The notes under the pieces were generated by a model, which ran no database searches, was not told the DNA's origin, and saw only the letters and a list, made by a program, of their open reading frames with translations. From NCBI GenBank assembly GCA_022824265.1, contig JAJEAG010000048.1:1-53312 (forward strand): a DNA stretch of 53,312 nucleotides. The letters run 5' to 3'. Shown in pieces: positions 1 through 53,312 of this stretch (position 1 is its first letter; the number at the start of each line of letters is the position of its first letter). This DNA is from Candidatus Poribacteria bacterium (GTDB taxonomy: Bacteria > Poribacteria > WGA-4E > WGA-3G). The translations under genes were made by a program, and so were the position numbers.

Positions 1-84
1 CGCGCAATTCATTGCGCCTCTTACACTAAGATTAGTATTAGAGTTTCAAAATGTGGATTTATTAGAATTGGTATTACATTATCG

Positions 85-108
85 TAGGGGCGGGGTTTCC
101 CCGCCCGT
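85..108. repeat. GC-rich hairpin repeat (TTTCC-loop family)
   Basis: The arms GGGCGGGG and CCCCGCCC close on a TTT-containing loop. Related hairpins with the same loop but different stems occur at 24207-24222, 37645-37664, 45077-45097, 50557-50580, 50607-50631 and 50895-50912. Confidence 0.65.
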
Positions 109-164
109 GCAAACAAGATGAATTTAAAGTCTCAGAGTGTGGTTTTATTTATTAGAATTGGTAT

Positions 165-383
165 AACTTACGGAATCGACTGAATCCACATCCTAAATTC
201 CATTGTCACTGTTTTATGTAGAAGCATCCGAATTTTCAGAGTCATTCTTGACTAAATAAGTCATAATAGCCCTGTAAAACCATACTGAATATAGGTTCGT
301 GGCACATGATAAAATTGTGAAAATTTCCCTCTGACTCTGAAAACTCTGAATCTTTACAACGTAAGTAGTGTAAATATTATCAT
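165..383 (-). repeat. Dispersed element R1, copy 1 (inverted relative to copy 2)
   Basis: The reverse complement of this stretch matches 23878-24095 almost base for base, at close to 90% in the central 180 bp by eye. Inside it, 227-243 and 333-349 form an inverted pair (GACTCTGAAAAYTC type). No coding frame is conserved between the copies, so this looks like a small non-coding mobile or structured element. Element ends are approximate. Confidence 0.8.
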
Positions 384-582
384 ATCAAAGGGTTTACTAC
401 TGGCACACAATACTATCATTAATCGAACTCACGTTACATTAGAGTTTTATCTCTAAATGACATTTCCTGCTTTGTCTAACACTGCTACAAAGTATAGCCT
501 TTTGGATTTAACAGAGTTGTTAGCGGTGTCTACATCCCCGACCTAAAGCAACGGGTTTTGTCACCGAAGAAGGATAATCTCA

Positions 583-1524
583 TTATGAATACTTTTCACA
601 GACAAAATCCGCTAACATACCAATAAATTTCGGATGATCTCCTACTGTCCCCGCACGAATAAAATCAATTCCACAAGCATCCGCGGTCTCCTTCGCTTCT
701 ATATCCAAATCATAAAGCACTTCAACATGATCGCACAAGAATCCAATGGGTGAAGCAACAACAGTGTCAACTCCTTCTGCTTGTTTTGCTTTTAACCAAT
801 CATTGATATCCGGTTGAGTCCACGGCATCGGGCTCGTTTCTACTTCACTCTGATACGCAAAACCGAATCGTGATTTTCCAAGTTCTTGTGCTACCGCTTC
901 ACCGGTCATCTCAAACTGTTGTGTATACGGAGAGGTATTCGCAGCAGACTGAGGGATAGCATGTGCGGTGAAAACTATTTCAGCATTTTCAAACTTGTCT
1001 CCACAAGTTGTCTCAATTATTTCTGCTATAGCACCTACATAACCTTTATGTGTATACCACGGTTCAAGATAATCTATAGTAGGTCTTTCACCATCTATCG
1101 CTTCAATTCCTCTTTTAACTTCCAGTTGATACCATTCCCAGCTAACTTTAGATTGGTGCGGTGCCATAATTATTCCCAGTATTTTACGATGTCCCTTTTG
1201 CACCATTTCAGCGATTACTTCCTTTAAATAGGGAGTCCAATGTCTGAATCCAGCAAAGACAGGTAATGGTAAATCGCGTTCATGCAATGCAGTTTGTAAT
1301 GCTTTGGCTTGTTTGTAAGTCAATTCGTTGAAAGGTGAAAAACCTCCTAATTTAACATAATGACTGGAAATATCTTTTACACGTTCCTTTTGGGATTCTG
1401 CTTCACCAGCAATCCCTTCAACAAAACAGTACGCCTCTCCCGGACAATCCTGTCTGTTATATTTTTTGCAGCAACCTGGAGTTGGACCGCCAAATGCAAC
1501 GAGTAAAACACTATCGTATTTCAT
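583..1524 (-). CDS. hemH: Ferrochelatase with N-terminal cysteine cluster
   Basis: This 313-residue protein is a ferrochelatase, which inserts Fe2+ into a porphyrin as a last step of heme synthesis. The signature FTAHAIP places the metal-handling histidine at His188, and the conserved pieces YQSEVETSPMPW and GFLCDHVEVLYDLD follow in the usual order. The N-terminal GGP motif is followed by an unusual loop with Cys18, Cys19, Cys27 and Cys33, where most family members have a cysteine-free porphyrin-lid sequence. The gene starts 8 bp after the metallo-beta-lactamase gene ends and shares a probable transcript with hemE, which supports the heme role. Whether the substrate is protoporphyrin or coproporphyrin cannot be told from sequence. 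The four cysteines could bind a metal or an Fe-S cluster; that part is inference. Confidence 0.93.
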   Translation of the reverse strand: MKYDSVLLVAFGGPTPGCCKKYNRQDCPGEAYCFVEGIAGEAESQKERVKDISSHYVKLGGFSPFNELTYKQAKALQTALHERDLPLPVFAGFRHWTPYLKEVIAEMVQKGHRKILGIIMAPHQSKVSWEWYQLEVKRGIEAIDGERPTIDYLEPWYTHKGYVGAIAEIIETTCGDKFENAEIVFTAHAIPQSAANTSPYTQQFEMTGEAVAQELGKSRFGFAYQSEVETSPMPWTQPDINDWLKAKQAEGVDTVVASPIGFLCDHVEVLYDLDIEAKETADACGIDFIRAGTVGDHPKFIGMLADFVCEKYS

Positions 1525-1532
1525 TTTATCTC

Positions 1533-2993
1533 CTATACCAAATTAGCTAATTGCGCAGGCATAAAGCTTGGATCCACCGCAATCGCTTGCGCGAATGCTT
1601 CGCGTGCAAGTTTTTCATCTGAATTTGTCCGATGAGCAAGTCCTATAGAAAAATATGCCTGTGCCAGTTGTGTGCCCTCAATTCCACTCACTAAAGCTTT
1701 ATAGATTGATTCCATTCCTGAAGTAGGATCATCGCCGTTTCGGAACGCCGATAGGATGTGGTTGTAACCATGCAATAGATGTGCTGGAGCAAAATCTGGA
1801 TCCAATTCAAGGGCAGTATTGAGCGCATTTTTTGCCTCAAAGAAAAAATCCCCCTTCTCAAGGACACTTGACACACTACGAGATGCTTGGGTAAGCAGGT
1901 TCGCGTATTCAGTCCACACTTCCGGGAGATTAGTAAATTTTTCTGTCGCTGTTTTCAAAATAGCGATGGCTAAACCAAAGTCGTTACCTTCTGCAACTTC
2001 TTCCGATGTTTCAAGATACGCCTCAAAGTCCTTCAGTTCTTGTGTTCGTTGACAAAGCATATCGGCGTCAGCTGATGGAATAGCAGACGGTTTCAGGTGT
2101 TGCCAACCGGGTTCAGGATCGTCAATCAACCCACGATATACTCTGAGTATAGCATAACGAGGTGTTCCCCATACTTCAGCAATGTCACTAATCCAACTCG
2201 GCATGTTACCTTCCATATCGGTAAGCAATTCTGCTAAAGACATACCTTTTTCAACACGTTTTCTAACTTCGGTCAGAAAATAGAACTCTATTTTGATAAG
2301 TAGGTCAATTTCTGCATCGTGTGCTAAGGGACCGTGTCCAGGAAGCACATGTTCAGGAGAATATGTTTGTAGTTCCTGGATAGTATTAATCCAATCGTGG
2401 TTTGCCATTAATCCTTCATTCATAACGGGTTGTCCAAAGATGGGAAAACTACCGGTCATCACTGTATCACCAGAGACGATACATCCCTCCGCAGGTATTC
2501 TAATCGCACTCGCATCATCAGTTTCTGCTTTTCCTAAGTGAACAAGATGTAAGGGTTGATTTCCTAAATCAAGTTCGGTCTCATGTGAAAACGTCTTCTG
2601 CGGTAGAAACGGCGGATCTCCAAGGGTAAAACCACGAGAACGCAGAAAATCCTCTTGACGTGGTGCCCTATTCACCATAAAGTCTTTCGTCATCTCCCGT
2701 GCAACAACGGTTGCACCTTCTTCGCGGAAAATGATATTACCATTTGTATGATCCCAATGATAATGTGTATTTATAGCATACAGAATCGGTTTATCAGTGA
2801 TGGAACGAATCGCCTTCAGTAACCGTTTACCCATCACCTGGTTCACCTGCGTATCAATCACAGCAACCCCACTATCCCCTATAATAATAGAAGAATTTAC
2901 GATATTCCGAAACAGATACACCCTATCTGTTACTTTAACAAGTTCTCCATATTGACGCGGAGCAAAAGGGTTTTCTTGAATATTTCTCATCAA
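1533..2993 (-). CDS. Metallo-beta-lactamase-fold hydrolase with C-terminal TPR region
   Basis: This 486-residue protein has an N-terminal MBL-fold domain (about residues 10-235). The metal ligands are in HYHWDH (His77, His79, Asp81, His82), with further ligands in the SGDTV and LPGHG motifs. Residues about 320-486 look like alpha-helical tetratricopeptide repeats (for example NTALELDPDFAPAHLLHGYN and AREAFAQAIAVDPSFMPAQL). The domain pairing suggests a hydrolase that docks onto a partner. It sits between hemE (5 bp gap) and hemH (8 bp gap) in a tight minus-strand operon, so a link to tetrapyrrole metabolism is possible, but its substrate is unknown. No signal peptide is evident. The family includes glyoxalase II-like and quinoprotein-relay-like enzymes, and I cannot choose among them. 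Confidence 0.85.
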   Translation of the reverse strand: MMRNIQENPFAPRQYGELVKVTDRVYLFRNIVNSSIIIGDSGVAVIDTQVNQVMGKRLLKAIRSITDKPILYAINTHYHWDHTNGNIIFREEGATVVAREMTKDFMVNRAPRQEDFLRSRGFTLGDPPFLPQKTFSHETELDLGNQPLHLVHLGKAETDDASAIRIPAEGCIVSGDTVMTGSFPIFGQPVMNEGLMANHDWINTIQELQTYSPEHVLPGHGPLAHDAEIDLLIKIEFYFLTEVRKRVEKGMSLAELLTDMEGNMPSWISDIAEVWGTPRYAILRVYRGLIDDPEPGWQHLKPSAIPSADADMLCQRTQELKDFEAYLETSEEVAEGNDFGLAIAILKTATEKFTNLPEVWTEYANLLTQASRSVSSVLEKGDFFFEAKNALNTALELDPDFAPAHLLHGYNHILSAFRNGDDPTSGMESIYKALVSGIEGTQLAQAYFSIGLAHRTNSDEKLAREAFAQAIAVDPSFMPAQLANLV

Positions 2994-2998
2994 ATTTC

Positions 2999-4078
2999 CT
3001 AATAAGTCTTTGCAATTTTTACAAAATGTTTTACATTTTCAAATGGTGTGTCTCTATGCAGTCCATGACTCAGGTTTAATATATGTCCTATTTTTCCACC
3101 TTGTTCGATGCAATGACGTACCGCATCTGTAATATCTGAAAATGTGCCGTCACGAAGAATATCGTTATCAACATTTCCTTGAAAAGCGACTGATCCACTT
3201 ATTTGCTTTCTGGCTTTTCCAATATCTATACATTTTCCAACGCTCAACACATCAGCACCACTCTGATGCATTAAATCAATGAATGAACACTCCTTGGCAA
3301 ACATGATACTCGGAGCATCACGGTTGAGTTCATCAAAAATCTTCTGATGATACGGAAGTGCGAATTTGGAATACATATCATGCGATAACACATCTGCGAT
3401 TGACTCAAAAAGTTGCACTATCTGAGCACCCATACTTATTTGGTAGTTCAGATAACTAATTGTCATTTCTGTCAACTTATTTAATAGTTGGCATAGAAGC
3501 TCAGGGGCATTATCCATCATTTCAAAAACAGGAACGGCTTTTTCCGATATACCCTCACCTTTTTTCATCGGACTTTCTCCTGCAATAAGAAAAAAGGCAA
3601 GCGTTAATGGCGCACCAGCAAAACCGATAAGCGGCAGTTCACCATTCAACGTTTCACGCAGTGAACGGATAACATGACCTGTGTACTCTAATTGTTCGTG
3701 TGGTTCATCTACCGGACATAGAGCATTGACTTGAGATTGTGTGCGAATTGGGGTGTGTAAAACAGGACCTGGTGAAAATCGGAAATGTGCACCCATCGGG
3801 GCAAGTGGTGTGAGAATATCTTTATAGACAATTATTGCATCCACACCAATACGCTTGGGAAGAAGAGATATTTTAACCGCAGCCTCTACATCGGTATGCG
3901 ACATTGGCATAGGGCAGGTTCGGAATAGACGTTCCAAGGGAAGGTTAAGTTTTTCACGGGTTTGTCGATACAAAGGATCTGATCTGCCCGCCTGTCGCAT
4001 CATCCATACTGGTACACGTTCAACAGGCATGCACTTCGCTGCACGAAGGAGTAAGTCATTTTTTGATTGTTGTTCCAT
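2999..4078 (-). CDS. hemE: Uroporphyrinogen decarboxylase
   Basis: This 359-residue enzyme removes four carboxyl groups from uroporphyrinogen III to give coproporphyrinogen III. The diagnostic PVWMMRQAGR is at residues 23-32, with substrate-binding Arg28 and Arg32. The catalytic aspartate is Asp87 in YKDIL, and the C-terminal histidine is kept in LSHGLHRDTP. One odd point: the residue equivalent to the conserved active-site tyrosine (human Tyr164, in the GFAGAP...TY motif) is Phe163 here. The linkage to hemH in the same operon supports a real HemE rather than one of the many methyltransferase-like UroD homologues. It is the first gene of the operon. Confidence 0.93.
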   Translation of the reverse strand: MEQQSKNDLLLRAAKCMPVERVPVWMMRQAGRSDPLYRQTREKLNLPLERLFRTCPMPMSHTDVEAAVKISLLPKRIGVDAIIVYKDILTPLAPMGAHFRFSPGPVLHTPIRTQSQVNALCPVDEPHEQLEYTGHVIRSLRETLNGELPLIGFAGAPLTLAFFLIAGESPMKKGEGISEKAVPVFEMMDNAPELLCQLLNKLTEMTISYLNYQISMGAQIVQLFESIADVLSHDMYSKFALPYHQKIFDELNRDAPSIMFAKECSFIDLMHQSGADVLSVGKCIDIGKARKQISGSVAFQGNVDNDILRDGTFSDITDAVRHCIEQGGKIGHILNLSHGLHRDTPFENVKHFVKIAKTY

Positions 4079-4097
4079 ATTACAAGGAATAAATGCT

Positions 4098-4313
4098 TTA
4101 CCGCACTTTCAAACGTTCAAGTTCCTCTCAAAGTCGTTGGTTTTCAGCTTCTGCTTGTTCAGCACGCTCCGTGGATGCATCAGCAGGAGTCTGCACCCAT
4201 TTCCCCTCAACCGGGTCATAAACACCAAGTCCTTCATCCCGAACATGAAAAATCAAGCCTAATACTATTAAGTGAAATTCAATGCGATATACTTTTCTTT
4301 TGACGACGTTCAA
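4098..4313 (-). pseudogene. Broken C-terminal fragment resembling a Uma2-type (DUF820) nuclease
   Basis: The frame reads GLGVYDPVEGKWVQTPAD followed by a Glu/Ala/Arg-rich helix, the usual tail of Uma2-family putative endonucleases. An in-frame TGA at 4128-4130 interrupts the helix. After it the same frame continues EELERLKVR and stops at 4098, as if a CGA codon had become TGA. No N-terminal catalytic part is visible upstream, where the frame runs into the next gene. It lies just downstream of a membrane-protein gene and upstream of hemE. Family assignment rests on recognition of the tail only. Confidence 0.5.
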
Positions 4314-4623
4314 TAAATTGCCTTAATTTGGCAAAACTCTTGACATTTTTCATTATCCTACCGCTTTCCCGCTCTTCAAGATAGAGTAAAAAACCCATTA
4401 CATAAAGACTCACCAAAAACAGTAGAAATCCTACAGCACACTGTGTAATCGCACGATAATTTAGGGTAAAACTAAGGTATGGAGTGACTTTTACATCGTC
4501 AACTGTTGTACCAGAGGAATCCTGTTCAGGCCACTCTATTGATAAAAAGTCACTCCAACCTGTTATACAAAGTGATAAAAATACGATTGACAAGGCAAAA
4601 ACTATAAAAAATGGTATGCCCAT
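4279..4623 (-). CDS. Small two-pass membrane protein, unknown function
   Basis: The 114-residue product has a hydrophobic helix at about residues 4-22, an acidic extracytoplasmic stretch containing WPEQDSSGTTVDD, a second long hydrophobic segment at about residues 60-84, and a basic C-terminal tail (ERRQKKSISH). It starts 12 bp after the alcohol dehydrogenase gene and may be co-transcribed with it. I do not recognise the family. Confidence 0.6.
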   Translation of the reverse strand: MGIPFFIVFALSIVFLSLCITGWSDFLSIEWPEQDSSGTTVDDVKVTPYLSFTLNYRAITQCAVGFLLFLVSLYVMGFLLYLEERESGRIMKNVKSFAKLRQFIERRQKKSISH

Positions 4624-4635
4624 ACAACTTACCGA

Positions 4636-5706
4636 TTAAGAGGATACTTTTATCAACCCTTTCGTGCAGCTATCTTCGCGATTGCGTACCTTTGTGATAC
4701 CTTCAACAAGTGAATCAAGTGGAAATTCATGACTGATGATCTTGTCCATATTGACATCACCACTGGAAATCAGTTGAACTGCCTCTTCCCAAGTGTTCGG
4801 GGCTAACCACGAGAACCTTATGGTTTTATCCATAAGTATTGTATCAAGAATGGGTACCTGCATGACATCTTTGTCCCCAGGAAGACCAAAAATAACAACA
4901 GTCGCATGTCTACCTGTAACTTCAAGGGCAGTGTGAATTGCATCAAGCGAACTCGTTGCTGTAATGGCACGATCCGCCAATTCACCATCATTAAGTTCCT
5001 GAATCGTTTCTCCAAGGTCTTCAACATAATGCGGTGAGTCAGTCTCTTTTACATTGACAATTAAATCTGCACCGAGTTCCTTACCACATTCCAAACGATA
5101 ATCGCGAGTTCCAACAAGTAGTACGTTTTTCAAACCGCGACTTTTTAGCACTTGAACCATCATCAAACCAATAGGACCTGGTCCAAATACAACAGCAGTC
5201 TGTCCTTCTTCAGCGTTGAGATTGTTGACAGCATACAACCCACATGCAAGTGGCTCTGTGAGTGCCCCCTGTTCATACGTAACGTTTTCAGGTAATTTTA
5301 CAGTCCAACGATAATCAGAGACTGCATATTCTGCAAAACCTCCATCAACACCTACACCTAAAATACGTTTTTCTGGACATAAATTAGATAACCCTTTTTG
5401 ACTCCAGAAAGAATTCGGGTTCGATTGAACAGGATTGACTACTACCCTATCGCCAACTTTAAATCCACCAGTATCCCCTGCAACACTACCGACTTCAACG
5501 ACCTCGCCAGTAAATTCATGCCCCAAGATAAGTGGACCTTTTCCATCATCTGTTTCAAGAGAACTATAACCGAAATAGTACGCTACATCCGATCCACAGA
5601 TACCTACTGAACGTACCTGAACTAATAGATCATTATCACCAGCAGTAGGCACTGGACGATCTTCAAGACTCATTGTTTCAGGTTCATAAAATATTTGCGA
5701 TTTCAT
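4636..5706 (-). CDS. Zinc-type alcohol/polyol dehydrogenase (MDR superfamily)
   Basis: This 356-residue medium-chain dehydrogenase probably oxidises a secondary alcohol or sugar alcohol with NAD(P)+. The catalytic zinc site is recognisable as Cys37 (GICGSD), His63-Glu64 (GHE) and Glu151 in LTEPLAC. The cofactor fold shows the glycine motif GPGPIG. The structural-zinc lobe is degenerate: where threonine or sorbitol dehydrogenases carry four cysteines, only one (Cys110, in SNLCPEK) remains, so this subunit probably lacks the second zinc. A GAGG-type ribosome binding site precedes the start. Substrate unknown; threonine 3-dehydrogenase, sorbitol dehydrogenase or an L-fucose/galactose-type dehydrogenase are all possible. 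Confidence 0.85.
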   Translation of the reverse strand: MKSQIFYEPETMSLEDRPVPTAGDNDLLVQVRSVGICGSDVAYYFGYSSLETDDGKGPLILGHEFTGEVVEVGSVAGDTGGFKVGDRVVVNPVQSNPNSFWSQKGLSNLCPEKRILGVGVDGGFAEYAVSDYRWTVKLPENVTYEQGALTEPLACGLYAVNNLNAEEGQTAVVFGPGPIGLMMVQVLKSRGLKNVLLVGTRDYRLECGKELGADLIVNVKETDSPHYVEDLGETIQELNDGELADRAITATSSLDAIHTALEVTGRHATVVIFGLPGDKDVMQVPILDTILMDKTIRFSWLAPNTWEEAVQLISSGDVNMDKIISHEFPLDSLVEGITKVRNREDSCTKGLIKVSS

Positions 5707-5828
5707 CTCATACCTCCTTAACTTAAATGAATACCATTAGTTTAACATACATACATATTCTTTACAACAGAATTATCGTCTCACCTCATCAAAATGTACA
5801 AGTATAACTATGTTGAAATTGACCGTTT

Positions 5829-6671
5829 TCAAAATATAAACCGCATTGACAAAAACAGATACCTGCTACAGAACTCACCTAAAAATACTGTTATAATTGC
5901 AATAAAGAGAAAACCTGTCGCTGCCCGCGTTGCACCTACTTCATCCTTCTCAACAGATTTAGGTCGTAAACAATCCCAAGAAATAAAATAGAGTAAAAGT
6001 GTTCCAGCAAACCCAATACCCAACCGCATCCAAAAGATGAGTTGATAATGAAAATTAAATGACACCGTATTTTGTGCCTGAGACCTAATCACCATATTTA
6101 CAACAAACAGAGTAATTGATAGGACGAGTGATATAAGCAACACAGTATTAAACCTTCTCAAATACGATACAGGTAAATCAGGTGTAACAAGATACCAGTG
6201 ACCAAACCACATGCCAGTATGAACAGCACCAAGCAGAGCTGTAGATATTAAAAATTGGGAAGTTAATAGATACGTTACACCTGGAATTTGGACGACCTCA
6301 ATATAATTGATCGCACTATATGTAATCCAAACGATGCCAAGGATATTTCCAAGATAAAATAGTACATCAGTAAATAAAGAAGATTTGAACCACCAACTCA
6401 GTGTATAAATAAAAACAATGAGAACAAAACATAACACAAGTACAGATTCAACGTTCTCCCAAAAACTAAAAAAACTCGAAAACGATATCCGTTGCTTATT
6501 CAGATATAAATTAGCACAACGTGCTAAAACAGCAACGAGTAGGTATATACCACCCATCAACCGATAATAATTAGCACCTACCACACCTTTCGGTATGAGA
6601 AGCATAACAACAAACCCGCCTACTGCAAGTTGACTGAATACAAGATAAAATATCTCTGCAATACTAAACAT
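5829..6671 (-). CDS. Multi-pass integral membrane protein, unknown function
   Basis: The 280-residue product is strongly hydrophobic with about eight predicted membrane helices. A motif LGAVHTGMWFGHWYLVTPDLP near the middle contains paired histidines just inside helices, a pattern that could bind heme or metal, but this is inference. It follows rplL on the same strand, separated by a strong hairpin at 6685-6719, so it probably has its own expression. I do not recognise the family. Confidence 0.65.
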   Translation of the reverse strand: MFSIAEIFYLVFSQLAVGGFVVMLLIPKGVVGANYYRLMGGIYLLVAVLARCANLYLNKQRISFSSFFSFWENVESVLVLCFVLIVFIYTLSWWFKSSLFTDVLFYLGNILGIVWITYSAINYIEVVQIPGVTYLLTSQFLISTALLGAVHTGMWFGHWYLVTPDLPVSYLRRFNTVLLISLVLSITLFVVNMVIRSQAQNTVSFNFHYQLIFWMRLGIGFAGTLLLYFISWDCLRPKSVEKDEVGATRAATGFLFIAIITVFLGEFCSRYLFLSMRFIF

Positions 6672-6684
6672 CTATTTGTAAGAG

Positions 6685-6719
6685 AAACCCCATTACAGCC
6701 TAATACCATAACGGGGTTT
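6685..6719 (-). terminator. Hairpin after rplL, probable terminator
   Basis: Arms AAACCCC and GGGGTTT plus three inner TTA/TAA pairs form a stable stem about 50 bp past the rplL stop. Read on the minus strand it is followed by a modest T-containing tract (CTCTTACAAAT), so it is not a textbook U-tract, but the position fits the end of the ribosomal-protein operon. Confidence 0.5.
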
Positions 6720-6771
6720 GCAAAAATTTAATTTGTTTGATGTCTTCATAGTTTGAAGACGATTACACCGA

Positions 6772-7170
6772 CTATTGTATTTCAACGACTGCGCCGATGG
6801 CTTCAAGTTGTTCTTTCGACTTTTCTGCATCCTCTTTACTGACACCCTCTTGGATGACAACAGGTGCAGATTCGACCTTCTCTTTAGCTTCCTTCAAACC
6901 AAGTCCTGTAATGGCACGTACCTCTTTAATAACTGGTATTTTCTGTCCACCGATTTCTTTGAGTTGGACATCAAACTCGGTTTTCTCCGCCGCTTCACCC
7001 TCTTCTGCTTCTGCAGCTGCACCCGCAGCAGGAACTGCTCCGGCTACTGCCATCGCTGGCATCGCAGAGGCACTCACGCCAAACTTATCTTCAAGTGCTT
7101 TTACCAATTCGGAGAGTTCCAGAACTGACATCTCACTAATTTCGTCTATCATTTTTTCTATATCTGCCAT
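6772..7170 (-). CDS. rplL: 50S ribosomal protein L7/L12
   Basis: The 132-residue protein has the typical layout: an N-terminal dimerisation helix ([19 protein letters not shown]), an Ala/Gly/Pro hinge at about residues 40-60, and a C-terminal domain with [12 protein letters not shown] and [20 protein letters not shown]. It forms the ribosomal stalk that recruits translation factor GTPases. It lies 32 bp after rplJ. rpoB does not follow, unlike in most bacteria. Confidence 0.98.
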
Positions 7171-7202
7171 TTTAAATTCCTTTCTTAATCAAATTAATAC
7201 GC

Positions 7203-7763
7203 CTATTCGGCTGCTTTCTTCTGTTCACTAATCTGTGTAAGCACAGATGTTACCTGACCAATTGTTCTACTAAGTACATTCACAAAACGCGTCATAGGAG
7301 ACCCGTTATTCAATACATTAACAAGACCATACAATGGGGCTCCAATACCACCAATTGCCTGACCGATCAATACCTCTCTTGAAGGCATATCCTGTAGGGC
7401 TTTAACCGCACCCGCATCAATTACTTGTTGTCCAAGCACGCCACCTTTGACTTGCAAACTTTCATGTTCTTCACTAAAGTCAAAAAGGATTTTACTGACA
7501 GCAGCGGGGTCATCACTCGCTGCAAGAGCGGTATTACCTTTCAAATATGGCGCCAGCCCTTCGATTTCTCTTTCTTGCGCAACAACGTTAATTAACGTAT
7601 TCTTACAGACTTTATATTGAACATTCGCGGCACGTAACTGTTGACGCAAATTGTTCACTTCAGCCACAGAAAGTCCTTGAAAGTCTGTCAAAAGAACTAC
7701 GTCTGAGTTTTCAAATAACTCACGAATTTGTCCAACCTGCTGAACATTAGCTTCATTCGGCAT
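7203..7763 (-). CDS. rplJ: 50S ribosomal protein L10
   Basis: This 186-residue L10 forms the stalk base and binds L7/L12 dimers. The N-terminal half carries the recognisable FQGLSVAEVNNLRQQLRAAN and YKVCKNTL motifs, and the C-terminal helix (FVNVLSRTIGQVTSVLTQIS) is the L7/L12 docking helix. A GGAGCTAAC ribosome binding site precedes ATG. The 263-bp leader upstream carries an L10-type regulatory structure and an attenuator-like hairpin. Confidence 0.97.
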   Translation of the reverse strand: MPNEANVQQVGQIRELFENSDVVLLTDFQGLSVAEVNNLRQQLRAANVQYKVCKNTLINVVAQEREIEGLAPYLKGNTALAASDDPAAVSKILFDFSEEHESLQVKGGVLGQQVIDAGAVKALQDMPSREVLIGQAIGGIGAPLYGLVNVLNNGSPMTRFVNVLSRTIGQVTSVLTQISEQKKAAE

Positions 7764-7784
7764 AGGTTAGCTCCTTTCACATCT

Positions 7785-7945
7785 TGACAACTCCATCCAA
7801 AAATAGAAAAACCCCCAGATACCTGGAGGCTTGACCTAACTACGGCAGTCAAAACCACTCTTTCCGAAATGGTTGGAAATGATTCTGACCTTATCCGAGT
7901 CTCGGTAGGTAATTAAGCCGTTAGCCCCTACTTTCTACAACTCTA
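7785..7945 (-). promoter_or_regulatory. L10 leader (ribosomal protein autoregulatory mRNA element)
   Basis: Read on the minus strand, the untranslated region before rplJ contains the conserved-looking pieces GGGGCTAACGGCTTAA, CCTACCGAG and GACCTTATC-like arms typical of the L10 leader, where L10(L12)4 binds its own mRNA. It ends in a strong hairpin plus U-run (7801-7829). Assigned from position and motif recognition; no covariance search was possible. Confidence 0.7.
7801..7829 (-). terminator. Attenuator-type intrinsic terminator in the rplJ leader
   Basis: On the minus strand CCTCCAG-GTAT-CTGGGGG forms a short GC-rich stem followed at once by TTTTTCTATTTTT. It sits between the L10-leader arms and the rplJ ribosome binding site, so premature termination could couple rplJL expression to L10 binding. 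Confidence 0.7.
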
Positions 7946-8026
7946 TTATGTTTACGGAATTGTCATTTATTCCTATTTATTCCTTTCCGTACTTACGACG
8001 GAATCCATATATGTATAGTAAAATTG

Positions 8027-8725
8027 CTACAAAAATTGTTGTGGATCAATCCTGATACTGGCACCCATTGTCGCGGATATTGCAATACTCCGAATATAAC
8101 GACCCTTTGTCGCAGCAGGACGTGCCTTTACAAGCGCATCCATCACAGTATTTAAGTTATCCTTAATTTGTGGTTCTTCAAATGAAGTTTTTCCAATCGG
8201 GACATGAACTATACCAGATGTCCGCTCAACACGATATTCAATCTGTCCTGCCTTGATATTCTGAAGTGTCTCAGTAACATCATTAGTCACAGTACCTGCT
8301 TTCGGATTCGGCATCAATCCACGCGGTCCTAAGACTCTCCCTAACTTCGGCATGATACTCCGCATGAGGTCCGGTGTAGCTATCGTTGCATCAAAATCAA
8401 GCCAACCATCAACGATTTTATCAACTAATTCATCAGTGCCAACAAAATCTGCACCAGCTTCTTCTGCTTCACGTGCTTTGTCACCCTCTGCAAACACAAC
8501 AACACGAACTGATTTACCTGTACCATGTGGAAGCGAAACAGTACCGCGGATATTCTGCTCAGCAACACGCGCATCTATACCGAGACGTGATGCCAAATCT
8601 ATAGTTTCATCAAACTTTGCTGTGCTTGTCTTCTTCAAAAGTGAAATAGCATCATCAACCGTGTATAAATTGAGACTCTCAACATGCTCTGCTATATCAC
8701 GATAACGTTTTCCTCTTTTCGCCAT
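8027..8725 (-). CDS. rplA: 50S ribosomal protein L1
   Basis: The 232-residue L1 builds the mobile L1 stalk at the ribosomal E site. Motifs include [31 protein letters not shown] and [20 protein letters not shown] place the start at ATG 8725 ([10 protein letters not shown]), because GGAGAG lies 6 bases upstream and the open frame beyond it (to 8788) adds 21 residues unlike L1. It is 79 bp after rplK. Confidence 0.97.
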
Positions 8726-8804
8726 ATTGCTCTCCAAGATGTTTAAATATAAGACCTTACTTATTCCATTAAACGGGATTACTACCAAATTTGCTAACTA
8801 AACA

Positions 8805-9227
8805 TCAAGTAATGTTCAATCCCATACTCCGTGCTGTGCCTTCAACCATTCGTATAGCTGCTTCAATATCTGTCGTATTCAAATCGGGTAATTTCGTTTG
8901 TGCAATCTCGCGAATCTGATCCTTAGTTACATTAGCAACCTTATTACGATTGGGTTCTCCAGAACCCTTCACAATCTTCGCTGCAGATTTGAGTAACACT
9001 GCTGCAGGTGGAGATTTCACTGTAAAGGTAAATGAACGATCACTATAACAAGTTATAATAGTCGTCACAATCATACCACTTTGCTGTTGTGTTTGTGCGT
9101 TGAAGGTTTTGATAAATTCCTGCAGGTTAATCATATAAGGAGCAAGACTCGGACCAACCGGCGGTTGTGGAGTTGCCTGTCCAGATACTAATTGAAGTTT
9201 GACTTCACCTGCTACTTTTTTTGCCAT
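8805..9227 (-). CDS. rplK: 50S ribosomal protein L11
   Basis: The 140-residue L11 forms part of the GTPase-associated centre. It shows the family features [20 protein letters not shown] at the N-terminus, the Pro-rich switch, and the C-terminal rRNA-binding domain ending [13 protein letters not shown]. It is co-oriented with nusG (33 bp upstream) and rplA. Confidence 0.98.
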
Positions 9228-9260
9228 TATATTTACTTCTCCGTATCTTCATATATATAT

Positions 9261-9833
9261 TTATAGTCTTTCAACACCCATGAACCCCAATTCAAGTGGG
9301 GTTGAACGTCCAAAGATTGTTATAGAAAGGCTTAATCGTTGACGTTGGGTATCAATACCAAGAATTTCTGCTGTAAAGGAACTGAAAGGTCCTTCAATCA
9401 CACGAACCTTATCTCCAACAGAATAAGTAATCTCTGGCACCGGAGCTGCTTCCTCTACGGTTGCACTTTCCAACATCCGTTCAACATCTTCTGAACTCAA
9501 TGGAATCGGGTTGGCATTGCCAAGAAAATTCATCACACCGGGTGTTTCTTGTACAAATGACCAACTCTTTTGTCCAATCTTATTTTCTGCATGTGGACCA
9601 ATTTCATGCATACTGTTGATCAACACATAACCAGGGTACGTAGGACTGCTCCTAATCTTACGATTGCCGTCTACATTCTTTACGGTAGTAGACATTGGAA
9701 CGTTAATCTGTAAGATTTCGTCACGAAGTTCCTTATCAGAATCCGCATCAGAAGCAAGCCGTCTCTCAAGATTAGACTGTATTTTCTTTTCATGTCCAGT
9801 GTAAACCTGAACAATGTACCAATAACCATTCAT
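9261..9833 (-). CDS. nusG: Transcription termination/antitermination protein NusG
   Basis: This 190-residue NusG has the NGN domain (WYIVQVYTGHEKKIQSNL at the start, then YPGYVLINS and FVQETPGVMNFLG) and a C-terminal KOW domain (YSVGDKVRVIEGPFSSFTAE). It contacts RNA polymerase and ribosomal S10 or Rho. It begins 2 bp after secE ends, so the two are almost certainly translated from one message. Confidence 0.97.
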   Translation of the reverse strand: MNGYWYIVQVYTGHEKKIQSNLERRLASDADSDKELRDEILQINVPMSTTVKNVDGNRKIRSSPTYPGYVLINSMHEIGPHAENKIGQKSWSFVQETPGVMNFLGNANPIPLSSEDVERMLESATVEEAAPVPEITYSVGDKVRVIEGPFSSFTAEILGIDTQRQRLSLSITIFGRSTPLELGFMGVERL

Positions 9834-9835
9834 GC

Positions 9836-10216
9836 TTAATTCCCACTGAGAAATAACTCTCTTAAAAAGGACATCCCAAACCCTTTCAACGGTTCATCAA
9901 GATTCAGAACATAGGTACTAACGAGAACAACCACAAGAGGCACACAAGCAATAGCAGTATTGTGTAATCGACGGTTTTCAGAATCTTTACCAAGAACAAA
10001 CACCATTATAGGGATGGCAAGAAGAATTATATTCGCAGGCCATGTCCAAACAGGATTCGCAGGACTTCCATCAACCAGCCAAATAAACACACCTAACATA
10101 GCAGAGGCAATTAATACCACAATCGTACTGCCACGAACTTGTTCGGCATCCGGTTTAGTCACCTTTTGCCATTCTAACATAATATTCTGTATGTAATTTT
10201 TTATCCGTTTTATCAT
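9836..10216 (-). CDS. secE: Preprotein translocase subunit SecE, with extra membrane hairpin
   Basis: SecE clamps SecY in the Sec translocon. The conserved amphipathic helix and first membrane helix are clear: MLEWQKVTKPDAEQVRGSTI, then a hydrophobic span ending FIWLVDG at about residues 29-50. Instead of finishing within about 15 residues, the protein carries about 60 more, with two further hydrophobic spans (about 61-76 and 87-105), before a SecE-like end, GMSFLRELFLSG. The total is 126 residues against the usual 60-70 for a single-helix SecE. I use ATG 10216; the frame extends upstream only by overlapping tRNA-Trp. The position directly before nusG confirms identity. Confidence 0.9.
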   Translation of the reverse strand: MIKRIKNYIQNIMLEWQKVTKPDAEQVRGSTIVVLIASAMLGVFIWLVDGSPANPVWTWPANIILLAIPIMVFVLGKDSENRRLHNTAIACVPLVVVLVSTYVLNLDEPLKGFGMSFLRELFLSGN

Positions 10217-10225
10217 GATACAAGG

Positions 10226-10299
10226 CAGGCCAGGAGGGATTCGAACCCCCAACATCCGGTTTTGGAGACCGGCGCTCTACCAGTTCGAGCTACTGGCCT
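10226..10299 (-). tRNA. tRNA-Trp (anticodon CCA)
   Basis: On the minus strand AGGCCAG pairs with CTGGCCT as the acceptor stem. The anticodon loop reads CTCCAAA (CCA), and GGTTCGAATCC forms the T arm. Length 74. CCA is not encoded. It lies between rpmG and secE, its common bacterial position. Confidence 0.96.
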
Positions 10300-10351
10300 G
10301 TAGTATATAGTGATTAAAAAAGAAATAGACATCGTCAGATAAAACTAAAGT

Positions 10352-10450
10352 GGTGGTAGTCGCGAAATTCATCGCGAACCATTCAATCGTCAGCAGAGTC
10401 GTTTTCTTAACTAAAACTATCACAATGCCCAATTAATTCTAAAATCTACT
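10352..10450 (+). repeat. Dispersed two-hairpin element R2, copy b
   Basis: It starts GTGGTAGTCGCG and carries the head palindrome TCGCGA-AATTCA-TCGCGA. A weak internal hairpin with a TTTTCTTAAC loop follows, and it ends TAATTCTAAAATCTACT. The layout matches copies at 24123 and 37598. The head stem has a different sequence but still pairs, indicating compensatory change. Confidence 0.7.
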
Positions 10451-10455
10451 ATAAT

Positions 10456-10608
10456 TTATCTTATCTCCTTATGGAGTGTATGTTTACGGCAGAAACGACA
10501 ATACTTCTTACGCTCATATCGATCCTGTTGTGTCCGCCGGTTGCGGGTTGTCACATAATTACGCTGTTTGCACGCATCACAAACTAAGGTCACAATGTCT
10601 CTGGGCAT
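10456..10608 (-). CDS. rpmG: 50S ribosomal protein L33
   Basis: This 50-residue open frame begins [20 protein letters not shown] and ends [15 protein letters not shown]. It is a zinc-ribbon L33 with two CxxC pairs, the form that binds zinc. It sits between the tRNA cluster and tRNA-Trp/secE, the usual place. Confidence 0.95.
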
Positions 10609-10640
10609 AATTTCCTACCTTCATATATAATTATTAGTGG

Positions 10641-10713
<73 letters not shown>

Positions 10714-10730
10714 AAGTCATACAAAAACAA

Positions 10731-10802
10731 GCGGGAGACGGGATTCGAACCCGCGACGCATGGCTTGGAAGGCCAATGCTCTACCAGCTGAGCTACTCCC
10801 GC
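10731..10802 (-). tRNA. tRNA-Gly (anticodon TCC)
   Basis: Acceptor GCGGGAG/CTCCCGC, anticodon loop in GGCCTTCCAAGCC and T arm GGTTCGAATCC on the minus strand. Part of the Thr-Tyr-Gly-Thr cluster. Confidence 0.96.
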
Positions 10803-10813
10803 ATATTTTGAAT

Positions 10814-10895
10814 TGGGGGCGGACGGATTCGAACCGCCGTAGGCATAGCCAACAGATTTACAGTCTGCCCTTTTTGACCGCTCAAGCACACCCCC
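10814..10895 (-). tRNA. tRNA-Tyr (anticodon GTA)
   Basis: A class II tRNA with a long variable arm. Acceptor GGGGGTG/CGCCCCC, anticodon loop in GACTGTAAATC and T arm GGTTCGAATCC. Second tRNA in the cluster. Confidence 0.96.
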
Positions 10896-10904
10896 ACAAA
10901 TAAA

Positions 10905-10976
10905 AGCTGACGAGAGGAATCGAACCTCCAACCTAGTGATTACAAATCACTTGCTCTACCATTGAGCCACGTCAGC
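10905..10976 (-). tRNA. tRNA-Thr (anticodon TGT)
   Basis: Acceptor GCTGACG/CGTCAGC, anticodon loop in GATTTGTAATC and T arm GGTTCGATTCC. First gene of the cluster; a promoter-like pair lies just upstream at 10990-11017. Confidence 0.96.
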
Positions 10977-10989
10977 ACACAAATGTGCT

Positions 10990-11017
10990 AAAATAAACTC
11001 GTATGTCAATATGTCAA
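10990..11017 (-). promoter_or_regulatory. Probable promoter of the tRNA/ribosomal-protein cluster
   Basis: On the minus strand TTGACA (11012-11017), a 16-base spacer and TATTTT (10990-10995) lie 13 bases before the first tRNA. A second TTGACA at 11004-11009 lies within the spacer. Confidence 0.5.
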
Positions 11018-11022
11018 ATTAA

Positions 11023-11049
11023 AATACTCCAGACGGACGCTGAAGTATT
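11023..11049 (-). terminator. Intrinsic terminator after rpoZ
   Basis: On the minus strand AATACTTCAG and CTGGAGTATT pair around a short loop, followed by TTTAATTT. It lies 70 bp past the rpoZ stop. Confidence 0.6.
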
Positions 11050-11118
11050 GGATTCTTCACCCCTTTAAGTATACAAACTTAAACTACGTTTGTCAAAAAA
11101 TTCTTAACCAACACACTA

Positions 11119-11490
11119 TTACGAGGTTTCTTCTGACTCGTCTTCGCTCTCCTCTGTGTCCTCTTCGGATTCCGCTACATCCTTATCCGGTGCTTTCTCT
11201 CCATATAATTCTTCTAAATGATCCTCTCCTTCAATAGCATTATATCCTTCAGATTCAGATGAGAACAAAGATTTAACCTCAGATTCAGACGTTCCAGAAT
11301 CAACTATTTCATAAGACAATTGACCTGATGATAATTCGTCTGTTGCTATTGAGACCGGCTTCTGTTTTTTTGACAAACCTGCTCCTAATAGTTCGTCATT
11401 TAACGAACGAGCACGTTTTGCGATTACGTTAACTGCAAGATACTTATTTGGCACATGTTTAACTAACTCTTCAAGATACACAATCGCCAT
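11119..11490 (-). CDS. rpoZ: RNA polymerase omega subunit with acidic tail
   Basis: The first 35 residues, with VPNKYLAVNVIAKRARSLND, are the omega-subunit core that wraps the beta-prime C-terminus and helps assemble RNA polymerase. The 123-residue protein carries a long tail rich in Glu, Asp and Ser (from about residue 60). The tail goes well beyond the core and is probably disordered. The gene has a consensus promoter at 11527-11555 and a GGAG ribosome binding site. Confidence 0.88.
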   Translation of the reverse strand: MAIVYLEELVKHVPNKYLAVNVIAKRARSLNDELLGAGLSKKQKPVSIATDELSSGQLSYEIVDSGTSESEVKSLFSSESEGYNAIEGEDHLEELYGEKAPDKDVAESEEDTEESEDESEETS

Positions 11491-11526
11491 TTTTTTACTC
11501 CATTTGATTCAAGAATCATTGATATA

Positions 11527-11555
11527 ATTATACTGATTTTCTAAGGTGAAGTCAA
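11527..11555 (-). promoter_or_regulatory. Sigma70-type promoter for rpoZ
   Basis: Minus strand: TTGACT (11550-11555), exactly 17 bases, TATAAT (11527-11532), about 36 bases ahead of the rpoZ ATG. A near-consensus match. Confidence 0.75.
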
Positions 11556-11563
11556 ATTAAATT

Positions 11564-11592
11564 TTGACATACACTTGTCAAAATGGTAAAAT
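11564..11592 (+). promoter_or_regulatory. Sigma70-type promoter for mqnC with overlapping palindrome
   Basis: TTGACA (11564-11569), 17 bases, TAAAAT (11587-11592), about 44 bases ahead of the mqnC ATG. The -35 box is half of the inverted repeat TTGACA-TACACT-TGTCAA (11564-11581), which could be an operator. Confidence 0.65.
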
Positions 11593-11636
11593 ATGTTATT
11601 AACATGACACTACTTATTGAAGGATGATAAATACGA

Positions 11637-12704
11637 ATGGATACTACCGTTCATCACATTTTGCATAAAGTTCTCTCAGAAGAACGTTTAGACTTTGACG
11701 ATGCATTAACACTTTTCAAAAGCAATGACCTACTTGCCCTCGGACACGCCGCAGATACCATCCGAAAAAGAAAACATCCTGAAGGCTACATAACTTACAT
11801 TGTAGATAGAAACATAAACTACACCAATTGGTGTTATGTTGATTGCGACTTTTGTGCCTTCTACCGACACAGAAAAGACCCTGATGCCTATGTAATGGAA
11901 CGCGAAGAACTCGGACAAAAAATACAAGAAACACTTGATCTCGGTGGCGAACTTATTCTAATGCAAGGTGGATTACATCCAAAACTCAAACTTGAGTGGT
12001 ACGAGGATTTACTACGGTGGATAAAAACAAACTACGATATACATGTCCACGGTTTTTCCCCACCGGAACTGGATTGGTTTGCTAAAATAAATCGGATGTC
12101 TTTGAGAGAAATGCTCATAAGGCTCAGAGACGCTGGTCTTGACTCTATTCCCGGTGGCGGGGCAGAAATACTTACTGACCACGCACGCAATATCATTAGT
12201 CCTAAAAAGTGCACCGCTGATGAATGGCTTGAAGTAATGCGGCAAGGGCACCTTGTCGGTCTAAAGTCAAGTGCTACTATGATGTATGGACACGTAGAAA
12301 GTTACGCTGAACGCGTGGAACATCTCATGCGATTGCGAGACCTACAAGATGAGACCGGTGGATTCACAGCATTTATCTGTTGGTCATTCCAACCGAGTAA
12401 CACTGAACTCGCACACCTACCACCAGCGGGAAGTTACGAATACCTCAAAACCTTAGCAATCTCACGACTGTTTCTGGATAACATCAACAACTTCCAATCA
12501 TCATGGGTGACACAAGGTCCAAAAATAGGACAACTTTCACTAAAGTTTGGTGCAAACGATATGGGAGGAACGATGATTGAAGAAAATGTCGTAAGTAAAG
12601 CAGGCACAGTCTATTGCATGCCGATAGATGAAATCGAACGAACCATCACTGAATTAGGATTCATTCCAAAACGTAGAAACTTCTTCTACGATATCCTCAA
12701 TTAA
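11637..12704 (+). CDS. mqnC: Cyclic dehypoxanthinyl futalosine synthase
   Basis: This 355-residue radical-SAM enzyme cyclises dehypoxanthine futalosine in the futalosine route to menaquinone. The cluster motif CX3CX2C is at Cys66, Cys70 and Cys73 (WCYVDCDFCAFYR). Downstream sequence carries MqnC landmarks LMQGGLHP, HGFSPPEL, SIPGGGAEIL, TMMYGHVE and FGANDMGGTMIEEN. No other mqn gene is in the window. It converges on the PpiD-like gene with a 4-bp overlap of ends. A consensus promoter lies upstream. Confidence 0.93.
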   Translation: MDTTVHHILHKVLSEERLDFDDALTLFKSNDLLALGHAADTIRKRKHPEGYITYIVDRNINYTNWCYVDCDFCAFYRHRKDPDAYVMEREELGQKIQETLDLGGELILMQGGLHPKLKLEWYEDLLRWIKTNYDIHVHGFSPPELDWFAKINRMSLREMLIRLRDAGLDSIPGGGAEILTDHARNIISPKKCTADEWLEVMRQGHLVGLKSSATMMYGHVESYAERVEHLMRLRDLQDETGGFTAFICWSFQPSNTELAHLPPAGSYEYLKTLAISRLFLDNINNFQSSWVTQGPKIGQLSLKFGANDMGGTMIEENVVSKAGTVYCMPIDEIERTITELGFIPKRRNFFYDILN

Positions 12705-14665
12705 CGATAATCCTCGTGCACCCAAACATTCGCAACTTTTTTTCGTGCTGCAAACCAATTATCATACGCATCCTGTTTCTTCTGCTGAAGAATGGTTTGA
12801 TAACGTTTGGTTTTTTGACTCGGGTCCGTTTGGAACAATTCCAAATCAGGTTCTACACGTTCCACCAATTCAATGATGTAAACAGATGTATCTCCTTGAT
12901 ACGGTCCACGTACATCTCCAACAGACATATTGAACGCTGCGAACATCACATCTTTAGAGTTCCCCATACCTGAAACATAAGAACTACCAGCTGTCCGATT
13001 GAAAAGGCTACTTTCTTGAACAGTTTTCTCACTCGATGCTACACCTTCTGGTGCTTTATACTTCTTAATTAACGAATCCAACAACTCACCTTCAGCACGT
13101 TGACTATAAAGGCTTTTTGCAGCAGCAAATGCACTCTCTTTCGATTTTTCTGTACGGAGATCATTGATTACATCAGCTTTCACTTCATCATATTGTGGAA
13201 TTGCAGCTGGTTTCTTTCCAAGCAAAGTCGCAACAAAATAGGCTGAAACATTTCCATCGAATTTCTTGGTCTCTATTGTATTTGTTACACCCACACCCAT
13301 ATCAAAGAGTGCGTCAACCAAGCCACCGTAAGTCCATTTTGAACCTATTCCACCTGGGATACTGACAGCATCTTTTGCGAAAAAACCCGTTTTACCAACG
13401 GCAAGCGATAGTTCATTATACCGTTCAAGTCCTATGGCTGTTTCATAATCACCTACTTCAATATCAAAGAGTAAGTTTTCTGCGGTTTCTTTCGCATTAT
13501 CAACACCATTGATCTCTATCAGTTTGTCTCTGATTTCCATCTCTACTTCAGAGAAGGATTTTAGAGTCGGTGCGAATTTTTCTTCCAATTTGATAATATG
13601 ATATCCAAAACGTGTTTCTACCAATTCACTGACTTCTCCAGCTTTTAGTACATCAAAGCACGCTTCCTCAAAAGGTTTCACCATCTGACCACGTCCAAAA
13701 TACTTACCGGGAGGAAGATCAGGATTACTTGTACCTAAAGCACCACCATCAGCACCTGAGGGACCTTCTGAATGTGTCTTTGCCAAATCCGCAAAAGATG
13801 TTCCAGCGGCTAACTCTTCGGTAACAGTCTTGAGCAATTCTTCTGCAGCAGTCTTCGTTTCAGCTTTTTGTTCGTCCGTTGCATTTTCCGGGAACTTTTT
13901 CAATATGTGACGCGCTCTAACTAACTCAGATGTCATAAATTCACTTTGGTTATCCGCGTAATACTTTTCAATATCTGCTGTTGAGACGAAGTCTACAGGA
14001 TCAATTTTGATAAACTTTACATTTACCTGCTCATCGGTCTTGTAGTTTTCCCTGTTTTCATTAAAATACTTTTCTGCCTCAGTATCATCTATATAAACAG
14101 ATGAAATATAGTCATTGTGCTGAAATTCTATATATTTTACCTTCGCCTTCTCTGCTTCAAGAAGAAAATCTTGTTCTGCCTCAGTATCCGTAACCAATTC
14201 AAGTGTTTGGATACCATCTCGCAACGCTGTTGAACTCAAAAAAATACGGACATTCTCTTTATAAAGATTCGCAATCTCCGGTCCAAATTGGTTATATTGT
14301 TGTACTCGATTTTTATCGCTACGGATATAATGTTCTATCTCAGCGTCTGTAATATTCGCACTGCCTTCAATCGCACGTCTTATCAAGGAATCAATTACAC
14401 TTTTTTCTATAGATTTTCGGTCAATTTCTCCACCAAACCTTTGATTCTGTTGCTGTTGGGCACGCATCTGCTGTGATACAATCTCCTCAAAATTACCTCT
14501 TGTCACTTCTATCCCATCAATCGTCAGTACTACCTCACTCTCAGCTCCCGCACCACGTTGACCACTGGATCCACTATAGAGTAGAACTGAAGCGATAACA
14601 AATACGACAGCGATAATCCACATAAAGATTTGGGCAATAAATTTTTCCCGCAGAAAGATCATCAT
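12701..14665 (-). CDS. Membrane-anchored peptidyl-prolyl isomerase (PpiD/SurA-like)
   Basis: About 654 residues: an N-terminal membrane anchor (about 10-32) facing the periplasm, a SurA_N-like chaperone region, a parvulin domain at about 250-365 (RARHILKKF ... FADLAKTHSEGPSGADGGALG ... VETRFGYHIIKLEE), and a C-terminal helical region. This is the layout of PpiD, a folding helper near the Sec translocon. I choose ATG 14665 (or the adjacent ATG 14662), since a GAGGAG site sits upstream; a TTG at 14692 would place that site inside the gene. The C-terminal part could be a degenerate second PPIase domain. Confidence 0.85.
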   Translation of the reverse strand: MMIFLREKFIAQIFMWIIAVVFVIASVLLYSGSSGQRGAGAESEVVLTIDGIEVTRGNFEEIVSQQMRAQQQQNQRFGGEIDRKSIEKSVIDSLIRRAIEGSANITDAEIEHYIRSDKNRVQQYNQFGPEIANLYKENVRIFLSSTALRDGIQTLELVTDTEAEQDFLLEAEKAKVKYIEFQHNDYISSVYIDDTEAEKYFNENRENYKTDEQVNVKFIKIDPVDFVSTADIEKYYADNQSEFMTSELVRARHILKKFPENATDEQKAETKTAAEELLKTVTEELAAGTSFADLAKTHSEGPSGADGGALGTSNPDLPPGKYFGRGQMVKPFEEACFDVLKAGEVSELVETRFGYHIIKLEEKFAPTLKSFSEVEMEIRDKLIEINGVDNAKETAENLLFDIEVGDYETAIGLERYNELSLAVGKTGFFAKDAVSIPGGIGSKWTYGGLVDALFDMGVGVTNTIETKKFDGNVSAYFVATLLGKKPAAIPQYDEVKADVINDLRTEKSKESAFAAAKSLYSQRAEGELLDSLIKKYKAPEGVASSEKTVQESSLFNRTAGSSYVSGMGNSKDVMFAAFNMSVGDVRGPYQGDTSVYIIELVERVEPDLELFQTDPSQKTKRYQTILQQKKQDAYDNWFAARKKVANVWVHEDYR

Positions 14666-14755
14666 AACGAAACGTATTCTCCTCAATTTCAATTTAAACT
14701 GCTATTAATGATAACCTATGATGGTTTCTTTTTCAATTAAATTTTCGTTTAACAC

Positions 14756-14784
14756 TTGCATTTTATTCGGTTTTATCATATAAT
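14756..14784 (+). promoter_or_regulatory. Strong promoter only 10 bases from the glycosylase start codon
   Basis: TTGCAT (14756-14761), 17 bases, TATAAT (14779-14784). The GTG start is at 14795, so the transcript would begin at or within a few bases of the start codon. No Shine-Dalgarno sequence is present, which suggests a leaderless message. Confidence 0.65.
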
Positions 14785-14794
14785 TTGTTAAATA

Positions 14795-15676
14795 GTGAAA
14801 ATAATAATAAATAACATAACAGATTTTAACCTAAAATATACATTAGAATCTGGACAATCTTTTAGATGGAATTTGGTAGATGATGCTTATTTCGGCGTTG
14901 TTGAGGAACAGATAATCAAAATCCAACAGAACAATGACACCTTAATCATACACAGTTCTTACGACAAAGATAAAGACTCTTTTAAATCGTATTTGCATCA
15001 TTATCTTGACTTACATCGTGATTTGGCAAATATCTTAAATGCTGTCAATATTGATGCATACATTGCTCAGGCAATTGATATGTTCTGGGGAATGCGTCTA
15101 CTAAACCAAGAATTATGGGAAACTATAGCATCGTTTATTTTGTCCCAAAACAATAACATAGCGCGTATCCGAAACATTATCCGAACTATTTCTATGCGAT
15201 ACGGACAAAAATTGGAATATCAAGGTTACGTAGATTACACTTTCCCCAATCCTAAAACAATTTCAGATGCAGGTGTTGACGCAATCTTTGACTGCGGCAC
15301 AGGATACCGCGCAAGTTATCTGTGGAACGCTGCATACAATGTTGATAGCGGAAAACTTTCTCTTGATACACTAAAACAGATGGAATACGTTGATGCAAAA
15401 ATTGAACTGATGAAATTGGAAGGTATAGGCGAAAAAGTGGCAGATTGCATCTGTCTCTTTTCTCTCGGGCATCTTCAAGCTTTACCTATTGATGTCTGGA
15501 TAAAGCGGATTTTTGAACAAGTGTATCTCCGAAAACGTGCAACGCCACAACAAATAAGAGATTTTGCCAAAAACTATTTCGGTGAATTTGTCGGTTACGC
15601 ACAGCAATATCTCTTTCACTATGCCCAAAATCAACCTGATTGGGATAATGCTGAGCACCTCGCTTTAACCTTATAA
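14795..15676 (+). CDS. ogg: OGG1-type 8-oxoguanine DNA glycosylase/AP lyase
   Basis: This 293-residue enzyme excises oxidised guanine from DNA. The OGG N-terminal domain is marked by TLESGQSFRW near the start. The helix-hairpin-helix GPD motif reads LEGIGEKVADCICLF with the catalytic lysine at Lys214, and the catalytic aspartate is Asp233 in LPIDVWIKR. The start is GTG at 14795; the OGG_N fold begins directly, so a longer protein is unlikely. It diverges from the PpiD-like gene. Confidence 0.88.
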   Translation: MKIIINNITDFNLKYTLESGQSFRWNLVDDAYFGVVEEQIIKIQQNNDTLIIHSSYDKDKDSFKSYLHHYLDLHRDLANILNAVNIDAYIAQAIDMFWGMRLLNQELWETIASFILSQNNNIARIRNIIRTISMRYGQKLEYQGYVDYTFPNPKTISDAGVDAIFDCGTGYRASYLWNAAYNVDSGKLSLDTLKQMEYVDAKIELMKLEGIGEKVADCICLFSLGHLQALPIDVWIKRIFEQVYLRKRATPQQIRDFAKNYFGEFVGYAQQYLFHYAQNQPDWDNAEHLALTL

Positions 15677-15799
15677 TAGAAGATAAGTCCAATGTAAATC
15701 CTGATTATTTTGTGACTCAAATATATCATATATTAGATGGGTTGAAAATATTGGATAGAATAGGAAATAGTCTATTTTATATCAGATTAGGAGGATTCA

Positions 15800-16135
15800 A
15801 TGTCAGAAACAACAGGGAAAAACGTAGTATCACTTCTGGAAGAACATGTCGATAGGGCTATCTCAACTGTAAAAAACTTAAGAGATGAAAAACTTGAACT
15901 TGAAGCTACAATCGCACGACTCAATAGTGATGTAATACAACGTGACGAGAAAATTCAAGAATTGGAAGCTTATATTAATGAAATGCAGGAGGAATCAGAA
16001 GAAGAACGGACCGGTATCCGAAGGCAGCTTGAAGAGTTAATGGAAGGTCTTGCTGAACCAGAGTCAACATCAGAAAAAACTGATGAAACGCCTACCAATA
16101 CTGAAACTGAAGTAGAATTTACCGCTAATAATTAA
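15800..16135 (+). CDS. Small coiled-coil protein, unknown function
   Basis: The 111-residue product has a long coiled coil at about residues 20-85 (for example LRDEKLELEATIARLN) and an acidic, Thr-rich tail. It is preceded by a strong AGGAGG site seven bases from ATG. Size and shape recall ZapB-like or septation-associated coiled-coil proteins, but there is no sequence evidence for that role. The glycosyltransferase gene follows 25 bp downstream. Confidence 0.7.
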   Translation: MSETTGKNVVSLLEEHVDRAISTVKNLRDEKLELEATIARLNSDVIQRDEKIQELEAYINEMQEESEEERTGIRRQLEELMEGLAEPESTSEKTDETPTNTETEVEFTANN

Positions 16136-16160
16136 GAGGGTGTACACAGAAATCAAATAG

Positions 16161-17291
16161 GTGCGAGTTTTAGTACTTTCTCACTCTTATATAATGAAAC
16201 CGTATCGGAGAAAATTCAATCTCATTGCAGCAATGTCAGATGTTACCATGCGTGTGGTTACACCAAAACGATGGTACGAAAGTTTTCAAGATATATACTT
16301 TGAACCAGAACCTGACATACACTGCGAAGAGATTCCTTGTCCAATACGGTTCTCTGGTTACGGCAGCCGATTTTACTATCGGAGCGGTATCGCACAACAC
16401 TTCAAAAACTTCCAACCAGACATTATCCACCTTGAAGAGGAAGCATGGAGCCTTAATGCTTTACAAACAGTCCGGTTGAAGCGAAAGCATTGTCCGAATA
16501 GTAAATTCATTTTCCGCACATCATTAAGTATACCATCAAAACAACGGTTTGGACCTCTGCCTGTATGGATTGAAAGACGCGTCTTTCGTGAAACTGATAT
16601 GGCTTTTCCACTCAGTGAAAATGCAGGCAAAATTCTAAGGAACAGAGGGTATCACGGAAAACAAATTCCTTTTCCAAATGGCGTTGATATATCCCTTTTT
16701 CAAAAACAAGATATGCACCAACTGAGGAATGCACTTGGACTTTCCAATTGTTTCGTCATCGGTTATGTAGGACGTTTACTTCAGATGAAGGGCGTTGATA
16801 CGCTTATTGAATCTGCAGCAATACTCGATTTCCCATTCAAACTCTTGATCGTTGGGAGTGGAGAGGATAAATCAAAATTCGTTGAAATCGCAGCAAAAAA
16901 TAACATATCTGAGAAAATAATCTGGATAGATGCTGTTCCTCCAGAAGAAATACCCAACTACATAAACTGTATGGATACATTGGTTCTACCTTCACGCACA
17001 ACGCCAGATTGGGTGGAATTTTTTGGGAGAGTTCTTATCGAAGGTATGGCATGTGAAGTGCCTGTTATAGGGTCAGACTCGGGTGAAATCCCACAAGTCA
17101 TCGGAGATGCAGGTTTAATCTTTCCTGAAGGGGATGCCAATGCATTGGCTGAACGAATCTGCAAACTGGTTGAGGATAATTCGCTACGCGTTTCTCTACA
17201 AAGCCGTGGACTTGATAGAGTACAACACTTCACATGGGAAACAATTGCTCAACGCACTTACGAAGTATACCAGCAACTGTTAGTAGAATAG
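16161..17291 (+). CDS. Family 4 glycosyltransferase
   Basis: This 376-residue GT-B enzyme transfers a sugar from a nucleotide donor. The donor-binding C-terminal half shows GYVGRLLQMKGVDTLIES and the E-x7-E signature region FGRVLIEGMACEVPVIGSD, then GEIPQVIGDAGLIFPEGD. The N-terminal half has LSHSYIMKPYRRK, typical of the acceptor domain. The start is GTG at 16161. Acceptor unknown; a role in LPS or exopolysaccharide is likely but not shown. Confidence 0.88.
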   Translation: MRVLVLSHSYIMKPYRRKFNLIAAMSDVTMRVVTPKRWYESFQDIYFEPEPDIHCEEIPCPIRFSGYGSRFYYRSGIAQHFKNFQPDIIHLEEEAWSLNALQTVRLKRKHCPNSKFIFRTSLSIPSKQRFGPLPVWIERRVFRETDMAFPLSENAGKILRNRGYHGKQIPFPNGVDISLFQKQDMHQLRNALGLSNCFVIGYVGRLLQMKGVDTLIESAAILDFPFKLLIVGSGEDKSKFVEIAAKNNISEKIIWIDAVPPEEIPNYINCMDTLVLPSRTTPDWVEFFGRVLIEGMACEVPVIGSDSGEIPQVIGDAGLIFPEGDANALAERICKLVEDNSLRVSLQSRGLDRVQHFTWETIAQRTYEVYQQLLVE

Positions 17292-17465
17292 AAACTACCT
17301 AATGGATACTAAAATCTATTTAATTTTTATCGTATCATGTTGTGTTATATAGGTCTTACTATTTCTGCCCGTTTACAAAACATATCAGATACAAATAGGA
17401 TAACCCCAGTTGGGCGACAGATATTTGAAATGCTTATTAGGATTAAGAATTTGGAAGGTGGACAA

Positions 17466-17549
17466 TGCCCCCGACTGGACTCGAACCAGCATGCCAACTA
17501 AGGCACAGGTCCTTAACCTGCTGTGTATACCAAATTCCACCACAGGGGC
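17466..17549 (-). tRNA. tRNA-Leu (anticodon AAG)
   Basis: A class II tRNA on the minus strand: acceptor GCCCCTG/CGGGGGC with discriminator A, D arm GTGGAATTTGGTATACAC, anticodon stem GCAGG/CCTGT around loop TTAAGGA (positions 34-36 = AAG), long variable arm, and T arm GGTTCGAGTCC. An A at position 34 is rare in bacterial leucine tRNAs, where GAG is usual; it would normally be read as inosine after deamination. Confidence 0.9.
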
Positions 17550-17714
17550 ATTTCAGTCCTATAAATTATACCCACCAATGATCAGAAAGTCAAATTAAAT
17601 GTATAATACACCACACCAAAGAAAATACTTGTTTTTCTGTATACTTTTTGGCATACTAATGGACTAATACATCTCTATATTTGTTAACACCACACGAACA
17701 GGAACTTGAATCAA

Positions 17715-20654
17715 ATGCAAATCTCTGACCCAGAACTACAACAACTTCTCGCTAAAGAACTTGAGGGAGAAGTGCGTTTTGACAACTACTCAAAAGCACT
17801 TTATAGCACGGATGCAAGCCTATACCAAATTGAACCAATAGGTGTTGTTGTCCCAAAACATAAACAAGATATAATCAAAACCATAAAGATCGCTTCAGAA
17901 CGAAAAATACCGATTCTCCCCAGAGGCGGTGGAACAAGTTTAGCTGGACAATGTGTCGGAGAAGCTATCGTCCTGGATATGTCTAAGTTCATGAACCAAC
18001 TTATTGAGGTTAACGTTGAGGAACACTGGGCACGAGTACAACCGGGAATCGTACTTGACGAATTAAATCACAAACTCAAACCACACGGTCTAATGTATGC
18101 TCCAGATGTTGCAACAAGTAGTCGCGCAAATGTCGGTGGCACCATCGGGAATAACTCCGCAGGTTCTCATTCTCTTATATATGGTAAAACAATTGACCAT
18201 GTAATGTCGTTAGACCTTGTCCTTGCTAATGGCGATGAAATAACAGCCGAACCCTTATCCTTTACAGAAGTAGCAACCAAGAAAGACGGAAAATCCTTAG
18301 AAGCAAACATATATCAAGAACTCTGCAGAATCTGCGATGAAAATTCAGATGAAATACGTAAACAATATCCAAAAATCTTACGTAGAGTCGCAGGATATAA
18401 TCTTGATGAATACGTTACAGATGCCGGTTCAAAAGAGGTAACCCCATATCGTAGAGACGGATGCGATGCACACCGTCCATTCAGTTTAGCAAAGATCGTA
18501 GTCGGTTCCGAAGGCACACTTGCAACAATCGTTGAAGCGAAAGTCAATTTAGTACCTATCCCAAAAATGACCTGCCTATGTGTCGTCCATTTCGACTCTC
18601 TTATTGCCTCTATGAAAGCGATGCAACCGATTTTAGATTGCAACCCTACCGCTGTTGAACTGATTGATAAAACAATACTTGACATGGCACGCGGTTCCAT
18701 AGAGTTTTCACGACTAACGAGTTTTATTCAAGGTGAACCTGAAGCACTACTTGCAGTGGAATTTTACGGTGAAACTGAAAATGAAATGCACGAAAAAATT
18801 AATCACCTTGAAAAGACATTGAAAAATGCGGGATTCGGTTATGCCTATGTCCGTTGTTTCACAGCAGAAGAAAAAGCACAGGTTTGGGAAACACGTAAGG
18901 CAGGTCTCGGATTGCTTATGGGAATGAAAGGCGATGCAAAACCGATCGGTTTTGTTGAAGATGCCGCTGTCGCAATTGAACATTTACCAGAATATGTCCG
19001 ACGATTCGACGAAATAGTCACCAGACATGATACCACCGCATCTTACTATGCACACGCAAGTGTCGGATTACTCCATAATCGCCCTATTATCAATCTAAAA
19101 TCTGAAACCGATATTAAGAAAATGCATAGCATTGCATCCGAAGTGCGTGACCTGTTGATGGAACTCGGTGGTGCAATGAGCGGCGAACATGGTGATGGAC
19201 TTGTCCGAAGTGAATGGATTGAGAGTATGTTTGGTCCAAAAATATATCAGGCACTCCGAGAGATAAAAAACGCTTTTGACCCTGACGGTATTATGAATCC
19301 CGGAAAAATCATTGACCCTCCTCCAATGACAGAAAACCTAAGATTCGGAACAAAATATAATACAATCAAAATTGACACCTATTTCGATTATTCTGCACAA
19401 GATGGATTCGGAAGAGCAATTGAGATGTGCAATGGTGTCGGTGCATGTCGCAAAACCCTCACAGGAACCATGTGTCCATCATTCATCGCTACTCGAGAAG
19501 AGGAACACTCTACTCGCGGACGAGCAAACGCACTACGATCAGTTATCTCAGGTACTTTACCACACGCAGATTTCACAAGTGACAGACTTTACGATGTCCT
19601 TGATTTGTGCCTCGGTTGTAAAGCATGTAAAGCAGAATGTCCATCAAATGTGGACATGGCAAAAATAAAATATGAAATGCTGGCACACTACCGCAAAGCA
19701 AACGGTCTCCCATTACAGAATCGACTTTTCGGAGAAATCGGTTCACTCGCTGTATTAGGATCGGCATTCGCACCCATCTCAAATTGGGCAACAAATAACC
19801 CGATATCTAAGTGGATAGCTGAAAAACTTATCGGTGTTGATCGCCGTAGAGATATGCCTACCTTTGTCCACCAATCCTTTGAAAAATGGTTTAGAAAACG
19901 ACAATCGCCACTTACTTCTGATAAAAAAGTCGTGTTATTTCACGACACATTTATGAATTATAGTGAACCAGATATCGGCAAAGCAACAGTCCACGTCTTA
20001 GAATCTGCTGGATATGAAGTTATCCTACCCACGAAACAGTGTTGTGGTAGACCACTTATCTCTGAGGGTATGCTTGACAAAGCAGTTGAAAATGCAAATT
20101 ACAATATAGAACACCTCCATAATTTCGTAGAGAAGGGAATTCCGATTGTGGGATGTGAACCAAGCTGTACCTCCGCAATAACTGACGATTATGTCGACTT
20201 AATTAACACAAACCAAGCAAAACAAGTTGCCGAAAATACCTACTCACTGGAAGAATTTTTGCTACACCTAAATGATGAGGATGAACTTCCACTTTCATTT
20301 GGATCAGAACCACGCGATATCTTGTTACACGGACACTGTCATCAGAGAGCACTGGCAGGTATTCAACCCGTACAAAAAATGCTTGAACTTCCACAAGCAC
20401 ATAACGTCACAGTTATCGATTCAAGTTGTTGTGGTATGGCAGGTTCATTCGGTTATGAAAAATCACACTATGAACTTTCAATGAAGATCGGCGAACTCCG
20501 ACTTTTCCCCGCAATCCGTGAAAAATCTGGTGAGTTTACGCTAACAGCATCAGGTTTTTCTTGCCGACACCAGCTTGAACACGGCACAGGTATCATACCA
20601 AAGCACCCTATTGAAGTGCTTAGTGAAGCGATTTCAACAAATATAGACCGGTAG
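17715..20654 (+). CDS. FAD-linked 2-hydroxyacid dehydrogenase fused to Fe-S/CCG domain
   Basis: This 979-residue protein fuses a GlcD-like flavin dehydrogenase to a GlcF-like electron-transfer half. Residues about 40-270 are the FAD-binding domain (LPRGGGTSLAGQCVG, NVGGTIGNNSAGSHSL) and about 280-540 the FAD-oxidase C domain (GLLMGMKGDAKP, GGAMSGEHGDGLVRSEW). Fe-S cysteines lie at 572, 578 and 587 and at 632, 635, 638 and 642 (CLGCKACKAECP). Two CCG motifs are at about 776 and 905. This is the layout of YdiJ/D-2-hydroxyglutarate or D-lactate dehydrogenases feeding the quinone pool. I use ATG 17715, spaced about 11 bases from AGGA, rather than TTG 17706. It is first of a four-gene operon. Confidence 0.9.
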   Translation: MQISDPELQQLLAKELEGEVRFDNYSKALYSTDASLYQIEPIGVVVPKHKQDIIKTIKIASERKIPILPRGGGTSLAGQCVGEAIVLDMSKFMNQLIEVNVEEHWARVQPGIVLDELNHKLKPHGLMYAPDVATSSRANVGGTIGNNSAGSHSLIYGKTIDHVMSLDLVLANGDEITAEPLSFTEVATKKDGKSLEANIYQELCRICDENSDEIRKQYPKILRRVAGYNLDEYVTDAGSKEVTPYRRDGCDAHRPFSLAKIVVGSEGTLATIVEAKVNLVPIPKMTCLCVVHFDSLIASMKAMQPILDCNPTAVELIDKTILDMARGSIEFSRLTSFIQGEPEALLAVEFYGETENEMHEKINHLEKTLKNAGFGYAYVRCFTAEEKAQVWETRKAGLGLLMGMKGDAKPIGFVEDAAVAIEHLPEYVRRFDEIVTRHDTTASYYAHASVGLLHNRPIINLKSETDIKKMHSIASEVRDLLMELGGAMSGEHGDGLVRSEWIESMFGPKIYQALREIKNAFDPDGIMNPGKIIDPPPMTENLRFGTKYNTIKIDTYFDYSAQDGFGRAIEMCNGVGACRKTLTGTMCPSFIATREEEHSTRGRANALRSVISGTLPHADFTSDRLYDVLDLCLGCKACKAECPSNVDMAKIKYEMLAHYRKANGLPLQNRLFGEIGSLAVLGSAFAPISNWATNNPISKWIAEKLIGVDRRRDMPTFVHQSFEKWFRKRQSPLTSDKKVVLFHDTFMNYSEPDIGKATVHVLESAGYEVILPTKQCCGRPLISEGMLDKAVENANYNIEHLHNFVEKGIPIVGCEPSCTSAITDDYVDLINTNQAKQVAENTYSLEEFLLHLNDEDELPLSFGSEPRDILLHGHCHQRALAGIQPVQKMLELPQAHNVTVIDSSCCGMAGSFGYEKSHYELSMKIGELRLFPAIREKSGEFTLTASGFSCRHQLEHGTGIIPKHPIEVLSEAISTNIDR

Positions 20655-20679
20655 ACACATCCTTATATGAGGAGATATT

Positions 20680-22140
20680 ATGTCAAAAATATATGAACCA
20701 CTTGACGACTTTAAAACCGTTGATTTACCGGAAAAACAGCTACCTTTTTGGAAAATAGCAGGTCCCGGGGCAATCTTAGTTGGATTATCTATTGGCGCAG
20801 GAGAAATCGTAATTTGGCCCCGTATCACCGCAGAATACGGGTCAAGCATGGTCTGGGCTGCTGTCTTTGGGGTATTTCTTCAACTCTGGATAAACTTTGA
20901 GGTCGGCAGATGGACAATAGCAACCGGCGAAACAGTATTCACTGGATACAGTCGGATATGGCGTGGATTTGGACCACTGTTTATCCTACTAATCATAGTA
21001 GGATGGATTGCCCCAGGATGGGCAAGAGAATCCGGTGCTGCACTCAAAGCACTCATCTTCAACCCAAAATGGCAAGCAGATAACTTCTTGGGTTCAGACA
21101 CTTTCTGGACAATCATTACATTCGCTGCAGCTTCACTCATATTATTCGGTCCAAAATTAGTATATAAATCCGTGGAAAACACAGTTGAGGTATTAGTCGC
21201 TGTCGTTACAATCGGGTTAATACTGGTCGCTATCATGGTCGGTTCTCTGGATAAATGGAAGGAATTAGGGGCAGGTATAGTAAATATCGGATACAAAGAC
21301 CCTAATATGTCAGTGAAAGACCTATTTATCGCACTCGTATTCGCTGGTGCTGGAGGCACTGCAAACCTTTTCTATACATTCTATCTTCGTGATAAAAACA
21401 TTGGGATGGGAGCGCGAATACCAGGATTACGTAACCCTCTACGAGAACGGACCGAGAAAGTACCCGCAACAGGATTTCTCTTTGAAGAAACTGAGGAAAA
21501 TCGCAATAGATTCGCAGACTGGTGGGGTTACATCAAACGTGACCAAATCCTTTTCTTTTGGGCACTCAATACTTTTACCATTCTGCTTTTCATTTTCGGT
21601 GCACTCGCTGTTTTACACCCGCAAGTTCTTGAAAAAGGGATTGAAGCAGTCCCAAGCAAAAACCAACTTATCTTTGACGAGGCAGATATATTAGGAAACA
21701 GTTTTGGAGAATTTGGTCGTAGAATCTTCCTGATGGTTGGTGTTGCCACACTTTTCGGAACACAACTTGCACTACTTGATGGTGTCGGACGCTCCATTTC
21801 CGATATCATATACACTAACTTTAAAGGTGCACAAAAACGCTCATTGAGTTGGTGGTACCTTCTCATAGTAGGCATCTGGATTGTTGCAGGTTGTGTCATT
21901 ACTTATGTAATGGAACAATTAAATGTTAGTGGACTCGGATTTCTCTTCAGTGCAGCATATATGGGTGGTTTTGCTATGGCACTCTACGTTCCACTTACGT
22001 TGTATATGAACCGTCGCTTCTTGCCAAGTTTTGCAAAACCAAAAGCAATTTCAACTATAATGATGTTGATCGCATCTGCCGTTTATATCGGGTTTGCTAT
22101 ATCAAGTATAATATGGGAACTAAAACGACTAATTGGATAA
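20680..22140 (+). CDS. Nramp-related membrane transporter lacking the metal motif
   Basis: The 486-residue protein has about eleven membrane helices and a start region GPGAILVGLSIGAGE that aligns with helix 1 of Nramp divalent-metal transporters. However, the DPGN metal-binding motif is absent, and no MPH motif of helix 6 is seen. The substrate is therefore probably not Mn2+ or Fe2+. It lies 25 bp after the dehydrogenase and is followed at once by PhyH, so it may import the substrate of this operon; that is inference. Confidence 0.75.
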   Translation: MSKIYEPLDDFKTVDLPEKQLPFWKIAGPGAILVGLSIGAGEIVIWPRITAEYGSSMVWAAVFGVFLQLWINFEVGRWTIATGETVFTGYSRIWRGFGPLFILLIIVGWIAPGWARESGAALKALIFNPKWQADNFLGSDTFWTIITFAAASLILFGPKLVYKSVENTVEVLVAVVTIGLILVAIMVGSLDKWKELGAGIVNIGYKDPNMSVKDLFIALVFAGAGGTANLFYTFYLRDKNIGMGARIPGLRNPLRERTEKVPATGFLFEETEENRNRFADWWGYIKRDQILFFWALNTFTILLFIFGALAVLHPQVLEKGIEAVPSKNQLIFDEADILGNSFGEFGRRIFLMVGVATLFGTQLALLDGVGRSISDIIYTNFKGAQKRSLSWWYLLIVGIWIVAGCVITYVMEQLNVSGLGFLFSAAYMGGFAMALYVPLTLYMNRRFLPSFAKPKAISTIMMLIASAVYIGFAISSIIWELKRLIG

Positions 22141-22152
22141 TTGGAGGATATA

Positions 22153-22974
22153 ATGGATAAGAATGCTCAGAAAGCCTTTTTTGAAGAGGAAGGCTATCTC
22201 GTTGTTGAAAACCTATTATCACCTACAGAAGTGAAAGAATGTCAAGCAGAAATTCAACTGCTACATCAGTTTGCAGCTGGTCAGGTATCAGAATCGGATA
22301 AGGAAAGGGCTGATGTTGCACGCAGACACGTGCAACAGGAACCCTTCGCAAAAGACAAAACACAAGGTGACAGATTACCTGTGCTGCGGAAAGCTGAAAA
22401 CACACGTCAATACTCTGAGGTGTTTAAAAATTTGGCACAACATCCGAACCTTGTCGCAGTACTCCAAAACCTCATAGGAGATGATTTACTCCTCTTTAGA
22501 AGCACTCTAATGTTTAAGCCAGCATTCCACGGATCATCGCATGGACTACACCAAGATTCCGCCTATTGGCCTATGGAACCACCCAGATTAGTTACAGTAA
22601 GCATCTCTCTTAACGATGCAACACCTGAAAATGGATGTTTTAAAGTTGTCCCACGTAGCCATCTATGGGGTGTTCAAGAGTGGGGTGGAATCGCTCGACA
22701 ACAAGACGCAGAACTCACTGATCGCGAAGATGTCGCAAAAAAACAGATGGATGTTCCGTTGTCCGCAGGAAGTGCCCTGTTTTTCCATAGCCTCATGGTA
22801 CACGGTTCAGGTCCTAACGCATCACCTAATCCAAGAAACACCGCACTCTACGCCTACTTTTCACCGGAAGTCAGGTATGTTACCAAAGATGGCAAAGGTG
22901 AACGCACATTCCCTGTCGTAGCAGGACTAAATGGTCAAACAGAGATGAAGTTCACCGCACAAAAGGCTTCATAG
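22153..22974 (+). CDS. Phytanoyl-CoA dioxygenase (PhyH) family Fe(II)/2-oxoglutarate oxygenase
   Basis: This 273-residue protein has the facial triad of the family: His133-x-Asp135 in HGLHQDSAYWP and distal His217 in SLMVHGSG. An Arg near 227 in NPRNTALYAYFS would bind 2-oxoglutarate. The core strand NGCFKVVPRSHLWG is typical. I take ATG 22153 because GGAGG lies 6-7 bases before it; the frame upstream begins at a TTG over the previous stop. It would hydroxylate an unknown small molecule. Third gene of the operon. Confidence 0.88.
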   Translation: MDKNAQKAFFEEEGYLVVENLLSPTEVKECQAEIQLLHQFAAGQVSESDKERADVARRHVQQEPFAKDKTQGDRLPVLRKAENTRQYSEVFKNLAQHPNLVAVLQNLIGDDLLLFRSTLMFKPAFHGSSHGLHQDSAYWPMEPPRLVTVSISLNDATPENGCFKVVPRSHLWGVQEWGGIARQQDAELTDREDVAKKQMDVPLSAGSALFFHSLMVHGSGPNASPNPRNTALYAYFSPEVRYVTKDGKGERTFPVVAGLNGQTEMKFTAQKAS

Positions 22975-22991
22975 AAAGCCAAGGAACACCT

Positions 22992-23786
22992 ATGAAGGTT
23001 GCGCTTGAAGAACATGTGGCAATCGTTACCGGCGGTGCAAACGGAATCGGCAAGGCTATTGTGCATGCACTCGTAGAAAACGGCGCGCATGTCGCAATTG
23101 TGGATATTGACAAAACAGCAGGAACGCAAACTGCTAAAGATATTCAGCAAAAAGGTGGTACGTGTATCTTCGTGGAGGCAGATGTTGCAAATCCAGAACA
23201 GATGGAAGCAGCAGCACAAAGCATAACAGCACAACTCGGTAGCATTCAGATACTCATCAACAATGCTGGTATAAACACAAAAAGCGAACGTGTTCCCATT
23301 CATCAATATACATTAGACGATTGGCACAGAATCTTGCAAGTTGACCTAACTGGTGTATTCGTGACAAGTCGTGCTGTAATACCCTACATGCTTGAGAATC
23401 CACACGGTCGCATCGTCAATATTAGTTCTATTGCTGGACTCGTACCCCTCCGTCTTCAGAGTGCCTTCGTTGCTGCAAAAGCAGGTGTAGCAAACCTAAC
23501 ACGTTCAATGGCACTGGAACTCGGTCCAAAAGGAATCCTCGTGAATGCTGTTGCTCCCGGTTCCACATTGACGCGCGGTACAAAAGCCCTCTTTTACGGA
23601 CCTGACGGTGCATATACAGAAAATGCTGAAAGTCTATTATCACACATCCCACTCGGACGACCAGCAAAAGTTGAGGAAATTGCCGCCGCAGTCCTCTTCT
23701 TAGTCGCACCTGATGCGAGTTATATCAATGGTACTATCCTAACCGTTGATGGCGGTTGGACTGCAGGATACACGCGTGATTGGTAA
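22992..23786 (+). CDS. Short-chain dehydrogenase/reductase with Tyr-to-Phe active site
   Basis: This 264-residue SDR has the cofactor motif TGGANGIG at residues 13-20, NNAGIN in the core, catalytic-region Ser145/Ser146, and Lys163. The catalytic tyrosine of the YxxxK motif is replaced by Phe159 (SAFVAAKAG; codon TTC at 23466). The rest of the fold is complete, including NAVAPGST and the C-terminal TVDGGWTAG. The protein may be inactive as a reductase, act by another proton donor, or have a binding role. Last gene of the operon, 17 bp after PhyH. Confidence 0.88.
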   Translation: MKVALEEHVAIVTGGANGIGKAIVHALVENGAHVAIVDIDKTAGTQTAKDIQQKGGTCIFVEADVANPEQMEAAAQSITAQLGSIQILINNAGINTKSERVPIHQYTLDDWHRILQVDLTGVFVTSRAVIPYMLENPHGRIVNISSIAGLVPLRLQSAFVAAKAGVANLTRSMALELGPKGILVNAVAPGSTLTRGTKALFYGPDGAYTENAESLLSHIPLGRPAKVEEIAAAVLFLVAPDASYINGTILTVDGGWTAGYTRDW

Positions 23787-23877
23787 GGAAGTACACTTAC
23801 AAAAACGTGAGTTTGATAAATCAAATTTTTTCAGTAACGATTCCAACAGAGTTGGTATCAATCACGCTCAAAATTTG

Positions 23878-24095
23878 GATGAAATTTACATTGCTTACGT
23901 TCTAAAGATTCAGAGTTTTCAGAGTCAGAGGGAAAATTGCACAATTTTGTCATGTGCTACAAACCTATATTCTATCTGGTTTTACAGGGCTATTATGACT
24001 TATTTGGTCAAGAATGACTCTGAAAATTCGGAAATTTCTACCAAAGACAGTGACAACGGATTTTAGGATGTGAATTCAACCGATTTCGAAAGTTA
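23878..24095 (+). repeat. Dispersed element R1, copy 2
   Basis: Near-identical in reverse complement to 165-383. Internal inverted pair: TCAGAGTTTTCAGAGTC and GACTCTGAAAATTCGGA. An R2 element follows 28 bp later, and the other R1 copy also has R2 sequence nearby. Confidence 0.8.
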
Positions 24096-24122
24096 CTTAT
24101 TCCGATATCATTGACAATAAAC

Positions 24123-24260
24123 GTGTTTGTAGTCGCGCAATTCATTGCCAAATTAACACTAAATGCGCTTATGACATTTGTCGCCTCTTCCATTCACACT
24201 TGCACGCAAGGTTTCTTAACCTTACATGTTGACAGTGTCAAAGTAATTCTAAAATCTACC
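24123..24260 (+). repeat. Dispersed two-hairpin element R2, copy c
   Basis: Head GTGTTTGTAGTCGCGCAATT with the GCAAT-TC-ATTGC palindrome, internal hairpin AAGGTT-TCTT-AACCTT at 24207-24222, and tail CAAAGTAATTCTAAAATCTAC. Confidence 0.75.
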
Positions 24261-24263
24261 ACA

Positions 24264-24680
24264 CTATGGATTCGGTGGAGAGGTACAGATCAGCACCTCC
24301 AATGTCTCATCCCCCGTATTTTCAATACCATGTTCACACCAAGGCGGAAGATGGATAAACGTACCTGCTTTCACAGGCACCTTTTCATCGGCTATCGTCA
24401 TCGTTCCTTCTCCACGTATGATAACATAACACTCCTCAGTATGATGACTCCCCGGTTCCAAAACCACATGTGGTGGAACAAAAAACATCACCATCCCTAA
24501 ATTCTCAGCAGGTGCTTTCGGATTAGCTGGATGTACCACACGGACACCAATTCCATCACATCCCGGATATTTGACAGGTACACCATCTTGCACTGTTACG
24601 ACATTCGCTTTCACCTGTCCCTTCGGTTTGGGAATCGGAGGTTCACCTTCGTACCCTTTAAACAACGTGACTTTTGCCAT
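24264..24680 (-). CDS. Cupin-domain protein
   Basis: This 138-residue single-domain cupin carries both cupin motifs. Motif 1 reads PGSHHTEECYVIIRGEG with the His-His-Glu metal ligands, and motif 2 contains PPWCEHGIENTG with the fourth ligand histidine. It is 15 bp downstream of the FAH-family gene and probably co-transcribed. It could be an isomerase, dioxygenase or sensor for the same catabolic route; the substrate is unknown. Confidence 0.85.
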   Translation of the reverse strand: MAKVTLFKGYEGEPPIPKPKGQVKANVVTVQDGVPVKYPGCDGIGVRVVHPANPKAPAENLGMVMFFVPPHVVLEPGSHHTEECYVIIRGEGTMTIADEKVPVKAGTFIHLPPWCEHGIENTGDETLEVLICTSPPNP

Positions 24681-24695
24681 TATTCACCTCTGAAA

Positions 24696-25445
24696 TTACG
24701 CCACAACCTTATTACGCAACACACCTATACCTTCAATCTCAACCTCAACAACATCCCCATCCTTCAATGCGGTTGTTGTTCCCGGTGTCCCGGTGTAAAC
24801 TGCATCACCCGGTTCCAAAGTTATCGCTTGTGAGATGAAACTAACAATCACAGGAACAGGAAAAATAAGGTCACCAGTGGTTTGAGACTGAACAACGTCC
24901 TCATTGATCCGTGTTTCTAATTGTAGGTCCCCGTAGTCAATATCAGTGGTTATATATGGACCCATCGGTCCAAAGGTATCTGACGCTTTAGCGCGCCACC
25001 ACTGCATGTCATTTGATTGCCACGTCCGAGCACTCACATCGTTTCCACAGGTCACCCCTAAGATATTCGCTGCAGCTTCATCGGGAGACACTTTACTCGT
25101 CCGTTCCTTAATTATAACAACCAATTCACCTTCAGCATGCACGTCGTCATCACCATCAGGAAGTACAATATCGCCCTCAGGATCATTAATACATGATGGA
25201 GTCTTGATGAAAATTTCCGGATTTTGCGGTTCAGGGGCATCCCCCAAGTGACTCCGATAGTTCAAACCCACTGCTAAAACCTTTGATGGTTTTGTAGGAG
25301 CAAGTATTTTCACATCTTCTAAAGCAATGGTATCACCTGTTTCACTAAAGTCTGTAAACGGACATGCATCTAACTTTCTCAAACTATTCCCATCAACAAT
25401 ACCGTATCCAATTGTTTCATTCAATTCATATCGAGCAAGTTTCAT
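24696..25445 (-). CDS. Fumarylacetoacetate hydrolase (FAH) family protein
   Basis: This 249-residue protein has the FAH fold: VGLNYRSHLGD near the start, the metal/active-site region HAEGELVVIIKE (acidic ligands), GVTCGNDVSARTWQ, and the terminal GDAVYTGTPGTT. The family hydrolyses C-C bonds or tautomerises beta-diketo acids, for example in 2-keto-3-deoxy-sugar acid or aromatic breakdown. The neighbouring cupin and the facing PhyH/SDR/2-hydroxyacid dehydrogenase operon suggest a sugar-acid or related catabolic role; this is inference. Confidence 0.9.
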   Translation of the reverse strand: MKLARYELNETIGYGIVDGNSLRKLDACPFTDFSETGDTIALEDVKILAPTKPSKVLAVGLNYRSHLGDAPEPQNPEIFIKTPSCINDPEGDIVLPDGDDDVHAEGELVVIIKERTSKVSPDEAAANILGVTCGNDVSARTWQSNDMQWWRAKASDTFGPMGPYITTDIDYGDLQLETRINEDVVQSQTTGDLIFPVPVIVSFISQAITLEPGDAVYTGTPGTTTALKDGDVVEVEIEGIGVLRNKVVA

Positions 25446-25642
25446 AAATAATTCCTCCGATTTTATTCTCTCATGTCCTCACCTTTTTGTCAATTGTTTA
25501 CTGAAATTATCTCCTGATTTCTACTGGATTTTTTGTATAATTTTATGATACAATTCATTTTGTTAGATGAATTTAGCAATCTATAAAATAACCTTGATTT
25601 TAACATTGCAGTTCCGTATGAAGATAAATGGAGAAGACAACA

Positions 25643-25903
25643 ATGAATTACCATTATGGTGAAGCAAAGATACAAGTAGGTAATCCAAGGCAGATTAGAG
25701 TTAAACCTGAAATGATTGAAGGTGACTCGGTTGCGGAAATTGAAATGTATTTGTTTGATGCTAAACTCATCCGGGGACGGTTGGAAAAAACATATTTCTG
25801 GCGCAAGTTGGATGGGACAGAGAGCCTTCCAAATGTTTCTGAAATGTGGGTAGATATTAACAATGAGCAAAAACAATTGAAATTTAAAGATCATCGCTCA
25901 TAA
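25643..25903 (+). CDS. Small hypothetical protein
   Basis: The frame codes for about 86 residues (MNYHYGEAKIQVGNPRQIRV at the start), rich in charged residues and without a membrane span. I choose ATG 25643 because GGAGAAG lies eight bases before it; an in-frame ATG at 25628 overlaps that site. I do not recognise the family, and coding status rests on the ribosome binding site and the lack of a competing gene. Confidence 0.5.
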   Translation: MNYHYGEAKIQVGNPRQIRVKPEMIEGDSVAEIEMYLFDAKLIRGRLEKTYFWRKLDGTESLPNVSEMWVDINNEQKQLKFKDHRS

Positions 25904-26065
25904 TCCACAGAATGTGCTATAATATAAAAACTTCAAATATTGTGTATAGCGGAACAACTGTCAAACTAAAATGACAAACAATTTAACTGGAATAGGAACA
26001 AAATTTGCAGGTTGATAAGGTTTTATGGCAATCACAATTTATCGAATAAGTAGCAAGAAAACAAA

Positions 26066-26263
26066 GTGTTAAATCAAAACCCAATGCCTTCTCCTGATGC
26101 TACACCAGAGGAAATCGGTGAATTCTGGGATACACACAGTCTTGCAGATTACTGGGATGAAACCCACGAAGTTGAATTTAAGGTTAATCTCAATTCAAGA
26201 AAGAATTCAATCCCAGGTGCTCCTGATCAAAAGCAGAAGATAGGTATATATAAGGTTATAAAG
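26066..26263 (+). pseudogene. Antitoxin-like (CopG/BrnA-type) fragment in frame with argC
   Basis: Residues 10-45 of the long frame (PDATPEEIGEFWDTHSLADY, then WDETHEVEF) match the conserved start of a family of small antitoxin-like proteins. The usual C-terminal ribbon-helix-helix part is missing. The frame runs straight into argC without a stop. It is either a decayed antitoxin gene or a true N-terminal extension of ArgC. Confidence 0.5.
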
Positions 26264-27307
26264 ATGACAAAAATCGGAATCGTCGGTGCATCAGGCTATA
26301 GCGGTAGTGAATTATTGAGGTTTTTGGTCAACCATCAAGGTGGACTAAAAATAGAACTCGCTACATCCGAGACCTATGCTGGTCAACGCGTCGATCACGT
26401 CTTACCACACCTACGAGATTTCATAGACCTTGAATTTGAACCTTTAGACATCAACTCACTTAAAGAACGAGTAGACGTTGTCGTCCTTGCCGTACCACAC
26501 AAAGTCGCCATGACTTATGCTCCACAAATTCTATCACAAGGATTGCGGGTTGTAGATTTCAGTGCAGATTACCGTCTCCGTGATGTACAGACTTATAGCG
26601 ACTGGTACCATGTTGAGCATACCAGTCCTGAACTCATACAGGATGCAGTCTACGGTCTACCGGAACTTTACCGTGAAAAAATAAGAGAGGCGAACCTCGT
26701 TGCAAATCCAGGATGTTATCCATCCAGTGCAATCCTTGCAACGATGCCACTACTGAACAATAGACTTATAGACTTAGATTCCATTATCGTAGATTCAAAA
26801 TCAGGGATATCAGGGGCAGGACCTAAACCCAAAGATACCACCCATTACCCGAATCGAGAATCAAATCTTATCGCATACAATATCGGCAAACACAGACATA
26901 CACCGGAAATAGAACAAGAACTAAGCACGGTTGCAGGAGAAAAGGTCTCTATAACTTTCACACCACATTTAGTTCCGATGACACGCGGTATCCTCAGCAC
27001 CGTTTATGCGAGACTAAGCAAACCTTTGGACACCGAAAACTTGCTTGAGATATATACTACATTTTACGAAAATGAACCGTTCATCAGGGTTCTTGACAAA
27101 GAAATATATCCACAAACCAAATCAGTACTCGGAAGCAACTATTGTGATGTTGGAATAGAGGTTGACGAAAGAACGCAACGCGTCGTAGCAATGGCAGCAC
27201 TGGATAATCTCGGCAAAGGTGCAGCTGGTGCTGCACTGCAGAACCTAAACCTCATGTTCGGATACAACGAAACAGATGGACTCAAATCTCCAGGACTAAT
27301 GCCATAA
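26264..27307 (+). CDS. argC: N-acetyl-gamma-glutamyl-phosphate reductase
   Basis: The third enzyme of arginine synthesis, which reduces N-acetylglutamyl phosphate with NADPH. Starting at ATG 26264 gives 347 residues, the normal length. The cofactor motif is GIVGASGYSGSEL, the catalytic cysteine is Cys151 in NPGCYPSSA, and the conserved KHRHTPEIEQEL carries the histidine. The open frame continues upstream to GTG 26066, adding 66 residues that resemble an antitoxin fragment. AAGG eight bases before ATG 26264 is a plausible ribosome binding site. Confidence 0.93.
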   Translation: MTKIGIVGASGYSGSELLRFLVNHQGGLKIELATSETYAGQRVDHVLPHLRDFIDLEFEPLDINSLKERVDVVVLAVPHKVAMTYAPQILSQGLRVVDFSADYRLRDVQTYSDWYHVEHTSPELIQDAVYGLPELYREKIREANLVANPGCYPSSAILATMPLLNNRLIDLDSIIVDSKSGISGAGPKPKDTTHYPNRESNLIAYNIGKHRHTPEIEQELSTVAGEKVSITFTPHLVPMTRGILSTVYARLSKPLDTENLLEIYTTFYENEPFIRVLDKEIYPQTKSVLGSNYCDVGIEVDERTQRVVAMAALDNLGKGAAGAALQNLNLMFGYNETDGLKSPGLMP

Positions 27308-27352
27308 AAATAGCAGTACGAACACACCATGTGCTGTTGAACCACAATCTTA

Positions 27353-28510
27353 ATGCAAATAATGATTGTTGCAGGAGAACCCTCTGGTGACCTGCACGCT
27401 TCACACGTCATTCATGCCCTCAAAGCACAACACCCACAAATATCGTTCTACGGCATGGGTGGTGATAGGATGGAAGAAGCAGGTGTGTCTCTGAACATAC
27501 ACATCCGTGATTCCGCTGTCATGGGCATTGCTGAAGCAATCGCTGTCCTTCCAAAGTTTCTCAAAAAACAAGCACTGTTAAAAAAACATATTCGTGAAAA
27601 ACCACCAGATGTATTAATCCTTATTGATTTCGCTGAATTTAACATGCCTTTGGCAAAGTATGCACACTCACAAGGAGTACCAGCAGTCTATTATATTCCG
27701 CCAAAAGCGTGGGCATGGCGACCAGGACGCGCAAAGAAACTCGCAAAATATGCAAACCTTGTCGCATCAATATTCCCATTCGAAACAGAATTCTATCAAG
27801 ATGCAGGTGCATCAGCACAATTCGTCGGACACCCACTTGTTGACTTTGCCAAGACTGACCTAACACCAACACAAGCACGGGAAGAACTCGGTCTACAAAG
27901 CGACACACAGGTCATCGGACTAATGCCCGGTAGCAGACGTTCCGAAATCCAACGTATCCTCCCTACTATACTCAAAACCACCGTATACATCTCATCCAAA
28001 TTACCAAATACAGAATGGATACTACCACTCGCGTCGGGTATTTCAGAAGAGTTTATATCCGAGTGTAAAATTGGAATTGAAGGTATACCAAATATAAAAC
28101 TAATTCGAAACGAAACTTACACAGCAATGCGTGCAGCAACCTTGATGCTCGTGACTTCGGGAACTGCCACACTTGAAACCGCATGCATTGGTATACCGAT
28201 GATTATACTCTATCGCACCTCATGGCTCAATTGGAAGATTATCAATGCATTAACTCCGTTAGAACATAGTGGATTACCAAATCTGATAGCAGGAAAACGT
28301 ATTGTTCCTGAACTCCTTCAAGACGATCTGACTCCCGAAAACTTAACAAACCACACATTAGATCTACTCAGCAATCCAGATAAACTTGATGAACAACGCA
28401 CCTCACTAAGCAAAGTCTATAAACAACTTGGGGAACCAGGTACAGCAGAAAGAACAGCAAAGTTAGTACTGGAACAAGTTGCATCCACACGTAATCCCAT
28501 CCCAACCTAA
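27353..28510 (+). CDS. lpxB: Lipid-A-disaccharide synthase
   Basis: This 385-residue family-19 glycosyltransferase joins UDP-diacylglucosamine and lipid X in lipid A synthesis. Motifs: GEPSGDLHAS at the start, YYIPPKAWAWRPGRAKKL, FVGHPLVD, and LMPGSRRSEIQRILPTI. It sits directly ahead of lpxK (7 bp), so the two form a lipid A pair. This is direct evidence for an LPS-type outer membrane. Confidence 0.95.
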   Translation: MQIMIVAGEPSGDLHASHVIHALKAQHPQISFYGMGGDRMEEAGVSLNIHIRDSAVMGIAEAIAVLPKFLKKQALLKKHIREKPPDVLILIDFAEFNMPLAKYAHSQGVPAVYYIPPKAWAWRPGRAKKLAKYANLVASIFPFETEFYQDAGASAQFVGHPLVDFAKTDLTPTQAREELGLQSDTQVIGLMPGSRRSEIQRILPTILKTTVYISSKLPNTEWILPLASGISEEFISECKIGIEGIPNIKLIRNETYTAMRAATLMLVTSGTATLETACIGIPMIILYRTSWLNWKIINALTPLEHSGLPNLIAGKRIVPELLQDDLTPENLTNHTLDLLSNPDKLDEQRTSLSKVYKQLGEPGTAERTAKLVLEQVASTRNPIPT

Positions 28511-28517
28511 TTCACCA

Positions 28518-29612
28518 ATGAAACGAACACTCTACACATTCATCACCACAAAACAGCGCGGTGTGATTCCAACTCTATTTCGCATTCTGTTAACACCACT
28601 ATGTTGGTTATACTGCATACTCGTCTGGATTCGTAATATTTGTTTTTCTGTTGGGATTCTTAAACAGAAAAAATTGCCATGCACCGTCATAAGTGTTGGC
28701 AATATCGTGGTAGGAGGAACAGGGAAAACACCCGCTGTCGCAGCCATAGCAAAATTGCTACAGAACAAGGGACTTCAGGTAACAATTCTTCTAAAAGGAT
28801 ACAAACGCCGGAACAAAAAAGAGGTTTTATTCGTTTCGGATGGTGAAAATCACTTGTCTACACAAGAAGATAGCGGTGATGAAGCCGATATGCTTGCACG
28901 CATATTACCTAATATTCCGGTTGTCGTTGGAAACAAACGATACTTAACGGGGCAAGCAGCTTTTAAACGTTTTAATACCGATGTACTAATCCTTGACGAC
29001 GGTTTTCAGCACCGACAACTTGCACGCGATCTCGACATCATCACTATTGATGCAACACAACCCTATGGAACAGACGCATTACTTCCAATAGGTTCGTTAC
29101 GGGAACCAAAAACCGCAATTCAACGAGCAGACTTTATCCTACTAACCCGAACAGATACTGTCAAAAACCAGATACAAAATCTAAAAAAAGATCTGAATGG
29201 ATTAGCACCTAACACACCAATTTTGGAAAGTGTTCATAAACCAACTTCACTGTATCCCTTAAGCAACAAGGACAGACAACCTCCAATGTCTACAAAAGAC
29301 CTAACTGGAAAAAGACTACTCGCTGTTTGTGGAATCGGCAATCCCAAAGCATTCGTCGCAACTCTTGAAAAATTCCATCCTGAGAATGTTGAGTTGTTCG
29401 CATTCCCAGATCACCACATCTATTCCGACTCCGATATACAGCAAATCAAACATCAGGTGCAACAGCACAACACAGAATGGATAATCACAACACAGAAAGA
29501 CGAACAAAAATTAGTTGATCTCACCACAGAATTATCAATATTCGTACTAGCCATTGAATTAGTCCTCACTGACGGAGAAGCAACATTGAAAGAGGCACTG
29601 CCAATTCAATAA
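28518..29612 (+). CDS. lpxK: Tetraacyldisaccharide 4'-kinase
   Basis: LpxK phosphorylates the lipid A disaccharide at the inner membrane. The 364-residue product has an N-terminal membrane-associating helix (about 20-42), the P-loop VGGTGKTPAV, and LDDGFQHRQLARDLDI with the DDGFQH signature. I start at ATG 28518, right after lpxB, instead of an in-frame start inside lpxB at 28479. It converges with the aminotransferase gene, leaving 10 bp. Confidence 0.95.
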   Translation: MKRTLYTFITTKQRGVIPTLFRILLTPLCWLYCILVWIRNICFSVGILKQKKLPCTVISVGNIVVGGTGKTPAVAAIAKLLQNKGLQVTILLKGYKRRNKKEVLFVSDGENHLSTQEDSGDEADMLARILPNIPVVVGNKRYLTGQAAFKRFNTDVLILDDGFQHRQLARDLDIITIDATQPYGTDALLPIGSLREPKTAIQRADFILLTRTDTVKNQIQNLKKDLNGLAPNTPILESVHKPTSLYPLSNKDRQPPMSTKDLTGKRLLAVCGIGNPKAFVATLEKFHPENVELFAFPDHHIYSDSDIQQIKHQVQQHNTEWIITTQKDEQKLVDLTTELSIFVLAIELVLTDGEATLKEALPIQ

Positions 29613-29622
29613 CAGTGTTTTA

Positions 29623-30525
29623 CTATGGTATCGGTACACCTTCACGCGCTGTCATTTCCGCATACAATTCTTGTAATTGCCCCGTCATAGCACCAGGCTC
29701 CCCATTACCTATCTGCCTACCATCCACCTCTAACACTGGACTCAATTCACCCACAGTACCTGTCGTGAACATCTCATCGGCTGTATACACCTCTGTCAAA
29801 GAGACATTCCGTTCAACCAATGGAATCTGTGCCTTTTGTGCAAGATGTATAACATTACCGCGCGTAATCCCCGGTAAGCAACTATCTGCATGCGGAGTAA
29901 TTACCTGTCCACGTTTCACAATAAAGATATTAGTAGCATTTGTTTCTGAAACAAATCCGAAAATATCAAGCATAATCGCATCGTCAACACCAGCAACATT
30001 TGCTTCTATCTTTGCAAGGATGTTGTTAATCAGATTGTTATGATGTATCTTAGAATCTACACACTGTGCGGGATTTCGTCGTATTGCTGAGGTTACCAAA
30101 CGCACACCGCTGCTGGCATAAATTGGTGCTTTCCATTCCGCCAACACAATTAAACATGTTCCATACTGATTGACATGCGGATTCATGCTGGAAGTAACCT
30201 TCTTACCACGACTAAGTGTCAAACGTATATGAACTTCATCGCGCATACCATTTGCCCGTAAGGTCTCAAATATAGCAGCTTTTATTTCATCACGAGAGGG
30301 AATCCCTTCAAACGCCATCGCATGCGCAGAGTCAATCAGTCGGTCTAAATGGGCATCAAGTGCGAATATTGTGCCTTTATAAATACGTAAACCTTCCCAA
30401 ACACCGTCACCACCTTGAACAAGGCTATCAAACACCGATATCTTCGCTTCTTCACGAGGTAGTAATTCCCCACCAACATGAATCAATATATTTTCATTTC
30501 GCGCATCAGGTAATTGTGGTTGCAT
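29623..30525 (-). CDS. Class IV aminotransferase (branched-chain type)
   Basis: This 300-residue PLP enzyme has fold type IV landmarks: FDSLVQGGDGVWEGLRIYKG at the start, the PLP-lysine Lys159 in DSKIHHNNL, and FVSETNATNIF plus FTTGTVGELSPV in the C-terminal half. It is closest in feel to branched-chain amino acid aminotransferases (IlvE). D-amino acid aminotransferase or aminodeoxychorismate lyase are less likely alternatives. Confidence 0.88.
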   Translation of the reverse strand: MQPQLPDARNENILIHVGGELLPREEAKISVFDSLVQGGDGVWEGLRIYKGTIFALDAHLDRLIDSAHAMAFEGIPSRDEIKAAIFETLRANGMRDEVHIRLTLSRGKKVTSSMNPHVNQYGTCLIVLAEWKAPIYASSGVRLVTSAIRRNPAQCVDSKIHHNNLINNILAKIEANVAGVDDAIMLDIFGFVSETNATNIFIVKRGQVITPHADSCLPGITRGNVIHLAQKAQIPLVERNVSLTEVYTADEMFTTGTVGELSPVLEVDGRQIGNGEPGAMTGQLQELYAEMTAREGVPIP

Positions 30526-30660
30526 CTATTCTCCTTTTACATTAAACAAAGTCTTAATCATCATATTTATTCTAAATATAATACCAAACACCAAACATTA
30601 TAGCAATAGTACCGACATGGTAGCAGGCAAACTCCGAGTGCCGTCCGCCTCTTCCTCTTC

Positions 30661-30738
30661 TCCTGAAAATCCTATCAATCCTGCAAATCCTGGTTCAGAC
30701 TATCCCTCCGCGTCTTCCTCGATTCAGACAAGAACCGC
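30661..30738. repeat. Low-copy spacer repeat with GATTCAGACA
   Basis: The stretch has serial AATCCT steps (30667-30692) and ends CTTCCTCGATTCAGACA. The same GATTCAGACA end with a preceding CGTCTTC motif recurs at 50805-50837 and, inverted, twice at 42331-42379. Confidence 0.5.
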
Positions 30739-30761
30739 GTAGTGCCTCGAATAACTAAACA

Positions 30762-32693
30762 TCAAATCCAACTATACACTGCAGACCGCAAAATCAAACT
30801 TAACAAGGGCCAAAAACATCCCATCAACGCTTCACCTAAAACCAACCCAATGAAAAACGGTATTGCCCGACGATATGCTCTGATACCACCATTTCGTAAT
30901 ATAATCCATTTCGCAACCATAGCAATAAGCAAAGGGAACCAGATAATATCAGTAGTTCCAGGGGCAACCCCAATCACATATCCCGCAGGATGTAGCGGAC
31001 ACCAAACAAAACGCGAACGAAGGAACATTATACCTAAATTTGCCACAAACGTTAACCCAAGTACAGTCGATGCTAAGAAGTCCATCGGTTTCGGATTAAC
31101 CAACCACGATGACAGGAAATTATACGTGTCAGCACCACCAGCATGAATCTGTTCAGAACCTGCAGCAACTCCTTCACGATATATCGCATAAGGGTAAAGA
31201 ATTAGGCTGGACAAGATACCTACAAGACTTGCTATGACTAACACCGTAAACATTGTCCTATTTCGGACACCTGTACGTTCCGCAAGTTTAAACGCCTCCA
31301 ACTGATCAGGCATCGGATGTGTTCGGAATGACGCATAACTCGCACCACTAAGCCAATTCATCAACGAAAGCATCGTTAGATTCCCTGCACGTAACCGTCG
31401 CGTACCGAGAAGTGAAATCATCATATATTGCGGTGTCAAATAGCCGATAGCATGAATCGGAGGACCAAGTTCTGCACGCATACGCGTCAGACCAACAACT
31501 ATCATTAGATAGATACCGATAAATACCGTAAATGCCCATAACGACATACCACCCCGAATACATAAAACTGCCAACAGAAGCAACGATAATCCCAATGTAA
31601 TTACAGTACTACGATACGAGATCGCCTCTGTATCTATACCTCTTCCTTTCTTTCCAACCACCTGAGAAAATATCGCTGCGAAATGCTTTCTCCCATTCCA
31701 ACACGCAATAGCAAGCAGTGCAAGCAACGCACCCGCTCCCTGTTCACCCAAAAACGGGTAACCCGGCACCTTAGATACACCTGTCGCACTTCCAAAGATA
31801 AATTGCACCTTCTTCATCAAGTAAAAGAACGCACATGAAAACGCTAAATCCAAAGGTAAAATAAACGAAAAACCTATCAGATACGGATGAAACCGTAACG
31901 GGGTATTCCCCATTGCATTCCACGGTTTCTGCGTGAAATAGATATTTAGGTTATACTTTTTTACAGGTATTTCAGGAAGCATAGGATAGAAATATTGTAG
32001 ACCGTTAAGCAGATTGATCCCAAACGCAATACCAAAACCGATCCAGAGAAGACGGTTTCTAAAAATACGACGACTTGAGGTTATCTCAAGTGGAATCTGA
32101 ATGATTGGATACGCGAGTTTCTCGTTCTCTATCCACTGCTTGCGAATCAGAGAGGTAAGACACAGGAAAATCAACATCAACAGAAAGATAACTGCAGACC
32201 ACGAAAGAATAGGCACAATCCAATACTGCACATAACCTTCAGTAAAAAAGTTGACATTACCTTCATAGAAATCGTTGACTGTCTTCGGATGTTTGACAAC
32301 AAGCCACTCAGGCAAATGGTGGAATAATAGTGCCTCCCAATCATTCTCAGCAGTCGCAAAACGAAACGCATAAGGAATCAATCCCATCAGACGTGGAATA
32401 CAATCATGTCCAGAAAACGCACTACCCACAGCAAGCATACTATAAACTACAATCAGATCCCGCTGCGAGAGTGCAGCACTTGGAGCAATACTTCGCAGCC
32501 ACAGATTCAGAACTGTAATCACGAAAATACCAAACATGACATTAACTGACATAGCAACAGTTGTCAGATGTGCTGTATGCCATATCATCTCAACATAAGC
32601 AATCCAATAACTATTACCAATAATTAGGACAGTACCAATCAATACTGCTCGCTTAGCGATTGGAGACGAAGACTGAAAATTAGTTTGACGCAT
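30762..32693 (-). CDS. Large multi-pass membrane protein of the DUF6785/DUF6784 type
   Basis: The 643-residue protein has about 14 membrane helices. The sequence (SQRDLIVVYSMLAVGSAFSG, ENEKLAYPIIQIPLE, and MRAELGPPIHAIGY) matches a family common in Poribacteria and related environmental phyla and distantly like oligopeptide transporters. No substrate is known. It stands alone, with repeat-like spacer on its 3' side. Confidence 0.75.
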   Translation of the reverse strand: MRQTNFQSSSPIAKRAVLIGTVLIIGNSYWIAYVEMIWHTAHLTTVAMSVNVMFGIFVITVLNLWLRSIAPSAALSQRDLIVVYSMLAVGSAFSGHDCIPRLMGLIPYAFRFATAENDWEALLFHHLPEWLVVKHPKTVNDFYEGNVNFFTEGYVQYWIVPILSWSAVIFLLMLIFLCLTSLIRKQWIENEKLAYPIIQIPLEITSSRRIFRNRLLWIGFGIAFGINLLNGLQYFYPMLPEIPVKKYNLNIYFTQKPWNAMGNTPLRFHPYLIGFSFILPLDLAFSCAFFYLMKKVQFIFGSATGVSKVPGYPFLGEQGAGALLALLAIACWNGRKHFAAIFSQVVGKKGRGIDTEAISYRSTVITLGLSLLLLAVLCIRGGMSLWAFTVFIGIYLMIVVGLTRMRAELGPPIHAIGYLTPQYMMISLLGTRRLRAGNLTMLSLMNWLSGASYASFRTHPMPDQLEAFKLAERTGVRNRTMFTVLVIASLVGILSSLILYPYAIYREGVAAGSEQIHAGGADTYNFLSSWLVNPKPMDFLASTVLGLTFVANLGIMFLRSRFVWCPLHPAGYVIGVAPGTTDIIWFPLLIAMVAKWIILRNGGIRAYRRAIPFFIGLVLGEALMGCFWPLLSLILRSAVYSWI

Positions 32694-32926
32694 TCTTGTA
32701 GGAAGGTAAAATTATATCGTAGATGCGGATTCTGTGCTAAAAAATTGAAGGTAATATATCAAAAAGAATGGATATATTTTCTACAGTATGTTATACTAAA
32801 TAATCAAAACTCTGTCAAGATGAAATACAGAACGATCCTAATGATTTGCTACCTGAAATAGAATACAGAACAGCATCAAAAGAACTTTTATTTCATATTT
32901 ATCAACCTCTATTAGGAGTTAACATA

Positions 32927-34048
32927 ATGCAACTTTCTTTTGAAAAAGAAGAACTATTATATACACTTCAAATGGTACAAGGTATAGCAGGTGGACCTAA
33001 TACCTTGCCAATTCTCTCAAATGTCCTCATTCGCGCACAAGACGGGAACATTGAATGCGCCGCTACAGATTTGGAAGTCGGTATCAGAATTAAGGTTATG
33101 GGAACAATTACGGAAGAAGGATCTATCACAGTCTCAGCAAAAAAATTAGCTGATATCGTCCGAGAATTGCCTGATAAACCAATTGAACTGGTAACAACCG
33201 CAAATAACCGAGTTGAACTCACTTGCGGCGACGGTGTATACAAGATTATTGGGATGTCCGATGAAGATTTTCCAGAGATACCACCTGCAAGTTCTGAAGG
33301 TGTAGTTATAGGTGGAGAGACATTATGCGCTGTTATTCACAAAACACAATTTGCTGCATCAAACGACGAAGTCCGATACATCTTAAATGGACTTTATTTT
33401 AACCTATCGGAAGAAAAAACTGAAGTCGTTGCTACCGATGGAACAAGACAGCTCGCGCTTACATATTGCCCTTCTCTAAAAACATCCAATGAGGTGGATG
33501 GGTTTATAGTACCTCTAAAAGCTATCAGAGAGGTTTCACGAATCTTCGCTGATTCACCTGAAGTGAGAATCTCACACCTCAAGAATCAACTCCTGTTTTC
33601 AGATGACAATACCGCTCTAACCACGCGACTGGTAGAAGGTGAATATCCTCCATATCAGAAACTATTCCGAGACTCTTCTGATGGACGCACTGTTGTCTCA
33701 AAAGATGCTATCTTACGAACAGTAAGACGGGTCGCTTTACTATCTGATCCAAAGAACTTCTTGATCTGTTTAGAAATTGATGCGGAACAGATAAAGGTCT
33801 CAGCAAAAACACCAGAACTCGGGGAGGCACATGAAACGTTACCTGTTCAATCCAGCACAGGAACCGTACGGATTGGTCTGAATGCTAACGTACTAACTGA
33901 AGTATTAGCACATATTGAAACTGAATCCCTCATATTCGAATTCACGGGAGAGTTCATACCACTCATCGTTAAACCAACCGGAGATGATGAACATACTTGC
34001 TTTATCATGCCGATGCGTTTAGAACCCGCATCACCATTAGAATCATAA
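32927..34048 (+). CDS. dnaN: DNA polymerase III beta subunit (sliding clamp), paralogue 1
   Basis: This 373-residue beta clamp would encircle DNA and tether polymerases. The three-domain sequence is complete, from MQLSFEKEEL to the C-terminal MPMRL pocket element. The start is ATG 32927, with TAGGAG eight bases upstream; the frame beyond it is not clamp-like. Two features are unusual: the TDG-RLA pocket loop has one extra residue (T170-D-G-T-R-Q-L-A), and eight residues follow MPMRL, which normally ends the protein. It is followed 127 bp later by a second clamp gene, about 65% identical by eye. Confidence 0.93.
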   Translation: MQLSFEKEELLYTLQMVQGIAGGPNTLPILSNVLIRAQDGNIECAATDLEVGIRIKVMGTITEEGSITVSAKKLADIVRELPDKPIELVTTANNRVELTCGDGVYKIIGMSDEDFPEIPPASSEGVVIGGETLCAVIHKTQFAASNDEVRYILNGLYFNLSEEKTEVVATDGTRQLALTYCPSLKTSNEVDGFIVPLKAIREVSRIFADSPEVRISHLKNQLLFSDDNTALTTRLVEGEYPPYQKLFRDSSDGRTVVSKDAILRTVRRVALLSDPKNFLICLEIDAEQIKVSAKTPELGEAHETLPVQSSTGTVRIGLNANVLTEVLAHIETESLIFEFTGEFIPLIVKPTGDDEHTCFIMPMRLEPASPLES

Positions 34049-34175
34049 CAGGTTGATCCTTGTACCGTCCTAATAGTACATATTGTTCTTGTGCCCTCTG
34101 AATTTATCGGTAAACCTGGATTATACATTGCAGATGGATATGATCTATATTGATGCTAATGAATAGGAAATCTCT

Positions 34176-35285
34176 ATGCAACTATCTTTTAAAAAAGAAG
34201 AACTCTTTGATAACTTACAAATAGTACAGAATGTAGCAGGTGGACGTAATACCTTGCCGATTCTGGCAAATATACTCATCCGAGCACAAGATGGAGTCAT
34301 TGAATGTGCCGCTACAGATTTGGAAGTCGCCATAAAGGTAAAAGTTGAAGGTACTATCACGGAAGAGGGAGAAATTACTGTCTCTGCCAAGAAATTTGTT
34401 GATATTGTCCGAGAATTGCCTGATAAGGAGATAGAATTTGCTACAACCGCAAACGATAGGGTTGAATTAACTTGTGGAGATGGAATATACAAGATCGTCG
34501 GACTCTCAAGTGAAGATTTCCCGCAAATCCCTTCTGCTAACGGAGGGGGTCTAACTATTGATGGGGAGACGTTAAACGCAGTTATACGGAAAACCGAATT
34601 CGCTGCATCTACAGAGGAAGTACAATTTTTACTGAACGGACTATTTATCAAATTACTTGAAGATAAAACAGAAGTAGTCGCAACCGATAGAAATTATCTT
34701 GCTTTAGCCAATTGTCCGCCTCTCAATATAACTGAAGACATCACTGAATTTATATTACCCCTAAAAGCTGTCAAGGAAATACAACGCACATTCGCTGAGT
34801 CTTCTTCGGTCAGAATGACACCCCTCAATAACCAACTGCTTTTTTCTGATGGGAACGCTACCCTAACAACACGGTTGGTTGAAGGAAATTACCCAGATTA
34901 TCATGTCATTATTCCTGATTCTTCTGACGGACGAACAGTTGTAGCAAAAGATGCAATCCTACGAGCAGCACGACGTGTTTCTTTGCTGACCAATCCAAAA
35001 AATAATGCAATCTGTTTAGAGGTAGATACCGAACAGATCCAATTGTCAGCAAAAACACCTGAACTCGGTGAAGCACATGAAACTATACAAGTAGAGTCGG
35101 GAAATGGAAGTGTCCGCATAGGTTTAGATGCTCGGATGTTTATTGAGGTGTTATCACACATTGAAACCGAATTACTCGTTTTAGAATTTACCGATGAAAC
35201 ATCACCATTCATCGTTAAACCAGAGGGTCATGATGACCATCTTTGCATCATCTCACCAATGCGGTTAGACACCGTTCACCAGTAA
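34176..35285 (+). CDS. dnaN: DNA polymerase III beta subunit (sliding clamp), paralogue 2
   Basis: The 369-residue product is a full-length clamp that aligns end to end with paralogue 1. The client-binding pocket differs more: the TDGxRLA loop reads T170-D-R-N-Y-L-A, so the conserved Gly is Arg, and the C-terminal MPMRL is SPMRL plus five extra residues. In E. coli the matching Gly174 and Met362 line the pocket where polymerases and MutS bind. Copy 2 may therefore bind a different partner set. No dnaA, recF or gyrB lies nearby. Confidence 0.92.
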   Translation: MQLSFKKEELFDNLQIVQNVAGGRNTLPILANILIRAQDGVIECAATDLEVAIKVKVEGTITEEGEITVSAKKFVDIVRELPDKEIEFATTANDRVELTCGDGIYKIVGLSSEDFPQIPSANGGGLTIDGETLNAVIRKTEFAASTEEVQFLLNGLFIKLLEDKTEVVATDRNYLALANCPPLNITEDITEFILPLKAVKEIQRTFAESSSVRMTPLNNQLLFSDGNATLTTRLVEGNYPDYHVIIPDSSDGRTVVAKDAILRAARRVSLLTNPKNNAICLEVDTEQIQLSAKTPELGEAHETIQVESGNGSVRIGLDARMFIEVLSHIETELLVLEFTDETSPFIVKPEGHDDHLCIISPMRLDTVHQ

Positions 35286-35319
35286 CGCAACTCATTTACT
35301 CTTGTGGAATCCAGTCATT

Positions 35320-35356
35320 ACGTATGTCAGAGTGAGCGTAGCGACCTCCGACATGT
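35320..35356. repeat. Hairpin repeat (ATGTC...GACAT arms)
   Basis: ATGTCAGAGTGAGCG and the following bases to CCTCCGACAT fold back imperfectly. Similar spacer hairpins with the CTCCGACA end occur at 48851-48875 and, with CTTCCGACAT, at 50649-50683. Confidence 0.5.
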
Positions 35357-35439
35357 TTTCATATTTATTTGGAACTACGCAGGTCGATTCTCACTCGCGG
35401 ACACCCAAATCAACAAAATTCTAACACAACAAATCCGAA

Positions 35440-36342
35440 CTAACCCACCTCTGTACCAGACATCTGTTCCAACGCCAACAACAATGCTTGCGTCCCCAAA
35501 CGTCCATGTCCTTGTGCTTGAACTGCAGTATAAAGTTGATGCACCAATGCAAGACCGGGCAGACTCAGATTCATTTTTCTTGCCTCATCCAAGGCAATGC
35601 TCATATCCTTAATAAAGTGCTCCACAAAGAAACCTGGATCAAAGTCGCGTTTGAGAACACGAGGAGCTAAATTATCCAACGACCAACATGCCGCTGCTCC
35701 ACCACTGATAGAGGATAACATCGTCTCCAGATCCAAACCCGCCTTGTGTCCATAAATCAAACCTTCACAAACACCAATCATTGTTCCTGAGATAGTAATC
35801 TGGTTGCACATTTTGGTATGTTGACCAGCACCTGCACCACCTTGATGGACAATGTTTTTCCCCATCGCAGAAAACAAGGGCATAATAGCTTCTACTGCTG
35901 CATCGTCACCACCAACCATAATGGACAGCCGTGCTTCACGTGCACCAACATCACCACCTGAAACCGGCGCATCCACAGAAGATACATTCTGTTCATTCGC
36001 TGCTGTGTAAATTTCCTGTGCAAGGGACGGTTCAGTTGTCGTCATATCAACGATAATACTACCCGCTTTTGCACCTTTCAAGATTCCGTTATCTCCAAGA
36101 TATACCTCACGCACATCAGGTGGGAATCCAACGATGGTAAACACCACATCCGATGCAGCAGCCACCTCACTTGGCGAATCTACCCACGTCGCACCATCAT
36201 CAAGAAGCGGTTGTGCTTTAGATGCTGTGCGGTTAAAGACAGTCATGCCATATCCAAGATCCATAAGGTGTTGGCACATCCACCTACCCATTACACCAGT
36301 TCCAATCCATCCAAGTTTCGTTGTTTTAGGGTCAATATTCAT
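35440..36342 (-). CDS. Beta-hydroxyacid dehydrogenase (3-hydroxyisobutyrate dehydrogenase family)
   Basis: This 300-residue NAD(P)-dependent enzyme has the Rossmann start [13 protein letters not shown], the substrate motif [22 protein letters not shown] (cut here for description), and the catalytic-lysine helix [11 protein letters not shown]. Family members oxidise 3-hydroxyisobutyrate, tartronate semialdehyde or similar acids. It is a single gene, and the substrate cannot be chosen. Confidence 0.9.
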
Positions 36343-36448
36343 AATTCTCCTTATATATACTGTTTCATTGATTATTCAGTCTGAACAGACTACTACCAAC
36401 CAGTTACCGATAATTTATACTCATTTCTACCAATTTGTAACTACAAAC

Positions 36449-37531
36449 TCACACCTGTTGTATAGCGTCTTTAGCTATCTCTTTTTTATTATGTCTAATA
36501 TCCTTTGCTATTTGCATAGAGATTACAATCCCACCTAACACCACTGCAATATAGATCGCAAAGAATCGTGTCAACAAGACAAACGGTGTTATATATTTCG
36601 CCGCAATAAGATTAGTCATCAATCTATCTTTTGCCAACTCTGCAAATCCGCTTGCACCAGGTGTCGGGGCAAACAACACAACAAAATTATACAACATTTC
36701 AACGACACACAGGTTCCAAAGAGATACCTCTTCACCAAACGCTTTTATCACAAAGTAACCACCAATGATCCGTGCAGCAAAAAATCCGCAAGTAAGGAGA
36801 AGACTAAGCACACATCTCCATTTATGTTCGCGTAATAACGTTATCGCGAAAGATTTGTGTTCATTGGAAAGTTGTTCTACTTTTAACTTCGCACGTTCTA
36901 AGAATGAGGAAATCGAGGGGAAACTTTTACCCACATGATCGCATAGCCACTGAAAGATACGTAAAATTAGATCCGGTTTCAAGAGTAGAAGAACAAATAC
37001 TAAAAATACAATACTGAAAATCAGAAAACTGAAAAAACTAATCCACGTGGTTTCTTTCGGTATAGAACTTGGATCAATCCACAAGATACCCCCAGCAGCA
37101 ACAATTAGAACAACCAATGTTGAAAGAAACGCAGCAATTCCGGCAGTTATCGCACCTGATAGTGGCGCACCAGCTCTTGAGTAAATATAAAGATGACCTA
37201 CTCCGCCTGTCTGAAATGGTGTAATTGCTGATACACAAATCGTTGATAGAATCGCTCGAAAACTATCACGAAATTTCATTGTCGGAGATACGACTCTAAT
37301 GAAAACGTGAAATCGAAGTCCTGCACACAACCAATCCAGAAACGTAAAGACGCATACGATTAACAAATATTCATATCGCATCTCCTGAAAAACTCGTCCA
37401 AGCTCTTCTGCTCCGCTTTTTATATCTTGGGTACCACTCCATATAAAACTAAGGAATAATCCAGCTAATGTAAATATCGTAAAGAGAATAACACCCCGAA
37501 TCATATTTTCGCGGCTCAGAGGGGCTTGCAT
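36449..37531 (-). CDS. Flippase-like/lysylphosphatidylglycerol synthase-type membrane protein (UPF0104)
   Basis: The 360-residue protein has about eight membrane helices. Motifs typical of the YbhN/AglD-like family are present: TPFQTGGVGHLYIYSRAG and the C-terminal LFAPTPGASGFAE. Such proteins are linked to lipid or lipid-linked sugar movement, though biochemical roles are mostly unproven. It stands alone between two spacers, with R2 just upstream. Confidence 0.85.
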   Translation of the reverse strand: MQAPLSRENMIRGVILFTIFTLAGLFLSFIWSGTQDIKSGAEELGRVFQEMRYEYLLIVCVFTFLDWLCAGLRFHVFIRVVSPTMKFRDSFRAILSTICVSAITPFQTGGVGHLYIYSRAGAPLSGAITAGIAAFLSTLVVLIVAAGGILWIDPSSIPKETTWISFFSFLIFSIVFLVFVLLLLKPDLILRIFQWLCDHVGKSFPSISSFLERAKLKVEQLSNEHKSFAITLLREHKWRCVLSLLLTCGFFAARIIGGYFVIKAFGEEVSLWNLCVVEMLYNFVVLFAPTPGASGFAELAKDRLMTNLIAAKYITPFVLLTRFFAIYIAVVLGGIVISMQIAKDIRHNKKEIAKDAIQQV

Positions 37532-37597
37532 TATATAAGGTTTACCTCTATTTTAAAGTGAATTATATAATTAAGTGAATATTTCTTAGGATTTACA

Positions 37598-37694
37598 GTG
37601 TTTGTAGTCGCGCAATTCATTGCACCTCTTACCTTCATCGGTAGGCGAGGTTTCCCAACCTCGCAATAGTATCAAAGTAATTCTAAAATCTACT
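37598..37694 (+). repeat. Dispersed two-hairpin element R2, copy d
   Basis: Head GTGTTTGTAGTCGCGCAATT, internal hairpin GCGAGGTT-TCCC-AACCTCGC (37645-37664) and tail CAAAGTAATTCTAAAATCTAC. Close match to the copy at 24123-24260, minus about 40 bp before the hairpin. Confidence 0.75.
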
Positions 37695-37732
37695 ATTAAA
37701 TGGGATGAACATGGATATATGATGTATACGCA

Positions 37733-38578
37733 TTATGTCCCAGTAAGCGTTAACGTCAAACTAATATCCAATGGCATTGCTGAATGTGTCAAAGCACCGA
37801 CTGAGATAAGATCAACACCTGTTGAAGCCACTGCTTGCACACGATCCAAAGTAATTCCGCCTGATGCTTCAGTAATCGCTCGCTTGTCAATCAGTCCTAC
37901 CACCTGCTGCATGGTCTCAATGGTCATGTTATCAAGAAGTAAGATGTCTGCTCCAGCATCAAGTGCTTTATTGACCTGTTCAACAGTTTCCACCTCTACC
38001 TCTATCTTAGTAGTATGCGGTGCAGCTTGTCTTGCCCTTTCAACAGCACTAATTATCCCACCAGCTGCAACTATATGATTGTCCTTGATCAACACACCAT
38101 CGTAAAGACCAAACCGATGATTATTTCCTTCACCAACACGTACAGCATATTTTTCAAGCGCACGCCAGCCGGGGGTAGTCTTACGCGTATCAACTATTTT
38201 TACATCGTAGTCTGCTACTGCTTCAACAAAATGTGATGTTAAAGTTGCAATACCAGAGAGTCGTTGTAGAAAGTTAAGAGCAGTTCGTTCTCCAATAAGT
38301 ATTGTCTTCGCGCTACCTTCTACCTCTGCTATAGTAGCACCTACAGAAATTACATCTCCATCCCTTACAAAAGCACGAAAGGTAACATCAGAATCCAACT
38401 TTTGAAATGTACGTTCAACGACTGGGAGACCAGCGACAACACCATCGCTTTTTGCATGCACTGTACCGACTGCTTTCTGATTAGGTGACACTGTTGCCTC
38501 TGTGGTAATATCTCCAATTCCGATATCCTCAGCAAAAGCAAGGTCAAGTAAAGTGTCTACTGACTGCATATTTAGCAT
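37733..38578 (-). CDS. nadC: Nicotinate-nucleotide pyrophosphorylase (quinolinate phosphoribosyltransferase)
   Basis: This 281-residue enzyme converts quinolinate and PRPP to nicotinate mononucleotide in de novo NAD synthesis. Motifs: AEDIGIGDITTEA, VDTRKTTPGWRALEKYAVRV, GLYDGVLIKDNH, EVEVETVEQ and EASGGITLDRV. No nadA or nadB is adjacent. Confidence 0.95.
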   Translation of the reverse strand: MLNMQSVDTLLDLAFAEDIGIGDITTEATVSPNQKAVGTVHAKSDGVVAGLPVVERTFQKLDSDVTFRAFVRDGDVISVGATIAEVEGSAKTILIGERTALNFLQRLSGIATLTSHFVEAVADYDVKIVDTRKTTPGWRALEKYAVRVGEGNNHRFGLYDGVLIKDNHIVAAGGIISAVERARQAAPHTTKIEVEVETVEQVNKALDAGADILLLDNMTIETMQQVVGLIDKRAITEASGGITLDRVQAVASTGVDLISVGALTHSAMPLDISLTLTLTGT

Positions 38579-38616
38579 GTCTTACTCAATCTTCCACAAT
38601 AATGAAACAAGCATAA

Positions 38617-38675
38617 TAATATCCGTAGGGTCAAGTTTTATAAGCATTTATAGAAATCTTACCCTACGGATATTA
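38617..38675. repeat. Perfect 15-bp inverted repeat between two minus-strand genes
   Basis: TAATATCCGTAGGGT (38617-38631) and ACCCTACGGATATTA (38661-38675) pair perfectly around a 29-base A/T-rich loop. It lies just after the sugar isomerase stop and may serve as a terminator, but no U-run follows on the minus strand, so a mobile hairpin is as likely. Confidence 0.6.
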
Positions 38676-38683
38676 ATTTGTTC

Positions 38684-39595
38684 CTAATATCTTTCTAAAT
38701 AAGGTGTAAGGAACTTCTTAGCATCTTCCGTAACATCCCATGCATTTTCCCAGAAACAGAGATCAATAGAGAACCACTCACCATCATAGCCAGTTTCATC
38801 CATAATAACTGGGATAATCGCATCAAAGTCCAAAACACCGTCTCCAAACGGAGCATGAGTACTTGTGTGGTCATCATGTAGTGTGTTATCGGAATCAATG
38901 AGATGGAAGTGACCAATTTCACCCTTGAGCTGTCGCGCAAGTTCAACAACACCATTGTCACCAAGTGTCTCCTTATCACCTACCTGACGCGCTCCAACAG
39001 TTGCACACATCTGTGCATGACATGTGTCAAACATCACCTTGAAATTCGGGTGATCCACTGCCTTCGGTAAATTAATGATGTCACTCGGTTTATTGAACAT
39101 AAATCCCGGTTCAAACTCCCATAACATCAACACACCGTGATCTTCCGCAACTTGAGCACAACGCCGCCACAGAGACACAATACGATCCCACGCTTTCTCT
39201 CGCTCAACACCAGGATCAGTTTCTGCATCTGTCACAGTATCAACGCGAATTGACGGAGAACCAAGATCAAGCGCAAGTTGAAGATTACGTCTAAACAACT
39301 TGAAATAGAAATCATCTTCTTGTGCCTCATCTGACGCTGGAGCTGGATGTGACCAAAAATCTGCTGCCAATCCCGACACCTCTAAACCGTAATAACTTAT
39401 CAAACCTTTAACAGCATCACGGTCGCTTTTCATCGGGTAATCGTTGATGTCAATATGCGGTTTAAAGGCACCAATTTCAATGCCATCAAAATCCAAATCG
39501 CCAAGCCGTTTGACAACATCATCAAACGGAACAGGATTATCTTCATAAGGTCCAAAGGCATAAGCCCAACTACCAATTGACAATTTTTTTGCCAT
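38684..39595 (-). CDS. Sugar phosphate isomerase/epimerase (xylose isomerase-like TIM barrel)
   Basis: The 303-residue protein has the AP_endonuc_2/xylose-isomerase-like TIM barrel. Conserved pieces include MLWEFEPGF (metal-binding Glu), KVMFDTCHAQM (Asp and His ligands) and IGHFHLIDSD. Family members act on inositol, hydroxypyruvate, sugars or sugar phosphates. The gene is preceded by an AGGAGG-like site. The substrate is unknown. Confidence 0.88.
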   Translation of the reverse strand: MAKKLSIGSWAYAFGPYEDNPVPFDDVVKRLGDLDFDGIEIGAFKPHIDINDYPMKSDRDAVKGLISYYGLEVSGLAADFWSHPAPASDEAQEDDFYFKLFRRNLQLALDLGSPSIRVDTVTDAETDPGVEREKAWDRIVSLWRRCAQVAEDHGVLMLWEFEPGFMFNKPSDIINLPKAVDHPNFKVMFDTCHAQMCATVGARQVGDKETLGDNGVVELARQLKGEIGHFHLIDSDNTLHDDHTSTHAPFGDGVLDFDAIIPVIMDETGYDGEWFSIDLCFWENAWDVTEDAKKFLTPYLERY

Positions 39596-39649
39596 GTTTT
39601 CCTCCTAAATGTTTTATTATGCAAATTAGATAAAGTTATCAATAAAATC

Positions 39650-40867
39650 CTATGTTATTCCAGAAACCAAATTCTGAACTTCAGTTTCAAGTTCAGTCGT
39701 AATCCGCTCAACTGTATCCCTCTTCTGTGATTTGTAGGTATTGTATTCTTCCAAAATATTCTTCGGTTCTCCCGCACGAATTGACGCAACACGCGGTCCA
39801 CGCATCTTCGCTGAACCAAATACTTCTCTCTCCAACCTAAATATCACCTCAAGATAACGTTCAGGGGAATGTTCCTCAGCAACATATCCATCCGTAATCG
39901 CAATGAAATTAATTAACCGTTCCAAATCCGGGTAGAATTGCTGAAACTTCTGAAGTTGCTCCTCATGTATTTTTTGCTCATACTCCGTCATCTGATCAAT
40001 TTCTCTATATACCTCAGCATCAACAATGTTCTTCAACGCACGAACGCGGGTAAGTACATCTTTATCGGAATCGATACCCATAATTTTTTCAGCATGCGAC
40101 AATATCTGTTCCTTAAGTCCCTGAATATGTTCATTCAGCGAAACATCGGGGTCAACTTTGTATTGATATTCCTCTGCAAGTGTTGAAAGGACAGAGATAC
40201 CAATACGTCTCAAACGTTGATAACGTTCTACAGGTGTACGCGCAGACGATGGAAGTATACTACGTTCCAATTCTGTCAACGCAGTATCAATCACATTCCA
40301 CATGTCCTTAGTATAGCGATATTTAATACCGAGAGGCACAACATAGAGAGGCTTATCAATACTCTCCTTTTTCATATCGTCTATTGCCCAGAAACAAAAC
40401 TGAACAACGCCTCTTTCAAAACGCATCACCGTATCGTTCTGATGTGATATTTCTCCCTCTCCAAAAATGACAAGTGGCATCTCTCCCTCAGATAAAAGTT
40501 GACGGGTTGTTCTGAAGGCATTTCTGTCCACTGTACCACGAACTACCGAATAAACTCCCAACCGCTGCATCAAATACCCACGAACGCCACTAAACGCTCC
40601 TTTACCATAAGTCTCTCTTGCCGCCATATAGTAAAAAGGTTGAGATATATGTTTAGACAACAGAAACATCACGATAGGATCAGCAGACGCAGCATGATTC
40701 GGTGAAATTAACGCGGACTCTCCCTGAATTGATTCTAACCTAACAATAGACTCCGCATCAATGTCTAACGTTAATCCCTTCAGATGCAGCCGATTATATA
40801 ACGGCATAATCGCACTGGCAACCTTTATCACTGACAAATTAGGTTTCGGGGGCTTAAAGTCTAACAT
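39650..40867 (-). CDS. PlsC-like acyltransferase with C-terminal helical extension
   Basis: This 405-residue protein has the acyltransferase HX4D motif at His58-Asp63 (SPNHAASAD) and a second block VIFGEGEISHQND in place of the usual EGTRS. It is much longer than a typical 240-residue PlsC; residues about 215-390 form an uncharacterised helix-rich region. It probably transfers an acyl chain to a glycerol- or sugar-based acceptor. Confidence 0.8.
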   Translation of the reverse strand: MLDFKPPKPNLSVIKVASAIMPLYNRLHLKGLTLDIDAESIVRLESIQGESALISPNHAASADPIVMFLLSKHISQPFYYMAARETYGKGAFSGVRGYLMQRLGVYSVVRGTVDRNAFRTTRQLLSEGEMPLVIFGEGEISHQNDTVMRFERGVVQFCFWAIDDMKKESIDKPLYVVPLGIKYRYTKDMWNVIDTALTELERSILPSSARTPVERYQRLRRIGISVLSTLAEEYQYKVDPDVSLNEHIQGLKEQILSHAEKIMGIDSDKDVLTRVRALKNIVDAEVYREIDQMTEYEQKIHEEQLQKFQQFYPDLERLINFIAITDGYVAEEHSPERYLEVIFRLEREVFGSAKMRGPRVASIRAGEPKNILEEYNTYKSQKRDTVERITTELETEVQNLVSGIT

Positions 40868-41030
40868 CGAGTGCTACCGTTGGATCAATCAGAATATACC
40901 CATTATGTCAATTTATTGCGTATCATTAGTATGCTTGATTTGCCTATCATACCATTGAAGAATACTGTTGTTGCACTGATGCTATCTATACAGTTTTCAT
41001 TGCACTGATACTTTTGTAAAAATACATTTC

Positions 41031-41057
41031 AGCACCAGCGGTGCGGAAGGTGTATAG
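41031..41057 (+). repeat. Hairpin repeat of the ATGTGTATAG family, copy 1
   Basis: Stem GCACC-AGC-GGTGC followed by GGAAGGTGTATAG. Shares plan and tail with copies at 41081, 45144 and 51106. Confidence 0.6.
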
Positions 41058-41080
41058 AACCTGACCAAACAAATACCCAA

Positions 41081-41104
41081 AGCCCCAGAGGGGCGAAATG
41101 TGTA
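41081..41104 (+). repeat. Hairpin repeat of the ATGTGTATAG family, copy 2
   Basis: Stem GCCCC-AGA-GGGGC followed by GAAATGTGTA. The stem sequence differs from copy 1 but pairing is kept. Confidence 0.65.
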
Positions 41105-41117
41105 CCCTTCTGCATTA

Positions 41118-42224
41118 TTAAAGGTTTGGCGGATAGCAACAGATCACTTCCATCGGGGTATCACCTGTACTGACGATGACGTAACTTGACAAACATCTCG
41201 GAATAAAAACAGATTTTCCACGTTTCAGCGGTACATCTTCAAAATCACCGCGCAGTACACCCTCACCACCTAACGTTACCAAAGCATAAAAACCTTTATC
41301 AGCAGGCATACTAAGAGTCGAAGTTACGGTTAGACGTGAACATCCAAAGTACTGCAACGCTTCTTCAGGAACGATCCGGTCCTCGCGGTTATCTCCTTCC
41401 GCTCTCACAAGTTCAGGTGTTCTCCGAATGTAGTTGTTTAGATAATCTAACTCAAGCTTGTCATATTCAGCAGCATCCACCGCCAAATCCCATCCAAGAC
41501 CCAGGTGACCATCTTCACGTTCATACGGAAATCCTTCCCATTCCGCAAGTATATTCCAATCTGTCGGTTCCTGCGGTTCAAGCACACAAAGTCCTGTACC
41601 GAGTGAATGAACTATCGGTGTCCGTAGGAAATATACCTCACCAACCTTCGGTTCAACCACATGCATCAGACTCCGCAACGTTTCAATATCTTGTGCTTCC
41701 ATCAGACGACGGAATTCAGCTTTGTCTATCGCTTCTTTCCAACCAATCCATGCCTTCGCACCAGGACGCGTACCGATTAATATCCATGCCTCATTCTTAC
41801 CAAAAGGCGAATCAAGGTGTTCCTTAGCAAAATCAGGGTTCGGATGCCAATGGATAGGGATGTGTGCGCCTTCACCAACATCAAATATCTTAAGAAGTAC
41901 ACCTAAATCTGTACCAAATTTCGCAACATGTGCGCTCCCAAGTGTCTCTTCAGGAAATGCGTCTAACAACTCCTTTAATAGGACCTTCTCTCCACTCGGA
42001 AGTTGAATAATACTAAAACCTTTTTCAGGCGGATTGTCTCTACCCGGTGTAATCGCTCTATTCGTAGAAAATATCCATTCCTCTGAGTAATAATCATCTT
42101 TCGGGTCGGGTTCCCCCATAAATTCAGCGCGAAGTTTCCCACCATTATAAAAGTGTAGGTATGTATTCGGTTCTAATCCAACGGGGGCATTTAACATTGA
42201 CTGTAATTCTGTTTGTGATGCCAT
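41118..42224 (-). CDS. ManA-like class I mannose-6-phosphate isomerase family protein
   Basis: The 368-residue protein has the ManA cupin layout. Metal ligands are visible in PIHWHPN (two His), in KNEAW (Glu) and in TPIVHSLG (His). The second cupin half ends with RGKSVFIPRCLSSYVIVS. It probably interconverts a ketose and aldose phosphate or sugar. With no phospho-sugar cluster around it, mannose-6-phosphate itself is only the default guess. Confidence 0.82.
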   Translation of the reverse strand: MASQTELQSMLNAPVGLEPNTYLHFYNGGKLRAEFMGEPDPKDDYYSEEWIFSTNRAITPGRDNPPEKGFSIIQLPSGEKVLLKELLDAFPEETLGSAHVAKFGTDLGVLLKIFDVGEGAHIPIHWHPNPDFAKEHLDSPFGKNEAWILIGTRPGAKAWIGWKEAIDKAEFRRLMEAQDIETLRSLMHVVEPKVGEVYFLRTPIVHSLGTGLCVLEPQEPTDWNILAEWEGFPYEREDGHLGLGWDLAVDAAEYDKLELDYLNNYIRRTPELVRAEGDNREDRIVPEEALQYFGCSRLTVTSTLSMPADKGFYALVTLGGEGVLRGDFEDVPLKRGKSVFIPRCLSSYVIVSTGDTPMEVICCYPPNL

Positions 42225-42330
42225 AATGCTTTCCTCTCTATATCTTTATACTATAATTCTATCATTTAATTCCCAAATTTGTCAAGACGCATTTTACGCT
42301 TCAATAGGTGCATTCAATTGTCGATTTTTC

Positions 42331-42388
42331 TGTCTGAATCGCTGAAGGCATGAGTTGAATGTCTGAATCGCTGAAGACACGGGAGACA
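42331..42388. repeat. 29-bp tandem direct repeat
   Basis: Two adjacent units, 42331-42359 and 42360-42388, each begin TGTCTGAATCGCTGAAG. The inverse of the unit head (GATTCAGACA) recurs at 30721 and 50828. Confidence 0.7.
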
Positions 42389-42436
42389 CAGAAATAACGC
42401 AACAAGAACTCTACACACCCTGCACAAAATACAAAT

Positions 42437-42466
42437 TTGACAAAATATACATTTTAATGACATAAT
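42437..42466 (+). promoter_or_regulatory. Probable promoter of the second PhyH gene
   Basis: TTGACA (42437-42442), 18 bases, CATAAT (42461-42466), about 107 bases ahead of the PhyH start, leaving a sizeable 5' leader. Confidence 0.5.
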
Positions 42467-42572
42467 TCTCAGACTATTGGTAACATAGCGTGTAATTCAA
42501 ACCACAATTCATACTTTTGAGACTGACTTCGGTGCATATAACACCAACAACACACCGAAGGGAGGAATTGTA

Positions 42573-43745
42573 ATGAACGGTAATGAATCAACTGCAACGG
42601 AAACATACCGCGCATCTGCTTTTGCTGATTTCAATCCAGAACATTCAGCACCCGGTGCAACACCAGAACGTTTAGATCACCTGAAGGAACACGGGTTTGT
42701 CATTATAAACGACTTTGTCGGTAACCCATGGATTCCAAAACTTAGAGACGCAGGACGACGTGTAACTGAAGCATGTGCTCCTGAAAACAAATATGATGTG
42801 ATTGACTGCTCAAAAGGATATGTCCATAGAACAGGACAACAACAACCTTGGGCAATCCGTGGAATTATACATCCCGCTTTTGGAGAACCCAGTTTTAATG
42901 AATTCCACGGTTCAACTGATTTCTTAGATTTTGTTGCTTCTTGGTGTCACGGACTTCAACCGGAAGACCTAACCTTTAGAGGCACACTACTCTGGGCAAA
43001 TCCACGCACACACGAGAATAAACTCGGATGGCACAGAGACGAAACATGGTGGGGGACAGGTAAGTCATATTTCGCACAAAAAGAAGTACGCGGAGACGGT
43101 CCTGAAGCATACTCCGAAGAAGTGGAAAGAATTCGTTGGAAAGAAATCCAAGAAAACAATCTAAAGAGAATCAAGGAACGCAACGGTGTCAGCATGTTTT
43201 TGGCTCTTGCTGACGACGAATGTCACGAACTTGTTCCCGGTAGTCACCACCGCTGGCGAACTCCTTTTGAGCATGATGTCTTGCTACCTAAAAACATGAA
43301 AGACGCAGGTGTTCCACATACGCCAAGTTGGAATGGGTCTGACCCACTGCCTGGACAAGTCGCAATCCGCTTGAAGGCAGGTGAAGCACTCATACGCAAC
43401 GGAGCAACAATCCATACAGGACATACCGTCCCCGATCGTGAACGCAATACCTTGTCAATTGGTTGGTCAAAATGGTCAGGAGAATTCGATGGAGAACCTT
43501 CAGTCGCAGATGTCCGTCACGCATGGCAACTTGACCCAGCAGTGAGAGATGCACTCCCTCACGAATGGATGAAAACCGCTTGGGACAGATGGGCAGAAAC
43601 CCAAAAACTTGGTGATACCCTTGAAGATCGGTACACGGGGTTTGACATTAACCATATTAAATCTGGTATGGTACTCGGATGGCGCGGAGAACTTGAACGT
43701 AAAGCCGCCGCAGAAGCCGAAGCAGCAGAGGAAACTAAAGAATAA
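42573..43745 (+). CDS. Phytanoyl-CoA dioxygenase (PhyH) family protein
   Basis: This 390-residue Fe(II)/2-oxoglutarate oxygenase has His154-x-Asp156 in GWHRDETWW and a distal histidine at His281 or His284 (ATIHTGHTV). The Arg for 2-oxoglutarate is likely in DRERNTLSIGW. HELVPGSHHRWRTP is the family strand. It differs strongly from the PhyH at 22153 and is longer, so the two are not recent duplicates. A GGGAGGA site is 7 bases before ATG. The substrate is unknown; such genes are numerous in Poribacteria. Confidence 0.88.
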   Translation: MNGNESTATETYRASAFADFNPEHSAPGATPERLDHLKEHGFVIINDFVGNPWIPKLRDAGRRVTEACAPENKYDVIDCSKGYVHRTGQQQPWAIRGIIHPAFGEPSFNEFHGSTDFLDFVASWCHGLQPEDLTFRGTLLWANPRTHENKLGWHRDETWWGTGKSYFAQKEVRGDGPEAYSEEVERIRWKEIQENNLKRIKERNGVSMFLALADDECHELVPGSHHRWRTPFEHDVLLPKNMKDAGVPHTPSWNGSDPLPGQVAIRLKAGEALIRNGATIHTGHTVPDRERNTLSIGWSKWSGEFDGEPSVADVRHAWQLDPAVRDALPHEWMKTAWDRWAETQKLGDTLEDRYTGFDINHIKSGMVLGWRGELERKAAAEAEAAEETKE

Positions 43746-43763
43746 AACAAGCACATATACACT

Positions 43764-43794
43764 AAGGTTGGCATGTGAATAACCTGTCAACCTT
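43764..43794. terminator. Bidirectional terminator candidate between convergent genes
   Basis: AAGGTTG-G-CA and TG-T-CAACCTT pair across a 10-base loop in the 57-bp gap between PhyH (plus) and the methyltransferase (minus). The flanks are only mildly T-rich. Confidence 0.45.
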
Positions 43795-43802
43795 AACAAT
43801 CC

Positions 43803-44993
43803 CTATCCTCCATCTTTCTTCAAAATCACAATCCGATTACTATTCGTCCCCTTTTGATTGTTAGAAACACCCCAAAAATTTGCTGTCTTCGTGAAATTTT
43901 GAGAATTAATCATCAACTTGTCAGGTAAAAATCCCGCATCCAACGATGCTTTCGCAACAGCATTTTCCAATAACACTTCTCCTTTACGCACCTCTCCCAC
44001 CTCAAAAGCTATCCTACCAGACGGCTTTAGTAAACGATGCAGTTCCACAAAGACATCTGTCATCCGATCAACCCAATCATCAAGAGATCTTATTTGCCAA
44101 ATCTTCCCTCTCTCAATTTCTATATTACAAAACCACATGCGCAACCAATTATCCTGTTCATAGTCTACAGTATCAAGAAATGGCGGGGAAGTAACGACTA
44201 AATCAACCGATTCGTCCGTAATTTGCGGTGTGTGATCTGCCGATTCAGCAAGAAGCACACCATCATCACGACTATAATCATCAGGAAGACTATGACGTAA
44301 CAACTGCTTCGACTTACGCAGTATCAACGCTTTCGTATCGCGATATTCTGGTGTCTGATTCCGTTTCTCATTGATTTTTCGTTGGGAAGTAACTGATGCC
44401 GCAAGATTTGGAGGCAGTGTAAAAACCGAGAAAAAACCAGAAGAATGTCCTGTAAGACGACTACAAGCAACCATCTGTAACCAAGCATCAACCGTATCTA
44501 TTTCTCCATCTTCAAAATAGGATCGCCATCCATATATTTCTCTGAGCGTCTCTTCATGGAAAAAGACTAAAAGATCACGGTCTAATTCTGCTTCAAATGA
44601 TAAGTCAATTTCAGACAATCTTTCTTCAATTTTCGCTATTGTCGGTGGATTGAGACGCGGGTTAGTCAGAACTTTAGACAGAGGATTTATATCATTACCG
44701 ATAGCTTTATGACCGTGAAGTTGTGCCTCAATTAGCGTAGTACCACGCCCCATAAACGGATCATAAACAACAGATTCTGGTTCACAAAACTTTTTGATAA
44801 AATATGCAGGCAATTGCGGTTTATAACAGGCGCGATATGAAATCTCATGGATAGAATGTCCCGCACGTTGTTTCGCAGTCCAGAATTCACCCACTTCTAT
44901 AGGAACAGAAACAGTATAACTATGTGGACGGTTAAAATCAAAAGCTAATTGAATTGGATCCATAAGCTCTGTTCTAAAGCGGTTATCATACAT
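43803..44993 (-). CDS. DNA methyltransferase (N4/N6-type)
   Basis: The 396-residue enzyme has the SAM-binding motif DPFMGRGTT (residues 78-86) near its N-terminus and the catalytic motif TSPPF at 268-272. This order (motif I before motif IV) and the TSPPF variant fit an amino-methyltransferase, more likely N4-cytosine than N6-adenine. The region between (about 130-250) could carry target recognition. No endonuclease gene is adjacent. Start is ATG 44993; ATG 44963 (MDPIQLAFDF) is possible. Confidence 0.85.
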   Translation of the reverse strand: MYDNRFRTELMDPIQLAFDFNRPHSYTVSVPIEVGEFWTAKQRAGHSIHEISYRACYKPQLPAYFIKKFCEPESVVYDPFMGRGTTLIEAQLHGHKAIGNDINPLSKVLTNPRLNPPTIAKIEERLSEIDLSFEAELDRDLLVFFHEETLREIYGWRSYFEDGEIDTVDAWLQMVACSRLTGHSSGFFSVFTLPPNLAASVTSQRKINEKRNQTPEYRDTKALILRKSKQLLRHSLPDDYSRDDGVLLAESADHTPQITDESVDLVVTSPPFLDTVDYEQDNWLRMWFCNIEIERGKIWQIRSLDDWVDRMTDVFVELHRLLKPSGRIAFEVGEVRKGEVLLENAVAKASLDAGFLPDKLMINSQNFTKTANFWGVSNNQKGTNSNRIVILKKDGG

Positions 44994-45076
44994 AAAAACA
45001 CTGTGTTGGTAATCTGTAGACTGTGTTCAACGGAGTATACCCATTGTTGTCAATTTAGTGACGACCCTGTCCTGTT

Positions 45077-45097
45077 GGTGAGGTATCCTGACCACAC
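45077..45097. repeat. Degenerate member of the TTTCC-loop hairpin family
   Basis: GGTGAGG-TAT-CCTGACC folds with one internal mismatch and resembles the hairpins at 50557 and 37645. Confidence 0.4.
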
Positions 45098-45143
45098 AAT
45101 AAGAATCAATTTAATAGAAGATTTATGTGTTTAACAAATGTAT

Positions 45144-45163
45144 AGCCCCAGAGGGGTGACAGG
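45144..45163 (+). repeat. Hairpin repeat of the ATGTGTATAG family, copy 3
   Basis: AGCCCCAGAGGGGTGACAGG: stem with the same CAGAGG core as the copies at 41081 and 51106; the tail is degraded. Confidence 0.5.
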
Positions 45164-45245
45164 TGGAAAAAACCAATCTTGCAAGGGAGTAAACTGTTTT
45201 AGTAAACCCAATTCAAAGAAAATAAAAAATTGTCCAACAATACTA

Positions 45246-46154
45246 TCATTTATAAATTGCTTCAAAAAGATTTTGCTGACAAGAACGATCTGACAATGTT
45301 AACCCAGGTTCTATCTTACCCCAAATTGATTCCAAATCAGATGTACATACATAATCTTCAAAAAAACGAGACACATTATCTGATTCTCTCTGTTCAGCAA
45401 GTCTATTTTGTATAAGTTCTACATTAAAGGCATCAATTTCAATACCAATCGATTTACGTCCTAATTGTTCTGAAACAACCAACGTAGTTCCTGAACCTGC
45501 AAACGGATCAAGAACGACATCACCAGGATTTGTGGATGAAAGAATAATCCTAAGTAAAAGTTGAATGGGGGATTGCTGTTTGTGTAAGCGGTTACCTTCT
45601 GTATCCCGTAGTGCTTCATCTCCTGCGAAGTAACCAGATGTCAACTCACGAATATCGTCCCACACATCAGTAACATACATACCGTTTTCACGCTCGTACT
45701 TGTAATCTGCTGGTAATGGTGGGTCAATACGTAATCGATTGAAAACACGCGGTGTCTTACCTTTTGTTGCAAATCCAATTATCTGATAGTGTTTTCCAAA
45801 ACGTTTCATACCCGGAACTGCTGAGGTCTTCTTTTTCCAGACAATCAGATTTTGGAAAGTCCACCCACTATCGCGTAAGCATTGCAGGACGAATTCTGTG
45901 TTTTTCTCGCGCTGCATGAAGTAAATAGCACCACCATCTGATGTCAACGCGAAGATCTTTGTACATACCTCACGCATCCATTCCCAATACTTTTCGGTTG
46001 GTAGGTTGTCATTCCATTCATTGTACGCTTTGTCTTGATTAAAGGGAGGATCAAGAAAGGATAGGTCAACCCTTGACAAAAAGTCACTGGAATCCAAGAC
46101 TGTCGTACAATTGTCATGCAGCACAATACAGTTTTTGCTAAATGAGTTATTCAT
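45246..46154 (-). CDS. DNA methyltransferase (beta-class, probable N6-adenine)
   Basis: This 302-residue enzyme has catalytic DPPF at residues 35-38 near the start and the SAM motif DPFAGSGTT at 216-224. Motif IV before motif I defines the beta class, and DPPF favours N6-adenine. The middle section (about 110-190) should hold target recognition. It is separated from the other methyltransferase by 252 bp of spacer without a gene. No restriction enzyme is visible next to it. Confidence 0.9.
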   Translation of the reverse strand: MNNSFSKNCIVLHDNCTTVLDSSDFLSRVDLSFLDPPFNQDKAYNEWNDNLPTEKYWEWMREVCTKIFALTSDGGAIYFMQREKNTEFVLQCLRDSGWTFQNLIVWKKKTSAVPGMKRFGKHYQIIGFATKGKTPRVFNRLRIDPPLPADYKYERENGMYVTDVWDDIRELTSGYFAGDEALRDTEGNRLHKQQSPIQLLLRIILSSTNPGDVVLDPFAGSGTTLVVSEQLGRKSIGIEIDAFNVELIQNRLAEQRESDNVSRFFEDYVCTSDLESIWGKIEPGLTLSDRSCQQNLFEAIYK

Positions 46155-46245
46155 GATAAAGTATGAATCAACAGTATTGACATTTTGAATAAAGAATCTG
46201 GAATTGGGTTTCTGTCATGAAACTTATGGACCTACGACTAACTTA

Positions 46246-46740
46246 CTAAACCGTATAATGCTTAGCAAGTTCATCATCAAGATCTTCTAAAACATCTTTC
46301 GCATTACGCTGCTCTTTACTATCCTTGCTGGATTCCTTCTCAATAAACCCATTTTCCTCAATAACTTCTTCCTCAACATAGATCGGCACATCACTACGAA
46401 TTGCAAGCGCAAGCGCATCGCTCGGACGAGAGTCTATCTCGTATTCCTTACCATTCAACTCAAGCTTTACCAATGCGTAAAAAGTTATATCTTCAATCGC
46501 TGTGATACACACAGAAGTAACCTTAACTGAGAAGGTGTCAATCACAGTCTTCAAAAGATCGTGTGTCATCGGTCGAGGAACATCCACTTGTTTAAGGTGG
46601 TTGTCTATAGCAAAAGCCTCCGGTTCACCGATCCAGATAAGCAATATCCGTTTTGTTTCACCCTCTTTCTCCTTTAACACCACGACCGGAATACGAGAAT
46701 TCGGGTCTACTGTTAGAAATTCAATATTTACTTCAACCAT
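46246..46740 (-). CDS. Bifunctional nuclease family (DUF151) protein
   Basis: The 164-residue product has the DUF151 core: LIWIGEPEAFAIDNHL, then RPMTHDLL, and EIDSRPSDALALAIRSDVPI. It may cleave RNA and DNA, as reported for plant members, but the function in bacteria is uncertain. The acidic C-terminal tail is an extension. I place the start at ATG 46740 (MVEVNIEF) because AAGGAGA lies directly upstream; the frame reaching 46794 would include this site. Confidence 0.88.
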   Translation of the reverse strand: MVEVNIEFLTVDPNSRIPVVVLKEKEGETKRILLIWIGEPEAFAIDNHLKQVDVPRPMTHDLLKTVIDTFSVKVTSVCITAIEDITFYALVKLELNGKEYEIDSRPSDALALAIRSDVPIYVEEEVIEENGFIEKESSKDSKEQRNAKDVLEDLDDELAKHYTV

Positions 46741-46874
46741 GATTAGTCTCCTTTTCAATCTATCCCTTCTTATAAAGATATCTTCGGTTACCATTATACA
46801 ATAACCGAAGATATTTTGAAAGTTCTAAATTGAACAAGAATAACGCGACTATATAAGAGTTTATGTAATGTGTA

Positions 46875-48743
46875 CTATTCAGAAACAGGTTCAGATTCCG
46901 TATCAGTATCAGAATCTACCACGCTATTTCGGCTTAGTCCCTTAGCATAATCCTGAATTGTCTGTCCAATCTTTGCTGTATCAAGACCGCTGAAGTTAAC
47001 AAGCTCCTTCAGAAGTGGCATTGCAGCACCAGCGTTGACAATAGAACCAAGTATGCGGTTCATACCTGAACTACCATTACCACCGCCATTGCCACCACCT
47101 AAGTCAAGCACACGGATACTTTCAATACGTTCGGCAGGTTTCATCAACTCACTCGTAACTTGTGGCAAGGATTCAACAAGCGCAAGAACAGCATCACTCA
47201 CAAGCACTTGCGGCTCAGCAATATTCTTAGCAGAAATCAATGCTTCCTCACCATCGGCTTTAGCTTTTGCCTCAACGAGTAGCGCATCAGCGAGAATTCT
47301 TGTAGCCTCTGCCTTCACCTCTGCTGCTTCAAGTTCCGCCTTCGCTGTTTCAACAATAGTATACACCTCAGCATCCGCGCTCTTTTCTTTAGTAATTCTA
47401 TCTTCATCCGCTTCCTGTTCAGCACGAATCAGTTCTATCTTACTTTCACGTTCCGCTTTTTCAATCGCTTCTGCCGTTTCAACAGCAGCTTCAGCGCGCG
47501 ATTTTTCTGCAGAAACTGTCAGGAGTTCAATAAGTGCTGCCTCGCGCTCTTTCTCTTTAAGAGAAATCAAAATAGCGTTTTCTGCTTCTGCCTCTTTTTC
47601 TGCACGATCTTTCTCCAAAAGCACAATTTTCTTTTCAATGTCTGTTATTTTGACGGTTGCCTCTTGCTCAATCTTAGCTTTTTCAACAGTAAGATTACGT
47701 TGAATTTCTGCTTCTTCAACCATCTGTTCTTGTTGCACCTGAGCGACTTCAATCGCCTGCTTCTGTGCAATTTCGCTTTCCTGAACCAACTTTTCCTGTT
47801 CAATCCGTTCCATCTCTATCTTTTGAGTCTGTGCAATTTCAGCAGATTTTACCGCCTGTTCCTGTTTGATACGGGCTTCCTCAACTGCTTGAAGTTGTTC
47901 AAACTTATGTTCCTCAACAGCGCGTTCCTGTTCTGCCTTATTCGTAGCAATTTCCTTACGTTGTTCTTCCTGCGCAAACTCAAGACGTTTTTCTACCTCT
48001 AAGCCTTCGGTTTCTGTTTCCTCTTCCTTTTGCTTAATTTCCAATTCCGCTCTAAGACGATCCTCTTCCCGTTTGACTTTGTTTTCATGCTCAATCTTAG
48101 CAGTCGCAGTCTGTTTCTCTTCTACTTCCTGCTTGATCGTCTGGATAGCAACAACATCAAATCGGTTGTTTTCATCAAGTGCTTCAAGCGGCGTTTGGTC
48201 AAGGTTTGTAACAGCAACGGTTTCAAGCTTAAAGCCGTTCTGTTCCAAGTCCTCAAGGCACGCTTCTTGAACCTGATCAGAAAACTCTTGACGTTTCTCG
48301 TGAAGTTCCTGCAAATCCATCGTCGCAGCAACACTTCGTAAAACACCTACAAGTTTACCTTCCAGCAACGTATTCACTGCTTGCGGGGTAAGCGTTTTCT
48401 CACCAAGACTCGCAACTGCCTTAAGCACATCTTGTTCATTCGGTTCAATTTTTACATAAAACTCAGCCTGAATGTCAACACGCAAACTATCCTTTGTAAT
48501 CAAAGCCGCTTGTCCTTCACGTTCAACCGGCAACTGAAGTGTATTTAATGAGATTTGCTGCGTTACATTCGTAATAGGGTTAACCAGTGTTCCACCAAAG
48601 ACAACACGCTTTTTTCTACCTCCAGAAATAACTAAAGCTGAATCTGCTGGAGCTTTCTTGTAAAATGATTTGTAAACTAAAATAAAAATAACAAACAGCG
48701 CAACAATACTACCGACAATAAGGATAAACAGGTCTCCACCCAT
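46875..48743 (-). CDS. Flotillin-like SPFH/band 7 protein
   Basis: This 622-residue protein has an N-terminal membrane segment (about 5-27), an SPFH domain (about 30-200: PADSALVISGGRKKRVVFGG, LITKDSLRVDIQAEFYVKI), then a very long charged coiled coil (about 210-480). The C-terminal flotillin region contains QVLVSDAVLALVESLPQVT. It would oligomerise in the membrane to mark lipid domains. The coiled coil has heptad-like Glu/Gln/Ala/Val runs (EQAVKSAEIAQTQKIEMER). It is downstream of its usual YqiJ-type partner. It resembles E. coli YqiK. Confidence 0.92.
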   Translation of the reverse strand: MGGDLFILIVGSIVALFVIFILVYKSFYKKAPADSALVISGGRKKRVVFGGTLVNPITNVTQQISLNTLQLPVEREGQAALITKDSLRVDIQAEFYVKIEPNEQDVLKAVASLGEKTLTPQAVNTLLEGKLVGVLRSVAATMDLQELHEKRQEFSDQVQEACLEDLEQNGFKLETVAVTNLDQTPLEALDENNRFDVVAIQTIKQEVEEKQTATAKIEHENKVKREEDRLRAELEIKQKEEETETEGLEVEKRLEFAQEEQRKEIATNKAEQERAVEEHKFEQLQAVEEARIKQEQAVKSAEIAQTQKIEMERIEQEKLVQESEIAQKQAIEVAQVQQEQMVEEAEIQRNLTVEKAKIEQEATVKITDIEKKIVLLEKDRAEKEAEAENAILISLKEKEREAALIELLTVSAEKSRAEAAVETAEAIEKAERESKIELIRAEQEADEDRITKEKSADAEVYTIVETAKAELEAAEVKAEATRILADALLVEAKAKADGEEALISAKNIAEPQVLVSDAVLALVESLPQVTSELMKPAERIESIRVLDLGGGNGGGNGSSGMNRILGSIVNAGAAMPLLKELVNFSGLDTAKIGQTIQDYAKGLSRNSVVDSDTDTESEPVSE

Positions 48744-48792
48744 GACAATTCTCCTTCATTATATAGTTTTTGGTCATTAACAGATTATAGTT

Positions 48793-48848
48793 TTAACTTA
48801 ATTCCACTTCCATTTGTTTACATCAAATATATATATTCAGAATCATAC
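48793..48848. repeat. Degenerate copy of the 3' end of the YqiJ-like gene
   Basis: This spacer sequence aligns with 48895-48951, the last 18 or so codons of the neighbouring gene (TTAACTTAATTCC start, TCAGAATCATA end), at an offset of about 102 bp. A small hairpin repeat (48851-48875) lies between the two copies. Confidence 0.7.
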
Positions 48849-48894
48849 TCCGTAGGTCAGAACGACCTCCGACAGGGAAACAAATGATTTCATA

Positions 48895-49707
48895 TTAACT
48901 TAATTCCGCTTCCGCCGGTTTTACATCAAAAATCCGTTTATCAGAATCATAGTTGACAAGTATTACGGTATCACCCTTTAAAGGACTTTGTTCCTCCGGT
49001 TTAATACGACACCTCACTGTTAACGTATCACCATTAGGAACTACAACCCGTGCAGTACCAAAAGTGGTTGTGACTTGTCCACTGACAACCCGACCCCGCA
49101 ATCCAAGCAAGTGAAGATCTTTTGTAGCTGGATCACTTTCAGGAAACACCTTTGACAACGTAAGCGACATATACCGAGTTCCTAAAACACTACATACAAA
49201 CGCAGCCCCACAAGATACCCAAAAGAACATACTTGACGCAGATTCAACACCCAAAATCTGATTCACGATTAAACCAGTGAAACCCCACGCCGTAAAGAGT
49301 GTCATCACAACTACCATAAATGGAACTCTTCCGACATTCAGGAATCCAAAAACATCTACAAATGCATTTCCACCTGCACCAGAATCCGTAACTATTGCCG
49401 TGTCTGCATCCACGTCCGCATCAACATCCATATCTACATCGGCATCAACGTCCATATCCACGTCCGCATCAACATCAAAGTCAACATCAGCGTCAACATC
49501 GAAATCAACATCAGCATCCACATCGAAATCAACATCAGCGTCAACATCGAAATCAACATCAGCATCCACGTCTGCATCTACATCTCCTTCACCGAAGTCT
49601 AATCCGCCGAGGACGAGACGAAAGATAGCAAATAGAAACACCACAGCGAGGGGTGCAGTAAACCACACATTGTAGGTTACAGTTAGGTAAGTCCAAAAAT
49701 TACCCAT
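48895..49707 (-). CDS. YqiJ/NfeD-like membrane protein with alternating Asp-X stretch
   Basis: The 270-residue partner of the flotillin has a membrane helix at about 14-35, two further helices at about 125-170, and a C-terminal OB-like fold (LRGRVVSGQVTTTFGTARVV onwards). Between helix 1 and the next lies residue 42-102, where every second residue is Asp and the others are Val, Ala, Phe or Met (unit FDVDADVD). About 31 Asp fall in 61 residues. On DNA this is a short tandem repeat at 49402-49584. Asp-rich linkers occur in other YqiJ-type genes, but the regularity is striking. A Ca2+-binding extracytoplasmic stretch is a reasonable inference. Confidence 0.88.
   Translation of the reverse strand: MGNFWTYLTVTYNVWFTAPLAVVFLFAIFRLVLGGLDFGEGDVDADVDADVDFDVDADVDFDVDADVDFDVDADVDFDVDADVDMDVDADVDMDVDADVDADTAIVTDSGAGGNAFVDVFGFLNVGRVPFMVVVMTLFTAWGFTGLIVNQILGVESASSMFFWVSCGAAFVCSVLGTRYMSLTLSKVFPESDPATKDLHLLGLRGRVVSGQVTTTFGTARVVVPNGDTLTVRCRIKPEEQSPLKGDTVILVNYDSDKRIFDVKPAEAELS
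49402..49584 (-). repeat. 24-bp tandem repeat encoding FDVDADVD units
   Basis: In-frame tandem units within the YqiJ-like gene; unit length 24 bp, with one- or two-base variants (GCA/GCG/GCC swaps). Such arrays can change length by slippage in steps of eight residues. Confidence 0.8.
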
Positions 49708-49712
49708 AAATA

Positions 49713-50093
49713 TTACCTCCGTATCTGTTCGGTGATAAGTTGATGAGCACGCCGCGCATCCCGTAATCGCATATTGTCTATCCAGTAGGTATTACGTTTA
49801 ACGTCTATTTCAAGCCGCGCTTGTCCAAATATCTTATGTTTCAAAATCCGAGCAAGTTTCACAGCAAGAATATCACTGAAAAAAACATTGCAACGGATAT
49901 TCGCATAAGATATAGCAAGACTACCCATAAACTTTTCATCTAACACAAGGACACGCAACGATGTGATAAGCACAATATCAGGATGCAACAAAGATGAACC
50001 CGCAAGCACACACATACTAACCCGTTCATCCGTCTGTAATTCCGCTTGTACAACCTGTTGAATGCGAAGCGGCAGATTCTCAAAATCAGCCAT
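49713..50093 (-). CDS. PH-domain-like small protein
   Basis: The 126-residue protein resembles bacterial PH-like (bPH/YokE-type) domains: LITSLRVLVLDEKFMGSLAI followed by SYANIRCNVFFSDILAV and a C-terminal amphipathic helix (ARRAHQLITEQIRR). It ends 5 bp upstream of the YqiJ-like start and is in the same operon as flotillin, which suggests a membrane-related role. Substrate unknown. Confidence 0.65.
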   Translation of the reverse strand: MADFENLPLRIQQVVQAELQTDERVSMCVLAGSSLLHPDIVLITSLRVLVLDEKFMGSLAISYANIRCNVFFSDILAVKLARILKHKIFGQARLEIDVKRNTYWIDNMRLRDARRAHQLITEQIRR

Positions 50094-50179
50094 CGCGCTC
50101 CGTCCTTTTATATATTGAGACTCATATCCACGGAAAGATAGTAAAATATTTACTGTTTGTCGTCAATAAACGGACTTCG

Positions 50180-50377
50180 TTATTCATCCTTAAGACATAC
50201 ATGACGTGTCAGATACTCAAGAACTTCCTCTTGCATCTTTTCTATCTCCACTCGGTATCCACCGGAAACGTGCAAGAATTCTTCAGGTGTTGCTTTAACC
50301 CGCAATTGTAAGAGTAAATTTTGAAAGTAAGCAATACGTTGTTGACACGTTTTGAGTTCTTTATCATTTTGAATCAT
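50180..50377 (-). CDS. Small hypothetical protein, antitoxin-like helical
   Basis: The 65-residue product (MIQNDKELKTCQQRIAYFQN at the start) is helical and matches a small-protein pattern seen next to addiction-type genes, with a MIxNxxEL-type N-terminus like HigA/XRE antitoxins but no DNA-binding helix-turn-helix. No toxin partner is adjacent. It may be a fragment or a standalone protein. Confidence 0.5.
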   Translation of the reverse strand: MIQNDKELKTCQQRIAYFQNLLLQLRVKATPEEFLHVSGGYRVEIEKMQEEVLEYLTRHVCLKDE

Positions 50378-50556
50378 TGAACACCTCTATGATACCACGC
50401 CAATCACCGTTGCGTTTAACCTACGCACAAATCGGAGATCGCTTCTACAGTGATCTCCTATATTGTAGGAGGGAACTCCGATTCCCGACTATTGTATTAC
50501 ATACAATTTTATACCATTTTTAAAATAATACATACCCTTTAAGAGATAACTGGTAC

Positions 50557-50655
50557 GTAGGGGCGAGGTTTCCTCGCCCGCATCCTCACATACAGTCCCG
50601 TAAGGACGTAGAGGCGAGGTCGCCTCGCCGCATTCTCACATACAATCCAGTAGGT
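50557..50655. repeat. Near-tandem pair of about 50-bp hairpin units
   Basis: Each unit starts GTAG(G/A)GGCGAGGTTTCCTCGC or GAGGTCGCCTCGC (GGCGAGG...CCTCGCC hairpin) and continues with CGCATNCTCACATACANTCC. Confidence 0.7.
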
Positions 50656-50930
50656 CGGAGCGAGCAAAGCCACTTCCGACATATTTGTCAAATGCACAGG
50701 AATCCAGTCTCAAAATCCGCACTATCTGCCTGCATCGCAGATGAACACCGTTGGGTTCCAACTGCCACAAAGAGACATTGGTATACCAAAACTTTTTCCG
50801 TGTCTTCCGCGTCTTCAGTGCTTCCGTGATTCAGACAATTAGCACTACCAAATACATTTCTCAAGAATACATAATCCTTAAATTGACGCTTATGGTGCGG
50901 TTTCCTAACCGAACCTATGTAAATAGTGCG

Positions 50931-51053
50931 GTTAGATGAAGATTAATTTATTCTTTCGGTAATATTAATTTCCCAATACCTGTAGGCGCGCTTTGTAAGC
51001 GCACTGGACTTCAATAATAAATTACCGAATTTATTTCTTAATCTTCATGAAAC
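50931..51053. repeat. Long imperfect inverted repeat with nested hairpin
   Basis: Arms 50931-50970 and 51013-51053 (both with GATGAAGATTAA / TTAATCTTCAT and a TTCGGTAAT core) surround a centre containing GTAGGCGCGC-TTTGTAA-GCGCAC. It has a MITE-like shape. Confidence 0.6.
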
Positions 51054-51105
51054 CGAACCTACCAGGGAGTATGAACATATTTTGGATTTCACTAATTTCA
51101 CTATA

Positions 51106-51132
51106 AGTTCCAGAGGGACGGAATGTGTATAG
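51106..51132 (+). repeat. Hairpin repeat of the ATGTGTATAG family, copy 4
   Basis: AGTTCCAGAGGGACGGAATG followed by TGTATAG; stem GTTCC-AGA-GGGAC with the conserved tail. Confidence 0.6.
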
Positions 51133-51170
51133 AAAAGAATTGTCTGCAAATTTATTTTGCAAATTGGTGA

Positions 51171-51521
51171 TGGAGGTGGCGGGAATTGAACCCGCGTCCG
51201 AAAGCAAATTGATAGAGGCTACTACATGCTTATCACAGGTTTGAAGTTTCGCCATCCAGAATCCCCTGTGCAGGAGTCATAAACGGCTATCTCAAGTTAT
51301 GATTCACGGAATGTCCCTTGAGAACAATCATGCCGCTAGCCCGTATTGTGACGCTTTAGCCTTCCTGACGGGCGGCAGGTCAGTAAAGCGTAGCTGCTTA
51401 GGCAGCTAATGCTAATTCTTGATCAGCAATTATAATTGTTCCGCCTATTTTACGAGGCCTGCGGAGACCTCGACATGCAACCTATACCGCAATTACCTCC
51501 GTCGAAACCAAATTCACCCCC
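51171..51521 (-). ncRNA. ssrA: Transfer-messenger RNA (tmRNA)
   Basis: The minus strand begins GGGGGTGAATTTGGTTTCGA and ends with a T arm (GGTTCAATTCCCGCC) and acceptor CACCTCC that pairs with GGGGGTG; the tRNA-like half is complete and CCA is not encoded. It rescues stalled ribosomes. By analogy with the UAGUC-GCA resume site of E. coli, the tag begins at GCT after TAATT and reads ADQELALAA before TAA (51398-51427). Several pseudoknot arms are visible in the middle. It sits 16 bp from smpB. Confidence 0.96.
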
Positions 51522-51537
51522 AAAATATATTACATAC

Positions 51538-51999
51538 CTACGAATAAGATCTTATCTCACGATTCGCCTGTTCACGATCAATCTTATCACGCTTATCATA
51601 TAAACGTTTACCTTCCGCAACGGCTAACTCCAACTTTACTTTACCACCCGTAAAGTATGCCCGAGTCGGAACTAACGTCATACCTTTTGATTGAACAGAC
51701 CTTTCCAATTTTTTTATTTCGCTACGATGTAATAATAACTTACGTGTCCGCTTCGGTTCATGATTCATCCGATTACCCTGATCATACAAACCGATGTACG
51801 CATCAATCAGAAACACCTCACCCTCTGTAACCTGAGCATAACTATCAGTCAGGTTGAACTGTCCATTTCTAATTGCCTTAACTTCAGTTCCCTGTAGTAC
51901 AATACCCGCCTCATATCGGTCGCGCAAATGATAACCATGTCGCGCCTTCCGATTCACCGTAATCGTTGGGTTCTGTGAGGTTGTTTTCTTATTTTTCAC
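51538..51999 (-). CDS. smpB: SsrA-binding protein
   Basis: This 153-residue SmpB binds tmRNA and places it in stalled ribosomes. Conserved parts: NRKARHGYHLRDRYEAGIVL, GTEVKAIRNGQFNLTDSYA, and a basic C-terminal tail (GKRLYDKRDKIDREQANREI). It is immediately upstream of ssrA on the same strand, a common arrangement that supports both calls. Confidence 0.97.
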   Translation of the reverse strand: MKNKKTTSQNPTITVNRKARHGYHLRDRYEAGIVLQGTEVKAIRNGQFNLTDSYAQVTEGEVFLIDAYIGLYDQGNRMNHEPKRTRKLLLHRSEIKKLERSVQSKGMTLVPTRAYFTGGKVKLELAVAEGKRLYDKRDKIDREQANREIRSYS

Positions 52000-52079
52000 A
52001 ATAACCTATATTTTACCACATCTATATCAAGTATGCAAGGAAATTGTATTAAGTCCAGGTTTTTTATTTTTTATATGAG

Positions 52080-53169
52080 CAGGACTTACGCATTCTTATA
52101 GGTTGTGTTGGACTATTCTATTATGAATACATTTACATTCGCCCAAAAGAAGCATAAGTTATTTTCTGATTATTGTCAATTTTTGTTAGTTAGTTTCACC
52201 AATTTTACCCAAACTTATTTTGCCGATCATACTGACAAATGGAGCCACGATCAACTCAATCGTTTCCTGAGAAATGAAGACATTTCTTCAAATGAACTCT
52301 GGACATCTGTCAAAGATGATATTGAGTATGATGCGAAAGGATACCTGATCTTTGACGATGTTGTGTTGCCTAAACCCCATGCGAAAGCGATTGAGACCCT
52401 CCGTTCTCAGTGGAGTGGTAGTGACAAAAAAGTCGTTGAAGGCATCGGTATTGTCACGTGTATCTATGTCAACCCAAAGACGCGCGCATACTGGATCATT
52501 GATTATCGTATTTTTGACAAAACGCATGATGGTCCAACGAAAATAGACCATTTACTTGAAATGTTGCACAATGCTTACTTTAGAAAACAACTTCCGTTTC
52601 GGACTGTGCTGATGGACGCTTGGTATACGTCAATGAAAGTCATCAAAGCGATTGAAAAACTTTCAAAGATTTACTATGTCCCACTGAAACGCAATCGTCT
52701 TGTGAATGATACGAGTGGCGGACAACCACACCAACAAGTCAAAGATTTATCTTGGACCCAAGCAAAAACACGGCAAGGAAAACGCGTGCACATCAATAAG
52801 TTTCCAAAAGGGCATCAAGTGAAGTTGTTCCGGATAGCCTCCTCTACCGGGGGCACAGAATATATTGCGACAAACGACTTATCTCAGTCGGATGCGGATG
52901 CGACAAAACAAGAATATTGTGTGCGTTGGAAGATTGAACAACTCCACCGTGAGATCAAACAAGTGACCGGTATTGGTGATTGCCAATGTCGCAAGTTGCG
53001 TGCCCAAAGAAATCATATTGCGTGTTGTTTCCAAGTATGGGTCTGTTTGAGCCGCACTGCACGCGCACTTGGTAAAACGATTTATGATGTTAAAGATAGT
53101 TTATTGGATGATTACATGCGACATCAACCCTCTAATCCTGCAATAATATTCAAAACTGCGTAAGTCCTG
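52080..53169 (+). mobile_element. IS701/IS4-like insertion sequence, apparently intact
   Basis: 13-bp terminal inverted repeats, CAGGACTTACGCA (52080-52092) and TGCGTAAGTCCTG (53157-53169), bracket a single transposase gene. Total about 1,090 bp. The four bases on each side (TGAG and TTAT) do not match, so no target duplication is evident. The right end lies 14 bp from an IS200/IS605-type end hairpin. Confidence 0.85.
52123..53163 (+). CDS. IS701/IS4-type DDE transposase
   Basis: The 346-residue product has DDE-type catalytic acids: an Asp in LIFDDVV, a second in VLMDAWYTS, and the glutamate in KIEQLHREIKQ. The gene nearly fills the element; its stop is inside the right inverted repeat. I use ATG 52123 (MNTFTF); the open frame upstream reaches TTG 52105. 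No frameshift or stop is seen, so it may be active. Confidence 0.85.
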   Translation: MNTFTFAQKKHKLFSDYCQFLLVSFTNFTQTYFADHTDKWSHDQLNRFLRNEDISSNELWTSVKDDIEYDAKGYLIFDDVVLPKPHAKAIETLRSQWSGSDKKVVEGIGIVTCIYVNPKTRAYWIIDYRIFDKTHDGPTKIDHLLEMLHNAYFRKQLPFRTVLMDAWYTSMKVIKAIEKLSKIYYVPLKRNRLVNDTSGGQPHQQVKDLSWTQAKTRQGKRVHINKFPKGHQVKLFRIASSTGGTEYIATNDLSQSDADATKQEYCVRWKIEQLHREIKQVTGIGDCQCRKLRAQRNHIACCFQVWVCLSRTARALGKTIYDVKDSLLDDYMRHQPSNPAIIFKTA

Positions 53170-53183
53170 TTATTTGACATACT

Positions 53184-53203
53184 CCCAAGCCTAAAGGCAT
53201 GGG
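53184..53203. repeat. End hairpin of an IS200/IS605-type element
   Basis: CCCAAGCC-TAAA-GGCATGGG forms a stem with one mismatch next to the tnpB 3' end. Such imperfect hairpins mark IS200/IS605 ends and lie within the region transcribed as guide RNA in related systems. Confidence 0.7.
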
Positions 53204-53215
53204 ATTCTTCTATCA

Positions 53216-53312
53216 TCAAAGACAGCCTGCCGTAGCAGGTGTTACGTCTTCTCCTGAAAAGGTTGATGCCCCAACCTTATGAATATTTATAGCAGCGTTT
53301 ATATCTCGGTCA
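53216..53312 (-). CDS. tnpB: TnpB-type (IS200/IS605) protein, C-terminal end, runs off window
   Basis: Minus-strand translation reads DRDINAAINIHKVGASTFSG to a TGA stop at 53216-53218. DRDxNAAxNI is the C-terminal RuvC-III motif of TnpB, an RNA-guided nuclease of IS605 elements. The rest lies beyond the window, so completeness cannot be judged. Confidence 0.85.
   Translation of the reverse strand, partial: DRDINAAINIHKVGASTFSGEDVTPATAGCL

Follow-up and report, generated by a model that had tools for sequence, protein, structure and literature searches.

To our knowledge, most bacteria have one sliding clamp, and nearly all bacteria route every clamp client through a single kind of socket, which makes competition for the clamp central to both replication and repair. 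The window analysed here, a stretch of 53,312 nucleotides on contig 42 of a Candidatus Poribacteria genome (4.45 Mb, 97% complete), carries two such genes in tandem. Two ring-competent clamps with different sockets would show whether gene duplication can relieve the competition among clients, and the Poribacteria pair would permit a direct test of bacterial hetero-clamps.

Sequence, pocket and interface of the two clamps

Copy 1 (T1) lies at 32927..34048 on the plus strand and encodes 373 residues from the ATG at 32927; the ORF listing contains a longer, TTG-started form at 32846. Copy 2 (T2) lies at 34176..35285 on the same strand and encodes 369 residues. Both match TIGR00663 over its entire length (1-367 of 367), with scores of 270.9 bits for copy 1 and 267.5 bits for copy 2 against a cut-off of 137.65, and all three Pfam clamp domains are present in each. 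The AlphaFold models of copy 1 and copy 2 have pLDDT values of 90.6 and 90.4, respectively. The copy 1 model resembles solved clamps, with 7ybd as its best PDB match in Foldseek (TM 0.92), and the copy 2 model has the same order of elements. The two proteins are 66.4% identical across 366 residues, and 121 of 168 residues are identical within the first 170 E. coli positions. The sequence-only reading, which had described two complete beta-clamp genes side by side and estimated their identity by eye at about 65% (123 of the first 170 residues), is thus confirmed by the counts. The 127-bp gap between the copies (34049..34175) contains no terminator-like site on the plus strand, so that the two genes may be co-transcribed. 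A viral origin of the pair was rejected, as IMG/VR yields no relative and the tree nests both copies among the clamps of the family, and neither copy matched a known defence system in PADLOC.

The client pocket is where the copies differ most. Its residues, and those of the dimer interface, follow published work on the E. coli beta clamp and were mapped by alignment. The E. coli reference loop reads TDGHRLA. In copy 1 the loop is one residue longer and reads TDG-T-RQLA (33434..33457, plus strand), with one inserted residue and Arg176 replaced by Gln, and this form is common to the orthologs in the four nearest species. Copy 1 retains Arg152, Tyr153 and Gly174, as well as the canonical C-terminal MPMRL (34007..34021, plus strand), which is followed by EPASPLES. 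Copy 2 has Gln-Phe at E. coli positions Arg152-Tyr153 in pocket subsite 2 (34623..34628, plus strand), the loop TDRNYLA (34683..34703, plus strand; Gly174Arg, Asn at 175 and Arg176Tyr), and SPMRL at the C-terminus (35253..35267, plus strand; Met362Ser), followed by DTVHQ. The six copy 2 states Gln152, Phe153, Arg174, Asn175, Tyr176 and Ser362 are identical across five species. The canonical client pocket is mostly retained in copy 1 and altered at Arg152, Tyr153, Gly174, Arg176 and Met362 in copy 2. As the copy 1 pocket is itself not fully canonical, owing to the insertion and Arg176Gln, the split between the copies is one of degree.

These alignments bear out the loop insertion of copy 1 and the Gly to Arg and Met to Ser changes of copy 2 that had been read from the letters, while the replacements at Arg152 and Tyr153 in copy 2 and at Arg176 in both copies (Gln in copy 1, Tyr in copy 2) had been overlooked. 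The same reading had pointed to residues beyond the usual terminal Leu. They are present in both copies but are uninformative, since nearly all clamps examined in the phylum have them, and they were discarded as a special feature of the pair.

The earlier claim that the client pockets differ is supported by the distribution of the changes, which are fixed per copy across species and statistically concentrated in the pocket. Over the five species, copy 1 and copy 2 show fixed differences at 8 of 20 pocket positions, compared with 24 of 346 in the rest of the protein (p = 8.5e-5). Conserved ancestral residues have been replaced in copy 2 at 6 of 17 pocket sites but at 0 of 26 interface sites. 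When only sites at least 90% conserved in single or housekeeping clamps are considered, the departures are 6/17 in the pocket versus 6/125 (permutation p = 5e-5). Variable pocket residues number 1 of 20 in the single clamps of the order and 0 of 20 in the housekeeping copy of the sister genus. The ratio of pocket entropy to that of the remaining protein is correspondingly 0.06 and 0.00 in these two groups, and it reaches 0.86 in the copy 1 types and 1.71 in the copy 2/3 types. Had the pocket changes been common in single clamps of the phylum, the pair would have lost its distinction; the single clamps of the order contain none of them. The head-to-tail dimer interface, judged by residue conservation, is retained in both copies, and because its residues are near-identical in the two proteins, homodimers and heterodimers are both compatible with it.

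Locus, distribution and age of the pair

The pair is flanked on the left by a divergent gene for a DUF6785/DUF6784 membrane protein (30762..32693, minus strand), which is the conserved left neighbour of the family clamp locus, and on the right by a convergent 3-hydroxyisobutyrate dehydrogenase-like gene (35440..36342, minus strand), conserved in most members. The usual, though not universal, neighbourhood of dnaN is dnaA-dnaN-recF-gyrB, and the outgroups within the order have this classic arrangement at the clamp. In family f1, to which the window's genome belongs, the clamp lies outside it, between the two flanking genes described above. Since the tandem pair occupies this housekeeping locus by synteny, it arose by duplication of the housekeeping clamp gene. 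In the sister genus g2, one gene (type A) occupies the housekeeping locus, and a second clamp (type B) is encoded at another site and is itself tandem in some species.

In a phylum set of 71 genomes, each at least 85% complete, at least two clamp matches were found in 47 of the 51 genomes of the family, and between three and five are present in each of the single-contig genomes G010, G024, G077, G078 and G079. Genomes outside the family seldom show a second match above the cut-off; four from other taxa, taken from the locus comparison, have one each. Within the genus of the window's genome, two loci (L034 in G001 and L036 in G003) contain three tandem clamps with a different pocket loop in each, and the middle clamp ends in MSLHR or MSLHK in place of MPMRL. 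No tandem pair was found in the drafts G009 and G008 of the same genus, where the clamp matches are limited to the sigma-clamp or to a divergent clamp, probably because of missing contigs. Two copy-2-type genes occur in one species (G017), and genera g3 and g4 are without the copy 2 type. A 143,886-bp contig of G019 (L060, G019:C1) contains a very divergent clamp together with a second DnaE at G019:C1:87316, and could represent a plasmid or phage that encodes a replisome of its own.

Copy 1 genes have dN/dS values of 0.05-0.12 and copy 2 genes values of 0.05-0.095, and dS between the copies within one genome is 1.3-2.4. Together they indicate an old duplication with purifying selection on both copies and make recent whole-gene conversion unlikely. 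Copy 1 and copy 2 orthologs form matching five-species clades, and the tandem arrangement is conserved across the genus. The deep order in the genus is less clear, as a single clade of all copy 1 types is neither supported nor rejected (p-AU 0.237). Decay of one copy and duplication during assembly had both been named as outcomes that would undo the finding. Pseudogene decay is ruled out by the strong purifying selection on both genes, and a duplication created by assembly is at odds with the synonymous divergence and with the presence of the pair in the one-contig genome G010.

Sigma factors fused to clamp, FtsZ and DnaE parts

A third clamp of the same genome is found on contig 76 (L003:850-2607, G000:C76), where an ECF sigma factor is fused to a whole beta clamp in a protein of 585 residues. 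Such sigma-clamp ORFs, about 575-620 residues long, are present in about two thirds of the genomes of the family; most fall in one clade, and those of G024 and G032 form a second, separate clade. In the main clade, departures from conserved residues amount to 0.51 and 0.58 in the interface versus 0.27 elsewhere in the clamp domain, so that these sigma-clamps are probably not ring-forming. For the same reason, a function as a T4-like ring tether is disfavoured. In one genome (G016; L057:4606-6370) the ORF is in two overlapping frames, which reflects a frameshift or an assembly error. Of 21 sigma-clamp loci examined, 17 have ABC permeases of the MacB/FtsX or ABC-2 type nearby, and several g2 genomes have a sigma-FtsZ gene after the sigma-clamp. 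No such neighbourhood was seen around the remaining ECF fusions of the genome that contains the window, within the shorter flanks examined for them.

Replication and division proteins are joined to sigma factors in other combinations too. An ORF of 1365 residues (L302 and L139:604-4698, G000:C38) combines an ECF sigma factor with a complete FtsZ-like protein and the N-terminal ~800 residues of DnaE, which comprise the palm and finger; the three parts occur in this order in 13 genomes, that of the window among them. In the g3 genomes G019 and G022, a clamp is fused to a complete FtsZ-like protein (L059:4929-7010 and L076:1741-3633). In G012 (L075:4511-8145) and G008 (L074:3514-7517), a divergent clamp gene has two ECF genes and two genes for zf-HC2 anti-sigma-like proteins around it, and the anti-sigma-like protein encoded just upstream of the clamp contains QLTMF or QLIMF, which resembles a clamp-binding motif. 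The window's genome has ~26 close ECF paralogs, most of them joined to WD40, sortilin-like, peptidase, lectin or other domains. Tandem arrays of ECF sigma factors with long WD40- or sortilin-like C-terminal parts occur at L124, L130 and L133 (G000:C15, C47 and C81), and in many of these proteins the sigma part is followed by a hydrophobic segment that resembles a transmembrane helix. ECF fusion is thus a habit of the lineage, and this is the main caution against over-reading any single fusion.

A broader and unlikely proposal treats the clamp of this Poribacteria family as a multi-member family. The tandem genes would form asymmetric heterodimer rings, and the ECF-fused clamps would be non-ring sensors beside ABC exporters, in parallel with the sigma-FtsZ and sigma-FtsZ-DnaE fusions. 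The sigma factors would then carry copies of essential replication and division proteins as built-in decoys, which signal that the genuine proteins are under attack or what state they are in. The sigma-clamp and sigma-FtsZ-DnaE proteins are conserved across species and couple transcription control to replication and division proteins, and they may be of greater importance than the tandem pair.

Clients, rival explanations and known systems

The clients expected to use the pocket have not followed the change in copy 2. The replicative DnaE has the motif GQMNLF or GQMSLF, which we take to be the standard QxxLF clamp motif, in nearly all family and order genomes examined. In the loader subunit delta, a segment of the form V-E-x-Y-P-x-M or near it occurs in the family and in the order outgroups; it was assigned by inspection, MAFFT having left the E. 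coli motif unaligned there. The window's genome has one full-length DnaE and one delta gene. With the DnaE motif unchanged and the delta segment nearly so while the copy 2 pocket changed, copy 1 is suggested as the replication clamp and copy 2 as the one that serves something else.

The firm part of this picture is a conserved pair of clamps that are apparently ring-competent and have different sockets. On sequence evidence, an old tandem duplication has probably left copy 1 as the replicative clamp and turned copy 2 into a clamp that is ring-competent and client-switched. With its dimer interface retained, copy 2 would be able to form a ring around DNA. Its rebuilt pocket would have a low affinity for the QxxLF motif of DnaE and for the delta loader, and another partner would be its client in their place. 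Copy 2 is perhaps a heterodimer partner of copy 1, in which case it could reach DNA when delta opens the copy 1 half, and the resulting ring would present two different sockets. The sequence-only reading had raised both heterodimeric clamps and a clamp specialised for repair; of these, heterodimers agree with the near-identical interfaces, and a role in repair is conjectural.

Among the other explanations, an inhibitor-proof spare holds up best but is unlikely. It proposes that copy 2 and the other pocket-altered paralogs withstand natural products, toxins or phage proteins that would otherwise block the clamp pocket. The pocket is the site of griselimycin and mycoplanecin, for which a second dnaN serves as a self-resistance gene (PMC10817943), a phage protein binds clamps (Gp168 complex, PDB 7evp), a toxin targets the clamp (PMC12795458), and the pocket has diversified repeatedly in the family. 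However, residues required by the clients have changed as well, with the client motifs unchanged, and the key pocket positions of copy 2 are identical across five species rather than fast-evolving. Moreover, an unaltered housekeeping copy is retained in the sister genus, and no biosynthetic cluster of a clamp inhibitor was seen beside the pair, whose neighbours are lipid A, aminotransferase, dehydrogenase and NAD-pathway-like genes and membrane proteins.

Redundancy or dosage, with a backup copy whose pocket drifts under relaxed constraint, is improbable. In its favour, extra clamps are frequent in the family, and in the sister genus the second clamp type shows a somewhat higher rate of evolution than the housekeeping copy. 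In contrast, copy 2 has a dN/dS roughly as low as that of copy 1, and the changes are gathered in the pocket instead of being spread over the protein, with the interface residues fixed.

It is more improbable still that copy 2 belongs to a clamp-linked sigma circuit, in which clamps act as protein sensors that bind sigma or anti-sigma factors via the pocket. The sigma-clamp fusions of the lineage are in its favour, as is the divergent clamp of G008 and G012 between ECF and zf-HC2 anti-sigma-like genes, one product of which carries QLIMF/QLTMF. On the other hand, the tandem pair has neither a sigma nor an anti-sigma gene next to it, the sigma-clamps fall in a clade apart from copy 2 and their ring interface is decayed, and no such clamp-binding motif was seen in the portion of the window genome's zf-HC2 anti-sigma genes and their surroundings that was scanned. 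An assembly or annotation artefact, for which no support was found, can be dismissed almost with certainty, because the two proteins diverge by 34%, their genes are close to saturation at synonymous sites, and the arrangement recurs across many genomes, including a single-contig one.

Searches of openly licensed papers yielded no description of adjacent clamp genes whose divergence is concentrated in the pocket, or of sigma-clamp or sigma-FtsZ-DnaE proteins. The client-switched reading of copy 2 can nevertheless be set beside several known systems. Bacillus anthracis has two clamp genes, dnaN-1 and dnaN-2, with partly divided function and about 40% similarity (PMC3290774). The Poribacteria likewise have two clamp genes in one bacterium, whereas theirs are adjacent and 66% identical, with an unchanged interface and divergence concentrated in the pocket. 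The griR and mypR genes encode a second DnaN for self-resistance in producers of griselimycin and mycoplanecin (PMC10817943), and their drug binds the same pocket that differs in the Poribacteria pair. In contrast, griR and mypR lie in biosynthetic clusters near transposases, while the Poribacteria pair is at the housekeeping clamp locus, where no such cluster was seen. The heterotrimeric PCNA of Sulfolobus is a demonstrated mixed ring (PMC9690074) and offers a parallel for distinct subunits, possibly with their own clients per ring position; it is an archaeal trimer, whereas the Poribacteria clamps are of the bacterial dimer type and their heteromer is a prediction.

The sigma fusions have their own counterparts. 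In the sections of PMC8999054 covered here, the ECF41, ECF42 and ECF57 groups are sigma factors with a fused sensing domain, and the Poribacteria fusions similarly join a sigma domain to a putative sensing domain. Clamp, FtsZ or DnaE extensions on ECF sigma factors were found neither in those sections nor in literature searches. In phage T4, the sliding clamp gp45 is linked with the sigma-like gp55 (PMC7892883), and the third clamp of the window's genome shows a comparable link between clamp and sigma factor. The T4 proteins are separate and the ring is on DNA, whereas the sigma-clamp of Poribacteria is one polypeptide in which the ring-interface residues are lost.
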